This document shows, piece by piece, positions 1 through 64,000 of a DNA stretch of 64,000 nt. Under the pieces are notes generated by a model. It did not search any database. It was given only the letters and a program-made list of their open reading frames with translations, and was not told the origin of the DNA. The DNA comes from Megaustenia siamemsis (lineage: Eukaryota > Mollusca > Gastropoda > Stylommatophora > Ariophantidae), in NCBI GenBank assembly GCA_032433765.1, contig JAVIAB010000156.1, forward strand, positions 84,675,015 to 84,739,014, read 5' to 3'. The translations under genes and the position numbers were made by a program. Numbering within the stretch: position 1 is the stretch's first letter; every line of letters begins with the position of its first letter.

Positions 1-3000
1 AAGCAGTCGAGTCTCGCTAGATGACACTTGTACGAGGAGGAGCTTAAGGGAGCAGTCGAGTCCTGCTAGATGACACGTGTACGAGGAGGAGCTTAAGGGA
101 ACAGTCGAGTCTCGCTAGATGACACTTGTATAAGGAGGAGCTTAAGGAACAGTCGAGTCTCGCTAGATGACACTTGTACGAGGAGGAGTTTAAGGGAGTA
201 GTCGAGTCTCGCTAGATGACACTTGTTCGAGGAGGAGCTTAAGGGAACAGTCGAGTCTCGCTAGATGACACTTGTACGAGGAGGAGCTTAAGGGAACAGT
301 CGAGTCTCGCTAGATGACACTTGTATAGGAGGAGCTTAAGGGAACAGTCGAGTCTCGCTAGATGACACTTGTACGAGGAGGAGCTTAAGGGAGTAGTCGA
401 GTCTCGCTAGATGACACTTGTTCGAGGAGGAGCTTAAGGGACAGTCGAGTCTCGCTAGATGACACTTGTTCCAGGAGGAGCTTAAGGGAACAGTCGAGTC
501 TCGCTAGATGACACTTGCATGACGAGGAGCTTAAGGGAACAGTCGAGTCTCGCTAGATGACACTTGTATAAGGAGGAGCTTAAGGGAACAGTCGAGTCTC
601 GCTAGATGACACTTGTATAAGGAGGAGCTTAAGCGAACAGTCGAGTCTCGCTAGATGACACTTGTATAAGGAGGAGCTTAAGGGAACAGTCGAGTCTCGC
701 TAGATGACACTTGTGCGAGGAGGAGCTTAAGGGAGCAGTCGAGTCTCGCTAGATGACACTTGTACGAGGAGGAGCTTAAGGGAGCAGTCGAGTCTCGCTA
801 GATGACACTTGTACGAGGAGGAGCTTAAGGGAGCAGTCGAGTCTCGCTAGATGACACTTGTACAGGAGGAGCTTAAGGGAGCAGTCGAGTCTCGCTAGAT
901 GACACTTGTACGAGGAGGAGCTTAAGGGAACAGTCGAGTCTCGCTAGATGACACTTGTACGAGGAGGAGCTTAAGGGAACAGTCGAGTCTCGCTAGATGA
1001 CACTTGTACGAGGAGGAGCTTAAGGGAGCAGTCGAGTCTCGCTAGATGACACTTGTACGAGGAGGAGTTAAGGGAGTAGTCGAGTCTCGCTAGATGACAC
1101 TTGTTCGAGGAGGAGCTTAAGGAACAGTCGAGTCTCGCTAGATGACACTTGTTCGAGGAGGAGCTTAAGGGAACAGTCGAGTCTCGCTAGATGACACTTG
1201 CATGACGAGGAGCTTAAGGAGCAGTCGAGCCTCGCTAGATGACACTTGTAAAAGGAGGAGCTTAAGGGAACAGTCGAGTCTCGCTAGATGACACTTGTAT
1301 AAGGAGGAGCTTAAGGGAACAGTCGAGTCTCGCTAGATGACACTTGTACGAGGAGGAGCTTAAGGGAGCAGTCGAGTCTCGCTAGATGACACTTGTACGA
1401 GGAGGAGCTTAAGGGAGCAGTCGAGTCTCGCTAGATGACACTTGTACGAGGAGGAGCTTAAGGGAGCAGTCGAGTCTCGCTAGATGACACTTGTACGAGG
1501 AGGAGCTTAAGGGAGCAGTCGAGTCTCGCTAGATGACACTTGTACGAGGAGGAGCTTAAGGGAACAGTCGAGTCTCGCTAGATGACACTTGTACGAGGAG
1601 GAGCTTAAGGGAGCAGTCGAGTCTCGCTAGATGACACTTGTACGAGGAGGAGCTTAAGGGAACAGTCGAGTCTCGCTAGATGACACTAGTACGAGGAGGA
1701 GCTTAAGGGAGCAGTCGAGTCTCGCTAGATGACACTTGTACGAGGAGGAGCTTAAGGGAGCAGTCGAGTCTCGCTAGATGACACTTGTACGAGGAGGAGC
1801 TTAAGGGAAGTAGTCGAGTCTCGCTAGATGACACTTGTTCGAGGAGGAGCTTAAGGGAACAGTCGAGTCTCGCTAGATGACACTTGTTCAGGAGGAGCTT
1901 AAGGGAACAGTCGAGTCTCGCTAGATGACACTTGCATGACGAGGAGCTTAAGGGAGCAGTCGAGTCCTCGCTAGATGACACTTGTAAAAGGAGGAGCTTA
2001 AGGGAACAGTCGAGTCTCGCTAGATGACACTTGTACGAGGAGGAGCTTAAGGAAGCAGTCGAGTCTCGCTAGATGACACTTGTACGAGGAGGAGCTTAAG
2101 GGAGCAGTCGAGTCCTCGCTAGATGACACTTGTACGAGGAGGAGCTTAAGGGAACAGTCGAGTCTCGCTAGATGACACTTGTATAAGGAGGAGCTTAAGG
2201 AACAGTCGAGTCTCGCTAGATGACACTTGTACGAGGAGGAGCTTAAGGGAGCAGTCGAGTCTCGCTAGATGACACTAGTACGAGGAGGAGCTTAAGGGAG
2301 CAGTCGAGTCTCGCTAGATGACACTTGTACGAGGAGAGCTTAAGGGAGCAGTCGAGTCTCGCTAGATGACACTTTACGAGAGGAGCTTAAGGGAGCAGTC
2401 GAGTCTCGCTAGATGACACTTGTACGAGGAGGAGCTTAAGGGAACAGTCGAGTCTCGCTAGATGACACTTGTACGAAGGAGCTTAAGGGAACAGTCGAGT
2501 CTCGCTAGATGACACTTGTACGAGGAGGAGCTTAAGGGACAGTCGAGTCTCGCTAGATGACACTTGTACGAGGAGGAGCTTAAGGGAACAGTCGAGTCTC
2601 GCTAGATGACACTTGTTCCAGGAGGAGCTTAAGGGAACAGTCGAGTCTCGCTAGATGACACTTGTATGAGGAGGAGCTTAAGGGAACAGTCGAGTCTCGC
2701 TAGATGACACTTGTATAAGGAGGAGCTTAAGGGAACAGTCGAGTCTCGCTAGATGACACTTGTATAAGGAGGAGCTTAAGGGAACAGCCGAGTCTCGCTA
2801 GATGACACTTGTATAAGGAGGAGCTTAAGGGAACAGTCGAGTCTCGCTAGATGACACTTGTGCGAGGAGGAGCTTAAGGGAGCAGTCGAGTCTCGCTAGA
2901 TGACACTTGTACGAGGAGGAGCTTAAGGGAGCAGTCGAGTCTCGCTAGATGACACTTGTACGAGGAGGAGCTTAAGGGAGCAGTCGAGTCTCGCTAGATG

Positions 3001-6000
3001 ACACTTGTACGAGGAGGAGCTTAAGGGAGCAGTCGAGTCTCGCTAGATGACACTTGTACGAGGAGGAGCTTAAGGGAACAGTCGAGTCTCGCTAGATGAC
3101 ACTTGTACGAGGAGGAGCTTAAGGGAACAGTCGAGTCTCGCTAGATGACACTTGTACGAGGAGGAGCTTAAGGGAGCAGTCGAGTCTCGCTAGATGACAC
3201 TTGTACGAGGAGCTTTAAGGGAGTAGTCGAGTCTCGCTAGATGACACTTGTTCGAGGAGGAGCTTAAGGGAACAGTCGAGTCTCGCTAGATGACACTTGT
3301 TCCAGGAGGAGCTTAAGGAACAGTCGAGTCTCGCTAGATGACACTTGTATGAGGAGGAGCTTAAGGGAGCAGTCGAGCCTCGCTAGATGACACTTGTAAA
3401 GGAGGAGCTTAAGGAACAGTCGAGTCTCGCTAGATGACACTTGTATAAGGAGGAGCTTAAGGAACAGTCGAGTCTCGCTAGATGACACTTGTGCGAGGAG
3501 GAGCTTAAGGGAGCAGTCGAGTCTCGCTAGATGACATTGTACGAGGAGGAGCTTAAGGGAGCAGTCGAGTCTCGCTAGATGACACTTGTACGAGGAGGAG
3601 CTTAAGGGAACAGTCGAGTCTCGCTAGATGACACTTGTACGAGGAGGAGCTTAAGGGAACAGTCGAGTCTCGCTAGATGACACTTGTACGAGGAGGAGCT
3701 TAAGGGAACAGTCGAGTCTCGCTAGATGACACTTGTATCGAGGAGGAGCTTAAGGGAACAGTCGAGTCTCGCTAGATGACACTTGTACGAGGAGGAGCTT
3801 AAGGGAACAGTCGAGTCTCGCTAGATGACACTTGTATGAGGAGGAGCTTAAGGGAACAGTCGAGTCTCGCTAGATGACACTTGTACGAGGAGGAGCTTAA
3901 GGAAGCAGTCGAGTCTCGCTAGATGACACTTGTACGAGGAGGAGCTTAAGGGAGCAGTCGAGTCTCGCTAGATGACACGTGTACGAGGAGGAGCTTAAGG
4001 GAACAGTCGAGTCTCGCTAGATGACACTTGTATAAGGAGGAGCTTAAGGGAACAGTCGAGTCTCGCTAGATGACACTTGCATGACGAGGAGCTTAAGGGA
4101 CAGTCGAGTCTCGCTAGATGACACTTGTATAAGGAGGAGCTTAAGGGAACAGTCGAGTCTCGCTAGATGACACTTGTATAGGAGGAGCTTAAGGAACAGT
4201 CGAGTCTCGCTAGATGACACTTGTAAGGAGGAGCTTAAGGGAGCAGTCGAGTCTCGCTAGATGACACTTGTGCGAGGAGGAGCTTAAGGGAGCAGTCGAG
4301 TCTCGCTAGATGACACTAGTACGAGGAGGAGCTTAAGGGAGCAGTCGAGTCTCGCTAGATGACACTTGTACGAGGAGGAGCTTAAGGGAGCAGTCGAGTC
4401 TCGCTAGATGACACTTTTACGAGGAGGAGCTTAAGGGAGCAGTCGAGTCTCGCTAGATGACACTTGTACGAGGAGGAGCTTAAGGGAACAGTCGAGTCTC
4501 GCTAGATGACACTTGTACGAGGAGGAGCTTAGGGAACAGTCGAGTCTCGCTAGATGACACTAGTACGAGGAGGAGCTTAAGGGAGCAGTCGAGTCTCGCT
4601 AGATGACACTTGTACGAGGAGGAGCTTAAGGGAGCAGTCGAGTCTCGCTAGATGACACTTGTACGAGGAGGAGTTAAGGGAGTAGTCGAGTCTCGCTAGA
4701 TGACACTTGTTCGAGGAGGAGCTTAAGGGAACAGTCGAGTCTCGCTAGATGACACTTGTAAGGAGGAGCTTAAGGGAACAGTCGAGTCTCGCTAGATGAC
4801 ACTTGCATGACGAGGAGCTTAAGGGAGCAGTCGTCCTCGCTAGATGACACTTGTATAAGGAGGAGCTTAAGGGAACAGTCGAGCCTCGCTAGATGACACT
4901 TGTATAAGGAGAGCTTAAGGGGAACAGTCGAGTCTCGCTAGATGACACTTGTATAGGAGGAGCTTAAGGGAACAGTCGAGTCTCGCTAGATGACACTTGT
5001 ATAAGGAGGAGCTTAAGGGAACAGTCGAGTCTCGCTAGATGACACTTGTATAAGGAGGAGCTTAAGGGAGCAGTCGAGTCTCGCTAGATGACACTTGTAA
5101 GGAGGAGCTTAAGGGACAGTCGAGTCTCGCTAGATGACACTTGTATAATGAGGAGCTTAAGGGACAGTCGAGTCTCGCTAGATGACACTTGTATAAGGAG
5201 GAGCTTAAGGAACAGTCGAGTCTCGCTAGATGACACTTGTATAAGGAGGAGCTTAAGGGAACAGTCGAGTCCTCGCTAGATGACACTTGTACGAAGGAGG
5301 AGCTTAAGGGACAGTCGAGTCTCGCTAGATGACACTTGTACGAGGAGGAGCTTAAGGGAACAGTCGAGTCTCGCTAGATGACACTTGTATAAGGAGAGCT
5401 TAAGGGAACAGTCGAGTCTCGCTAGATGACACTTGTACAAGGAGGAGCTTAAGGGACAGTCGAGTCTCGCTAGATGACACTTGTATAAGGAGGAGCTTAA
5501 GGGAACAGTCGAGTCCTCGCTAGATGACACTTGTATAGGAGGAGCTTAAGGAACAGTCGAGTCTCGCTAGATGACACTTGTATAAGGAGGAGCTTAGGGA
5601 ACAGTCGAGTCTCGCTAGATGACACTTGTACGAGGAGGAGCTTAAGGGAGCAGTCGAGTCTCGCTAGATGACACTTGTACGAGGAGGAGCTTAGGGACAG
5701 TCGAGTCTCGCTAGATGACACTTGTACGAGGAGGAGCTTAAGGGAGCAGTCGAGTCTCGCTAGATGACACTTTTTCGAGGAGGAGCTTAAGGGAACAGTC
5801 GAGTCTCGCTAGATGACACTTACGAGGAGGAGCTTAAGGGAGCAGTCGAGTCTCGCTAGATGACACTTGACGAGGAGGAGCTTAAGGGAACAGTCGAGTC
5901 TCGCTAGATGACACTAGTACGAGGAGGAGCTTAAGGAGCAGTCGAGTCTCGCTAGATGACACTTGTACGAGGAGGAGCTTAAGGGAGCAGTCGAGTCCTG

Positions 6001-9000
6001 CTAGATGACACTGTACGAGGAGGAGCTTAAGGAACAGTCGAGTCTCGCTAGATGACACTTGTATAAGGAGGAGCTTAAGGGAACAGTCGAGTCTCGCTAG
6101 ATGACACTTGTACGAGGAGGAGTTGAAGGGAGTAGTCGAGTCTCGCTAGATGACACTTGTTTCAGGGGAGGAGCTTAAGGGAACAGTCGAGTCTCGCTAG
6201 ATGACACTTGTATAAGAGGAGCTTAAGGGACAGTCGAGTCTCGCTAGATGACACTTGTACGAGGAGAGCTTAAGGAACAGTCGAGTCTCGCTAGATGACA
6301 CTTGTACGAGGAGGAGCTTAAGGGACAGTCGAGTCTCGCTAGATGACACTTGTACGAGGAGGAGCTTAAGGGAACAGTCGAGCCTCGCTAGATGACACTT
6401 GTATAAGGAGGAGCTTAAGGGAACAGTCGAGTCTCGCTAGATGACACTTGTGCGAGGAGGAGCTTAAGGGAGCAGTCGAGTCTCGCTAGATGACACTAGT
6501 ACGAGGAGGAGCTTAAGGGAGCAGTCGAGTCTCGCTAGATGACACTTGTACGAGGAAGAGCTTAAGGGAGCAGTCGAGTCTCGCTAGATGACACTTTTTC
6601 GAGGAGGAGCTTAAGGGAGCTGTCGAGTCTCGCTAGACGACACTAGTACGAGGAGGAGCTTAAGGGAACAGTCGAGTCTCGCTAGATGACACTTGTACGG
6701 GAGAGCTTAAGGGAACAGTCGAGTCTCGCTAGATGACACTAGTACGAGGAGGAGCTTAAGGGAGCAGTCGAGTCTCGCTAGATGACACTTGTACGAGGAG
6801 GAGCTTAAGGGAGCAGTCGAGTCCTGCTAGATGACACGTGTACGAGGAGGAGCTTAAGGGAACAGTCGAGCCTCGCTAGATGACACTTGTATAAGGAGGA
6901 GCTTAAGGGAACAGTCGAGTCTCGCTAGATGACACTTGTACGAGGAGGAGTTGAAGGGAGTAGTCGAGTCTCGCTAGATGACACTTGTTCGAGGAGGAGC
7001 TTAAGGAGCAGTCGAGTCTCGCTAGATGACACTTGTACGAGGAGGAGCTTAAGGAACAGTCGAGTCTCGCTAGATGACACTTGTTTCGAGAGGAGCTTAA
7101 GGGAACAGTCGAGTCTCGCTAGATGACACTTGTATAAGGAGGAGCTTAAGGGAACAGTCGAGTCTCGCTAGATGACACTTGTATAAGGAGGAGCTTAAGG
7201 GAACAGTCGAGTCTCGCTAGATGACACTTGTACGAGGAGGAGCTTAAGGAACAGTCGAGTCTCGCTAGATGACACTTGTACGAGGAGGAGCTTAAGGGAG
7301 CAGTCGAGTCCTCGCTAGATGACACTTGTACGAGGAGGAGCTTAAGGGAACAGTCGAGTCTCGCTAGATGACACTTGTATAAGGAGGAGCTTAAGGGAAC
7401 AGTCGAGTCTCGCTAGATGACACTTGTATAAGGAGGAGCTTAAGGGAACAGTCGAGTCTCGCTAGATGACACTTGTACGAGGAGGAGCTTAAGGGAGCAG
7501 TCGAGTCTCGCTAGATGACACTGTACGAGGAGGAGCTTAAGGGAGCAGTCGAGTCTCGCTAGATGACACTTGTACGAGGAGGAGCTTAAGGGAACAGTCG
7601 AGTCTCGCTAGATGACACTTGTACCGGAGGAGCTTAGGAACAGTCGAGTCTCGCTAGATGACACTTGCATACGAGGAGGAGCTTAAGGGAACAGTCGAGT
7701 CTCGCTAGATGACACTTGTACGAGGAGGAGCTTAAGGAGCAGTCGAGTCTCGCTAGATGACACTTGTACGACGAGGAGCTTAAGGGAACAGTCGAGTCCT
7801 CGCTAGATGACACTTGTCCGAGGAGGAGCTTAAGGGAACAGTCGAGCCTCGCTAGATGACACTTGTATAAGGAGGAGCTTAAGGGAACAGTCGAGTCTCG
7901 CTAGATGACACTTGTACGAGGAGAGTTTAAGGAGTAGTCGAGTCTCGCTAGATGACACTTGTTCGAGGAGGAGCTTAAGGGAACAGTCGAGTCTCGCTAG
8001 ATGACACTTGTACGAGGAGGAGCTTAAGGGAGCAGTCGAGTCTCGCTAGATGACACTTGTACGAGGAGGAGCTTAAGGAGCAGTCGAGTCTCGCTAGATG
8101 ACACTTGTACGAGGAGGAGCTTAAGGGAGTAGTCGAGTCTCGCTAGATGACACTTGTTCGAGGAGGAGCTTAAGGAACAGTCGAGTCTCGCTAGATGACA
8201 CTTGTTCCAGGAGGAGCTTAAGGAACAGTCGAGTCTCGCTAGATGACACTTGTGACGAGGAGCTTAAGGGAGCAGTCGAGCCTCGCTAGATGACACTTGT
8301 AAAAGGAGGAGCTTAAGGGAACAGTCGAGTCCTCGCTAGATGACACTTGTACGAGGAGGAGCTTAAGGAAGCAGTCGAGTCTCGCTAGATGACACTTGTA
8401 CGACGAGGAGCTTAAGGGAGCAGTCGAGTCCTGCTAGATGACACGTGTACGAGGAGGATCTTAAGGGAACAGTCGAGCCTCGCTAGATGACACTTGTATA
8501 AGGAGGAGCTTAAGGGAACAGTCGAGTCTCGCTAGATGACACTTGTACGAGGAGGAGTTGAAGGGAGTAGTCGAGTCTCGCTAGATGACACTTGTTCGAG
8601 GAGGAGCTTAAGGGAACAGTCGAGTCTCGCTAGATGACACTTGTTCCAGGAGGAGCTTAAGGGAACAGTCGAGTCTCGCTAGATGACACTTGCATGACGA
8701 GGAGCTTAAGGGAACAGTCGAGTCTCGCTAGATGACACTTGTACGAGGAGGAGCTTAAGGAAGCAGTCGAGTCTCGCTAGATGACACTTGTACGACGAGG
8801 AGCTTAAGGGAGCAGTCGAGTCCTGCTAGATGACACGTGTACGAGGAGGAGCTTAAGGGAACAGTCGAGCCTCGCTAGATGACACTTGTATAAGGAGGAG
8901 CTTAAGGGAACAGTCGAGTCTCGCTAGATGACACTTGTACGAATGAGGAGCTTAAGGAACAGTCGAGTCTCGCTAGATGACACTTGTATAAGGAGGATCT

Positions 9001-12000
9001 TAAGGGAACAGTCGAGTCTCGCTAGATGACGACACTTGTATAAGGAGGAGCTTAAGGGAACAGTCGAGTCTCGCTAGATGACACTTGTATAGGGAGGAGC
9101 TTAAGGGCACAGTCGAGTCTCGCTAGATGACACTTGTATAGGAGGATCTTAAGGGAACAGTCGAGTCTCGCTAGATGACACTTGTATAAGGAGGATCTTA
9201 GGGAACAGTCGAGTCTCGCTAGATGACACTTGTTAAGGAGGATCTTAAGGGAACAGTCGAGTCTCGCTAGACGACACTTGTATAAGGAGGATCTTAAGGG
9301 AACAGTCGAGTCTCGCTAGATGACACTTGTACGAGGAGGAGCTTAAGGAAGCAGTCGATTCTCGCTAGATGACACTTGTACGACGAGGAGCTTAAGGGAG
9401 CAGTTGAGTCCTGCTAGATGACACGTGTACGAGGAGGATCTTAAGGGAACAGTCGAGCCTCGCTAGATGACACTTGTATAAGGAGGAGCTTAAGGGAACA
9501 GTCGAGTCTCGCTAGATGACACTTGTGCGAGGAGGAGCTTAAGGGAGCAGTCGAGTCTCGCTAGATGACACTAGTACGAGGAGGAGCTTAAGGGAGCAGT
9601 CGAGTCTCGCTAGATGACACTTGTACGAGGAAGAGCTTAAGGGAGCAGTCGAGTCTCGCTAGATGACACTTTTTCGAGGAGGAGCTTAAGGGAGCTGTCG
9701 AGTCTCGCTAGACGACACTAGAACGAGGAGGAGCTTAAGGGAACAGTCGAGTCTCGCTAGATGACACTTGTACGAGGAGGAGCTTAAGGGAACAGTCGAG
9801 TCTCGCTAGATGTCACTAGTACGAGGAGGAGCTTAAGGGAGCAGTCGAGTCTCGCTAGATGACACTTGTACGAGGAGGAGCTTAAGGGAGCAGTCGAGTC
9901 CTGCTAGATGACACGTGTACGAGGAGGAGCTTAAGGGAACAGTCGAGCCTCGCTAGATGACACTTGTATAAGGAGGAGCTTAAGGGAACAGTCGAGTCTC
10001 GCTAGATGACACTTGTACGAGGAGGAGTTGAAGGGAGTAGTCGAGTCTCGCTAGATGACACTTGTTCGAGGAGGAGCTTAAGGGAACAGTCGAGTCTCGC
10101 TAGATGACACTTGTATAAGGAGGAGCTTAAGGGAACAGTCGAGCCTCGCTAGATGACACTTGTATAAGGAGGAGCTTAAGCGAACAGCCGAGTCTCGCTA
10201 GATGACACTTGTATAAGGAGGAGCTTAAACGAACAGTCGAGTCTCGCTAGATGACACTTGTGCGAGGAGGAGCTTAAGGGAGCAGTCGAGTCTCGCTAGA
10301 TGACACTAGTACGAGGAGGAGCTTAAGGGAGTAGTCGAGTCTCGCTAGATGACACTTGTTCGAGGAGGAGCTTAAGGGAACAGTCGAGTCTCGCTAGATG
10401 ACACTTGTTCCAGGAGGAGCTTAAGGGAACAGTCGAGTCTCGCTAGATGACACTTGCATGACGAGGAGCTTAAGGGAACAGTCGAGTCTCGCTAGATGAC
10501 ACTTGTACGAGGAGGAGCTTAAGGAAGCAGTCGAGTCTCGCTAGATGACACTTGTACGACGAGGAGCTTAAGGGAGCAGTCGAGTCCTGCTAGATGACAC
10601 GTGTACGAGGAGGAGCTTAAGGGAACAGTCGAGCCTCGCTAGATGACACTTGTATAAGGAGGAGCTTAAGGGAACAGTCGAGTCTCGCTAGATGACACTT
10701 GTACGAGGAGGAGTTGAAGGGAGTAGTCGAGTCTCGCTAGATGACACTTGTTCGAGGAGGAGCTTAAGGGAACAGTCGAGTCTCGCTAGATGACACTAGT
10801 ACGAGGAGGAGCTTAAGGGAGCAGTCGAGTCTCGCTAGATGACACTTGTACGAGGAGGAGCTTAAGGGAGCAGTCGAGTCTCGCTAGATGACACTTGTAC
10901 GAGGAGGAGTTGAAGGGAGTAGTCGAGTCTCGCTAGATGACACTTGTTCGAGGAGGAGCTTAAGGGAACAGTCGAGTCTCGCTAGATGACACTTGTTCCA
11001 GGAGGAGCTTAAGGGAACAGTCGAGTCTCGCTAGATGACACTTGCATGACGAGGAGCTTAAGGGAGCAGTCGAGCCTCGCTAGATGACACTTGTAAAAGG
11101 AGGAGCTTAAGGGAACAGTCAAGCCTCGCTAGATGACACTTGTACGAGGAGGAGCTTAAGGAAGCAGTCGAGTCTCGCTAGATGACACTTGTACGACGAG
11201 GAGCTTAAGGGAGCAGTTGAGTCCTGCTAGATGACACGTGTACGAGGAGGATCTTAAGGGAACAGTCGAGCCTCGCTAGATGACACTTGTATAAGGAGGA
11301 GCTTAAGGGAACAGTCGAGTCTCGCTAGATGACACTTGTACGAGGAGGAGTTGAAGGGAGTAGTCGAGTCTCGCTAGATGACACTTGTTCGAGGAGGAGC
11401 TTAAGGGAACAGTCGAGTCTCGCTAGATGACACTTGTTCCAGGAGGAGCTTAAGGGAACAGTCGAGTCTCGCTAGATGACACTTGCATGACGAGGAGCTT
11501 AAGGGAACAGTCGAGTCTCGCTAGATGACACTTGTACGAGGAGGAGCTTAAGGAAGCAGTCGAGTCTCGCTAGATGACTCTTGTACGACGAGGAGCTTAA
11601 GGGAGCAGTCGAGTCCTGCTAGATGACACGTGTACGAGGAGGAGCTTAAGGGAACAGTCGAGCCTCGCTAGATTACACTTGTACGAGGAAGAGCTTAAGG
11701 GAGCAGTCGAGTCTCGCTAGATGACACTTTTTCGAGGAGGAGCTTAAGGGAGCTGTCGAGTCTCGCTAGACGACACTAGTACGAGGAGGAGCTTAAGGGA
11801 ACAGTCGAGTCTCGCTAGATGACACTTGTACGAGGAGGAGCTTAAGGGAACAGTCGAGTCTCGCTAGATGACACTAGTACGAGGAGGAGCTTAAGGGAGC
11901 AGTCGAGTCTCGCTAGATGACACTTGTACGAGGAGGAGCTTAAGGGAGCAGTCGAGTCTCGCTAGATGACACTTGTACGAGGAGGAGTTGAAGGGAGTAG

Positions 12001-12909
12001 TCGAGTCTCGCTAGATGACACTTGTTCGAGGAGGAGCTTAAGGGAACAGTCGAGTCTCGCTAGATGACACTTGTATAAGGAGGAGCTTAAGGGAACAGTC
12101 GAGTCTCGCTAGATGACACTTGCATGACGAGGAGCTTAAGGAGCAGTCGAGCCTCGCTAGATGACACTTGTATAAGGAGGAGCTTAAGGGAACAGTCGAG
12201 TCTCGCTAGATGACACTTGTATAAGGAGGATCTTAAGGGAACAGTCGAGTCTCGCTAGATGACACTTGTATAAGGAGGATCTTAAGGGAACAGTCGAGTC
12301 TCGCTAGATGACACTTGTATAAGGAGGATCTTAAGGGAACAGTCGAGTCTCGCTAGATGACACTTGTATAAGGAGGAGCTTAAGGGAACAGTCGAGTCTC
12401 GCTAGATGACACTTGTATAAGGAGGATCTTAAGGGAACAGTCGAGTCTCGCTAGACGACACTTGTATAATGAGGATCTTAAGGGAACAGTCGAGTCTCGT
12501 TAGACGACACTTGTATAAGGAGGATCTTAAGGGAACAGTCGAGTCTCGCTAGACGACACTTGTATAAGGAGGATCTTAAGGGAACAGTCGAGTCTCGCTA
12601 GATGACACTTGTATAAGGAGGATCTTAAGGGCACAGTCGAGTCTCGCTAGACGACACTTGTATAAGGAGGATCTTAAGGGAACAGTCGAGTCTCGCTAGA
12701 TGACACTTGTATAAGGAGGATCTTAAGGGAACAGTCGAGTCTCGCTAGATGACACTTGTATAAGGAGGATCTTAAGGGAACAGTCGAGTCTCGCTAGACG
12801 ACACTTGTATAAGGAGGATCTTAAGGGAACAGTCGAGTCTCGCTAGATGACACTTGTATAAGGAGGACCTTAAGGGAACAGTCGAGTCTCGCTAGACGAC
12901 ACTTGTACA
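1..12909. repeat. 49-bp satellite array, about 265 copies
   Basis: Head-to-tail units of 49 bp (variants about 45-50) fill the first 12.9 kb and run off the left edge of the window. Each unit carries the near-invariant block AGTCGAGTCTCGCTAGATGA, then CACTTGTAC, GAGGAGGAG and CTTAAGGGA. Variation is concentrated between CTTG and GAGG (TAC, TATAA, TTC, TGC, TTCCA, CATGA) and in GGAGC versus GGAAC or GTAGT. Rare variants recur in the same order, so the array has higher-order structure. The short reading frames inside it are repeat translations, not genes. The array stops sharply near 12909. Confidence 0.98.
12180..12909. repeat. Homogenised edge block of the 49-bp satellite
   Basis: The last 14-15 units are nearly uniform and carry GGAGGATCTTAAGG in place of GGAGGAGCTTAAGG, mostly with TATAAGG spacers and several CTAGACGACAC variants. 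GGATC variants occur only sporadically further left (for example 8450-9300). The block looks like a recent local amplification at the array boundary. Confidence 0.8.
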
Positions 12910-13450
12910 AGTTTAGAACAGGGCGATATTTGACGGCGACTGATAGGTTCCTGTGATGAGAGTAAAGTTGATTTCTTCGACAACAAGAGCTTGTTGTCCT
13001 ACTTTGTCCACGTGGTTGCTATGAACGTTGTCACTGTCCTGCCGACTTGCTGTTCCTCAATTGACCACGTGACTGCTGTCCTTCGATGTTTGAAGGTGTC
13101 TGTCCGTACCTGCCGAGGCGAACCTCTCAACCATACAACAGGTGCATCGGAGGAGCGGCCTACCTTGAAGTCTCTATGACGTGTGTTTGCTGATAGCTCA
13201 ATGTGTGTGTCTCGTTACTGCTACACCATCATCACTGCACATAAGACGAACCCATAGGTGCCTGGATGTCCCTCTCGAGAACATCAGAGGATAATCGTAG
13301 CCCACGTGCACGATCTCCGTAGCACGGCCTAGGATCCATGGTGTGAGGAGGTTTCTGCTGACAACTTTGCCCTGGCAGCGACCACATTTATGACCTACTC
13401 TTTTAGATTTATCTGCCAAGGCTTCTTTAACGTCTGCTACTGCACACATG
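12910..13450. other. Non-repetitive interval, no recognised gene
   Basis: Mixed-composition sequence between two arrays. A minus-strand open frame (13198-13449, 83 codons) has a Cys-rich patch (HKCGRCQGK) and ordinary amino-acid composition, but I do not recognise a family and see no start context or splice evidence. A plus-strand frame at 12991-13179 is equally anonymous. It could be decayed transposon or gene sequence. Confidence 0.4.
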
Positions 13451-14055
13451 CCGTCCTGTTTATTACCGTCCTGTTATTGCCGTCCTGTTTATTGCCGTCC
13501 TGTGTATTGCCGTTCTGTTTATTTCCGTCCTGTTTATTGCCGTCCTGTTTTTTGCCGTCCTGTTTATTGCCGTTCTGTTTATTTCCGTCCTGTTTATTGC
13601 CGTTCTGTTTATTTCCGTCCTGTTTATTGCTGTTCTGTTTATTGCCGTTCTGTTTATTGCCGTTCTGTTTATTGCCGTCCTGTTTATTGCCGTTCTGTTT
13701 ATTGCCGTCCTGTTTATTGCCGTCCTGTTTATTGCCGTTCTGTTTATTGCCGTTCTGTTTATTTCCGTCCTGTTTATTGCCGTTCTGTTTATTGCCGTTC
13801 TGTTTATTTCCGTTCTGTTTATTGCCGTTCTGTTTATTGCCGTCCTGTTTATTGCCGTCCTGTTTATTGCCGTTCTGTTTATTGCCGTTCTGTTTATTTC
13901 CGTCCTGTTTATTGCCGTTCTGTTTATTTCCGTCCTGTTTATAGCCGTTCTGTTATTTCCGTCCTGTTTATTGCTGTTCTGTTTATTGCCGTCCTGTTTA
14001 TTGCCGTCCTGTTTATTGCTGTCCTGTGTATTGCCGTTCTGTTTATTGCCATTCT
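13451..14055. repeat. 15-bp minisatellite, about 40 copies
   Basis: Unit CCGTCCTGTTTATTG with C/T changes (GTTCTG, ATTTCC). Because 15 is a multiple of 3, all frames lacking a stop in the unit stay open. This yields Leu-Pro-Ser-Cys-Leu and Tyr-Cys-Arg-Pro-Val pentapeptide repeats on the plus strand, which I treat as artefacts of the repeat. Confidence 0.97.
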
Positions 14056-14618
14056 TCTAGAAAGCCAGAGATCGGATGTCACTACCCAAGTAGTTCAGCG
14101 GAGACCTCACACATTATCAATAAGCCAGGAACTCATGTATCCTGTTATTATCAACCCACCACTGCTTCCGGTTGGCTTCCTAACCGGGTCCTTCCTGTCT
14201 AGAAGCCACCGTTACGATCCTCTATACTATCCCCCCATCCCTATTTTTTCCCGCCTATGTTATAGTAATAGGAAACTCTTTATATAAACCTGCACAGCAG
14301 GAGGTAATCGGATCGCCAGAAGTAGTCAGATTCCCCAACTTTTCAGCGAAGACCGGTATAAAGATGCATCAATTACTGATTGCTATGTTATCCCGCTTGG
14401 ATCACTACAATCATTTCAACAAATAGGTCGATGTAACCTCCGCGTGCTAATCTCAAAAAGTTCGATTGCTATTGATTTCTGTTCCTCATGGTCTAGCTCT
14501 GGTGTTATATTGAAAGGATCAAGTACCAGCACGCCACAGACTCATAGAAGTCATGTTTGCAGCAGTGCCAGCTTGCAACAATGTTCATTTATAGGCTGAC
14601 TCGCCGGTTGCGCTACAT
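14056..14618. other. Non-repetitive interval, nothing recognised
   Basis: About 560 bp without tandem structure. The open frame running in from the 15-bp array ends at 14287. No RNA gene, transposon terminus or coding signal stood out on either strand. Confidence 0.5.
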
Positions 14619-15620
14619 GTGCTAAGTCCATATAACCGTGCTAAATCCATATAACTGTGCTACATCCATATAACCGTGCTACATCCATATAACCGTGCTA
14701 CATCCATATAACCGTGCTACGTCCATATTACCGTGCTACGTCCATATAACCGTGCTACGTCCATATAGCCGTGCTACGTCCATATAAAACCGTGCTACGT
14801 CCATATAAAACCGTGCTACGTCCATATAGCCGTGCTACGTCCATATAGCCGTGCTACATCCATATAAAACCGTGCTACGTCCATATAGCCGTGCTACGTC
14901 CATATAGCCGTGCTACGTCCATATAACCGTGCTACATCCATATAAAACCGTGCTACGTCCATATAGCCGTGCTACGTCCATATAGCCGTGCTACATCCAT
15001 ATAAAACCGTGCTACGTCCATATAGCCGTGCTACGTCCATATAAAACCGTGCTACGTCCATATAGCCGTGCTACGTCTATATAAAACCGTGCTACGTCCA
15101 TATAAAACCGTGCTACGTCCATATAGCCGTGCTACGTCCATATAACCGTGCTACATCCATATAAAACCGTGCTACGTCCATATAGCCGTGCTACGTCCAT
15201 ATAGCCGTGCTACATCCATATAAAACCGTGCTACATCCATATAAAACCGTGCTACGTCCATATAGCCGTGCTACGTCCATATAAAACCGTGCTACGTCCA
15301 TATAGCCGTGCTACGTCCATATAGCCGTGCTACGTCCATATAAAACCGCGCTGCGTCCATATAGCCGTGCTACGTCCATATAATCGTGCTACATCCATAT
15401 AGCCGTGCTACATCCATATAGCCGTGCTACGTCCATATAAAACCGTGCTACGTCCATATAGCCGTGCTACGTCCATATAACCGTGCTACATCCATATAGC
15501 CGTGCTACATCCATATAGCCGTGCTACGTCCATATAACCGTGCTACGTCCATATAACCGTGCTACGTCCATATAGCCGTGCTACGCCCATATAGCCGTGC
15601 TACGTCCATGTAACCGTGCT
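14619..15620. repeat. 19-21-bp minisatellite, about 50 copies
   Basis: Units of GTGCTACGTCCATATA followed by ACC, GCC or AAAACC, giving lengths of 19 or 21 bp. The first units have ATCC or AAGTCC in place of CGTCC. The AAAACC and GCC forms alternate irregularly. Confidence 0.97.
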
Positions 15621-15684
15621 CATGACCATGATCACAAGACTTGAAGGCTGAAGAAGATGAAAAATAGAAGAAAACAGAAGATTA

Positions 15685-17790
15685 TAGCAAGTGTAAACAC
15701 TGGACTATTGAGGGAGTAGATAGAAGCAATGTGTCGTTTATAGCAAGTGTAAACACTGGACTATTGAGGGAGTAGATAGAAGCAATGTGTCGTTTATAGC
15801 AAGTGTAAACACTCGACTATTGAGTGAGTAGATAGAAGCAATGTGTCGTTTATAGCAAGTGTAAACACTGGACTATTGAGGGAGTAGATAGAAGCAATGT
15901 GTCGTTTATAGCAAGTGTAAACACTCGACTATTGAGGGAGTAGATAGAAGCAATGTGTCGTTTTTAGCAAGTGTAAACACTCGACTATTGAGGGAGTAGA
16001 TAGAAGCAATGTGTCGTTTATAGCAAGTGTAAACACTGGACTATTGAGGGAGTAGATAGAAGCAATGTGTCGTTTATAGCAAGTGTAAACACTCGACTAT
16101 TGAGTGAGTAGATAGGAGCAATGTGTCGTTTATAGCAAGTGTAAACACTGGACTATTGAGGGAGTAGATAGGAGCAATGTGTCGATTATAGCAAGTGTTA
16201 ACACTGGACTATTGAGGGAGTAGATAGAAGCAATATGTCGTTTATAGCAAGTGTAAATACTGGACTATTGAGGGAGTAGATAGAAGCAATGTGTCGTTTA
16301 TAGCAAGTGTAAACACTCGACTATTGAGTGAGTAGATAGAAGCAATATGTCGATTATAGCAAGTGTAAACACTGGACTATTGAGGGAGTAGATAGAAGCA
16401 ATGTGTCGATTATAGCAAGTGTAAACACTGGACTATTGAAGGAGTAGATAGAAGCAATGTGTCGATTATAGCAAGTGTAAACACTGGACTATTGACGGAG
16501 TAGATAGAATCAATGTTTCGATTATAGCAAGTGTAAACACTGGACTATTGAGGGAGTAGATAGAAGCAATGTGTCGATTATAGCAAGTGTAAACACTGGA
16601 CTATTGAGGGAGTAGATAGAAGCAATGTGTCGTTTATAGCAAGTGTAAATACTGGACTATTGAGGGAGTAGATAGAATCAATGTGTCGATTATAGCAAGT
16701 GTAAACACTGGACTATTGAGGGAGTAGATAGAAGCAATATGTCGATTATAGCAAGTGTAAACACTGGGCTATTGAGAGAGTAGATAGAAGCAATATGTCG
16801 ATTATAGCAAGTGTAAACACTGGACTATTGAGGGAGTAGATAGAAGCAATATGTCGATTATAGCAAGTGTAAACACTGGCTATTGAGAGAGTAGATAGAA
16901 GCAATATGTCGATTATAGCAAGTGTAAACACTGGACTATTGAGGGAGTAGATAGAAGCAATATGTCGATTATAGCAAGTGTAAACACTGGACTATTGAGG
17001 GAGTAGATAGAAGCAATGTGTCGATTATAGCAAGTGTAAACACTGGACTATTGAGGGAGTAGATAGAAGCAATATGTCGATTATAGCAAGTGTAAACACT
17101 GGACTATTGAGGGAGTAGATAGAAGCAATATGTCGTTTATAGCAAGTGTAAACACTGGACTATTGAGGGAGTAGATAGAAGCAATGTGTCGATTATAGCA
17201 AGTGTAAACACTGGACTATTGAGGGAGTAGATAGAAGCAATATGTCGATTATAGCAAGTGTAAACACTGGACTATTGAGGGAGTAGATAGAATCAATATA
17301 TCAATTATAGCAAGTGTAAATACTCGACTTTTGAGGGAGTAGATAGAAGCAATATGTCGATTATAGCAAGTGTAAACACTGGACTATTGAGGGAGTAGAT
17401 AGAAGCAATATGTCGATTATAGCAAGTGTAAACACTGGACTATTGAGGGAGTAGATAGAAGCAATATGTCGATATAGCAAGTGTAAACACTGGACTATTG
17501 AGGGAGTAGATAGAAGCAATATGTCGATTATAGCAAGTGTAAACACTGGACTATTGAGGGAGTAGATAGAAGCAATGTGTCGATTATAGAAAGTGTAAAC
17601 ACTGGACTATTGAGGGAGTAGGTAGAAGCAATGTGTTGATTATAGAAAGTGTAAACACTGGACTATTGAGGGAGTAGATAGAAGCAATGTGTCGATTATA
17701 GAAAGTGTAAACACTCGACTATTGAGGGAGTAGATAGAAGCAATGTGTCGATTATAGAAAGTGTAAACCCTGGACTATTGAGGAGTAGAT
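15685..17790. repeat. 56-bp minisatellite, about 38 copies
   Basis: Each 56-bp unit contains TAGCAAGTGTAAACACTGGA, CTATTGAGGGAGTAGATAGA and AGCAATGTGTCGTTTA. GTGTCGTTTA units dominate the left part and ATGTCGATTA units the right. From about 17585 the units change to TAGAAAGTG. This left-to-right change suggests amplification in blocks. Confidence 0.97.
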
Positions 17791-17935
17791 AAACAGAAAC
17801 GAAGAGTTTGTTGACGAAGTAAATAAACACAAACAAATAATTATTGACAAAATAGGTAAACAGAAACAAAGAATTATCCACGAAATAGGTAAACACAAAG
17901 ATTTATTGACGAAGTAAATAGATACAAAACAGATA
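17791..17935. repeat. Degenerate A-rich ~30-bp repeat
   Basis: Four to five loosely related units with GACGAAGTAAATA or AAAATAGGTAAACA and AAACAAAGA. It directly adjoins the 56-bp array on the left and the 29-bp array on the right. Confidence 0.7.
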
Positions 17936-18780
17936 CATAAGGCTGATATAAGTGGTAACAGAGACATACGGCTGATATGAGAGGAAAAAGGGACATAAGG
18001 ATGATATAAGGGGTAACAGAGACATAAAGGCTGATATGAGCGTTAATAGAGACAAATGGCTGATATGAGGGGTAACAGAATCATAAGGCTGATATAAGAT
18101 GTAAGAGAGACATAAGGCTGATATAAGGGGTAATAGAGACATAAGGCTTATATGAAGGGTAACAGAGACATAATGCTGATATGAGGGGTAATAGAGACAT
18201 ATCGCTGATATGAGGGGTAACAGAGACATATGGCTGTTATGAAGGGTAACAGAGACATAATGCTGATATAAGGGGTAATAGAAACATATGACTGACATAA
18301 GGGTGACTGAGACGTAATGTTACTATGAGGGGTAATGGAGACATCTCTGATATGAGGGGTAATAGAGACATAAGGCTGATATGAGGGGTAATAGAGACAT
18401 AAGGCTGATGTGAGGGGTAATAGAGACATAAGGCTGATATGAGGGGTAATAGAGACATAACGCTTATATGATGGGTAATAGAGACATAAGCTTATATGAG
18501 GGGTAATAGAGACATAAGGCTTATATGAGGGGTAATAGAGACATAATTCTTATAGGGGGGAATAGAGAAATAAGACTGATATGAGGGGTAATTGAAACAT
18601 AAGGCTGATATGAGGGGTAATATAGACATAAGGCTGATGTGAGGGGTAATATATACATATGGCTGATATGAAGGGTAATAGAAACATAAGGCTGATATGA
18701 AGGGTAATAAAGACGTATGGCTGATATGAGTGAGGGATAATAGACACAAAAGGATGATATGAGGGGTAATAGAGACATAT
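17936..18780. repeat. 29-bp minisatellite, about 29 copies
   Basis: Unit built from GGCTGATATGAGGGGTAAT and AGAGACATAA. Substitutions are frequent (ATAAGG, TTATATG, GTTATGAAG), so this array is older or less homogenised than its neighbours. Several overlapping minus-strand frames of Ser, Leu, Pro, Ile and Tyr are repeat translations. Confidence 0.95.
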
Positions 18781-19723
18781 TTTGTTTAGTGTTTCTTTCT
18801 TTGTTTAGTTTTTCTTTCTTTGCCTAGTTTTTCTTTTTTACTTTCATTCTATCTTTCTTTCTTTAGTTCTTTCTTTCTTTCTTTAGTTTTTCTTCTTTCT
18901 TAAGTTCTTCATTTCTGTCTTTAGGTTTTTCTTTCTTTATTTAGTTTTTCTTTCTTTCTTTAGTTCTTTCTTTCTTTGTTCTTTCTTTCTTTGTTTGGTT
19001 TTTCTTCTTTCTTTAGTTCTTTCTTTCTTTAGTTCTTTCTTTCTTTAGATCTCTTTTTCTTTGTTTAGTTTTCTTCCTTTCTTTCTTTAGATCTTTATTT
19101 CTTCGTTTAGTGTTTCTTTCTTTCTTTAGTTATTTCTTTCTGTAGTTATTTCTTTCTTTCTTTAGGTCTTTCTTTCTTTGTTTTGTTTTTCTTTCTTTCT
19201 TTCTTTGTTAGTTTTTTCTTTGTTTAGTGTTTCTTTCTTTCTGTCCTTGTTTAGTTTTCTTTCTTTGTTGAGTGTTTCTTTCTGTATTTATTTTTTCTTT
19301 CTTTGTTTAATGTTTCTTTCTTTCTTTGTTTAGTGTTTCTTTCTTTGTATAGTTTTTCTTTCTTTGTTTAGTGTTTATTTCTTTCTTTCTTTAGTTTTTT
19401 TTCTTTGTTTAGTGTTTCTTTCTCTCTTTCTTTCTTTGTTTAATGTTTCTTTGTTTCTTTCTTTCTTTAATTGTTTCTTTCTTTCTTTGTTCTTTCTTTC
19501 TTTGTTTAGTTTTTCTTTCTGTCTTTAGTTCTTTCTCTCTTGCTTTTTCGTTTTTTTAGTTCTTTCTCTCTTACTTTTTCCTTTCTTTAGTTCTTTTTTT
19601 CTTTAGCTATTTTTTCTTTCTTTCTTTCACTCTTTGTTTATTTTTTTCTTTCTTTCCTTCTTTCTTTAGTTCTTTCTTTCTTTCTCTAGTTCTTTCTTTC
19701 TTTGTTCCTTCTTTCTTTCTTTT
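18781..19723. repeat. Polypyrimidine (CTTT/GTTT-rich) tract
   Basis: About 940 bp of TTTCTTTCTTTCTTT interspersed with TTTAGTT and TTTGTTTAGT, almost free of A and G on this strand except in TTTAG and TTTG. It is a cryptically simple microsatellite region rather than a clean tandem array. Confidence 0.95.
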
Positions 19724-20280
19724 CGACGTGTCACCACTATTCTTAAACAGCGGTGGTAAGAAGTGATAGAAAGAACTCTGTACCTGACAACATGAAGGAC
19801 TAACCATTGCTGGCACGCTACTCCAATATGGAGGGGAGGGGGGGGGGCTAGTACATCGATTTGTAATGAGGTCAATCAGGTAGTGGGTGAACTTATTGGT
19901 CTGTGGGCAGAGAGAGATGAATAAAATAGCAAGTTTGCTATATATAAAATAACAGAAGCTAGGATCGCCGTGTTCCCTGTAGTGGTGGCTGTTACTGATA
20001 TAGAGGACTCAGTATTGCAATACCTCTGGGCTGGACTAGTAGTTTCCCAGCATAACCTGGGACAGACGAAATCCAACCTCTCCAGTAAGAGCCGGGAATG
20101 TCAAGAAAGCCATTACCACCCGCCACATCTAATGAGTCAAAGGGCAACATGTTGGCATCAACTCGTAACGATCCGTCAACAACCACTGATGGTTGGCCCC
20201 ACACTTGAGGTCTTGTTTAAGAGGGAACAATAGGCAGTCACAACGTTTCATCATTGATTGGGACTATATGTTACAGCTGT
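19724..20280. other. Non-repetitive interval with one coding-like minus-strand frame
   Basis: Unique sequence between arrays. On the minus strand, 19992-20204 encodes 70 residues of globular-looking composition (VDGSLRVDANMLPFDSLDVA, then GNGFLDIPGSYWRGWISSVP). A possible splice donor (CAG|GTTATG on the minus strand) follows the SSVPG codons. I do not recognise the family. It may be an orphan exon, a transposon remnant or chance. A G-run lies near 19834-19847. Confidence 0.3.
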
Positions 20281-20780
20281 TAGAGTGTTTGATTTTAGAG
20301 TGTTTGCTTTTAGAGTGTTTTGTTATAGAGTGTTTTGTTTTAGTGTTTGCTTTTAGAGTGTTTTGTTATAGAGTGTTTTGTTTTAGTGTTTGCTTTTAGA
20401 GTGTTTTGTTATAGAGTGTTTGATTTTTAGAGTGTTTGCTTTTAGAGTGTTTTGTTATAGAGTGTTTGATTTTTAGAGTGTTTGCTTTTAGAGTGTTTTG
20501 TTATAGAGTGTTTGATTTTAGAGTGTTTGCTTTTAGAGTGTTTTGTTTTAGTGTTTGCTTTTATGGTGTTTGGTTTTACAGTGTTCGGCTTTAGAGTGTT
20601 CGGTTTTAGAGTGTTCGATTTTAAAGTGTTTAGTTTTAGAATATTTTGTTATAGAGTGTTTGCCTTTAGAGTGTTTTGTTATAGAGTGTTTTGTTTTAGT
20701 GTTTGCTTTTAGGGTGTTTGGTTTTACAGTGTTCGGTTTTAGAGTGTTTGGTTTTAAAGTGTTTCGTTTTAGATTGTTTT
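20281..20780. repeat. Short T-rich minisatellite (10-11-bp unit)
   Basis: Reiterated TTTTAGAGTGTTTG and TTTTGTTATAGAGTG units, with a composite period of about 30-60 bp. Plus-strand frames rich in Phe, Leu, Cys and Glu are repeat translations. Confidence 0.93.
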
Positions 20781-20994
20781 TAACTTGCCTTTGAAGTTAA
20801 ACGTTGGAACACGTCAAGCCGGGATAATAAGGGATTAGAAAAACGATTGAGTGAAGCATGGTCAAAGCAAATAATCAATGAGCGGTGAAATAAAAATGGC
20901 GGAAAGCAACGTTGGGCGGGTAGGCTAGACTGACTATTTAAGGAAGCTATAGTTGGCTTTCAGGATTTGACTTACAGGAGACTAATCAAAATGG
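20781..20994. other. Short unique spacer
   Basis: About 210 bp between the T-rich array and the 24-bp array, with no coding or RNA signal that I can see. Confidence 0.5.
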
Positions 20995-22953
20995 TTCATT
21001 CGGTGAGATAGATGGACGTTCAGTGAAATAGTTGGACGTTCAGTGAGATATATGGTCATTCAGTGAGATAGATAGATCAACATTCAGTGAGATAGATAGA
21101 TCAACATTCAGTGAGATAGATAGATCGATGTACAGTGAGATAGATAGATCGATGTACAGTGAGATAGATAGATCGACGTTCAGTGAGATAGATAAATGGG
21201 ACATTCAGTGAAATAGATAGATGGTCGTTTAGTGAGATAGATAGATGTTCAGTGAGATAGATAGATGTTCAGTGAGATAGATCGACGTTCAGTGTGATAG
21301 ATAGATGGTCGTTCAGTGAGTTAGATAGATGGACGTTCAGTGAGTTAGATAGATGGACGTTCAGTGAGTTAGATAGATGGACGTTAAGTGAGATAGATAG
21401 ATCAACGTTCAGTGAGATCGATCGACGTTCAGTGAGTTAGATAGATGGACGTTCAGTGAGTTAGATAGATCGACGTTCAGTGAGTTAGATGGATGGACGT
21501 TCAGTGAGTTAGATAGATCGACGTTCAGTGAGTTAGATGGATGGACAATCAGTGAGTTAGATAGATGGACGTTCAGTGCGTTAGATAGATGGACGTTCAG
21601 TGAGTTAGATAGATGGACGTTCAGTGAGTTAGATAGATGGACGTTCAGTGAGTTAGATAGATCGACGTTCAGTGAGTTAGATAGATGGACGTTCAGTGAA
21701 ATAGATAGATGGACGTTCAGTGAGTTAGATGGATGGACAATCAGTGAAAAAGATAGATGGACGTTCATTGAAATAGATAGATGGACGTTCAGTGAAATAG
21801 ATAGATGGACGTTCAGTGAAATAGATAGATGGACGTTCAGTGAAATAGATAGATAGACGTTCAGTGAAATAGATAGATGGACATTCATTGAGACAGATAG
21901 ATGGACAATCAGTGAAATAGATAGATGGACGTTCAGTGAAATAGATAGATGGACGTTCAGTGAGTTAGATAGATGGACATTCATTGAGACAGATAGATGG
22001 ACGTTCAGTGAGATAGATAGATGGACGTTCAGTGAGATAGATAAATGATCGTTTAGTGAGATAGATAGATTTTCGTTCAGTGAGACAGATAAATCAACAT
22101 TCAGATAAATAGATAGATGGTTGTTCAGTGAGTTAGATAGATGGACGTTCAGTGAGATAGATGGACGTTCAGTGAGTTAGATAGATGGTCGTTCAGTGAG
22201 ATAGATCAACGTTCAGTGAGTTAGATGGACGTTAAGTGAGATAGATAGATCAACGTTCAGTGAGATCGATCGACGTTCAGTGAGATAGATAGATGGTCGT
22301 TCAGTGAGATAGATTGATCAACGTTCAGTGAGATAGATAGATGGTCGTTCAGTGAGATACATAGATCAAGGTTCAGTGGGATAGATAGATGGTCGTTCAG
22401 TGAGTTAGATAGATCAACGTTCAGTGGGATAGATCAACGTTCAGCGATATAGATAGATCAACGTTCAGTGAGATAGATAGATGGTCGTTCAGTGAGATAC
22501 ATAGATCAAGGTTCAGTTAGATAGATAGATGGTCGTTCAGTGAGTTAGATAGATCAACGTTCAGTGGGATAGATCAACGTTCAGAGATATAGATAGATCA
22601 AGGTTCAGTTAGATAGATAGATGGTCGTTCAGTGAGTTAGATAGATCAAGGTTCAGTTAGATAGATAGATGGTCGTTCAGTGAGTTAGATAGATCAACGT
22701 TCAGTGGGATAGATCAACGTTCAGAGATATAGATAGATCAAGGTTCAGTTAGATAGATAGATGGTCGTTCAGTGAGTTAGATAGATCAACGTTCAGTGGG
22801 ATAGATCAACGTTCAGAGATATAGATAGATCAAGGTTCAGTTAGATAGATAGATGGTCGTTCAGTGAGATAGATAGATCAACGTTCAGTGAGTTAGATGG
22901 ACGTTCAGTGAGAAAGATAGATCAACGTTCAGTGAGATAGATCGACGTTCAGT
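20995..22953. repeat. 24-bp minisatellite, left part
   Basis: Units of GTTCAGTGAGATAGATAGAT followed by GGAC, CGAC, CAAC or GGTC, with GAGTTAG and GAAATAG variants. Length varies through gain or loss of GATA steps. From 22508 to about 22925 a 92-bp higher-order unit recurs. The array is interrupted at 22954 by an LTR element and resumes at 25187. Confidence 0.97.
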
Positions 22954-23322
22954 TGTTATAGAGTTGAGCTATTGAGAGCTTGTTACCGCTTCACAAGAGA
23001 CAGATAGCAGTATTATGTAGTGGCGACCAGCAGATTTTAACTATGGTAATTTTCCAGGAATAACAGTTAGTCAGAGTGAGAGAGTAAGTTCAGGTAGGGG
23101 TAGTAGACACCCACCAAGAGGAGGTGATGACCAGTATTGTGGACGACACGAGGAGAGTTTAGTTACATGGAATTTTCCATGCATAGGGTTCTCATGCATA
23201 ACAAGGCACCCACTGAGCTAAGTGGGATGACCATGCGAGGTTCACAACAACAAAGTTGTTGTGAGAGTGACCATCACGCATCGACCTCGTGACGCATTGT
23301 CAAATCTCCACGATTGCAAGGG
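22954..23322 (+). repeat. Truncated 5' LTR
   Basis: Collinear with the first about 390 bp of the 3' LTR, with few substitutions. It lacks about 32 bp found in the 3' copy (GGTGGAAGATGACGCAGTGT and following bases, near 23887-23918). Homology ends near CCACGATTGCAAG. The 3' copy has a few extra bases before its own GCAAG, so the breakpoint falls at a short shared sequence. A 9-bp perfect hairpin (CACAACAAC-AAA-GTTGTTGTG, 23243-23263) lies inside. Confidence 0.75.
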
Positions 23323-23648
23323 ACACAACTGGACATATTTTGAAAATTACTTCCATTGTAAAAAAAATTTTAAGAATTTTTTTTTTTTTAAATAATTTTT
23401 TTATTATTGTCCAGTACCTTATTATCTCCTAGATTGTGTTGATGCTTATGTATTATTAAAGAATGAATGTGTATGGTGACAATTATTTAGAGGAACATTA
23501 TACTGAATTTTTTTAAAGGAAACTTAGAATTTTGTGTTAACTATTATGACTAGTAGTCATATATTAATGATGTTCCATACAACTCTATTACTATTTTTAT
23601 GTAGATGGTAAGAAGATTTTTAATAGTGTTATAAATCTGATATGCTGT

Positions 23649-23658
23649 AAGGGAGGAA
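23649..23658 (+). promoter_or_regulatory. Polypurine tract of the LTR element
   Basis: AAGGGAGGAA lies directly against the TGTTATAG start of the downstream LTR. This is where plus-strand priming occurs in LTR retrotransposons, and it supports reading 23659 as the 3' LTR start and the plus strand as the element's sense strand. Confidence 0.75.
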
Positions 23659-25186
23659 TGTTATAGAGTTGACTATTGAGAGCTTGTTACCGCTTCTCAA
23701 GAGACAGATAGCAGTATTATGTAGTGGCGACCAGCAGATTTTAACTATGGTAATTTTCCAGGAATAACAGTTAGTCAGAGTGAGAGAGTAAGTTCGGGTA
23801 TGGGTAGTAGACACCCACCAAGAGGAGGTGATGACCAGTATTGTGGACGACACGAGGAAAGTTTAGTTACATGGAATTTTCCATGCGGTGGAAGATGACG
23901 CAGTGTCTGTGGGGATAGGGTCCTCATGCATAACAAGGCACCCACCGAGCTAAGTGGGATAACCATGCGAGGTTCACAACAACAAAGTTGTTGTGAGAGT
24001 AACCATCACGCATCGACCTCGTGACGTATTGTCAAATCTCCACGATTGTCCATGCAAGTTAGTTGTTATTGTAAGTGACCATCACACGATACCATGCACT
24101 GAACTCATGGTGTTACTCTGCCAGGTAATTAGCTACCAGGAGAGGTCAGTGTCATGAGGTAATGTTATTCCAAATAGGTCATGGAGAGTTTGCGAAAACA
24201 TGATGCTTTCGCCAAGTTGGGGAAGTTCAGGTGAGTCACAGATGGTGGACACGAAAACGTAGAGTGACCAACACTTGTGATCATAAGGGTCGCAGAGGCA
24301 CTCGGCAGCAGCTGATTGGCTGCTGAGCCTCAGGACGTAGAGAGTTGTTGAGTACTTAATGTCCTGCACAACAGATAAGTTCAACAAGTTAGGACAAAGC
24401 GAACCAACAAGTTAGACAGAGGAGTAGAAGAACAAATTAGACAGAGGAGTAGAAGAACAAGTTAGACAGAGGAGTAGAAGAACAAGTTAGACAGAGGAGT
24501 AGAAGAACAAGTTAAGCCAGAGGAGCAGAAGAGAAGTTAGAATGTAGACTAGTTCAGTCAGAAAGTTAGACAGAGGAACAGAAGTTTAAGTTAGTAGTCA
24601 GAGTCAGTCAGAAGGTTAGAAGTAGAAACATTTAGAAAAGTAGCAGTTAAACAGTTTAGAAGCAGTTAGAAAGTTAACAATTAGAAGTTTAGTTAATAAG
24701 TTTTTATTGAGTCAGCAAAGTCAGTAAGAATCATCAAGTTATCGTTATAAGTGTGAAGTAGCTTTGGAAGTCATTGATATATTACTAAGACACTGCAGAA
24801 GTTATCAGTAGAAGTTAATGAACATATGAACATTAGTGCTGTGCAAGTTGTTTTTACAAGTTTCCAATTGTGCGTGTTCGTGAATTCTCACAAGTGTAAG
24901 TAGACCATGTTGAATAAATTGTATGACATGGATGCTGGAATATCTTCATAACCACACGGCGAATTGCCTCCGAAGTATTCCTAAATTAATGAACATCAAT
25001 TTAATAATTGCATCCAGAATTATAGATCACGTGTACCAGGTGAATAAATCAATAAACTTGATTATCATTGTTTGTAACAAGAAAATCTCTGTCATGATCT
25101 TACATGTTACCTCAATGTTGTGATTTGCTGTGAACATTAAGCAAGATAAAGATATAATATAGCAAGAACAAGTCAACCCTATAACA
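23659..25186 (+). repeat. 3' LTR, about 1.53 kb
   Basis: Starts TGTTATAGAGTTGACTATTG and ends CCCTATAACA. It contains the same CACAACAAC/GTTGTTGTG hairpin as the 5' copy, an AG-rich 25-bp tandem block at 24405-24540 and an AATAAA polyadenylation-like signal at 24913-24918 followed by further AATAAA-like motifs. The length is plausible for a large LTR. No protein is recognised in the small open frames. Confidence 0.75.
24405..24540. repeat. 25-bp AG-rich tandem block inside the LTR
   Basis: About five copies of a unit containing GACAGAGGAGTAGAAGAACA and AGTTA. Looser purine-rich relatives continue to about 24720. Internal LTR tandem blocks of this kind are common and may vary between copies. 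Confidence 0.85.
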
Positions 25187-26270
25187 CAGTGAGATAGATA
25201 GATCAACGTTCAGTGAGATAGATAGGTGGTCGTTCAGTGAGATAGATAGATCAAAGTTCAGTGAGATAGATAGATGGTCGTTCAGTGAGATAGATAGATT
25301 AGATCAAAGTTCAGTGAGATAGATAGATCAACGTTCAGTGAGATAGATAGGTGGTCGTTCAGTGAGTTAGATAGATCAAAGTTCAGTGAGATAGATAGAT
25401 GGTCGTTCAGTGAGATAGATAGATGGTCGTTCAGTGAGTTAGATAGATCAAAGTTCAGTGAGATAGATAGATGGTCGTTCAGTGAGATAGATAGATCAAA
25501 GTTCAGTGAGATAGATAGATGGTCGTTCAGTGAGTTAGATAGATCAAAGTTCAGTGAGATAGATAGATGGTCGTTCAGTGAGTTAGATAGATCAAAGTTC
25601 AGTGAGATAGATAGATGGTCGTTCAGTGAGATAGATAGATCAAAGTTCAGTGAGATAGATAGATGGTCGTTCAGTGAGATAGATAGATTAGATCAAAGTT
25701 CAGTGAGATAGATAGATGGTCGTTCAGTGAGTTAGATAGATCAACGTTCAGTGATATAGATAGATGGTCGTTCAGTGAGATAGATAGATCAAAGTTCAGT
25801 GAGATAGATAGATGGTCGTTCAGTGAAATAGATAGATCAAAGTTCAGTGAGATAGATAGATGGTCGTTCAGTGAGATAGATAGATGGTCGTTCAGTGAGA
25901 TAGATAGATGGTCGTTCAGTGAGATAGATAGATGGTCGCTCAGTGAGATAAATAGATGGTCGTTCAGTGAGTTAGATAGATCAACGTTCAGTGATATAGA
26001 TAGATGGTCGTTCAGTGAGATAGATAGATCAAAGTTCAGTGAGATAGATAGATGGTCGTTCAGTGAGATAGATAGATCAAAGTTTAGTGAGATAGATAGA
26101 TGGTCGTTCAGTGAGATAGATAGATCTCAGTTCAGTGAGATAGATAGGTCAACGTTCATTGAGATAGATAGATGGTCGTTCTATGAGATAGATAGATCAA
26201 CGTTCAGTGAGATAGATAGATCAACGTTCAGTGAGATAGATAGATGGTCGCTCAGTGAGTTAGATAGCTG
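25187..26270. repeat. 24-bp minisatellite, right part
   Basis: The 20995-22953 array continues on the far side of the LTR element. GGTCGTTCAGTGAGATAGAT units alternate with ATCAAAGTTCAGTGAG units, giving a dimer of about 48 bp. ATCAAAG is typical here and rare on the left, so the two halves have partly diverged. Confidence 0.96.
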
Positions 26271-26289
26271 TTGATTTTGCTAATATTTT

Positions 26290-26648
26290 TTTACCTCTTC
26301 CTGGCAGTCTCCATTGTTACTTACCACAGATTCCAGATACCCATTGTTAAGTTACAATTTCAACTTCTCCACTCTTGATGATATTTTGGGTTGGCCTTTT
26401 GCATTAGCAATGGACAATATCTTAGTTCACTGTATGTTTAGATATAGGTTTTGCTCTTCACTGTGTTTTTTAACTCAATTGTCTCTTTTAATCCTTCTGC
26501 ACTGTTTGAGAGGAGGACTGTGTCATCAGAGTATCTGAGTTCTGGAATTATGTTGTCATTTATTGTGAAAGTGTCGAACTCCACAAATCTGTCATCGTTT
26601 CTGACATTTCTCATGATGTTCTCAGCAAAGATACAAATGTGGATTTAA
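26290..26648 (-). pseudogene. Non-LTR retrotransposon RT fragment (YSDD)
   Basis: Read on the minus strand from 26648, the frame gives FAENIMRNVRNDDRFVEFD, then NDNIIPELRYSDDTVLLSNS, then a helical stretch (AEGLKETIEL). This is the RT palm motif with the two catalytic aspartates (here YSDD, codons at 26522-26533) and the preceding segment usual in RTE-like elements. A frameshift follows, after which KHSEEQNLYLNI and KTKILSIANAK can be read in other frames. There is no endonuclease, no motif A and no C-terminal domain, so this is a dead fragment of about 350 bp. It starts about 20 bp after the 24-bp array. Confidence 0.8.
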
Positions 26649-26923
26649 TTATATAACCTAGGAGAGTGTCTTAAAACCGGCGGTAGCCTTAGGCACATTT
26701 ACAGAATTTCCACTAACGATATAGTTTGGTAGATGTTTAGTATGTATATGTAAGCCAGATATATATCCAGATGAGTTATGAAGTGTAGCTAAAGATCGTT
26801 GTAAATAAACCTGTGTACGAGATCTAGACGACGTCTTGTTTCATCATATGAAGTGTTACTACAAGTGTTGATCATAACAATTGGAGTTACATATTCTCTA
26901 TTGGGCTGTGTACACACGATGTT
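26649..26923. other. Unassigned interval
   Basis: AT-rich sequence with GTAAATAAACCTG near 26799-26811, which could be a polyadenylation signal of some element. No terminus, ORF or RNA gene could be assigned. Confidence 0.4.
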
Positions 26924-26990
26924 AGCGTTACATAGTTGGCGTTACACGTCAGCGTTACATAGTTGGCGTTACACGTCAGCGTTACATAGG
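26924..26990. repeat. 27-bp tandem repeat, 2.5 copies
   Basis: GCGTTACATAGTTGGCGTTA followed by CACGTCA, repeated at 26925, 26952 and 26979. Each unit contains two GCGTTACA half-units. Confidence 0.9.
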
Positions 26991-26999
26991 TACCGAAGG

Positions 27000-27300
27000 G
27001 TGATACGCAGACAGCGCTACATTGGTGGCATAAGGCGTGCAATAATGACAACAGGTAGTAAGAGCAATCAGCAACAAAAGCAAAGTTGACGGGCTAAGTA
27101 TAAATATGAACAGAACTAATATTGAGATAGAGAGAACTTTGATAACGCACAGGACTTGCGTGTGTACATAACAATGAAAGTAGAAGAGTATGAAGAAATG
27201 CAAGATGACGGTTACTTGAGACAGGAACAATTGATCGAGGTGAATCACGAGACACAAATAAATAGAAAAACACGAGGGACAATTAGGATATCTCCAATAA
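27000..27300. other. Unassigned interval, possibly decayed RT
   Basis: This stretch precedes a recognisable RT fragment and may be its 5' continuation: a plus-strand frame contains GYLRQEQLIEV, vaguely like the GDYLEDLDFADD region of relatives. The similarity is too weak to call. Confidence 0.3.
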
Positions 27301-27736
27301 CATGAAATATGACCGCCCAGCTAAACGAATATCAGGGCTGCAACTCAAAAGGAAAAAAAAGTGTTTTTATTGGAAACAAATACACGGGCATTAGAAGATG
27401 TACAGAAGGAGAAGCAAAAATAATGAAAAATATCAATACCCCAGAGGGAAATATATATATATTGGCATTGGAAAGAGTAGACTACTATATATGTATACAT
27501 TTTGGTAGTAATATAGATCAAGACGGTGAAACACACACAAAAAAGAGATCAGAAGCAGGATTGTAAAAGAAGCAACGAATTTAAAAAAAACTGAACACAA
27601 TATGGAAATCAAAAATACTATATAAGAAAACCAAAGTGAGAATATTCAACTCAAACCTATTATCAACACTTACCTAGACATGTGAAAGCTGGAAAACATC
27701 AAAGAAGATTGAGAGAAAACGCTTTTGAAGATAAAT
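27300..27736 (+). pseudogene. Non-LTR retrotransposon RT/thumb fragment, upstream of a SINE
   Basis: Plus-strand codons give AKIMKNINTPEGNIYI, RVDYYICIHFGSNIDQDGET and, after a frame change, KSKILYKKTKVRIFNSNLLS followed by TLT*TCESWKTSKKIERK. These align in order with the better RT copy at 51340-51640 (KVMKSLIPTSDKIYM, IDHFIYLGSHIDREGDT, KSKLISTNTKLRLFKSNVLS, TYACESWKTTRDIE). The piece covers the region downstream of the RT active site. It has stops and frameshifts and is interrupted at 27737 by a SINE, then resumes at 27997. Confidence 0.8.
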
Positions 27737-27996
27737 AGTAAAAGTAAAGTACCCCCGTCACGCCAAGTGGCGTATAGGGAAATATGGTGTTAGTGATCCT
27801 ATATTTTACAGACCTTCAGCACATGGTTTTTGAGGTAATGTGGTCGGTATTACGCCCGTGCTTCTTTACTTTCCCAGAAAAAGATCCGGTACCATTTTAA
27901 GGCTGGATGAACCCAGAACTGTCGGTTGGGATCGAACCCACCCTACCCTTGTCCTTTGTAGTCCAGTTCACTAACCAATGAGCTATCGCGGCTCCC
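27737..27996 (-). mobile_element. tRNA-derived SINE inserted in the RT fragment
   Basis: A 260-bp element in minus orientation. The minus strand has an A-box-like ATAGCTCATTGGTTAGTG (plus positions 27969-27988) and a near-perfect B box GGGTTCGATCCCAAC (27925-27939), spaced as in a tRNA. A body follows, then a tail ending GGTACTTTACTTTTACTA. It is flanked by TTTGAAGATAAAT (27724-27736) and TTTGAAAATAAAT (27997-28009), a 13-bp target duplication with one mismatch. Removing the element restores the host RT reading order (KRF... to FENKCLRKIL). The short ORF within it is incidental. Confidence 0.87.
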
Positions 27997-28030
27997 TTTG
28001 AAAATAAATGCCTGAGAAAAATACTCTGTG
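27997..28030 (+). pseudogene. RT fragment between SINE and 67-bp array
   Basis: Encodes FENKCLRKILCVQ, matching FENKCLRKILGIE of the copy at 51645-51685. It links the fragment upstream of the SINE to the array. Confidence 0.8.
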
Positions 28031-29307
28031 TACAATAGAATGTATTCAAGACTAATATTGAAATAAGAGAAATAGCCATGCAACCAACGATCTCATCTAC
28101 AATAGAATGTATTCAAGACTAATATTGAAATAAGAGAAATAGCCATGCAACCAACGATCTCATCTACAATAGAATGTATTCAAGACTAATATTGAAATAA
28201 GAGAAATAGCCATGCAACCAACGATCTCATCTACAATAGAATGTATTCAAGACTAATATTGAAATAAGAGAAATAGCCATGCAACCAACGATCTCATCTA
28301 CAATAGAATGTATTCAAGACTAATATTGAAATAAGAGAAATAGCCATGCAACCAACGATCTCATCTACAATAGAATGTATTCAAGACTAATATTGAAATA
28401 AGAGAAATAGCCATGCAACCAACGATCTCATCTACAATAGAATGTATTCAAGACTAATATTGAAATAAGAGAAATAGCCATGCAACCAACGATCTCATCT
28501 ACAATAGAATGTATTCAAGACTAATATTGAAATAAGAGAAATAGCCATGCAACCAACGATCTCATCTACAATAGAATGTATTCAAGACTAATATTGAAAT
28601 AAGAGAAATAGCCATGCAACCAACGATCTCATCTACAATAGAATGTATTCAAGACTAATATTGAAATAAGAGAAATAGCCATGCAACCAACGATCTCATC
28701 TACAATAGAATGTATTCAAGACTAATATTGAAATAAGAGAAATAGCCATGCAACCAACGATCTCATCTACAATAGAATGTATCAAGACTAATATTGAAAT
28801 AAGAGAAATAGCCATGCAACCAACGATCTCATCTACAATAGAATGTATTCAAGACTAATATTGAAATAAGAGAAATAGCCATGCAACCAACGATCTCATC
28901 TACAATAGAATGTATTCAAGACTAATATTGAAATAAGAGAAATAGCCATGCAACCAACGATCTCATCTACAATAGAATGTATTCAAGACTAATATTGAAA
29001 TAAGAGAAATAGCCATGCAACCAACGATCTCATCTACAATAGAATGTATTCAAGACTAATATTGAAATAAGAGAAATAGCCATGCAACCAACGATCTCAT
29101 CTACAATAGAATGTATTCAAGACTAATATTGAAATAAGAGAAATAGCCATGCAACCAACGATCTCATCTACAATAGAATGTATTCAAGACTAATATTGAA
29201 ATAAGAGAAATAGCCATGCAACCAACGATCTCATCTACAATAGAATGTATTCAAGACTAATATTGAAATAAGAGAAATAGCCATGCGACCAACGATCTCA
29301 TCTACAA
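28031..29307 (+). repeat. 67-bp minisatellite, 19 copies, made from RT coding sequence
   Basis: Nineteen almost identical units; one (near 28780) lacks a base. The unit translates as NVFKTNIEIREIAMQPTIS plus STI. The related RT copy at 51680-51750 has this segment once (WNEFKQTNEEIREIANQPLI, then SSVI). RT coding sequence precedes the array and continues after it (29308 onward), so the array is an in-place expansion inside the retrotransposon. The unit is not a multiple of 3 and each copy shifts frame, so the expansion cannot have been coding. Confidence 0.95.
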
Positions 29308-29455
29308 TTAGGAGAGAAGATGGACATATGTTGGACATGTGCTGAAAAGAGACAACAAGAGAATTCCAAACAAGACTCTTCAATGGGCACAGACCAAGAA
29401 TAAGACCTAAAGAGACACTAAATAGAAAATAAACAGAGGCTAGCGGCTGAGAAAG
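29308..29455 (+). pseudogene. RT C-terminal region after the 67-bp array
   Basis: Reads RRRRWTYVGHVLKRDNKRIP, NKTLQW and then RPRIRPKETLNRK*TEASG. This parallels KRRWSYVGHVMRRDNNRIAK, QALIW and RGRPRETLRRTLMREARAAG at 51757-51915. These are the conserved W-x-GHV and GRPR blocks near the C-terminus of this non-LTR group. Stops and a frameshift mark it as dead. Confidence 0.8.
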
Positions 29456-29879
29456 AAAAATGTATCATAGGGTGTGAAAACATGAACAAGTAAAGCCAGA
29501 CGTTCCTCATATAACAAAGGGAAAAGCATGGCGTAATAGGGGATCATGGAGGACAAGGTGTAAACACGTGGTACGATCTAAGAGGAGGGATGGCATGTTT
29601 GTGTGTAGAAATAGTAAAATAGAAGTTATGGGGAAATAGAACAATATAACTTTGTTGGGATACAAAATATGTGGGACTCTTCTACAAAATAACAGCGAAT
29701 GTCATTAATGACATCCCCATAGCTGGTGACATTAGCAGGAGATGTCTTATACCCTGCAAGTCAAACACGGGAATCTGTATTTTCAGCACGCAGGTAACTC
29801 TCGCACAGGTAATGTTTATCCTGGAAGTCTTCAGCATGCCTGTGAGGTATGTCAGCTCATTATTGATGTGGGAGGCACC
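29456..29879. other. Unassigned interval
   Basis: No repeat, RNA gene or recognised protein. It may include the 3' end of the preceding retrotransposon. Short frames on both strands at 29671-29937 show no family features. Confidence 0.4.
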
Positions 29880-30345
29880 CATTAATACTGTAGTAGATAC
29901 TCATTATTGCTGTAATGGACACTCATTATTGCTGTAGTGGACACTCATTAACGCTGTTGCAGACATTCATTATTGCTGTATCAGACACTCATTATTGCAG
30001 TAGCAGGCACAATTTTGCTGCAGCGGACACTCATTATTGCTGTAACAGACACTCATTATTGCTGTAACAGACACTCATTATTTCTGTAGCAGCACTAATT
30101 ATTGCGGTACAAGAACTTATTATTGCTGTAGCAGACACATTAATTCGGTAGCAGACACTCATTATTGCTGTAGATGACACTCATTATTGCGATACAGGAA
30201 CTTATTCATGCTGTAGCAGACACTCATTATTGCTGTAGCAGACACTCATTATTGCTGTAGATGACACTCATTATTGCGATACAGGAACTTATTAATGCTG
30301 TAGCAGACACTCATTATTGCTGTAGCAGACACTCATTATCGCTGT
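29880..30345. repeat. 22-bp degenerate minisatellite
   Basis: About 20 units of CACTCATTATTGCTGTAGCA plus GA, with many variants (CACTAATTATTGCGGTA, GAACTTATTAATGCTG). A segment of roughly 100 bp around 30140-30250 is repeated at 30240-30340, indicating a second level of duplication. Confidence 0.92.
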
Positions 30346-30633
30346 ATCCAATACAAAAAAGCCAAGACATTAATCGGCTTAAAAGTATGTATTGGACTTC
30401 CCCCACCGCACCCTCTCCCACCGTATATTTTACAATATTAACAAAACAGCAATAATGATAACCTTGTAAAGTCAGCAACTATCAGCAATAAATATTCCAA
30501 TTAAGCAAAACCGCAGCAAGTCTCCGTGGCTGCTCTACTTACTGCACAAACACATGTCTAACCTACTCTACATATTCCTCACTGTTGTTGCATTCTTATA
30601 TCCGTTCTCAAATAGTTATTTCTTCCCTGAAAG
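30346..30633. other. Unassigned interval
   Basis: Unique sequence with C-rich patches and no recognised gene, between the 22-bp array and a hAT MITE. Confidence 0.4.
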
Positions 30634-30886
30634 CAGAGGTGGGTAACATACAGCCCGCGATTCCCCCTCCTCCCCCGCCCTTTTCTGCCACACCCCTCTC
30701 CCTTTCATTCCACTCAGTATTCTGTCTTCCACTATCAATCACTTATACGATTTTTACATTGCAATCGTTTATGAATGCAAATTAGGTCATGCATATAATG
30801 GCTTCACTTAGTGATGGTATATGGCCCTCGGCGTGTTCCTAGTTTTCAAATCTGACCCTCAGGAAATAAAAGTCTTCCCACCGCTG
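30634..30886. mobile_element. Small hAT-like MITE
   Basis: A 253-bp element with hAT/Charlie-style inverted termini. The left end is CAGAGGTGGGTAACATACAG followed by CCCGCG. The right end reads inward CAGCGGTGGGAAGACTTTTA. The interior has GGCCCTCGGCGTGTTCCTAG and CAAATCTGACCCTCAGGAAA once each. It is related to 52478-53410 but lacks that copy's internal array. The expected 8-bp target duplication is not convincing here (CCTGAAAG versus ATGTAAAA). Confidence 0.7.
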
Positions 30887-31405
30887 ATGTAAAAGTACAG
30901 GCTGAATGCGCTTCATTATCTCCCAGTCTCATTTATTCCCTTCACTGACTGATATTTTCTCTGCATTATTTCTTCACTTACCATTAACTGCATCAACTTG
31001 TGATAGTCAGTGATTTACTTGCCTGCCTCGTCTATTGTTGGTTTCTGGGAGAGAGACAAACATACGGCTGTTCTCACACTATTGGCTCATTAAGTCTCAA
31101 CACTGCCTCATTAAGTCTCAACACTGCCTCATTAAGTCTCAACACTGCATCATTGAGCCTCATTAACGCCTCGTGAAAATATACCTTGCAACTTCCATTT
31201 TCCAGTAGCAGCCCAACTTTAACCCTAGCAACGATAATGTTTTAATTGCAGGGCAGCATGGACACAGCAGATGCCGGCGAACACCAAGGGTTTGCTGCCT
31301 GCCCTACACGGTGCATTCAACCAAATTATAAAAATTCATTCGTGTCTGTAGAGAAAAAAAAGATAAAATATCCCCTCCCCTAAAAAAAATCACTTTCTTC
31401 TTATC
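30887..31405. other. Mostly unique interval with a 21-bp triplet repeat
   Basis: Holds three copies of CTCATTAAGTCTCAACACTG plus C at 31086-31149 and otherwise nothing recognised. An A-run precedes the 55-bp array. Confidence 0.6.
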
Positions 31406-32738
31406 TGTACAACTGACACGAACTTGTTCAAACACTTAATGCTACTACAGATCTCTAAACTGTACACCAGACATGAACTTGTTCAAACACTTAATGCTAC
31501 CACAGATCTCTCAACTGTACAACTGACACGAACTTGTTCAAACACTTAATGCTACCACAGATCTCTCAACTGTACAACTGACACGAACTTGTTCAAACAC
31601 TTAATGCTACCACAGATCTCTAAACTGTACAACTGACACGAACTTGTTCAAACACTTAATGCTACCACAGATCTCTCAACTGTACAACTGACACGAACTT
31701 GTTCAAACACTTGACGCTACCACAGATCTCTAAACTGTACAACAGACACGAACTTGTTCAAACACTTGACGCTACCACAGATCTCTAAACTATACAACAG
31801 ACACGAACTTGTTCAAACACTTAATGCTACTACAGATCTCTAAACTGTACACCAGACACGAACTTGTTCAAACACTTGACGCTACCACAGATCTCTAAAC
31901 TGTACAACAGACACGAACTTGTTCAAACACTTGACGCTACCACAGATCTCTAAACTGTACACCAGACACGAACTTGTTCAAACGCTTAATGCTACCACAG
32001 ATCTCTCAACTGTACAACAGACACGAACTTGTTCAAACACTTAATGCTACCACAGATCTCTCAACTGTACACCAGACACGAACTTGTTCAAACACTTAAT
32101 GCTACCACAGATCTCTAAACTATACAACAGACACGAACTTGTTCAAACACTTAATGCTACCACAGATCTCTAAACTGTACACCAGACACGAACTTGTTCA
32201 AACACTTAATGCTACCACAGATCTCTAAACTGTACACCAGGCACGAACTTGTTCAAACACTTAATGCTACTACAGATCTCTAAACTGTACACCAGACACG
32301 AACTTGTTCAAACACTTAATGCTACCACAGATCTCTCAACTGTACAACAGACACGAACTTGTTCAAACACTTGACGCTACCACAGATCTCTAAACTGTAC
32401 AACAGACACGAACTTGTTCAAACACTTGACGCTACCACAGATCTCTAAACTGTACACCAGACACGAACTTGTTCAAACACTTAATGCTACCACAGATCTC
32501 TAAACTGTACACCAGACACGAACTTGTTCAAACACTTAATGCTACCACAGATCTCTCAACTGTACAACAGACACGAACTTGTTCAAACACTTAATGCTAC
32601 CACAGATCTCTCAACTGTACAACAGACACGAACTTGTTCAAACACTTGACGCTACCACAGATCTCTCAACTGTACAACAGACACGAACTTGTTCAAACAC
32701 TTAATGCTACCACAGATCTCTAAACTGTACAACTGACA
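31406..32738. repeat. 55-bp minisatellite, about 24 copies
   Basis: Each unit contains CACGAACTTGTTCAAACACT, TAATGCTACCACAGATCTCT and AAACTGTACAACAGA. Co-varying alternatives (TAATG/GACG, CTCAAC/CTAAAC, ACAAC/ACACC) recur in blocks, suggesting segmental duplication of several units. Confidence 0.97.
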
Positions 32739-32829
32739 ATAGTACTTGATGATGACGTCTTTACTTGTTTTGGCACTGCTATTATATGTGATAGGTGATA
32801 TGTTATCTACTAGTGCTACTATTTACTAA

Positions 32830-33005
32830 TATTACAACTACTGCTGCTACTACTACTACTACTATTACTACTACTGCTACAATTATTAATTACTATTTAA
32901 TATTATATATATATATCAAATATTATAAATATATCAAATATTAATTATTATTACAATTATACTACTACTACCACTGTTGCTACTGCTTCTACATTATTAA
33001 TAACT
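32830..33005. repeat. CTA/TTA trinucleotide and AT-rich simple repeat
   Basis: Imperfect CTACTACTACTACTATTA runs, a TATATATATATC stretch and AATATTATAAATATATC near-duplicates. Confidence 0.9.
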
Positions 33006-33567
33006 AATAGTGGCCACCAACTAATGACACCAGTAAACAAATCCTTATTCACAAGCTGCTCCTGTCAATTTCTCTTTGACTTTATTGTCAACAAAATCAA
33101 GTTTGCTGCATCCCAAGCACATTCTCCCGATGGCCTTCACACTGGCCTTGTTGTCTCACTTGAGACTCTCCAACATGGCCGATGCTGGAGTCTTTGTTAC
33201 ACACTTTACAGTAGGCCCGACTAGTTGAAGGTCCAGCACTCAGTGTGTTGGCCGGGTAGCTCTACCACAGATACCAATATACTATATCTAAAATATTTAC
33301 ATGTTGAGTAGCCATTTGTAAAATTAATGCCAAGTGTTCAGTTTCCTGCGAATTGTAAATTATTCAACAAGCTTGTGGATGCGAGACAAACGTAAGAAAC
33401 CAGTTTACGGGAAAAGAGAAAAACGTAAACGTTTAAATATATATTAGAAAAAAAAACACACACACAAATCTTACAGGGAAAACGTAATACTTGACAACCG
33501 TAACCTGCAGGATAAGTAAAAGTGGTTGCTACTTGAAGACGGTTCAGAAATGTTCAGCATTTGCAGC
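33006..33567. other. Unassigned interval
   Basis: Unique sequence. A 66-codon plus-strand frame (33024-33224) and its minus-strand counterpart have ordinary composition, but I recognise neither and see no supporting signals. Confidence 0.35.
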
Positions 33568-35757
33568 AAGAGAAATCAATATTGTTCGCTATTGGACGTT
33601 AATCAAGAGAAATCAATATTGTTCGTTATTGGACGTTAATCAAGAGAAATCAATATTGTTCGTTATTGGACGTTAATCAAGAGAAATCAATATTGTTCGC
33701 TATTGGACGTTAATCAAGAGAAATCAATATTGTTCGTTATTGGACGTTAATCAAGAGAAATCAATATTGTTCGTTATTGGACGTTAATCAAGAGAAATCA
33801 ATATTGTTCGTTATTGGACGTTAATCAAGAGAAATCAATATTGTTCGTTATTGGACGTTAATCAAGAGAAATCAATATTGTTCGTTATTGGATGTTAATC
33901 AAGAGAAATCAATATTGTTCGTTATTGGACGTTAATCAAGAGAAATCAATATTGTTCGTTATTGGACGTTAATCAAGAGAAATCAATATTGTTCGTTATT
34001 GGACGTTAATCAAGAGAAATCAATATTGTTCGTTATTGGACGTTAATCAAGAGAAATCAATATTGTTCGTTATTGGACGTTAATCAAGAGAAATCAATAT
34101 TGTTCGTTATTGGACGTTAATCAAGAGAAATCAATATTGTTCGTTATTGGACGTTAATCAAGAGAAATCAATATTGTTCGTTATTGGACGTTAATCAGGA
34201 GAAATCAATAGTGTTCGTTATTGGACGTTAATCAAGAGAAATCAATATTGTTCGCTATTGGACGTTAATCAAGAGAAATCAATATTGTTCGCTATTGGAC
34301 GTTAATCAAGAGAAATCAATATTGTTCGCTATTGGACGTTAATCAAGAGAAATCAATATTGTTCGCTATTGGACGTTAATCAAGAGAAATCAATATTGTT
34401 CGTTATTGGACGTTAATCAAGAGAAATCAATATTGTTCGTTATTGGACGTTAATCAAGAGAAATCAATATTGTTCGTTATTGGACGTTAATCAAGAGAAA
34501 TCAATATTGTTCGTTATTGGACGTTAATCAAGAGAAATCAATATTGTTCGTTATTGGACGTTAATCAAGAGAAATCAATATTGTTCGTTATTGGACGTTA
34601 ATCAAGAGAAATCAATATTGTTCGTTATTGGACGTTAATCAAGAGAAATCAATATTGTTCGTTATTGGACGTTAATCAAGAGAAATCAATATTGTTCGTT
34701 ATTGGACGTTAATCAAGAGAAATCAATATTGTTCGTTATTGGACGTTAATCAAGAGAAATCAATATTGTTCGTTATTGGACGTTAATCAAGAGAAATCAA
34801 TATTGTTCGTTATTGGACGTTAATCAAGAGAAATCAATATTGTTCGTTATTGGACGTTAATCAAGAGAAATCAATATTGTTCGTTATTGGACGTTAATCA
34901 AGAGAAATCAATATTGTTCGTTATTGGACGTTAATCAAGAGAAATCAATATTGTTCGTTATTGGACGTTAATCAAGAGAAATCAATATTGTTCGTTATTG
35001 GACGTTAATCAAGAGAAATCAATATTGTTCGTTATTGGACGTTAATCAAGAGAAATCAATATTGTTCGTTATTGGACGTTAATCAAGAGAAATCAATATT
35101 GTTCGTTATTGGACGTTAATCAAGAGAAATCAATATTGTTCGTTATTGGACGTTAATCAAGAGAAATCAATATTGTTCGTTATTGGACGTTAATCAAGAG
35201 AAATCAATATTGTTCGTTATTGGACGTTAATCAAGAGAAATCAATATTGTTCGCTATTGGACGTTAATCAAGAGAAATCAATATTGTTCGCTATTGGACG
35301 TTAATCAAGAGAAATCAATATTGTTCGCTATTGGACGTTAATCAAGAGAAATCAATATTGTTCGCTATTGGACGTTAATCAAGAGAAATCAATATTGTTC
35401 GCTATTGAACGTTAATAAAGAGAAATCAATATTGTTCGCTATTGGACGTTAATCAAGAGAATAATCAATATTGTTCGGTATTGGACGTTAATCAAGAGAA
35501 ATCAATATTGTTCGTTATTGGACGTTAATCAAGAGAAATCAATATTGTTCGTTATTGGACGTTAATCAAGAGAAATCAATATTGTTCGTTATTGGACGTT
35601 AATCAAGAGAAATCAATATTGTTCGTTATTGGACGTTAATCAAGAGAAATCAATATTGTTCGTTATTGGACGTTAATCAAGAGAAATCAATATTGTTCGT
35701 TATTGGACGTTAATCAAGAGAAATCAATATTGTTCGTTATTGGACGTTAATCAAGAG
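33568..35757. repeat. 37-bp minisatellite, about 59 copies, highly homogeneous
   Basis: Unit contains GAGAAATCAATATTGTTCGT and TATTGGACGTTAATCAA. Most copies are identical. The main variable site is CGTTATT versus CGCTATT. CGCTATT copies cluster near 34255-34366 and 35254-35439, exactly 999 bp (27 units) apart at their starts. Near-identity points to recent amplification or strong homogenisation. Confidence 0.98.
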
Positions 35758-35899
35758 TCAACGTTGATTGTTTGAAGTGATCAGAACGTGTCAAGGTGTG
35801 AAATGACAACCGGTTAGTCAAATCTTGCAGGAAAATAACAGTCAGATAAAGAAATCGGTATATAAGTTAGATAGCACAGTCAACAACAAAATACGTTAG
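35758..35899. other. Short unassigned spacer
   Basis: Unique sequence between the 37-bp array and a SINE-like element. Nothing recognised. Confidence 0.4.
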
Positions 35900-36092
35900 T
35901 TGGCCTGGTTTAGTCCACACAGCATCTTCATCGCACGGGATCTCTTGTTTTTTGTCCAGATCCGAAAGGACTAGTCACCGCATCTAACTACCCAGAGACC
36001 GAGCGAGGGAGCGTAAAAGGAAGAAAAGCAAGGGATTCGAACTTGGTAACTTCCTGTTCACATGTCGACGTCTTTTCCTTCAACCACTCCCC
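35900..36092 (-). mobile_element. tRNA-derived SINE-like element
   Basis: The minus strand reads an A box GGAGTGGTTGAAGGAAAAGA (plus 36071-36090) and, after tRNA-like spacing, a B box AAGTTCGAATCCCTTG (36030-36045). The body continues with GGTCTCTGGGTAGTTAGATG. The head resembles Ser/Leu-type tRNA. The 3' end and target duplication are unclear, so the left limit is approximate. Confidence 0.6.
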
Positions 36093-36228
36093 CCCTCTCC
36101 CCTTCAGTCAATGTTAGTACAGCCACGTGAAGTCGAGGTATATTTTTAGCCACAATTAAACGTGTACTGTCTGTTTGTGACCTTTATTGTATATGTGTGT
36201 GTGGGAGGAGACCTGGTGTTACTATAGA
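36093..36228. other. Short unassigned spacer
   Basis: Unique, with a small TG run at 36193-36203. Nothing recognised. Confidence 0.4.
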
Positions 36229-36620
36229 ACAGACTTTTTCAATTTACAACAGATGTTTCCAGTTTACAACAAACTTTTGCAATTTACAACAGACGTTTCC
36301 AGTTTACAATAAACTTTTCCAGTTTACAACAAATTTTCCACATTACAACAGACGTTTCCAGTTTACAACAGACTTTTTCAATTTACAACAGACGTTTCCA
36401 GTTTACAACAAACTTTTGCAATTTACAACAGACGTTTCCAGTTTACAATAAACTTTTCCAGTTTACAACAAACTTTTCCACATTACAACAGACGTTTCCA
36501 GTTTACAATAGACTTTTTCAATTTACAACAGACGTTTCCAGTTTACAACAAACTTTTGCAATTTACAACAGACGTTTCCAGTTTACAATAAACTTTTCCA
36601 GTTTACAACAACAGACTTTT
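36229..36620. repeat. 20-bp minisatellite with ~120-bp higher-order unit
   Basis: Units of CAGACGTTTCCAGTTTACAA and AAACTTTTGCAATTTACAAC type. The order of variants (TTTTTCAATTT, CGTTTCCAG, AAACTTTTGC, CGTTTCCAG, AATAAAC, TTTTCCACATT) recurs about three times, giving a longer period of roughly 140 bp. Confidence 0.92.
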
Positions 36621-36629
36621 CTGTCTGCA

Positions 36630-37174
36630 GGTCGTTCCGCAGTTCTATTTCACTCCAGGAAGCTGTAACAGAAATACGTCAGCACACACTCTAGACAGGT
36701 CGTCCCGCAGTTCTATTTCACTCCAGGAAGCTGTAACAGAAATACGTCAGCACACACACTCTAGACAGGTCGTCCCGCAGTTCTATTTCACTCCAGGAAG
36801 CTGTAACAGAAATACGTCAGCACACACTCTAGACAGGTCGTCCCGCAGTTCTATTTCACTCCAGGAAGCTGTAACAGAAATACGTCAGCACACACTCTAG
36901 ACAGGTCGTCCCGCAGTTCTATTTCACTCCAGGAAGCTGTAACAGAAATACGTCAGCACACACTCTAGACAGGTCGTCCCGCAGTTCTATTTCACTCCAG
37001 GAAGCTGTAACAGAAATACGTCAGCACACACTCTAGACAGGTCGTCCCGCAGTTCTATTTCACTCCAGGAAGCTGTAACAGAAATACGTCAGCACACACT
37101 CTAGACAGGTCGTCCCGCAGTTCTATTTCACTCCAGGAAGCTGTAACAGAAATACGTCAGCACACACTCTAGAC
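36630..37174. repeat. 68-bp minisatellite, 8 copies
   Basis: Eight near-identical units carrying GGTCGTCCCGCAGTTCTATT, TCACTCCAGGAAGCTGTAAC and AGAAATACGTCAGCACACAC. One copy has an extra CA. No relation to a neighbouring element is visible. Confidence 0.97.
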
Positions 37175-37359
37175 TACACGTCATCGTTGTCGTACAGAAG
37201 GGATGGACCAGTCCTTGACCAATCAGGCGAACTCCACGAATGTGTTCCCGCTAGAACTAACGATTTACTTGCCTGAGTGAAGTAACAACTTCAAAACTAA
37301 TCCCCTACGTGGCAAATACGCGGCCAGAACGAAGTACATGTTCTCTCCCCTGAGGCTAG
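37175..37359. other. Short unassigned spacer
   Basis: Unique sequence preceding a composite insertion. Nothing recognised. Confidence 0.4.
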
Positions 37360-37371
37360 TAAACGACTCCT

Positions 37372-38124
37372 GGAGACAAATAATAATAAATGAATATTAT
37401 TCTACAGGGAAACTTCCGAAGCGATAATCAGCGAATCAATTCAGAGGAAGAGGTATGTTTACAGCACTCGGAGAAATTGATAAATAATCAACAACAGAAA
37501 AAAAAAATGAACTGAAGCAGGATTGACCCCGTACTCAGTGGCACAGCGCCTTGCCACGAAAAGTCAAACGCTAGGGAACACTGCCACTCAGCTAACTAAA
37601 ACATTAGCTTCGTAGGCAATGTCTTTTCGCGCAGGTTTTCTCATGACTATAGCATAAGGCTGCGATCACAGCTCGGAAATACATAGTGTATCTGTATTTT
37701 TTCCTGTTAAGACAAGTATCTCCCGGATAGGGTAGGGCTGAATACTTGCGTTGCAGACAAACATTTAGGACGAAACAGCATGAATAGTAGTTTCCAGTGG
37801 TTTAGGCTGGAGACAAATAATAATAAATGAATCTTATTCTAGAGGGAAACTTCCGAGGCGATAATCAGCGAATCAATTCAGAGGAAGAGGTATGTTTACA
37901 GCACTCGGAAAAAATAACAAATAATCAACAACAGAAAAAAATATGGAGCAAAATTTGTCCTCTGAATTGATTCGCTGCTACTTTAGTTAGCGTTTTCGTG
38001 GCAAGGCGCTGTGCCACTGAGTTAGGGTTCGATCCTGCTTTGGTCCATATTTTTTTTCTTTTGTTGATTATTTGTCAATTTTGCCGAGTGCTGTAAACAT
38101 ACCTCTTCCTGTGAATTGATTCGC
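37372..38124. mobile_element. Composite non-autonomous insertion with 12-bp target duplication
   Basis: TAAACGACTCCT occurs exactly at 37360-37371 and 38125-38136, flanking 753 bp. Inside, a block of about 140 bp (GGAGACAAATAATAATAAAT through CAACAACAGAAAAAAA) occurs at 37372-37510 and again from 37811. An inverted copy of its second half (GCGAATCAATTCA...TATGGA) forms the right end (38044-38124). Two tRNA-like promoter regions lie between the arms. No protein is encoded. The long target duplication fits target-primed (SINE/LINE-type) integration better than most DNA transposons, but the inverted arms are unusual for a SINE. Confidence 0.65.
37527..37601 (-). mobile_element. tRNA-like SINE head (Ser-type)
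   Basis: The minus strand has an A box TTAGCTGAGTGGCAGTG and a B box GGGGTCAATCCTG at tRNA-like distance, followed by CTTCAGTTCA and a T-rich stretch. A related, partly degraded copy lies on the plus strand at 37978-38036 (TGGCAAGGCGCTGTGCCACT then GGGTTCGATCCTGC). The two are inverted relative to each other inside the composite insertion. Confidence 0.6.
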
Positions 38125-38136
38125 TAAACGACTCCT

Positions 38137-38699
38137 ACTCGTCAGGGGTGCCATTTAAGTAATTTATGACAACAGCTACCTCACCCCCTCCCCCCTCCCT
38201 CCATAGTGAAAATATCATCGATGTAATAAATAACTAAAGTATTTGTGTTTTCGAAAGAGTCATTTTTAATGGAAGTGTCAACAAACAGAACGTTACAATA
38301 TAACACCAACTGTGTTGAGAAATAATTTTCTTAAATTTTTTTTTTAATTACCAAATTACACAGACTTTGATAATGCTGCTTTGTCAACTTTATAGAATCA
38401 AATCCCAGTCATATTAATCTGAATCTGACTGTATCCAATCAAAGCAACTCTCATTAAAATGATAGTTCACAAAGCATGGGAACGTGTCTACCGAGCACCG
38501 AACCGCCGACATTTGGGTATGGGGGTCCAGTGGTCTCCAATGCTGTATGCTTTAACATAACCCAAAGTGTATTTCTATAACAATAACGAATAAGCTGATC
38601 TCTCCTGACAGATTTGTCCTAGACAGCTGAGTCAGTATAACGACAGCAACAGCAGTAACCGAGATGAGGTTACGTACCTAATCTCATTTGTTTGGAATC
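38137..38699. other. Unassigned interval
   Basis: Unique sequence with a short C-rich patch (38180-38200). No recognised gene or RNA. Confidence 0.4.
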
Positions 38700-39100
38700 T
38701 TCTCAAAGTGACACATTCGACAAAATCTTATGGGTTCGTTAAGTCTCTTTTCTCTTTCCATCCTTCCCTGACACACACACGCATACACACACAGACACCA
38801 ACCACTTCTCTCCCTCCACACTTTCATAACACAAACACACACTCTCCCACCTCTTCTAATATTATCTAACATACACATACACACACACATTCCCACCTCT
38901 TCTCTCCATCCAATTTTATCTCACATACACACACATTCCCACCCCTTCTCTCCATCCAATTTTATCTAACATACACATACACACCTTCCAACCCCTTCTC
39001 TCCCTTCAGCCTTCCCTAGAACACACCCCACCCCTCGTATCTCTCTAAGAACCACCAATTCTCCCACACTTATCTCCTCCCATCTCCTCAATATCTGTTG
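38700..39100. repeat. CA- and CCTTCTC-rich degenerate repeat
   Basis: Loosely repeated CACACACATTCCCACC and CTTCTCTCCATCCAATTTTA segments of about 60-70 bp, including small (CA)n runs. Confidence 0.8.
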
Positions 39101-39189
39101 TCTAGGAGTGAAGTATCAAACCTCCCATGACAAAGGTAACCCTGAATTCTCCCAGATCTTTCCACATGCCCCTCTATGGAAACTTTCTT

Positions 39190-40749
39190 GCCCCCCCCTT
39201 TCCTCCAAGATAAACCCAGCCTACAGGGGAACACCGTTGTTCCACAGACCCCCCATTTTCCTTCAAGATAAACCCAGCCTACAGGGGAACACCGCTGTTC
39301 CACAGACGCCCCATTTTCCTCCAAGATAAACCCAGCCTACAGGGGAACACCGCTGTTCCACAGACCCCCCATTTTCCTCCAAGATAAACCCAGCCTACAG
39401 GTGAACACCGCTGTTCCACAGACCCCCCATTTTCCTCAAAGATAAACCCAGCCTACAGGGGAACACCGCTGTTCCACAGACGCCCCATTTTCCTCCAAGA
39501 TAAACCCAGCCTACAGGGGAACACCGTTGTTCCACAGACCCCCCCCATTTTCCTCCAAGATAAACCTAGCCTACAGGGGAACACCGTTGTTCCACAGACC
39601 CCCCATTTTCCTCCAAGATAAACCAGCCTACAGGTGAACACCGCTGTTCCACAGACCCCCCATTTTCCTCAAAGATAAACCCAGCCTACAGGGGAACACC
39701 GCTGTTCCACAGACCCCCCATTTTCCTCCAAGATAAACCCAGCCTACAGGGGAACACCGTTGTTCCACAGACCCCCATTTTCCTCAAAGATAAACCCAGC
39801 GTACAGGGGAACACCGCTGTTCCACAGACCCCCCATTTTCCTTCAAGATAAACCCAGCCTACAGGGGAACACCGCTGTTCCACAGACCCCCATTTTCGTC
39901 AAAGATAAACCCAGCCTACAGGGGAACACCGCTGTTCCACAGACCCCCCATTTTCCCCCAAGATAAACCCAGCCTACAGGGGAACACCGTTGTTCCACAG
40001 ACCCCCCATTTTCCTCCAAGATAAACCCAGCCTACAGGGGAACACCGTTGTTCCACAGACCCCCCATTTTCCTCCAAGATAAACCCAGCCTACAGGGGAA
40101 CACCGTTGTTCCACAGACCCCCCATTTTCCTCTAAGATAAACCCAGCCTACAGGGGAACACCGCTGTTCCACAGACCCCCCATTTTCCTCCAAGAAAAAC
40201 CCAGCCTACAGGTGAACACCGCTATTCCACAGACCCCCCATTTTCCTCAAAGATAAACCCAGCCTACAGGGGAACACTGCTGTTCCACAGACGCCCCATT
40301 TTCCTCCAAGATAAACCCAGCCTACAGGGGAACACCGTTGTTCCACAGACCCCCCATTTTCCTCCAAGATAAAGCTAGCCTACAGGGGAACACCGTTGTT
40401 CCACAGACCCCCCATTTTCCTCCAAGATAAACTAGCCTACAGGTGAACACCGCTGTTCCACAGACCCCCCATTTTCCTCAAAGATAAACCCAGCCTACAG
40501 GGGAACACCGCTGTTCCACAGACCCCCATTTTCCTCCAAGATAAACCCAGCCTACAGGGGAACACCGTTGTTCCACAGACCCCCCATTTTCCTCCAAGAT
40601 AAACCCAGCCTACAGGGGAACACCGTTGTTCCACAGACCCCCCATTTTCCTCCAAGATAAACCCAGCCTACAGGGGAACACCGCTGTTCCACAGACCCCC
40701 CATTTTCCCCCAAGATAAACCCAGCCTACAGGGGAACACCGCTGTTCCA
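39190..40749. repeat. 58-bp minisatellite, about 27 copies
   Basis: Unit contains TCCTCCAAGATAAACCCAGC, CTACAGGGGAACACCG(T/C)TG and TTCCACAGACCCCCCATTT. The number of C in the C-run varies from 3 to 8. The combination GTGAACACCGCTGTTC followed by CCTCAAAGATAAACC recurs about every 230-240 bp in parts. Minus-strand Cys/Trp/Leu-rich frames are repeat translations. Confidence 0.97.
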
Positions 40750-40874
40750 ACCGACTCCCATTGAAAAGATTGATCGGCATCGTCACGTGACCATACAATG
40801 TTGACAATGATATTTATGCGTCACGTTTTTGTTGACATCAGAGCTAAGTCGTCTATTCGAGAGCTCATCTTGTC
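40750..40874. other. Short spacer
   Basis: Unique sequence between the 58-bp array and the RT fragment. No feature seen. Confidence 0.4.
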
Positions 40875-41773
40875 TCAGAGTATAATGCCATCACCGTCAT
40901 TGAGTGCTTCACCGCATCGAAAATTGGCACCCAAGGAGCGTCATTCCGCTCTGTCTCTTGCTTTGATAGTGCAGGTTGTCATAGGCTGACTTATCCATCT
41001 TTTGATATTAATCTTCCATGTTAGTCTCGGTCTGCCTTTTTTACCTTGTATCTTTCCTTCCAAGATTATTGTGTGTAGGCTCCTGTGTCTTTTAACAAGG
41101 CCCAAAAATATAATTTGTCTTGTTTGAATTGTGTTTAGTAGTTGTTCTCTTTTCATTTTAGTTGTTTTAAGACTTAATCATTAGTTTTCTTTTCTTTCCA
41201 TCCAATTCTAACTATTCTATAAATGCACATTTCAAATGTTTCAATCTTCTATTCTGCTTTCTCGTCTAATGTGTCCATGTTTCTCAACAGGCCATGTTGA
41301 GAAGATGTAACATTTTGCTATTCTTAGTTTTAGCCTTGGTGTTTTTTTGTTTTGATGTTAGTGTATTTTTCATGACATTAAAATTACTTTTTGCCATTCC
41401 TATTCTTTTGTTTATTTCAGTTGTACATTTTCCATCACTGGTTATAGTATGTCCAAGGTAGTTGTAGTTCTGAACTGTCTCCAGGTCTATTCCTTCAATT
41501 TTGATAAGCACTTGTAGGTTTTGAGTATTTTCTTTGTTTATGATCATAGATTTAGTCTTTTTGATATTCATATCTAGTCCATGTTGTTTGCTTGTCATGT
41601 TTATTTCATTAAGTAATTGTTGTAGATCTGTAGGATTTTCTGCTAGTAGTACAGTATCATCAGCATATCTTAGGTTATTGATTATCTTTCCATTAATGTT
41701 TAGGCCTGGCATCTCATTGATGTTTTTAAAGATTTGCTCAGTGTGTAGATTGAACAAGCTTGGTGATAGGATG
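40875..41773 (-). pseudogene. RT and C-terminal part of a non-LTR retrotransposon
   Basis: Read on the minus strand, the piece starts with CILSPSLFNLHTEQIF. It then has the active site NNLRYADDTVLLAENPTDLQ (YADD at 41656-41667), QNYNYLGHTITSDGKCTTEI and, after a frameshift, the C-terminal FLGLVKRHRSLHTIILEGK and GKKGRPRLTWKINI. Near 40940 a TGA replaces the Trp expected in DRAEWR, after which RSLGANFRCGEALNDGDG continues the family C-terminus. RT motifs upstream of LSP are missing: the sequence changes abruptly at 41774. It is probably the 3' half of the element whose endonuclease lies at 43443-44585. Confidence 0.88.
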
Positions 41774-42148
41774 CATCATAGTCTAGCGTGGACGTGGGCT
41801 GAGATTACCGTTCGCCGATATAAGGACACCACGACGTTACAAGCCCAGCCCTCTCCTACCCCACTTATGTCAGTATTGGAGGTCACTGTAGACTTCATCT
41901 CAAGGTTCTTGACATTCACTGGCTCTAGTTTCCTATCACATGTGTTGTCAGGGGTTGAGCATTTTTTCAAGTCACCCATGATATCAAACTATAAAATATC
42001 TGATACCTCACCCTAACACAATTTATGAAGTTTAAAAAACAAAATAGAAGGAATTCAATGCCGCTGCCAGGGTAAAATATTAAATAGTAACAATTGTATC
42101 ATCATGGAACAAAATATTCCTGAACTTAGGGATGTAACCTGTGGAAAC
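41774..42148. other. Unassigned interval between RT fragment and 30-bp array
   Basis: A minus-strand frame (41776-41979) encodes MGDLKKCSTPDNTCDRKLE and further residues of normal composition, family unknown. It interrupts the RT element at 41773 and may be another dispersed repeat. Confidence 0.35.
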
Positions 42149-43442
42149 TGTTAGTTGAGATAATGTTGAGATGAGCCATGTTAGTTGAGATAGTGTTGAG
42201 ACGGTCATGTTAGTTGAGATAATGTTGAGACGAGCCATGTTAGTTGAGATAATGTTGATACGGTCATGTTAGTTGAGATAGTGTTGAGACCGTCATGTTA
42301 GTTGAGATAGTGTTGAGACGAGCCATGTTAGTTGAGATAGTGTTGAGACGGTCATGTTAGTTGAGATAGTGTTGAGACGAGCCATGTTAGTTGAGATAGT
42401 GTTGAGACGGTCATGTTAGTTGAGATAGTGTTGAGACGAGCCATGTTAGTTGAGATAGTGTTGAGACGGTCATGTTAGTTGAGATAGTGTTGAGACGAGC
42501 CATGTTAGTTGAGATAGTGTTGATACGGTCATGTTAGTTGAGATAGTGTTGAGACGAGCCATGTTAGTTGAGATAGTGTTGAGACGGTCATGTTAGTTGA
42601 GATAGTGTTGAGACGAACCATGTTAGTTGAGATAGTGTTGAGACGAGCCATGTTAGTTGAGATAGTGTTGAGACGAGCCATGTTAGTTGAGATAGTGTTG
42701 AGACAAGCCATGTTAGTTGAGATAGTGTTGATACGAGCCATGTTAGTTGAGATAATGTTGAGACGAGTCATGTTAGTTGAGATAGCGTTGAGACGAGCCA
42801 TGTTAGTTAAGATAATGTTGAGACGAGCCATGTTAATTGAGATAGTGTTGAGACGAGCCATGTTAGTTGAGATAATGTTGATACGGTCATGTTAGTTGAG
42901 ATAGTGTTGAGACGAGCCATGTTAGTTGAGACAGTGTTGAGATGAGCCATGTTAGTTAAGATAATGTTGAGACGAGCCATGTTAGTTGAGATAGTGTTGA
43001 GACGAGCCATGTTAGTTGAGATAATGTTGAGACGAGCCATGTTAATTGAGATAGTGTTGAGACGAGCCATGTTAGTTGAGATAATGTTGATACGGTCATG
43101 TTAGTTGAGATAGTGTTGAGACGATCCATGTTAGTTGAGATAGTGTTGAGACGAGCCATGTTAGTTGAGATAGTGTTGAGACGAGCCATGTTAGTTGAGA
43201 TAGTGTTGAGACGAGCCATGTTAGTTGAGGTATTGTTGAGACTGTCATGATAGTTGAGATAGTGTTGCACGAGCCATGTTAGTTGAGTATAGTATTGAGA
43301 CGAGCCATGTTAGTTGAGATAAGCCATGTTAGTTGAGTATAGTATTGAGACGAGCCATGTTAGTTGAGATAAGCCATGTTAGTTGAGATATTATTGAGAC
43401 GGTGATGTTAGTTGTGATAGTATTGAGACGAGCCATGTTAGT
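42149..43442. repeat. 30-bp minisatellite, about 43 copies
   Basis: Unit contains ATGTTAGTTGAGATAGTGTT then GAGACGAGCC; a 29-bp form ends GAGACGGTC. The array keeps long frames open on both strands (plus MLVEIVLRRA, minus MARLNTISTN), a result of the unit being ten codons. It lies between the endonuclease and RT parts of one minus-strand retrotransposon. Confidence 0.96.
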
Positions 43443-44585
43443 TGGTTTGTATATAGCTTTAGCATCTCCTTTTTGTTGAATTTCAATCTCTTTACATCTC
43501 TCTTTTAGCCATGCTTCTTTTGCTTCATTGCATTTTACTACAATTTCTTTATTTAATCTCTTATATTCATCTTTATTTTCTTTATTTCTTCTTCTTGTAT
43601 CCATTAGCTGCAAAATGTCATCTGTCATCCATTTCTTTCTTGAATTTGTCCTCACTGGTGGTATGAGCTCTTTTGATGTTTGTTGCATTGATTCTTTTAG
43701 CATTTCCTACTGTTCATCAATGCTTTGTATCTTCTCTATTGCATTGTACCGGTTCTGTATTGTGATTTTATATTTGTCTTGCAGCTTCTTGTCTGATTTT
43801 AGTAAATCTAAATTTAACTTGATGTTAACTGCGGCTCGTTTTGTTGTTTTTAATTTTACTCTAAGCTTTCCCACAACTGGTACATGATCACTATTGCAAT
43901 CTGCCCCTTGTCTAGTTTTCACACACACCAGACTGTTTTTAAATCTATTACTTATCATTATGTAATAAATTTGATTACGCGCGTTGTACCCGGGGCTTTT
44001 CCATGTCCACAGACGCCTTGGATGTTGCTTAAACCAGGTGTTTCCTATCATCATGTTGTGTGTTCTTGCCCAGTCAACAAGTTTCTCACCTCTTTCATTC
44101 CTCTTGCCTAAGCCATAATGACCAACTACTTCCTCAACTCTTTCCTTTCCTACTTTTGCGTTAAAATCCCCTAGAACTATGGTGTTTTCATATGGTTTGC
44201 ATTATGAAGTGCCTCATTTAACTCGTTATAAAATGTATCAATTGTTTCCTCTAGACTGTCTGCTGTTGGTGCATAACTTGTAAAAGATTTATGTCTATTG
44301 GCTTTCCATTCAATTTCACTAAAAGGACTCTGTCAGATATTGGGTAAAAGCCTTTCACTGTTCTTGCTCTTTCTGTATCCAAGATGACACCTACTCCTCT
44401 ATGGTGTTCAGTATCTCCAGAATAGATTATTTTATGTTAATCAGAATACATCTCCCCTGATCCGGTGTATCTCATTTCGCAAAGTCCCAGTAATTGTAAA
44501 CCCATTCTTTTCATTTCTTGTATGATGTTTTCTAGTTTACCCTTTGTAGGATTTGAGTTTAATGTTTGTTGCGCAATAAGAGCAA
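43443..44585 (-). pseudogene. AP-endonuclease and linker of a non-LTR retrotransposon
   Basis: In minus-strand order: GKLENIIQEMKRMGLQLLGL and CEMRYTGSG (N-terminal strand with the catalytic Glu), HRGVGVILDTERAR, GKPIDI, TIVLGDFNAKVGKERVEEVV (the GDFN motif), EKLVDWARTHN, WTWKSPGYNARNQI and NSDHVPVVGKLRVKL (the SDH catalytic motif). A basic linker follows (SRKKWMTDDILQLMDTRRRN, then KEIEIQQKGDAKAIYK). This is the exonuclease-endonuclease-phosphatase fold that nicks target DNA in RTE/CR1-type elements. An internal stop near 44430 and frameshifts near 44200 and 43705 show it is dead. The linker runs straight into the 30-bp array. Confidence 0.88.
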
Positions 44586-44639
44586 TGCTCAACACGACAA
44601 CGGTTTACGGGCCTCCTATTCTGTACTGTACAAACATGA

Positions 44640-44846
44640 ACATGTACGATGGCACTGGATAGGACGCACACTGCGGAAGCCAACTTAGAGTATTATACAA
44701 CAGGCCCTCATTTGGAATCCCCAGGGAAAACGACAAAGAGGAAGACCAATGAATTCTTGGAGAAGACAGATGGAAGCAGAGATAAAGATAATGGGGAAGA
44801 CATGGAATGATCTTAAAAGAATGGCAAGAAACAGAACGACTTGGAA
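44640..44846 (+). pseudogene. C-terminal region of a plus-strand non-LTR retrotransposon ORF
   Basis: Encodes WIGRTLRKPT*SIIQQALIW, NPQGKRQRGRPMNSWRRQME and AEIKIMGKTWNDLKRMARNR then TTWKVFVEDLYSTG. This is the conserved C-terminus of RTE-type polyproteins (W-x-GHTLRKP, GKRKRGRP, TWRR, GxTW, RxRW, FV-x-LCSTG). One in-frame stop is present. The rest of the element is absent upstream. The final codons continue directly into a 38-bp array. Confidence 0.88.
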
Positions 44847-45640
44847 GTGTTTGTTGAAGACCTTTACTCCACTGGGAGATGAAAGTGTTTGTTGAAGACC
44901 TTTACTCCACTGGGAGATGAAAGTGTTTGTTGAAGACCTTTACTCCACTGGGAGATGAAAGTGTTTGTTGAAGACCTATGCTCCACTGGGAGATGAAAGT
45001 GTTTGTTGAAGACCTTTGCTCCACTGGGAGATGAAAGTGTTTGTTGAAGACCTATGCTCCACTGGGAGATGAACGTGTTGTTGAAGACCTATGCTCCACT
45101 GGGAGATGAACGTGTTTGTTGAAGACCTATGCTCCACTGGGAGATGAACGTGTTTGTTGAAGACCTATGCTCCACTGGGAGATGAACGTGTTTGTTGAAG
45201 ACCTATGCTCCACTGGGAGCTGAAAGTGTTTGTTGAAGACCTATGCTCCACTGGGAGATGAACGTGTTTGTTGAAGACCTATGATCCACTGGGAGATGAA
45301 CGTGTTTGTTGAAGACCTATGCTCCACTGGGAGATGAACGTGTTTGTTGAAGACCTATGCTCCACTGGGAGATGAACGTGTTTGTTGAAGACCTATGCTC
45401 CACTGGGAGATGAACGTGTTTGTTGAAGACCTATGCTCCACTGGAGATGAACGTGTTTGTTGAAGACTTATGCTCCACTGGGAGATGAACGTGTTTGTTG
45501 AAGACCTATGCTCCACTGGGAGATGAACGTGTTTGTTGAAGACCTATGCTCCACTGGGAGATGAACGTGTTTGTTGAAGACTTATGCTCCACTGGGAGCT
45601 GAAAGTGTTTGTTGAAGACCTATGCTCCACCGGGAGCTGA
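44847..45640 (+). repeat. 38-bp minisatellite, 21 copies, made from the end of an RT ORF
   Basis: Unit GTGTTTGTTGAAGACCTATG then CTCCACTGGGAGATGAAC; the first copies have TTTACTCC and GAAA. The first copy is the natural continuation of the upstream ORF, encoding VFVEDLYSTG. The last copy runs into CTGATAAGTAGAAGAAGAAG, which looks like the element's stop codons and AAG-rich 3' tail. The array is therefore an expansion of the last about 12 codons of the retrotransposon. The 38-bp period shifts frame at each copy. Confidence 0.93.
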
Positions 45641-45789
45641 TAAGTAGAAGAAGAAGAATCACAGAGAAACACTATCAGTTATAGAAAGCTATAAATGCAC
45701 AACACTTTATACAATTAGCATAGAGAGACATACCGACAGACACATAGATTGATAGACAGACAGGCAGACAGATAGACAGACAGACAGAC
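45641..45789. other. Retrotransposon 3' tail and spacer
   Basis: AAG-rich start consistent with the 3' end of the preceding element, then short GACAGACAGACA runs leading into the GATA microsatellite. Confidence 0.5.
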
Positions 45790-46038
<249 letters not shown>

Positions 46039-46350
46039 GATATCTTTAATGGTGAATGGATTGATTAAGGATTGAAAGAATGGAGAGAAGGGGGAGCGAA
46101 AGAGAAGATGACAAAAGTAAGCTTGTTAATCGATTGAAAGAAAGTACCCATATAGGAAGTGGAGGTACATGTTAGAAGTGGAGAGACGACTCTCCAGACA
46201 GCGACGATTAAAGAGCGCCATAATGGAAGCTAGACAGGAGTGAGTTCCTCCTACCTGCCTGTAATTGTTTCTTTGATAACATCTACAAATTGATGATTCG
46301 TGTTGTTAGCGGCGCTGTTATGGCTTAGACTGTAGTCGTTGTTTTTATTA
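46039..46350. other. Unassigned interval
   Basis: Purine-rich then mixed sequence. No coding or RNA signal recognised. Confidence 0.4.
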
Positions 46351-46665
46351 TTATTGGTGACGCAACTATTGTTATGATTGTAGCAGCTGTTGTTGTTGGT
46401 GGTACAGTCACTGTTATGATTGTAGCAGATGTTATTGTTGGTGGTACCAAACTGTTATGATTGTAGCAGGTGTTATTGTTGGTGGTACAACTACTGTTAT
46501 GATTGTAGCAGCTGTTATTGTTGGTGATACAATTACTGTTATGATTGTAGCAGCTGTTATTGTTGGTGATACAATTACTGTTATGATTGTAGCAGCTGTT
46601 ATTGTTGGTGATACAACTACTGTTATGATTGTAGCAGCTGTTATTGTTAATCAAACTGTTGTTGC
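46351..46665. repeat. 42-bp minisatellite, about 7 copies
   Basis: Unit contains TGTTATGATTGTAGCAGCTG and TTATTGTTGGTGATACAATT. At 14 codons per unit, frames remain open on both strands (plus MIVAAVIVGDTITV). Composition and context give no reason to call it a gene. Confidence 0.93.
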
Positions 46666-46699
46666 TAAGATTGCTATTTAACTTTCACCTCCACTTACA

Positions 46700-47041
46700 A
46701 TCGAGATCGGGGGATTGTTTGGTCTCGCGGCAAGGCACCGGCCTCGAGAAAAAGAGGTTGTGAGTTTAAATCTCGACTGCACCGGTTGGGATTTTAATTT
46801 ATGATTTTTGTCTGCAGCAACCACCCCTGGTCTCAGCAACGAGTCCCGGCTTGAAACGTCAATTACTCATCGACGGGGGAAAATTGAGTACCTCCGAAGA
46901 CGGGGTTATCTGCCAGTGCAGCGAGGGTGCCCTGTGCACAAAGCTGCCTGGTAAAAATGGATTAACATGCAAATTCAGTTCCTAGTCTCTAGTGAATTCG
47001 TCAGAGGTGAGAGCTTTCGAACGCTTAAACATAAAAAAAAA
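46700..47041 (+). mobile_element. tRNA-derived SINE-like element with A-rich 3' end
   Basis: A-box-like TTGGTCTCGCGGCAAGGC at 46719-46736 and B-box-like GAGTTTAAATCTCGAC at 46762-46777 sit at tRNA-like spacing. A body of about 250 bp follows, ending in ATAAAAAAAAA (47031-47041). The B box deviates from the consensus (GAGTTTAAATC for GGTTCRANNC). The left boundary and target duplication are not clear. Confidence 0.55.
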
Positions 47042-47070
47042 TGTCCTCAATAATTCTTCATTTGTATGTG

Positions 47071-47190
47071 TACATTACTTTATAATATGATCTTATGTTT
47101 TACATTACTTTATAATATGATCTCATGTTTTACATTACTTTATAATATGATTTTATGTTTTACATTACTTTATAATATGATCTCATGTAG
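47071..47190. repeat. 30-bp minisatellite, left fragment
   Basis: Four units of TACATTACTTTATAATATGA then TCTCATGTTT. This is the left part of the array at 47432-48559, cut off by a SINE-like insertion. Confidence 0.95.
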
Positions 47191-47194
47191 TGTG

Positions 47195-47431
47195 AGTTGT
47201 ACTCGTGGTTGGAAAAAAAATACCCCCACGGTCGACCCAGCCATTGGCAGAAATGGGTACCAGGGTATTACCCTGGGAAGGTGAGGAAAGTCCCCTCGCA
47301 TCTGAGTTTCGATGCTTGAAGCGACACTATCCATAAATCTCCGAACATTTCTGGATAGGCGGCCGAGCACATATGGGTGTAAACTCGCGTGCTAAGACGC
47401 CGGTTCAAGTCTCGTACTTTACCTTTACCTT
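47195..47431 (+). mobile_element. SINE-like insertion in the 30-bp minisatellite
   Basis: Contains GGCGGCCGAGCACATATGGG (A-box-like, 47359-47378) and GCCGGTTCAAGTCTCG (B box, 47399-47414), resembling Leu/Ser tRNA. It ends CGTACTTTACCTTTACC, close to the tail of the SINE at 27737-27996. The upstream 150 bp (CCCACGGTCGACCCAGCCAT and following) may be a second element or the 5' region. Both flanks are array units, so a target duplication cannot be separated from the repeat. Confidence 0.55.
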
Positions 47432-48559
47432 ATGATCCAATGTTTTACATTACTTTATAATATGATCTCATGTTTTACATTACTTTATAATATGATCTCA
47501 TGTTTTACATTACTTTATAATATGATCTCATGTTTTACATTACTTTATAATATGATCTCATGTTTCACATTACTTTATAATATGATCTCATGTTTTACAT
47601 TACTTTATAATATGATCTCATGTTTTACATTACTTTATAATATGATCTCATGTTTTACATTACTTTATAATATGATCTCATGTTCTACATTACTTTATAA
47701 TATGATCTCATGTTTTACATTACTTTATAATATGATTTCATGTTTACATTACTTTATAATATGATCTCATGTTCTACATTACTTTCTAATATGATCTCAT
47801 GTTTTACATTACTTTATAATATGATCTCATGTTTTACATTACTTTATAATATGATTTCATGTTCTACATTACTTTATAATATGATCTCATGTTCTACATT
47901 ACTTTATAATATGATCTCATGTTCTACATTACTTTATAATATGATCTCATGTTTTACATTACTTTATAATATGGTCTCATGTTCTACATTACTTATAATA
48001 TGATCTCATGTTCTACATTACTTTATATATGATCTCATGTTTTACATTATTTTATAATGTGATCTCATGTTCTACATTACTTTATAATATGATCTCATGT
48101 TTCACATTACTTTATAATATGATCTCATGTTCTACATTACTTTATAATATGATCTCATGTTTTACATTATTTTATAATATGATCTCATGTTCTACATTAC
48201 TTTATAATATGATTTCATGTTCTACATTACTTTATAATATGATCTCATGTACTACATTACTTTATAATATGATCTCATGTTTTACATTACTTTATAATAT
48301 GATCTCATGTTTTACATTATTTTATAATGTGATCTCATGTTTTACATTACTTTATAATATGATCTCATGTTTTACATTACTTTATAATATGATCTCATGT
48401 TCTACATTACTTTATAATGTGATCTCATGTTCTACATTACTTTATAATATGATTTCATGTTCTACATTACTTTATAATATGATTTCATGTTCTACATTAG
48501 TTTTTAATATGATCTCATGTTCTACATTACTTTATAATATGATCTCATGTTCTACATTA
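47432..48559. repeat. 30-bp minisatellite, right part, about 37 copies
   Basis: Same unit as 47071-47190, with TTTT/TTCT/TTTC alternatives before ACATTACTT and occasional TAATGTG. Long plus-strand frames (SCFTLLYNMI decapeptides) follow from the 30-bp period. Confidence 0.97.
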
Positions 48560-48854
48560 GTAGTAGGAAACCCTTATGCAGAGCTTCGTAACAGCAGGCA
48601 ATCTGACCATCAGAAGTGGTCCCCTTCGATTAAGTATTTTTGCCCTTCACCTTCTTGTCACTCTAGGGAGGTGATAATGTGGTCTAATTGTTTACGTCAT
48701 TATATAATGTGACCTTTCTCTGTACACCACAATTTTATGTGAGATCGTTGGTCAATTATTTACATGTTGTGTCATCCTTACTCATGTTTGCTGTTTCCAT
48801 GTAGACTCCAAATCAATATCTTTCATGCCTAAACTTGAATTCGTTATATCTTTG
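48560..48854. other. Unassigned interval
   Basis: Unique sequence between two 30-bp arrays. Nothing recognised. Confidence 0.4.
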
Positions 48855-49921
48855 CACATGTTGACTTGACAGCTCTACATTCCACACATGTTGACTTGAC
48901 AGCTCTGCATTCCACACATGTTGACTTGACAGCTCTGCATTCCACACATGTTGACTTCACAGCTCTACATTTCCCAGATGTTAACTTGACAGCTCTACAT
49001 TTCCCAGATGTTAACTTGACAGCTCTACATTTCCCAGATGTTAACTTGACAGCTCTACATTCCACAGTTGTTAACTTGACAGCTCTATATTTCCCAGATG
49101 TTAACTTGACAGCTCTGCATTCCACACATGTTGACTTCACAGCTCTACACTCCACACATGTTGACTTGACAGCTCTACATTTCCCAGATGTTAACTTGAC
49201 AGCTCTACATTTCCCAGATGTTAACTTGACAGCTCTACATTTCACAGATGTTAACTTGACAGCTCTACATTTCCCAGATGTTAACTTGACAGCTCTACAT
49301 TTCACAGATGTTAACTTGACAGCACTACATTTCACAGATGTTAACTTGACAGCTCTACATTCCACACATGTTGACTTCACAGCTGTACATTTCCCAGATG
49401 TTAACTTGACAGCTCTACATTTCACAGATGTTAACTTCACAGCTCTACATTTCACAGATGTTAACTTGACAGCTGTACATTTCACAGATGTTAACTTGGC
49501 AGCTGTACATTTCACAGATGTTAACTTCACAGCTCTACATTTCACAGATGTTAACTTGACAGCTGTACATTTCACAGATGTTAACTTGACAGCTGTACAT
49601 TTCACAGATGTTAACTTGACAGCTCTACATTTCCCAGATGTTAACTTGACAGCTCTACATTTCCCAGATGTTAACTTGACAGCTGTACATTTCCCAGATG
49701 TTGACTTGACAGCTGTACATTTCCAGATGTTAACTTGACAGCTGTACATTTCCCAGATGTTAACTTGACAGCTGTACATTTCTCAGATGTTAACTTGACA
49801 GCTGTACATTTCCCAGATGTTAACTTGACAGCTGTACATTTCACAGATGTTAACTTGACAGCTCTACATTTCCCAGATGTTAACTTTACAGCTCTACATT
49901 TCCCAGATGTTAACTTCACAG
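48855..49921. repeat. 30-bp minisatellite, about 35 copies
   Basis: Unit TACATTTCCCAGATGTTAAC then TTGACAGCTC, with CACACATGTTGACTT variants concentrated at the left end and TTCACAG variants in the middle. Frames of about 290-310 codons are open on both strands simultaneously (plus HFPDVNLTAL, minus KLTSGKCRAV), which argues for repeat periodicity rather than coding. Confidence 0.97.
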
Positions 49922-50067
49922 CTTCAAGCATCTGTATATCGCAGCAACCTGAATAAGTACTGCACAGATTTGTGCCTTCCACATAAACCAATTCAATCAA
50001 TTTGGCCCAGGTCACGTTATTCTGTCTTGGCCTCTAACTCGACACACTTGTTTTTATTTTTCTAGAC
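49922..50067. other. Short spacer
   Basis: Unique sequence. It ends in TTCTAGAC, the left target duplication of the hAT element that follows. Confidence 0.5.
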
Positions 50068-50290
50068 CAGAGGTTCTAAAAAGTTCGTTACCCTGAACCC
50101 CACATTCAACACCCCCCCCCCCCCCCCCAATTAAACACTTTTTGTAGTCGCGGACCCCCCGGATTGATTTTCTTTGTGCTTTAATTCATTCATTCTTTCT
50201 GTGTATCTAGCTACAACAACATGACACCACTCTCTGATGTTACTAGTTGTTACTTCTAATTGTGTTTAAATGGAATAGTTTTTTTTATAT

Positions 50291-50322
50291 CTGATGAAGG
50301 CTTCTTTTGCCGAAACGCTGTA
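50291..50322 (+). ncRNA. Hammerhead-ribozyme-like motif (candidate)
   Basis: CTGATGA, then A-GGC-TTCTTTT-GCC, then GAAAC, then GCT and GTA. This has the order of a hammerhead core: CUGAUGA, a 3-bp stem II, GAAA, a 2-bp stem III with a triloop, and a GUA cleavage triplet. Such minimal type I motifs are known from Penelope-like retroelements. Weak points are one extra A before stem II and poor pairing for stem I (TATAT against GTTTG). It may be inactive or coincidental. Confidence 0.3.
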
Positions 50323-50448
50323 GTTTGTTTTTGTTTTTCTGTTAGTTTTGTTGCTCAGTACATTTTACATTATTTTCTTGTTTCCTGCAGCTACACACGC
50401 GGCCTCATATCTCATATTTGTTATATTCTATATCTGTGCAGTTTAATA

Positions 50449-52069
50449 GATTTTGAAGCTGAAACACCAGCAGCAGAATTAGATGTAAATTTAGATGACT
50501 TCACCTTGAGTGAAATAGAAACCACCTTAAAGCTAATGACCAATAACAAGGCTGCTGGAGAGGATAAGTTAACAGCTGAGATCCTCAAGGCAATTGATAG
50601 CCATAATTTAATACATCTCCAAAAAATGTTCAACATCATTTGGAAAACAGAGAAGACGCCTCATAAATGGAAAAAGGAATCATTGTTAAGATCCCAAAAA
50701 GGGCAATCTTAGAGATTGTAACAATTGGAGAGGCGTGACACTTTTGTCAGTTGCCTCAAAATTATTCTGTAAAATCATCCTAAATAGAATAAAGGATTCA
50801 ATAGATACAGTAATGCGTGAAGAACAGGCTGGGTTAGAAAAGGGAGAAGCTGTCTTGACCACATTTTCACTCTACGACTTATATTGGAGGAACACATTGA
50901 AAAGCAAAAACCTTTTGTACTTAACTTCATCGACTTCAAAAAAGCATTTGATAGTATTCATAGAGATTCTTTGTGGAAAATTCTGAAGCAATATGGCTTA
51001 CCATAAAAATCATAAATATTATCAAAGACATGTATGATGGTTACACATGTGCAGTTCGAACAGAGGAAGGACTGAGCGAATGTTTCCCAATAGAAACTGG
51101 GGTTAAACAAGGATGTATTTTATCGCCCTTGTTATTGGAATTGTTATGGACTTCATAATGAAGAAATGCTGCACTGGTAATAAAGGCATCGAATGGATAC
51201 AAGGAGACCATTTGGAGGACCTGGACTTTGCTGATGACATAGTTCTCATCAGCAATCAGATAAAAACGATGCAGGAAAACACAAATGAACTATCATCAAT
51301 AGCCAGCAAAATTGGGCTTGAGGTCAATCATGAAAAGACTAAAGTCATGAAAAGTTTAATTCCAACAAGTGACAAAATATACATGGAAAACAAACCAGTA
51401 GAAGAGATCGATCACTTCATCTATCTTGGAAGTCACATTGATCGAGAAGGGGATACGAGCAAAGAAATTAGAATCAGACTGGCTAAAGCAGCAATGTCTT
51501 TCAGAAGCCTTGAAAAGTTGTGGAAATCAAAACTCATTAGCACAAACACAAAACTTAGGCTATTCAAATCAAATGTACTATCAACCCTTACGTATGCGTG
51601 TGAAAGCTGGAAAACAACAAGAGATATAGAAACAAAGTTGAACGCATTCGAAAATAAATGTCTAAGGAAAATACTTGGTATAGAATGGAACGAATTCAAA
51701 CAAACGAGGAAATTAGAGAAATCGCCAATCAACCACTAATATCTTCAGTAATAAAGAAAAGACGATGGTCATACGTTGGACATGTGATGAGAAGAGATAA
51801 TAATCGAATAGCAAAGCAAGCCCTCATATGGGAAACAACAGGTAAAAGAAAAAGAGGAAGACCCAGGGAGACACTGAGAAGAACATTGATGAGAGAGGCA
51901 AGAGCAGCAGGAATCGGCTCCCTCAATGAGATAGAACTGCTTGCACAGAACAGAGACAGATGGCGAGATTTGATAAAATATCTTTAAAGAAAATTGTTAG
52001 AACAAAAATTCATATAGGAGAAGGTGTATCTTGGTCTACGCCCTATGGGCCGGTTACGGCTCGAAAGGT
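50449..52069 (+). pseudogene. Non-LTR retrotransposon RT, nearly complete but frameshifted
   Basis: Motifs appear in order in shifting frames: LSEIETTLKLMTNNKAAGED and KLTAEILKA (motif 1 region), NWRGVTLLSVASKLFCKIIL, EEQAG, FIDFKKAFDSIHRDSL (motif A, 50926-50973, with the catalytic Asp), ETGVKQGCILSPLL (near 51100-51135), LEDLDFADDIVLIS (motif C, near 51213-51254), IDHFIYLGSHIDREGD, TYACESWKTTRD, NKCLRKILGIEWNEF, RRWSYVGHVMRRDNN and KRKRGRPRETLRRT, ending DRWRDLIKYL at about 51987. At least four frameshifts and a stop near 51002 inactivate it. No endonuclease remains. The 3' end (CCGGTTACGGCTCGAAAGGT, then ATAGATAGATAG) looks like a genuine tail. Confidence 0.92.
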
Positions 52070-52192
52070 CAATAGATAGATAGATATCTGTGCTGATCTC
52101 CTTATACTATTCTTCAAATCATTACTGACCCCTTGTGATGGCATCGCGGACCCCTGGGGTGGGGGCCACGGACCACAGTCTGAGAAAAGCTG

Positions 52193-52477
52193 CTCTAGAT
52201 AGTTGTTGGTCAGAATCCCAGAGACACCTTGATTCATGACAAAACTAAACTTCAAGTTAAGAGACCGCTTTGACGTTTCAATCCCCAATCCCCATTTAAA
52301 TGCAGATACAATACTGACATAAATGACAACACATGACATACTTACACAGATCCCACACCAGCAAGAGTGCCAGCCACACACCACGCGTCATAGTCAATCT
52401 GTCATGTAAAATACATGTCATTATGTAGTAATAACAGATGACAATACATAATGACATTTAGAAAATACTGATTACAT
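52193..52477. other. Unassigned interval between two hAT elements
   Basis: Unique sequence. A 113-codon minus-strand frame at 52043-52384 straddles element boundaries, so it is unlikely to be real. Confidence 0.4.
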
Positions 52478-53410
52478 CAGCGGTAGGCAATCTACGGCCC
52501 GCCCAACTGTTTTGACGGGACATGTTCTTGATCTTAAAATATCTCCAGACTATGAGATGTCTACATTAGACCAACGCTTGTGAATGCTAATTATGTCAGA
52601 TCTAGCCCTCGGTGTCCTCATAGTTATCAGATCTAGCCCTCGGTGTCCTCATAGTTGTCAGATCTAGCCCTCGATGTCCTCATAGTTGTCAGATCTAGCC
52701 CTCGATGTCCTCATAGTTATCAGATCTAGCCCTCGGTGTCCTCATAGTTGTCAGATCTAGCCCTCGCTGTCCTCATAGTTGTCAGATCTAGCCCTCGCTG
52801 TCCTCATAGTTGTCAGATCTAGCCCTCGGTGTCCTCATAGTTGTCAGATCTGGCCCTCGGTGTCCTCATAGTTGTCAGATCTAGCCCTCGGTGTCCTCAT
52901 AGTTGTCAGATCTAACCCTCGCTGTCCTCATATTTGTCAGATCTAGCCCTCGCTGTCCTCATAGTTGTCAGATCTGGCCCTCGCTGTCCTCATAGTTGTC
53001 AGATCTGGCCCTCGCTGTCCTCATAGTTGTCAGATCTAACCCTCGCTGTCCTCATAGTTGTCAGATCTAGCCCTCGCTGTCCTCATAGTTGTCAGATCTG
53101 GCCCTCGCTGTCCTTATAGTTGTCAGATCTAGCCCTCGCTGTCCTCATAGTTGTCAGATCTAGCCCTCGCTGTCCTCATAGTTGTCAGATCTGGCCCTCG
53201 GTGTCCTCATAGTTGTCAGATCTAGCACACGGTGTCCTCATAGTTGTCAGATCTAGCCCTCGATGTCCTCATAGTGGTCAGATCTAGCCCACGGTCTCCT
53301 CATAGTTGTCAGATCTAGTCCTCGATGTCCTCATAGTTGTCAGATCTAGCCCACGATGTCCTCATAGTTGTCAGATCTGGCCCCAGAAAATAAAAGGTTG
53401 CCCACCCCTG
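52478..53410. mobile_element. hAT-like MITE expanded by an internal minisatellite
   Basis: The left end is CAGCGGTAGGCAATCTACGG then CCCGCC. The right end reads inward CAGGGGTGGGCAACCTTTTA. Both match the ends of the 30634-30886 MITE. The possible 8-bp flanks GATTACAT and TATTAAAT agree at six positions. About 120 bp of left arm and 30 bp of right arm surround a 31-bp array. Without the array the element would be close to the size of its relative. Confidence 0.8.
52596..53383. repeat. 31-bp minisatellite, about 25 copies, inside the MITE
   Basis: Unit TCAGATCTAGCCCTCGGTGT then CCTCATAGTTG, with GGTGT, GATGT and GCTGT variants and TCTGGCC or TCTAACC changes. The MITE at 30634-30886 contains a single related stretch (GGCCCTCGGCGTGTTCCTAG, TTTTCAAATCTGACCCTC), which identifies the unit as amplified MITE subterminal sequence. 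Confidence 0.95.
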
Positions 53411-53440
53411 TATTAAATAAATAAAATACATAATTTACAC

Positions 53441-55154
53441 TCACCAGGTGGACTCACTCACCAGGTGGACACACTCACCAGGTGGACTCACTCACCAGGT
53501 GGACTCACTCACCAGGTGGACACACTCACCAGGTGGACACACTCACCAGGTGCACACACTCACCAGGTGGACTCACTCACCAGGTGGACTCACTCACCAG
53601 GTGCACACACTCACCAGGTGGACACACTCACCAGGTGGACTCACTCACCAGGTGGACACCACTCACCAGGTGGACACACTCACCAGGTGGACTCATTCAC
53701 CAGGTAGACTCACACACCAGGTGGACACCACTCACCAGGTGGACACACTCACCCGGTGGACACAAACTACCAGGTGGACTCACTCACCAGGTGGACTCAC
53801 TCACCAGTGGACACACTCACCAGGTGGACACACTCACCAGGTGCACACACTCACCAGGTGGACTCACTCACCAGGTGGACTCACTCACCAGGTGCACACA
53901 CTCACCAGGTGGACACACTCACCAGGTGGACTCACTCACCAGGTGGACACCACTCACCAGGTGGACACACTCACCAGGTGGACACACTCACCAGGTGGAC
54001 TCATTCACCAGGTGGACACACTCGCCCGGTGGACTCACTCACCAGGTGGACACCACTCACCAGGTGGACACACTCACCAGGTGGGACTCACTCACCAGGT
54101 GGACACCACTCACCAGGTGGACACACTCGCCCGGTGGACACACTCACCAGGTGGACTCATTCACCAGGTAGACTCACACACCAGGTGGACACCACTCACC
54201 AGGTGGACACACTCACCAGGTGGACTCATTCACCAGGTGGACACACTCGCCCGGTGGACACACTCGCCAGGTGGACTCATTCACCAGGTGGACACACTCA
54301 CCCGGTGGACACACTCGCCAGGTGGACTCATTCACCAGGTGGACACACTCGCCCGGTGGACACACTCGCCAGGTGGACTCATTCACCAGGTGGACACACT
54401 CGCCCGGTGGACACACTCGCCAGGTGGACACACTCGCCAGGTGGACTCATTCACCAGGTGGACACACTCGCCCGGTGGACACACTCGCCAGGTGGACTCA
54501 TTCACCAGGTGGACACACTCGCCCGGTGGACACCTCGCCAGGTGGACTCACTCACCAGGTGGACTCACTCACCAGGTGGACTCACTCACCAGGTGGACTC
54601 ACTCACCAGGTGGACTCACCTACCAGGTGGACACACTCACCAGGTGGACTCACCTACCAGGTGGACACACTCACCAGGTGGACACACCTACCAGGTGGAC
54701 ACACCTACCAGGTGGACACACCTACCAGGTGGACTCACTCACCAGGTGGACTCACTCACCAGGTGGACTCACCTACCAGGTGGACACACTCACCAGGTGG
54801 ACACACCTACCAGCTGGACACACTCACCAGGTGGACACACTCACCAGGTGGACACACCTACCAGGTGGACTCACTCACCAGGTGGACACACTCACCAGGT
54901 GGACTCACTCACCAGGTGGACACACCTACCAGGTGGACACACTCACCAGGTGGACACACCTACCAGGTGGACACACTCACCAGGTGGACTCACTCACCAG
55001 GTGGACTCACTCACCAGGTGGACTCACTCACCAGGTGGACTCACTCACCAGGTGGACACACTCACCAGGTGGACACACCTACCAGGTGGACACACTCACC
55101 AGGTGGACACAACTACCAGGTGGACACACCTACCAGGTGGACACACTCGCCAGG
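53441..55154. repeat. 17-bp minisatellite, about 100 copies
   Basis: Unit CACCAGGTGGACTCACT, alternating ACTCACT and ACACACT, with GCACACA, CGCCCGG and CCTACCAGG variants. The variants are grouped: CTCGCC/CGCCCGG near 54120-54540 and CCTACC from 54600 on. Because 17 is not a multiple of 3 and the unit has no plus-strand stop, all three plus frames are open for 340-570 codons. Confidence 0.98.
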
Positions 55155-55639
55155 CTTGTATAAAGGCAATGAGAAGAAAGTATGCGGATCTTGTGATCTG
55201 ATCACCAGACTGAGATCCGTCAAACAAGTGTTCTGCCCCTTAGCTTAATAACACTATAAGGGGCGGGCCGGCCTGGGTCATGACCCCAAGAATTGGCCCA
55301 CTACTGAGTCTAGCCTTAAAGATCAGGAAATGTCCAGGATAAAATAGACAAGGTGCTGGTCTGCACGAGACATGTGTTTGAGCCTACAGTCCCCTAGCTA
55401 GTCACACGTGTCTCTGACACCTGAAGAATCGTCCTCTGTGTGCTACCGGAAGTCGTAAGTGGCTAGTTGTTGTTGCCCTGTGTGTTGTCGACTTCTGGAG
55501 AGGCACGAACCAAACTCACATCGGTGCACTATTTTATGTATGGATTTTTCTTCTTTCCTTCACCATGTGCCTTTCAGCGTCGAGGGGAGAGACTATTTGT
55601 GTCTGCTGCTGCTCAATTGACCTCTCCTGCTGTTATGTT
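55155..55639. other. Unassigned interval
   Basis: Unique sequence with a short GC-rich patch (GGGGCGGGCCGGCCTGGGTC near 55260). A frame at 55467-55721 is not recognised. Confidence 0.4.
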
Positions 55640-55800
55640 TACTAGTGTTTCTAATATTCTGTCAATCTATCTTTTTTTCGTGGTCGGCCCTTATGTCTGG
55701 TGTTCTCGTTACGTTTATTGAAGGCTCGTGTTGTGTTGGTCTTTCTGTCCCATCACGTGGCCAAACCATTGTATGTGTTATTTCTTTATGTACTATATGG
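55640..55800 (-). pseudogene. Tiny non-LTR C-terminal remnant (tentative)
   Basis: Minus-strand codons give FGHVMGQKDQHNT and, in another frame, HKGRPRKKDRLTEY. These resemble the GHVMR and GRPR blocks of non-LTR C-termini seen elsewhere in this window. The order and spacing fit, but the match is short and frameshifted. Confidence 0.45.
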
Positions 55801-55959
55801 CAGGGATTATTCATAGCTTATTTCTCAGTTCTCCCTTTCTCATTTGATCATTCGGGCTGAGTGGACTATTCTCAACAAAACCAAGATAGTTTTGTCTTAT
55901 GACTTTCTCTTATTCTTTGTTTATTGTTTATTCTGTTTATTGTATGTATAATCATGAAT

Positions 55960-56755
55960 CGCCACAATTATAGAACTGGAGATCAATTGGAAATGTTTCA
56001 ACATAAAAAAACAGGATGTTAGTCAAGGTTGCGTGCTGGGAACAGATTTATTTAACATGTATAGTGATATTATTTTAAAATCCATAAGGGGCATGCCAAC
56101 AATTGGAGGTCATAATATAAATAATCTAAGGTATGCTGATGACACAGTCTTAATCGCTAAGAGTGAAAATGAGTTACAAGAAATGTTGGACATTATAGTG
56201 AAAGAAAGCAAAAATAGAGGACTCAGCCTTGGTAGCAAAGAGACAAATGTAATTGTAACAACAAAGAAAAGACAAGTGGAACAATATTAAAACAGGTACA
56301 TGAATTTGGTTATTTGGGAACAATGTTAACCTCAGATGGTAGATGTACAACAGAGGTGAGATGCAGAATGGCTCAGGTAAAAGCAGCTTTCCAAAATATG
56401 AGAAAGATACTGTGTAATCAATTTATTTTTGACAACAGAAACACCAAAAAGAGTTATTAAATGTTATGTAGAGCCAGTCTTAACATATTGATGTGTATCA
56501 TGGACAATAGGACAACGGACAAGAGGATCACTGGAGTCTGTAGAAATGTGGTTTTACAGAAGAATGTTGAGAATACCATGGACAGCTAAGAAAGGTAGTG
56601 AAAACTACCTGAGAGAGGCCAAAGTAGAAAGAGAGCTGATCTCCAATATTAGGAAGAGACAATCATCATCGTTTGGCCATGTAATGAGAAGGGAACAGCT
56701 GGAATATATTGTGACAACTGGGAAAATTGAGGGACGAAGAGATAGAGGGAACTAA
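55960..56755 (+). pseudogene. Non-LTR retrotransposon RT fragment (YADD)
   Basis: Starts IIELEINWKCFNI then DVSQGCVLGTDLFNMYSD (motif B region, with GT in place of the usual SP). It continues INNLRYADDTVLIAKSENEL (YADD codons at 56132-56143) and, after a frameshift, FGYLGTMLTSDGRCTTEVRC. After further stops it reads WFYRRMLRIPWTAKKGSENY, SSSFGHVMRREQLEYIVTTG and KIEGRRDRG. The endonuclease and RT motif A are missing upstream, and the sequence runs directly into a 47-bp array. It is closer to the element at 40875-41773 (LRYADDTVLxAxxxxxLQ) than to the one at 50449. Confidence 0.88.
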
Positions 56756-59700
56756 CTCTAACTCCTGCTATCTATTACTGTCAGCTCATGTCCCTTCACT
56801 AACTATAACACCTACTATCTATTACTGTCAGCTCATGTCCCTTCACTAACTCTAACTCCTGCTATCTATTACTGTCAGCTCATGTCCCTTCACTAACTAT
56901 AACACCTACTATCTATTACTGTCAGCTCATGTCCCTTCACTAACTCTAACACCTTCTATCTATTACTGTCAGCTCATGTCCCATCAATAACTCTAACACC
57001 TTCTATCTATTACTGTCAGCTCATGTCCCATCACTAACTCTAACTCCTGTTATCTGTTACTGTCAGTTCATGTCCCATCAATAACTCTAACTCCTGCTAT
57101 CTATTACTGTCAGCTCATGTCCCATCACTAACCACACTCCTGCTATCTATTACTGTCAGCTCATGTCCCATCACTAACTCTAACTCCTTCTATCTATTAC
57201 TGTCAGATCATGTCCCTTCACTAACTCTAACACCTGCTATCTATTACTGTCAGCTCATGTCCCTTCACTAACTCTAACACCTACTATCTATTACTGTCAG
57301 CTCATGTCCCTTCACTAACTCTAACACCTTCTATCTATTACTGTCAGCTCATGTCCCATCACTAACTGTAACTCCTGCTATCTATTACTGTCAGCTCATG
57401 TCCCATCACTAAAGACACTCCTGCTATCTATTACTGTCAGCTCATGTCCCTTCACTAACTCTAACACCTGCTATCTATTACTGTCAGCTCATGTCCCATC
57501 ACTAACTCTAACTCCTACTATCTATTACTGTCAGCTCATGTCCCTTCACTAACTCTAACTCCTGCTATCTATTACTGTCAGCTCATGTCCCATCACTAAC
57601 TCTAACTCCTACTATCTATTACTGTCAGCACATGTCCCTTCACTAACTCTAACACCTACTATCTATTACTGTCAGCTCATGTTCCTTCACTAACTCTAAC
57701 ACCTTCTATCTATTACTGTCAGCTCATGTCCCATCACTAACTCTAACTCCTGCTATCTATTACTGTCAGCTCATGTCCCATCACTAACTACACTCCTGCT
57801 ATCTATTACTGTCAGCTCATGTCCCATCACTAACCACACTCCTGCTATCTATTACTGTCAGCTCATGTCCCATCACTAACTCTAACTCCTGCTATCTATT
57901 ACTGTCAGCTCATGTCCCTTCACTAACTCTAACACCTACTATCTATTACTGTCAGCTCATGTCCCATCACTAACTATAACTCCTGCTATCTATTACTGTC
58001 AGCTCATGTCCCTTCACTAACTCTAACACCTACTATCTATTACTGTCAGCTCATGTCCCATCACTAACCACACTCCTGCTATCTATTACTGTCAGCTCAT
58101 GTCCCATCACTAACTCTAACTCCTACTATCTATTACTGTCAGCTCATGTCCCTTCACTAACTCTAACACCTACTATCTATTACTGTCAGCTCATGTCCCA
58201 TCACTAACTCTAACTCCTGCTATCTATTACTGTCAGCTCATGTCCCATCACTAACCAAACTCCTGCTATCTATTACTGTCAGCTCATGTCCCTTCACTAA
58301 CTCTAACACCTACTATCTATTACTGTCAGCTCATGTCCCATCACTAACTCTAACTCCTACTATCTATTACTGTCAGCTCATGTCCCTTTACTAACTCTAA
58401 CACCTACTATCTATTACTGTCAGCTCATGTCCCATCACTAACTCTAACTCCTGCTATCTATTACTGTCAGCTCATGTCCCATCACTAACTCTAACTCCTA
58501 CTATCTATTACTGTCAGCTCATGTCCCATCACTAACTCTAACTCCTGCTATCTATTACTGTCAGCTCCTTTCTTTTCACTAACCACACTCCTGCTATCTA
58601 TTACTGTCAGCTCCTTTCTTTTCACTAACCACACTCCTGCTATCTATTACTGTCAGCTCATGTCCCATCACTAACCACACTCCTGCTATTTATTACTGTC
58701 AGCTCATGTCCCTTCACTAACTCTAACACCTGCTATCTATTACTGTCAGCTCATGTCCCATCACTAACTCTAACTCCTACTATCTATTACTGTCAGCTCA
58801 TGTCCCATCATAACTCTAACTCCTGCTATCTATTACTGTCAGCTCCTTTCTTTTCACTAACCACACTCCTGCTATCTATTACTGTCAGCTCATGTCCCAT
58901 CACTAACCACACTCCTGCTATTTATTACTGTCAGCTCATGTCCCTTCACTAACTCTAACACCTGCTATCTATTACTGTCAGCTCATGTCCCATCACTAAC
59001 TCTAACTCCTACTATCTATTACTGTCAGCTCATGTCCCATCACTAACTCTAACTCCTACTATCTATTACTGTCAGCTCATGTCCCTTCACTAACTCTAAC
59101 ACCTACTATCTATTACTGTCAGCTCATGTCCCATCACTAACTCTAACTCCTGCTATCTATTACTGTCAGCTCATGTCCCATCACTAACCACACTCCTGCT
59201 ATCTATTACTGTCAGCTCATGTCCCATCACTAACTCTAACTCCTGCTATCTATTACTGTCAGCTCATGTCCCATCACTAACCACACTCCTGCTATCTATT
59301 ACTGTCAGCTCATGTCCCTTCACTAACTCTAACTCCTGCTATCTATTACGTTCAGCTCATGTCCCTTTACTAACCACACTCCTGCTATCTATTACTGTCA
59401 GCTCATGTCCCATCACTAACCACACTCCTGCTATCTATTACTGTCAGCTCATGTCCCTTCACTAACCACACTCCTGATATCTATTACTGTCAGCTCATGT
59501 CCCATCACTAACTCTAACTCCTGCTATCTATTACTGTCAGCTCATGTCCCTTCACTAACTCTAACTCCTGCTATCTATTACTGTCAGCTCATGCCCCATC
59601 ACTACCACACTCCTGCTATCTATTACTGTCAGCTCATGTCCCTTCACTAACCACACTCCTGCTATCTATTACTGTCAGCTCATGTCCCATCACTAACCAC

Positions 59701-60829
59701 ACTCCTGCTATCTATTACTGTCAGCTCATGTCCCTTCACTAACCACACTCCTGATATCTATTACTGTCAGCTCATGTCCCATCACTAACCACACTCCTGA
59801 TATCTATTACTGTCAGCTCATGTCCCTTCACTAACCACACTCCTGATATCTATTACTGTCAGCTCATGTCCCATCACTAACTCTAACTCCTGCTATCTAT
59901 TACTGTCAGCTCCTTTCTTTCACTAACCACACTCCTGCTATCTATTACTGTCAGCTCATGTCCCATCACTAACCACACTCCTGCTATCTATTACTGTCAG
60001 CTCATGTCCCATCACTAACCACACTCCTGCTATCTATTACTGTCAGCTCATGTCCCATCACTAACCACACTCCTGCTATCTATTACTGTCAGCTCATGTC
60101 CCTTCACTAACCACACTCCTGATATCTATTACTGTCAGCTCATGTCCCATCACTAACTCTAACTCCTGCTATCTATTACTGTCAGCTCATGTCCCTTTAC
60201 TAACTCTAACTCCTGCTATCTATTACTGTCAGCTCATGTCCCATCACTAACCACACTCCTGCTATCTATTACTGTCAGCTCATGTCCCTTCACTAACCAC
60301 ACTCCTGCTATCTATTACTGTCAGCTCATGTCCCTTCACTAACCACACTCCTGCTATCTATTACTGTCAGCTCATGTCCCATCACTAACCACACTCCTGC
60401 TATCTATTACTGTCAGCTCATGTCCCTTCACTAACCACACTCCTACTATCTATTACTGTCAGCTCATGTCCCATCACTAACCACACTCCTGCTATCTATT
60501 ACTGTCAGCTCATGTCCCTTCACTAACCACACTCCTACTATCTATTACTGTCAGCTCATGTCCCTTCACTAACCACACTCCTACTATCTATTACTGTCAG
60601 CTCATGTCCCCATCACTAACTCTAACTCCTGCTATCTATTACTGTCAGCTCATGTCCCTTTACTAACTCTAACTCCTGCTATCTATTACTGTCAGCTCAT
60701 GTCCCATCACTAACCACACTCCTGCTATCTATTACTGTCAGCTCATGTCCCTTCACTAACCACACTCCTGCTATCTATTACTGTCAGCTCATGTCCCATC
60801 ACTAACCACACTCCTGCTATCTATTATTG
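56756..60829. repeat. 46/47-bp minisatellite, about 87 copies
   Basis: Each unit contains TATCTATTACTGTCAGCTCA then TGTCCC(A/T)TCACTAAC. Two linkers alternate: CTCTAACTCCTG or CTCTAACACCTA (47 bp) and CACACTCCTG (46 bp). The CTCTAAC linker dominates to about 58500 and the CACACTCC linker after about 59300. A rarer CTCCTTTCTTTTC variant occurs at 58560-58860 and 59900. Confidence 0.98.
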
Positions 60830-61591
60830 CTTACAATTAAAAGTGAATTGACTTTCGCAACAAACACCACAAATCAACATCACAGACAACTTACCTGTCA
60901 CAGTTGCCAGGTAATGTAATGAGAATATGTGTGTGCTGTTACACCACCTTGTCTAGATTACATTTTCGCTTCTTGTGTCGACGATATTACTTATTCTTTG
61001 TAGACTTCCTGATTTATCAAACAAGTGACTTCGTATATGAAGCAAGCAATGGTATCACGTATCACACAACCTGTCGTGCTGCCCGACAACTGCCCAGGCT
61101 CTGCCTTTCCTCCTAGCTTTATGATGCCAGCCTCTTGTGCCCAGGGATCGATAGTCCCTAACCGACGCCAACTTCGTTCACGATTCCACAGCGGTCTGGT
61201 CAAGGCGCTCCCATTCAACTTGTCTGAACCCCATTCTGCAGACTGGAATCTATTAAGCATCATTTAACTTGTTTTATTACCACATTTTGTGACGGTACAC
61301 TCCCGGTCGACCATTCGATGTTATTAATCCACTTAACGTATTTCTATTTAATCCTATGTATTTCCTTCCAAAGTTATCATGTCGGTTTGATGTTATTTCT
61401 TTATGTCAATGGAATAATGTCCATAGTCAGCATACGAGAAATAACCAACATAAGCATATGGATGAGAAAGTCGTGATTTGATTGTTTGCAAGTTTATCTG
61501 CGTTTATATCTCTGGTCTCTCACAAACACACAGCTGCCGCTCGCTAGCTCACCATAACCGTAGTATGTTTAGTCCGTATGTGCAGCATGCC
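60830..61591. other. Unassigned unique interval
   Basis: The longest array-free stretch of the right part of the window. Overlapping open frames on both strands at 60991-61267 (plus VVLPDNCPGSAFPPSFMMPA; minus GTIDPWAQEAGIIKLGGKAE) have ordinary composition, but I recognise neither. It could be a decayed gene or element. Confidence 0.35.
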
Positions 61592-61718
61592 AGTTAGTTT
61601 AGTTTAGTTCAGTTTAGTTTAGTTTAGTTTAGTTTAGTTTAGTTTAGTTTAGTTTAGTTTAGTTTAGTTTAGTTTAGTTTAGTTTAGTTTAGTTTAGTTT
61701 AGTTTAGTTTAGTTTAGT
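61592..61718. repeat. (TTTAG)n pentanucleotide repeat
   Basis: About 25 copies of TTTAG, nearly perfect. Flanked by similar sequences (AGTCCGTATGTGCAGCATGC at 61571-61590 and AGTCGGTATGTACAGCATAC at 61716-61735), as if it expanded within a small duplication. Confidence 0.97.
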
Positions 61719-61735
61719 CGGTATGTACAGCATAC

Positions 61736-61910
61736 AAGTAATACATCTTCATCCCAACGTTGTGCTACCAATGCCAGTCCTGGACCCTTGATGCAAGAAC
61801 AATTAAAAAAAAATAATATTTACTGAGATGAAATGTGTTAGACGAATGACAGGAAACAGTCTGAGAGAAGAGAGCAGATATGAGAATCGATAAAAAAAAG
61901 CTAGGAATAA
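61736..61910. other. Short unassigned spacer
   Basis: Unique AT-rich sequence with an A-run near 61805. Nothing recognised. Confidence 0.4.
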
Positions 61911-64000
61911 ACCACCGTGTTATCCAACTTACCCACCATGTTCTCCAACTTACCCACCATGTTCTCCAACTTACCCACCGTGTTCTCCAACTTACCCACC
62001 ATGTTCTCCAACTTAACCACCATGTTCTCCAACTTACCCACCATGGTCTCCAACTTACCCACCATGGTCTCCAACTTACCCACCATGTTCTCCAACTTAC
62101 CCACCGTGTTCTCCAACTTACCCACCATGTTATCCAACTTACCCACCATGTTCTCCAACTTACCCACCATGTTCTCCAACTTACCCACCATGTTCTCCAA
62201 CTTACCCACCATGTTCTCCAACTTACCCACCATGTTATCCAACTTACCCACCGTGTTCTCCAACTTACCCACCATGTTCTCCAACTTACCCACCATGTTA
62301 TCCAACTTACCCACCATGTTCTCCAACTTACCCACCATGTTCTCCAACTTACCCACCATGTTATCCAACTTACCCACCATGTTCTCCAACTTACCCACCA
62401 TGTTATCCAACTTACCCACTATGTTCTCCAACTTACCCACCATGTTCTCCAACTTACCACAATGTTCTCCAACTTACCCACCATGTTCTCCAACTTACCC
62501 ACCATGTTCTCCAACTTACCCACCATGTTCTCCAACTTACCCACCATGTTCTCCAACTTACCCACCATGTTCTCCAACTTACCCACCATGTTCTCCAACT
62601 TACCCACCATGTTATCCAACTTACCCACCGTGTTCTCCAACTTACCCACCATGTCCTCCAACTTACCCACCATGTTCTCCAACTTACCCACCATGTTCTC
62701 CAACTTACCCACCATGTTCTCCAACTTACCCACCATGTTCTCCAAATTACCGACCCTGTTCTCCAACTTACCCACCATGTTCTCCAACTTACCCACCATG
62801 TTCTCCAACTTACCAACCATGTTCTCCAAATTACCGACCCTGTTCTCCAACATACCCACCATGTTCTCCAACTTACCCACACTGTTCTCCAACTTACCCA
62901 CCATGTTCTCCAAATTACCCACCATGTTCTCCAACTTACCCACCCTGTTCTCCAACTTACCCACCATGTTCTCCAACTTACCCACCATGTTCTCCAACTT
63001 ACCCACCCTGTTCTCCAACTTACCCACCATGTTCTCCAACTTACCCACCATGTTCTCCAACTTACCCACCATGTTCTCCAACTTACCCACCATGTTCTCC
63101 AACTTACCCACCATGTTCTCCAACTTACCGACCCTGTTCTCCAACTTACCCACCGTGTTCTCCAACTTATCCACCATGTTCTCCAACTTACCCACCATGT
63201 TCTCCAACTTACCCACCGTGTTCTCCAACTTACCGACCCTGTTCTCCAACTTACCCACCCTGTTCTCCAACTTACCCACCATGTTTTCCAACTTACCCAC
63301 CATGTTCTCCAACTTACCCACCATGTTCTCCAACTTACCCACCATGTTCTCCAACTTACCCACAATGTTCTCCAACTTACCGACCCTGTTTTCCAACTTA
63401 CCCACCATGTTCTATAACTTACCGACCCTGTTCTCCAACTTACCCACTATGTTCTCCAACTTACCCACTATGTTCTCCAACTTACCCACCATGTTCTCCA
63501 ACTTAACCACTATGTTCTCCAATTTACCCACCATGTTCTCCAACTTACCCACTATGTTCTCCAACTTACCAACTATGTTCTCCAACTCACCCACTATGTT
63601 CTCCTAACTTACCCACCATGTTCTCCAACTTACCCACTATGTTCTCCAACTTACCCACCATGTTTTATCCAACTTACCCACTATGTTCTCCAATTTACCC
63701 ACCATGTTCTCCAACTTACCCACTATGTTCTCCAACTTACCCACCCTGTTCTCCACATACCCACTATGTTCTCCTCACTTACCCACCATGCTCTCCAACC
63801 TACCCACCATGTTATTCAACTTACCCACTATGCTCTCCAACCTACCCACAATGTTCTTCAAATTACCCACCATGTTCTCCAACTTACCCACCATGTTCTC
63901 CAATTTACCCACTATGTTCTCCAACTTACCCACCATGTTATCCAACTTACCCACTATGTTCTCCAATTTACCCACCATGTTCTCCAACTTACCCACTATG
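61911..64000. repeat. 21-bp minisatellite, about 100 copies, runs off the window
   Basis: Unit CCACCATGTTCTCCAACTTA plus C. Variants include TTATCC, CCGTGTT, CGACCCTG and, near the right end, CCACTATG. As the unit is seven codons, frames of 180-575 codons are open in several registers on both strands (plus NLPTMFS, minus GKLENMV). I treat these as repeat translations, not genes. Confidence 0.98.

Follow-up and report, generated by a model that had tools for sequence, protein, structure and literature searches.

The 67-bp array and its host element

The window, by which we mean the whole stretch of 64,000 nucleotides that was analysed (C151:84675015-84739014), contains more than 20 different minisatellite arrays, and TRF assigned about 69% of it (positions 1-64000) to tandem repeats. 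One of these arrays has a period of 67 bp and lies in a copy of a LINE family, LINE-B. A copy of a related family, LINE-A, is found further downstream. The features of both are listed here in window coordinates.

27416-27736, plus strand: LINE-B, 5′ flank before the insert; matches the flanks of other LINE-B loci and, in part, LINE-A
27737-27996, minus strand: presumably SINE-like insert within LINE-B, about 260 bp
27997-28030, plus strand: LINE-B sequence FENKCLRKILC, directly 5′ of the array; from the flanks of other loci and comparison with LINE-A
28031-29302, plus strand: 67-bp tandem array of 19 units (17 identical); from TRF and exact parsing
28031-28036, plus strand: first TACAAT box; single-unit LINE-B copies have it in the same position, intact in 28 of 46
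29303-29308, plus strand: last TACAAT box, 3′ of the final unit; intact in 32 of 46 single-unit copies
29309-29427, plus strand: LINE-B sequence RRWTYVGHVLKRDN, 3′ of the array, frameshifted; from the flanks of other loci and comparison with LINE-A
50500-52070, plus strand: LINE-A reverse transcriptase (RT) copy with the homologous segment present once at 51681-51735; RVT_1 and DUF6451 in ORF 51107-51739

TRF called the array at 28031-29308 with 19.1 copies of period 67 and 99% matches. Exact parsing of the array as assembled gave 19 units of 67 bp, 17 of them identical; unit 12 (28768) lacks one T, and unit 19 carries a single A-to-G change. The 19 nearly identical copies reported in the first-pass annotation were therefore recovered, but not the extent of 27300-29455 given there, since the array covers 28031-29302 plus the TACAAT box that ends at 29308.

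Each unit is a segment of RT sequence with a TACAAT box at either end. It shares 75-77% identity with the RT segment of LINE-A and also matches the single-unit LINE-B copies described below. The first-pass annotation had recognised the unit as a piece of RT-coding sequence, which agrees with the single homologous segment at 51681-51735. The peptide that it read from the unit does come from an RT segment, but because 67 is not a multiple of 3, NIEIREIAMQPTIS is readable only in every third unit, and the remaining frames contain stops. For the same reason two or more units run into a stop in unit 2, while a single unit keeps the LINE-B frame, as seen with the modal unit and short flanks. An in-frame protein repeat was thereby ruled out. 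Rfam gave no matches to the sequence at gathering scores, and a search for an exact 52-base stretch of the unit in viral contigs also gave none.

The flanks of other LINE-B loci match the window at 27416-27736, 27996-28030 and 29303-29427. Pieces of 27499-29374 align with the RT copy at 51423-51820 with 68-77% DNA identity and in the right order on both sides of the array, which is in agreement with the earlier view that the array lies inside a retrotransposon. Judged by this identity to LINE-A, the LINE-B host appears to be a decayed copy of a non-LTR retrotransposon. With a 67-bp unit of transposable element (TE) sequence, within the 10-100 bp range, and LINE-B on both sides, the array has the form of a TE-derived minisatellite still in place within the TE copy. 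The insert ends 34 bp upstream of the array and divides the 5′ LINE flank; the 13-mers on its two sides (27724-27736 and 27997-28009) agree at 12 of 13 positions, and dispersed copies of it with 78-92% identity occur in several of the loci fetched from the genome. We take it to be SINE-like and on the minus strand from a stretch resembling a tRNA B box.

A 294-aa read-through of the LINE-A copy had 224 protein relatives at E ≤ 0.001, and the named ones among the 120 matches listed came from molluscs, amphioxus, a fish and a trematode. In 15 matches to LINE-A within the window and the 20 fetched loci, at 91-100% identity and including mutual duplicates, the homologous segment is crossed without a break. 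The TACAAT pair is absent from this stretch of LINE-A. The copy at 51680 is related to the host of the array, as first proposed, but belongs to another family that lacks the box pair. With a LINE-A dimer as query, the matches among the best 40 of 652 candidates covered at most 81 of its 136 bases and thus showed no tandem. As a control this search is suggestive: LINE-A is younger than LINE-B, and its age could explain the absence of arrays.

The window also holds a second LINE remnant on the minus strand (41284-44201), situated around a 30-bp minisatellite at 42149-43444. It comprises an RT piece with RVT_1 (41284-41775) and an endonuclease-like piece at 43707-44201, where Exo_endo_phos_2 scored below the curated cut-off.

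Occurrence of the segment in the genome

We searched the assembly (2.59 Gb, 155 contigs) with a dimer of the window unit and obtained at least 158 matches from the best 40 of 813 first-look candidates. Grouping of these matches by hand gave at least 37 places including the window, which rules out a unique event at the window locus. From the 36 places outside the window, 20 were fetched with their flanks. LINE-B adjoins the array on at least one side in all 20, on the 5′ side in 17 and on the 3′ side in 13. The seven loci without a 3′ match (L031, L035-L038, L043 and L044) have about 30 bp of LINE-B 3′ flank, followed by another sequence that they have in common. Unit numbers at the fetched loci range from 2 to 57, and almost every unit measures exactly 67 bp; the parser used for the count omitted one first unit at some loci. 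Arrays adjoin both flank subtypes, TTAGGAAG and TTAAGGAAA.

Given the LINE-B sequence at 20/20 fetched loci, we rejected the explanation that the array is a dispersed satellite with no relation to the LINE; the first-pass annotation had named arrays outside the retrotransposon as the finding that would speak against it, and none were found among these places. Arrays of 2-57 units next to LINE-B also differ from satellite DNA in the sense of long arrays that are independent of TEs and make up a main fraction of the genome.

Some of the fetched loci are recent duplicates of one locus, namely L035-L038 together with L044, and likewise L039 with L042. The five members of the former group have 6 to 14 units. 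Their last unit is identical and their first unit differs by at most one base; the internal gains and losses between them are whole units. In these five, C105 and C123 carry repeats of a block of several kb around the LINE-B array, with 95-99.8% identity; the block may have been duplicated recently or may belong to a larger mobile unit.

To avoid selecting copies by their array, we ran searches with the 3′ flank only. The queries were the flanks of two array copies, L046 (4,596 candidates) and L052 (2,742), and of one single-unit copy, L057, identical with L130 (5,532). For each query the best 40 candidates were scored, 39 of them non-self; with 1 and 13 repeats, this gave 39, 38 and 26 new copies, 103 in total, which were read from the flank upstream over 191-331 bases. 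A single unit was present in 62 of these copies, a tandem in 6 (L055, L083, L091, L120, L122 and L155) and a partial unit in 17. The other 18, without a unit above threshold, are truncated, interrupted or too diverged. The earlier expectation that other copies of the element contain sequence homologous to the unit thus held for 85 of 103. Among the 68 informative copies, the tandem share was 8.8% (6/68; 95% interval 3.3-18.2%). What the first-pass annotation missed is that the array is not confined to one element, as these six tandems and the at least 37 places found with the dimer show.

Since 62 single units stand against 6 tandems, the single unit is probably the ancestral state of LINE-B. 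In 46 single-unit copies, the 5′ TACAAT box was intact in 28, the 3′ box in 32 and both in 19, so that the unexpanded unit is bounded by short direct repeats, with TACAAT at either end. In the tandem copy L083, the first of the two units is cut by the apparent 3′ end of a LINE-A-type element. L094 and L119, as well as L137 and L145, have common sequence upstream of the point where LINE-B breaks off (L082 stands apart). Some of the 103 copies are therefore duplicates of each other, all of them without a unit.

Segments of LINE-B other than the 67-bp one are tandem at L040:3603-3946 (48 bp), at L041:3729-3936 (32 bp) and, with a unit of 58-59 bp, at L050:250-680 and 2624-2892. At L040:5922-6530 there is a 48-bp (16-codon) array with a unit resembling the RRWSYVGHVMRRDN segment of these LINEs. 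Tandems of the LINE-B 3′ end were seen in 2 of the 39 neighbours of L057; C8:69945361-69945885 and C125:45775168-45775644 show such tandems, with steps of 66 and 70 bp. Arrays of other LINE-B segments may count against an explanation of birth that is specific to the boxes. Minisatellites arise at many sites in this genome; the register that recurs here is the 67-bp one.

Divergence of units and flanks

When the window units were compared with the nearer of two modal units, defined from the array loci themselves, four substitutions (G7A, A13T, G44A and A58C) were present in at least 90% of the units. The mean p-distance within the array was only 0.002, while 13 of 125 sites in the 3′ flank (10%) did not carry the LINE-B majority base. 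On the strength of the common substitutions, the 0.2% divergence within the array and the 10% divergence of the flank, the array would have been born, or wholly swept by one unit, after much of the decay of this copy. This supports the view, already expressed in the first-pass annotation, that the expansion is recent relative to the decay of its host.

In 13 independent array loci, the units differed on average by 0.040 from the modal unit and the flanks by 0.120 from the majority, a comparison that is biased because the window is one of these loci and 11 others had been retrieved by their resemblance to its unit. It omits the loci whose 3′ flank could not be compared (L031, L035-L038, L043 and L044), one with a flank of 70 bp only (L032) and the duplicate of L039 (L042). 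Units that stay alike while flanks decay could mean that arrays exchange sequence between loci, by ectopic conversion or reseeding. The flank-chosen set points in the same direction, with a mean unit divergence of 0.045 in the 6 tandem copies versus 0.077 in the 62 single ones (one-sided p=0.0066), a difference to which the detection of tandems may contribute by favouring less diverged units. At L052, a locus identified through adjacency, 3 of 7 units equal the modal unit, beside a flank that is 15% off. The five recent duplicates, however, showed no consistent gap between array and flank differences, and the bias in the choice of the 13 loci also weighs against such exchange, which we regard as improbable. 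Strong homogenisation between loci was discarded, as the threefold gap comes mostly from loci picked by unit similarity and the flank-chosen values are 0.045 versus 0.077.

Near-identical units in tandem pose difficulties for assembly, and the array or its copy number might have been made by assembly or polishing. The loci have distinct and ordered unit variants, the duplicates have unit strings in common, and single-unit copies read normally; we therefore consider an artefact of this kind very improbable.

Birth of the arrays and known systems

The 67-bp register, its boxes, the common single unit, tandems in a minority of copies next to both flank subtypes and whole-unit differences between duplicates were all directly observed. 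The following course of events may account for them. The RT-coding sequence of LINE-B offers a 67-bp interval with a copy of the 6-bp direct repeat TACAAT at each end. Slippage between the boxes, or unequal exchange, may have duplicated the segment along with one box in a minority of copies, whether at reverse transcription or when the DNA was subsequently replicated or repaired. The homology of 67 bp would then have caused whole units to be added or lost in place. We infer that slippage began the process and that births occurred many times independently. Taken together, recurrent birth between the TACAAT boxes, growth by whole units and a late birth or sweep in the window form an account that we hold with moderate confidence.

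The neighbours of the flank queries bear on whether birth was recurrent. Among informative neighbours, tandems numbered 3/30 for L046, 2/22 for L052 (one copy in common) and 2/24 for L057. The neighbours of array copies are thus not richer in arrays than those of the single-unit copy, in a weak test where the identity to the queries was only 79-92%. These counts favour recurrent birth at one predisposed site.

Other data count in the opposite direction. One and the same unit sequence can be present in as many as 7 of the 13 independent loci, and in 13 of 17 arrays no substitution reaches 90% of the units. The lack of near-fixed substitutions and the variants common to several loci suggest that many copies already had several units at or near the time of their insertion. 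An inherited array would give this state too, which counts against recurrent birth. In such a history, there was one birth followed by spread: a source LINE-B with a tandem passed arrays to its daughters and was mobilised in trans, because its own RT would be cut short, and the single-unit copies came from sister elements or collapsed arrays. The absence of near-fixed substitutions and the identical units are what this history predicts. It fits less well with the single unit being both common (62/68) and the sole state that keeps the frame, with tandem neighbours of array copies (3/30 and 2/22) being about as frequent as those of the single-unit copy (2/24), and with arrays beside both flank subtypes. 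We consider a single birth rather unlikely.

Birth during reverse transcription would fit both the shared units and the arrays without fixed substitutions. If the enzyme slips between the TACAAT boxes, about one in ten new copies would be born tandem and would then grow in the host DNA. Such a slip would explain together the few fixed substitutions, the lack of clustering by flank and the presence of arrays in both subtypes. We propose this version of recurrent birth only tentatively.

Earlier work has described minisatellites derived from TEs, their birth between direct repeats and hot spots within TEs; replication within one genome is unusual. Ahmed and Liang 2012 (PMC3389668) describe human TE-derived minisatellites, some of them multi-locus, with 300 of 7,276 flanked by direct repeats of 5-20 bp and with hot spots in TEs, two in AluS and two in LTR12. 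Arrays built from TE pieces are common to both cases; compared with that account, LINE-B has one exact 67-bp register in RT-coding sequence, which about 9% of informative copies have in tandem, and the single-unit state is visible alongside. In the model of Haber and Louis, as outlined in PMC3389668 and PMC6947457, a minisatellite is born between short direct repeats. The LINE-B unit likewise spans from one short direct repeat to the next, and here too the longer homology would drive growth. The model is usually argued from single loci, whereas LINE-B has the same box pair in many copies.

According to Vondrak et al. 2019 (PMC7004042), satellites expanded from short arrays inside LTR retrotransposons. 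Internal short arrays expand in some copies there as well as here; however, the array belongs to those LTR elements, whereas LINE-B apparently had a single unit originally and its array breaks the frame. The satellites PROsat, Pvc 20 and HinfI are related to LINE ORF2 or CR1 according to a review (PMC9659126), and thus resemble the LINE-B unit in their relation to LINE coding sequence. They are described there as satellites resembling LINE pieces, whereas LINE-B has short arrays in place within the element. The same review states that conclusive evidence is lacking for a preference for specific TE portions. A literature search of partial coverage returned no title or abstract start that names an array of this type in an RT segment.

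LINE-B provides thousands of candidate copies with the same seed repeats, which differ in age and in the decay of their boxes. Together with a sister family without the box pair, this amounts to a replicated test within one genome, in which counting could show how often arrays are born, whether this depends on the direct repeats and how the arrays grow afterwards. If recurrence is true, LINE-B would be a clear case of a TE segment that is predisposed to become a minisatellite.
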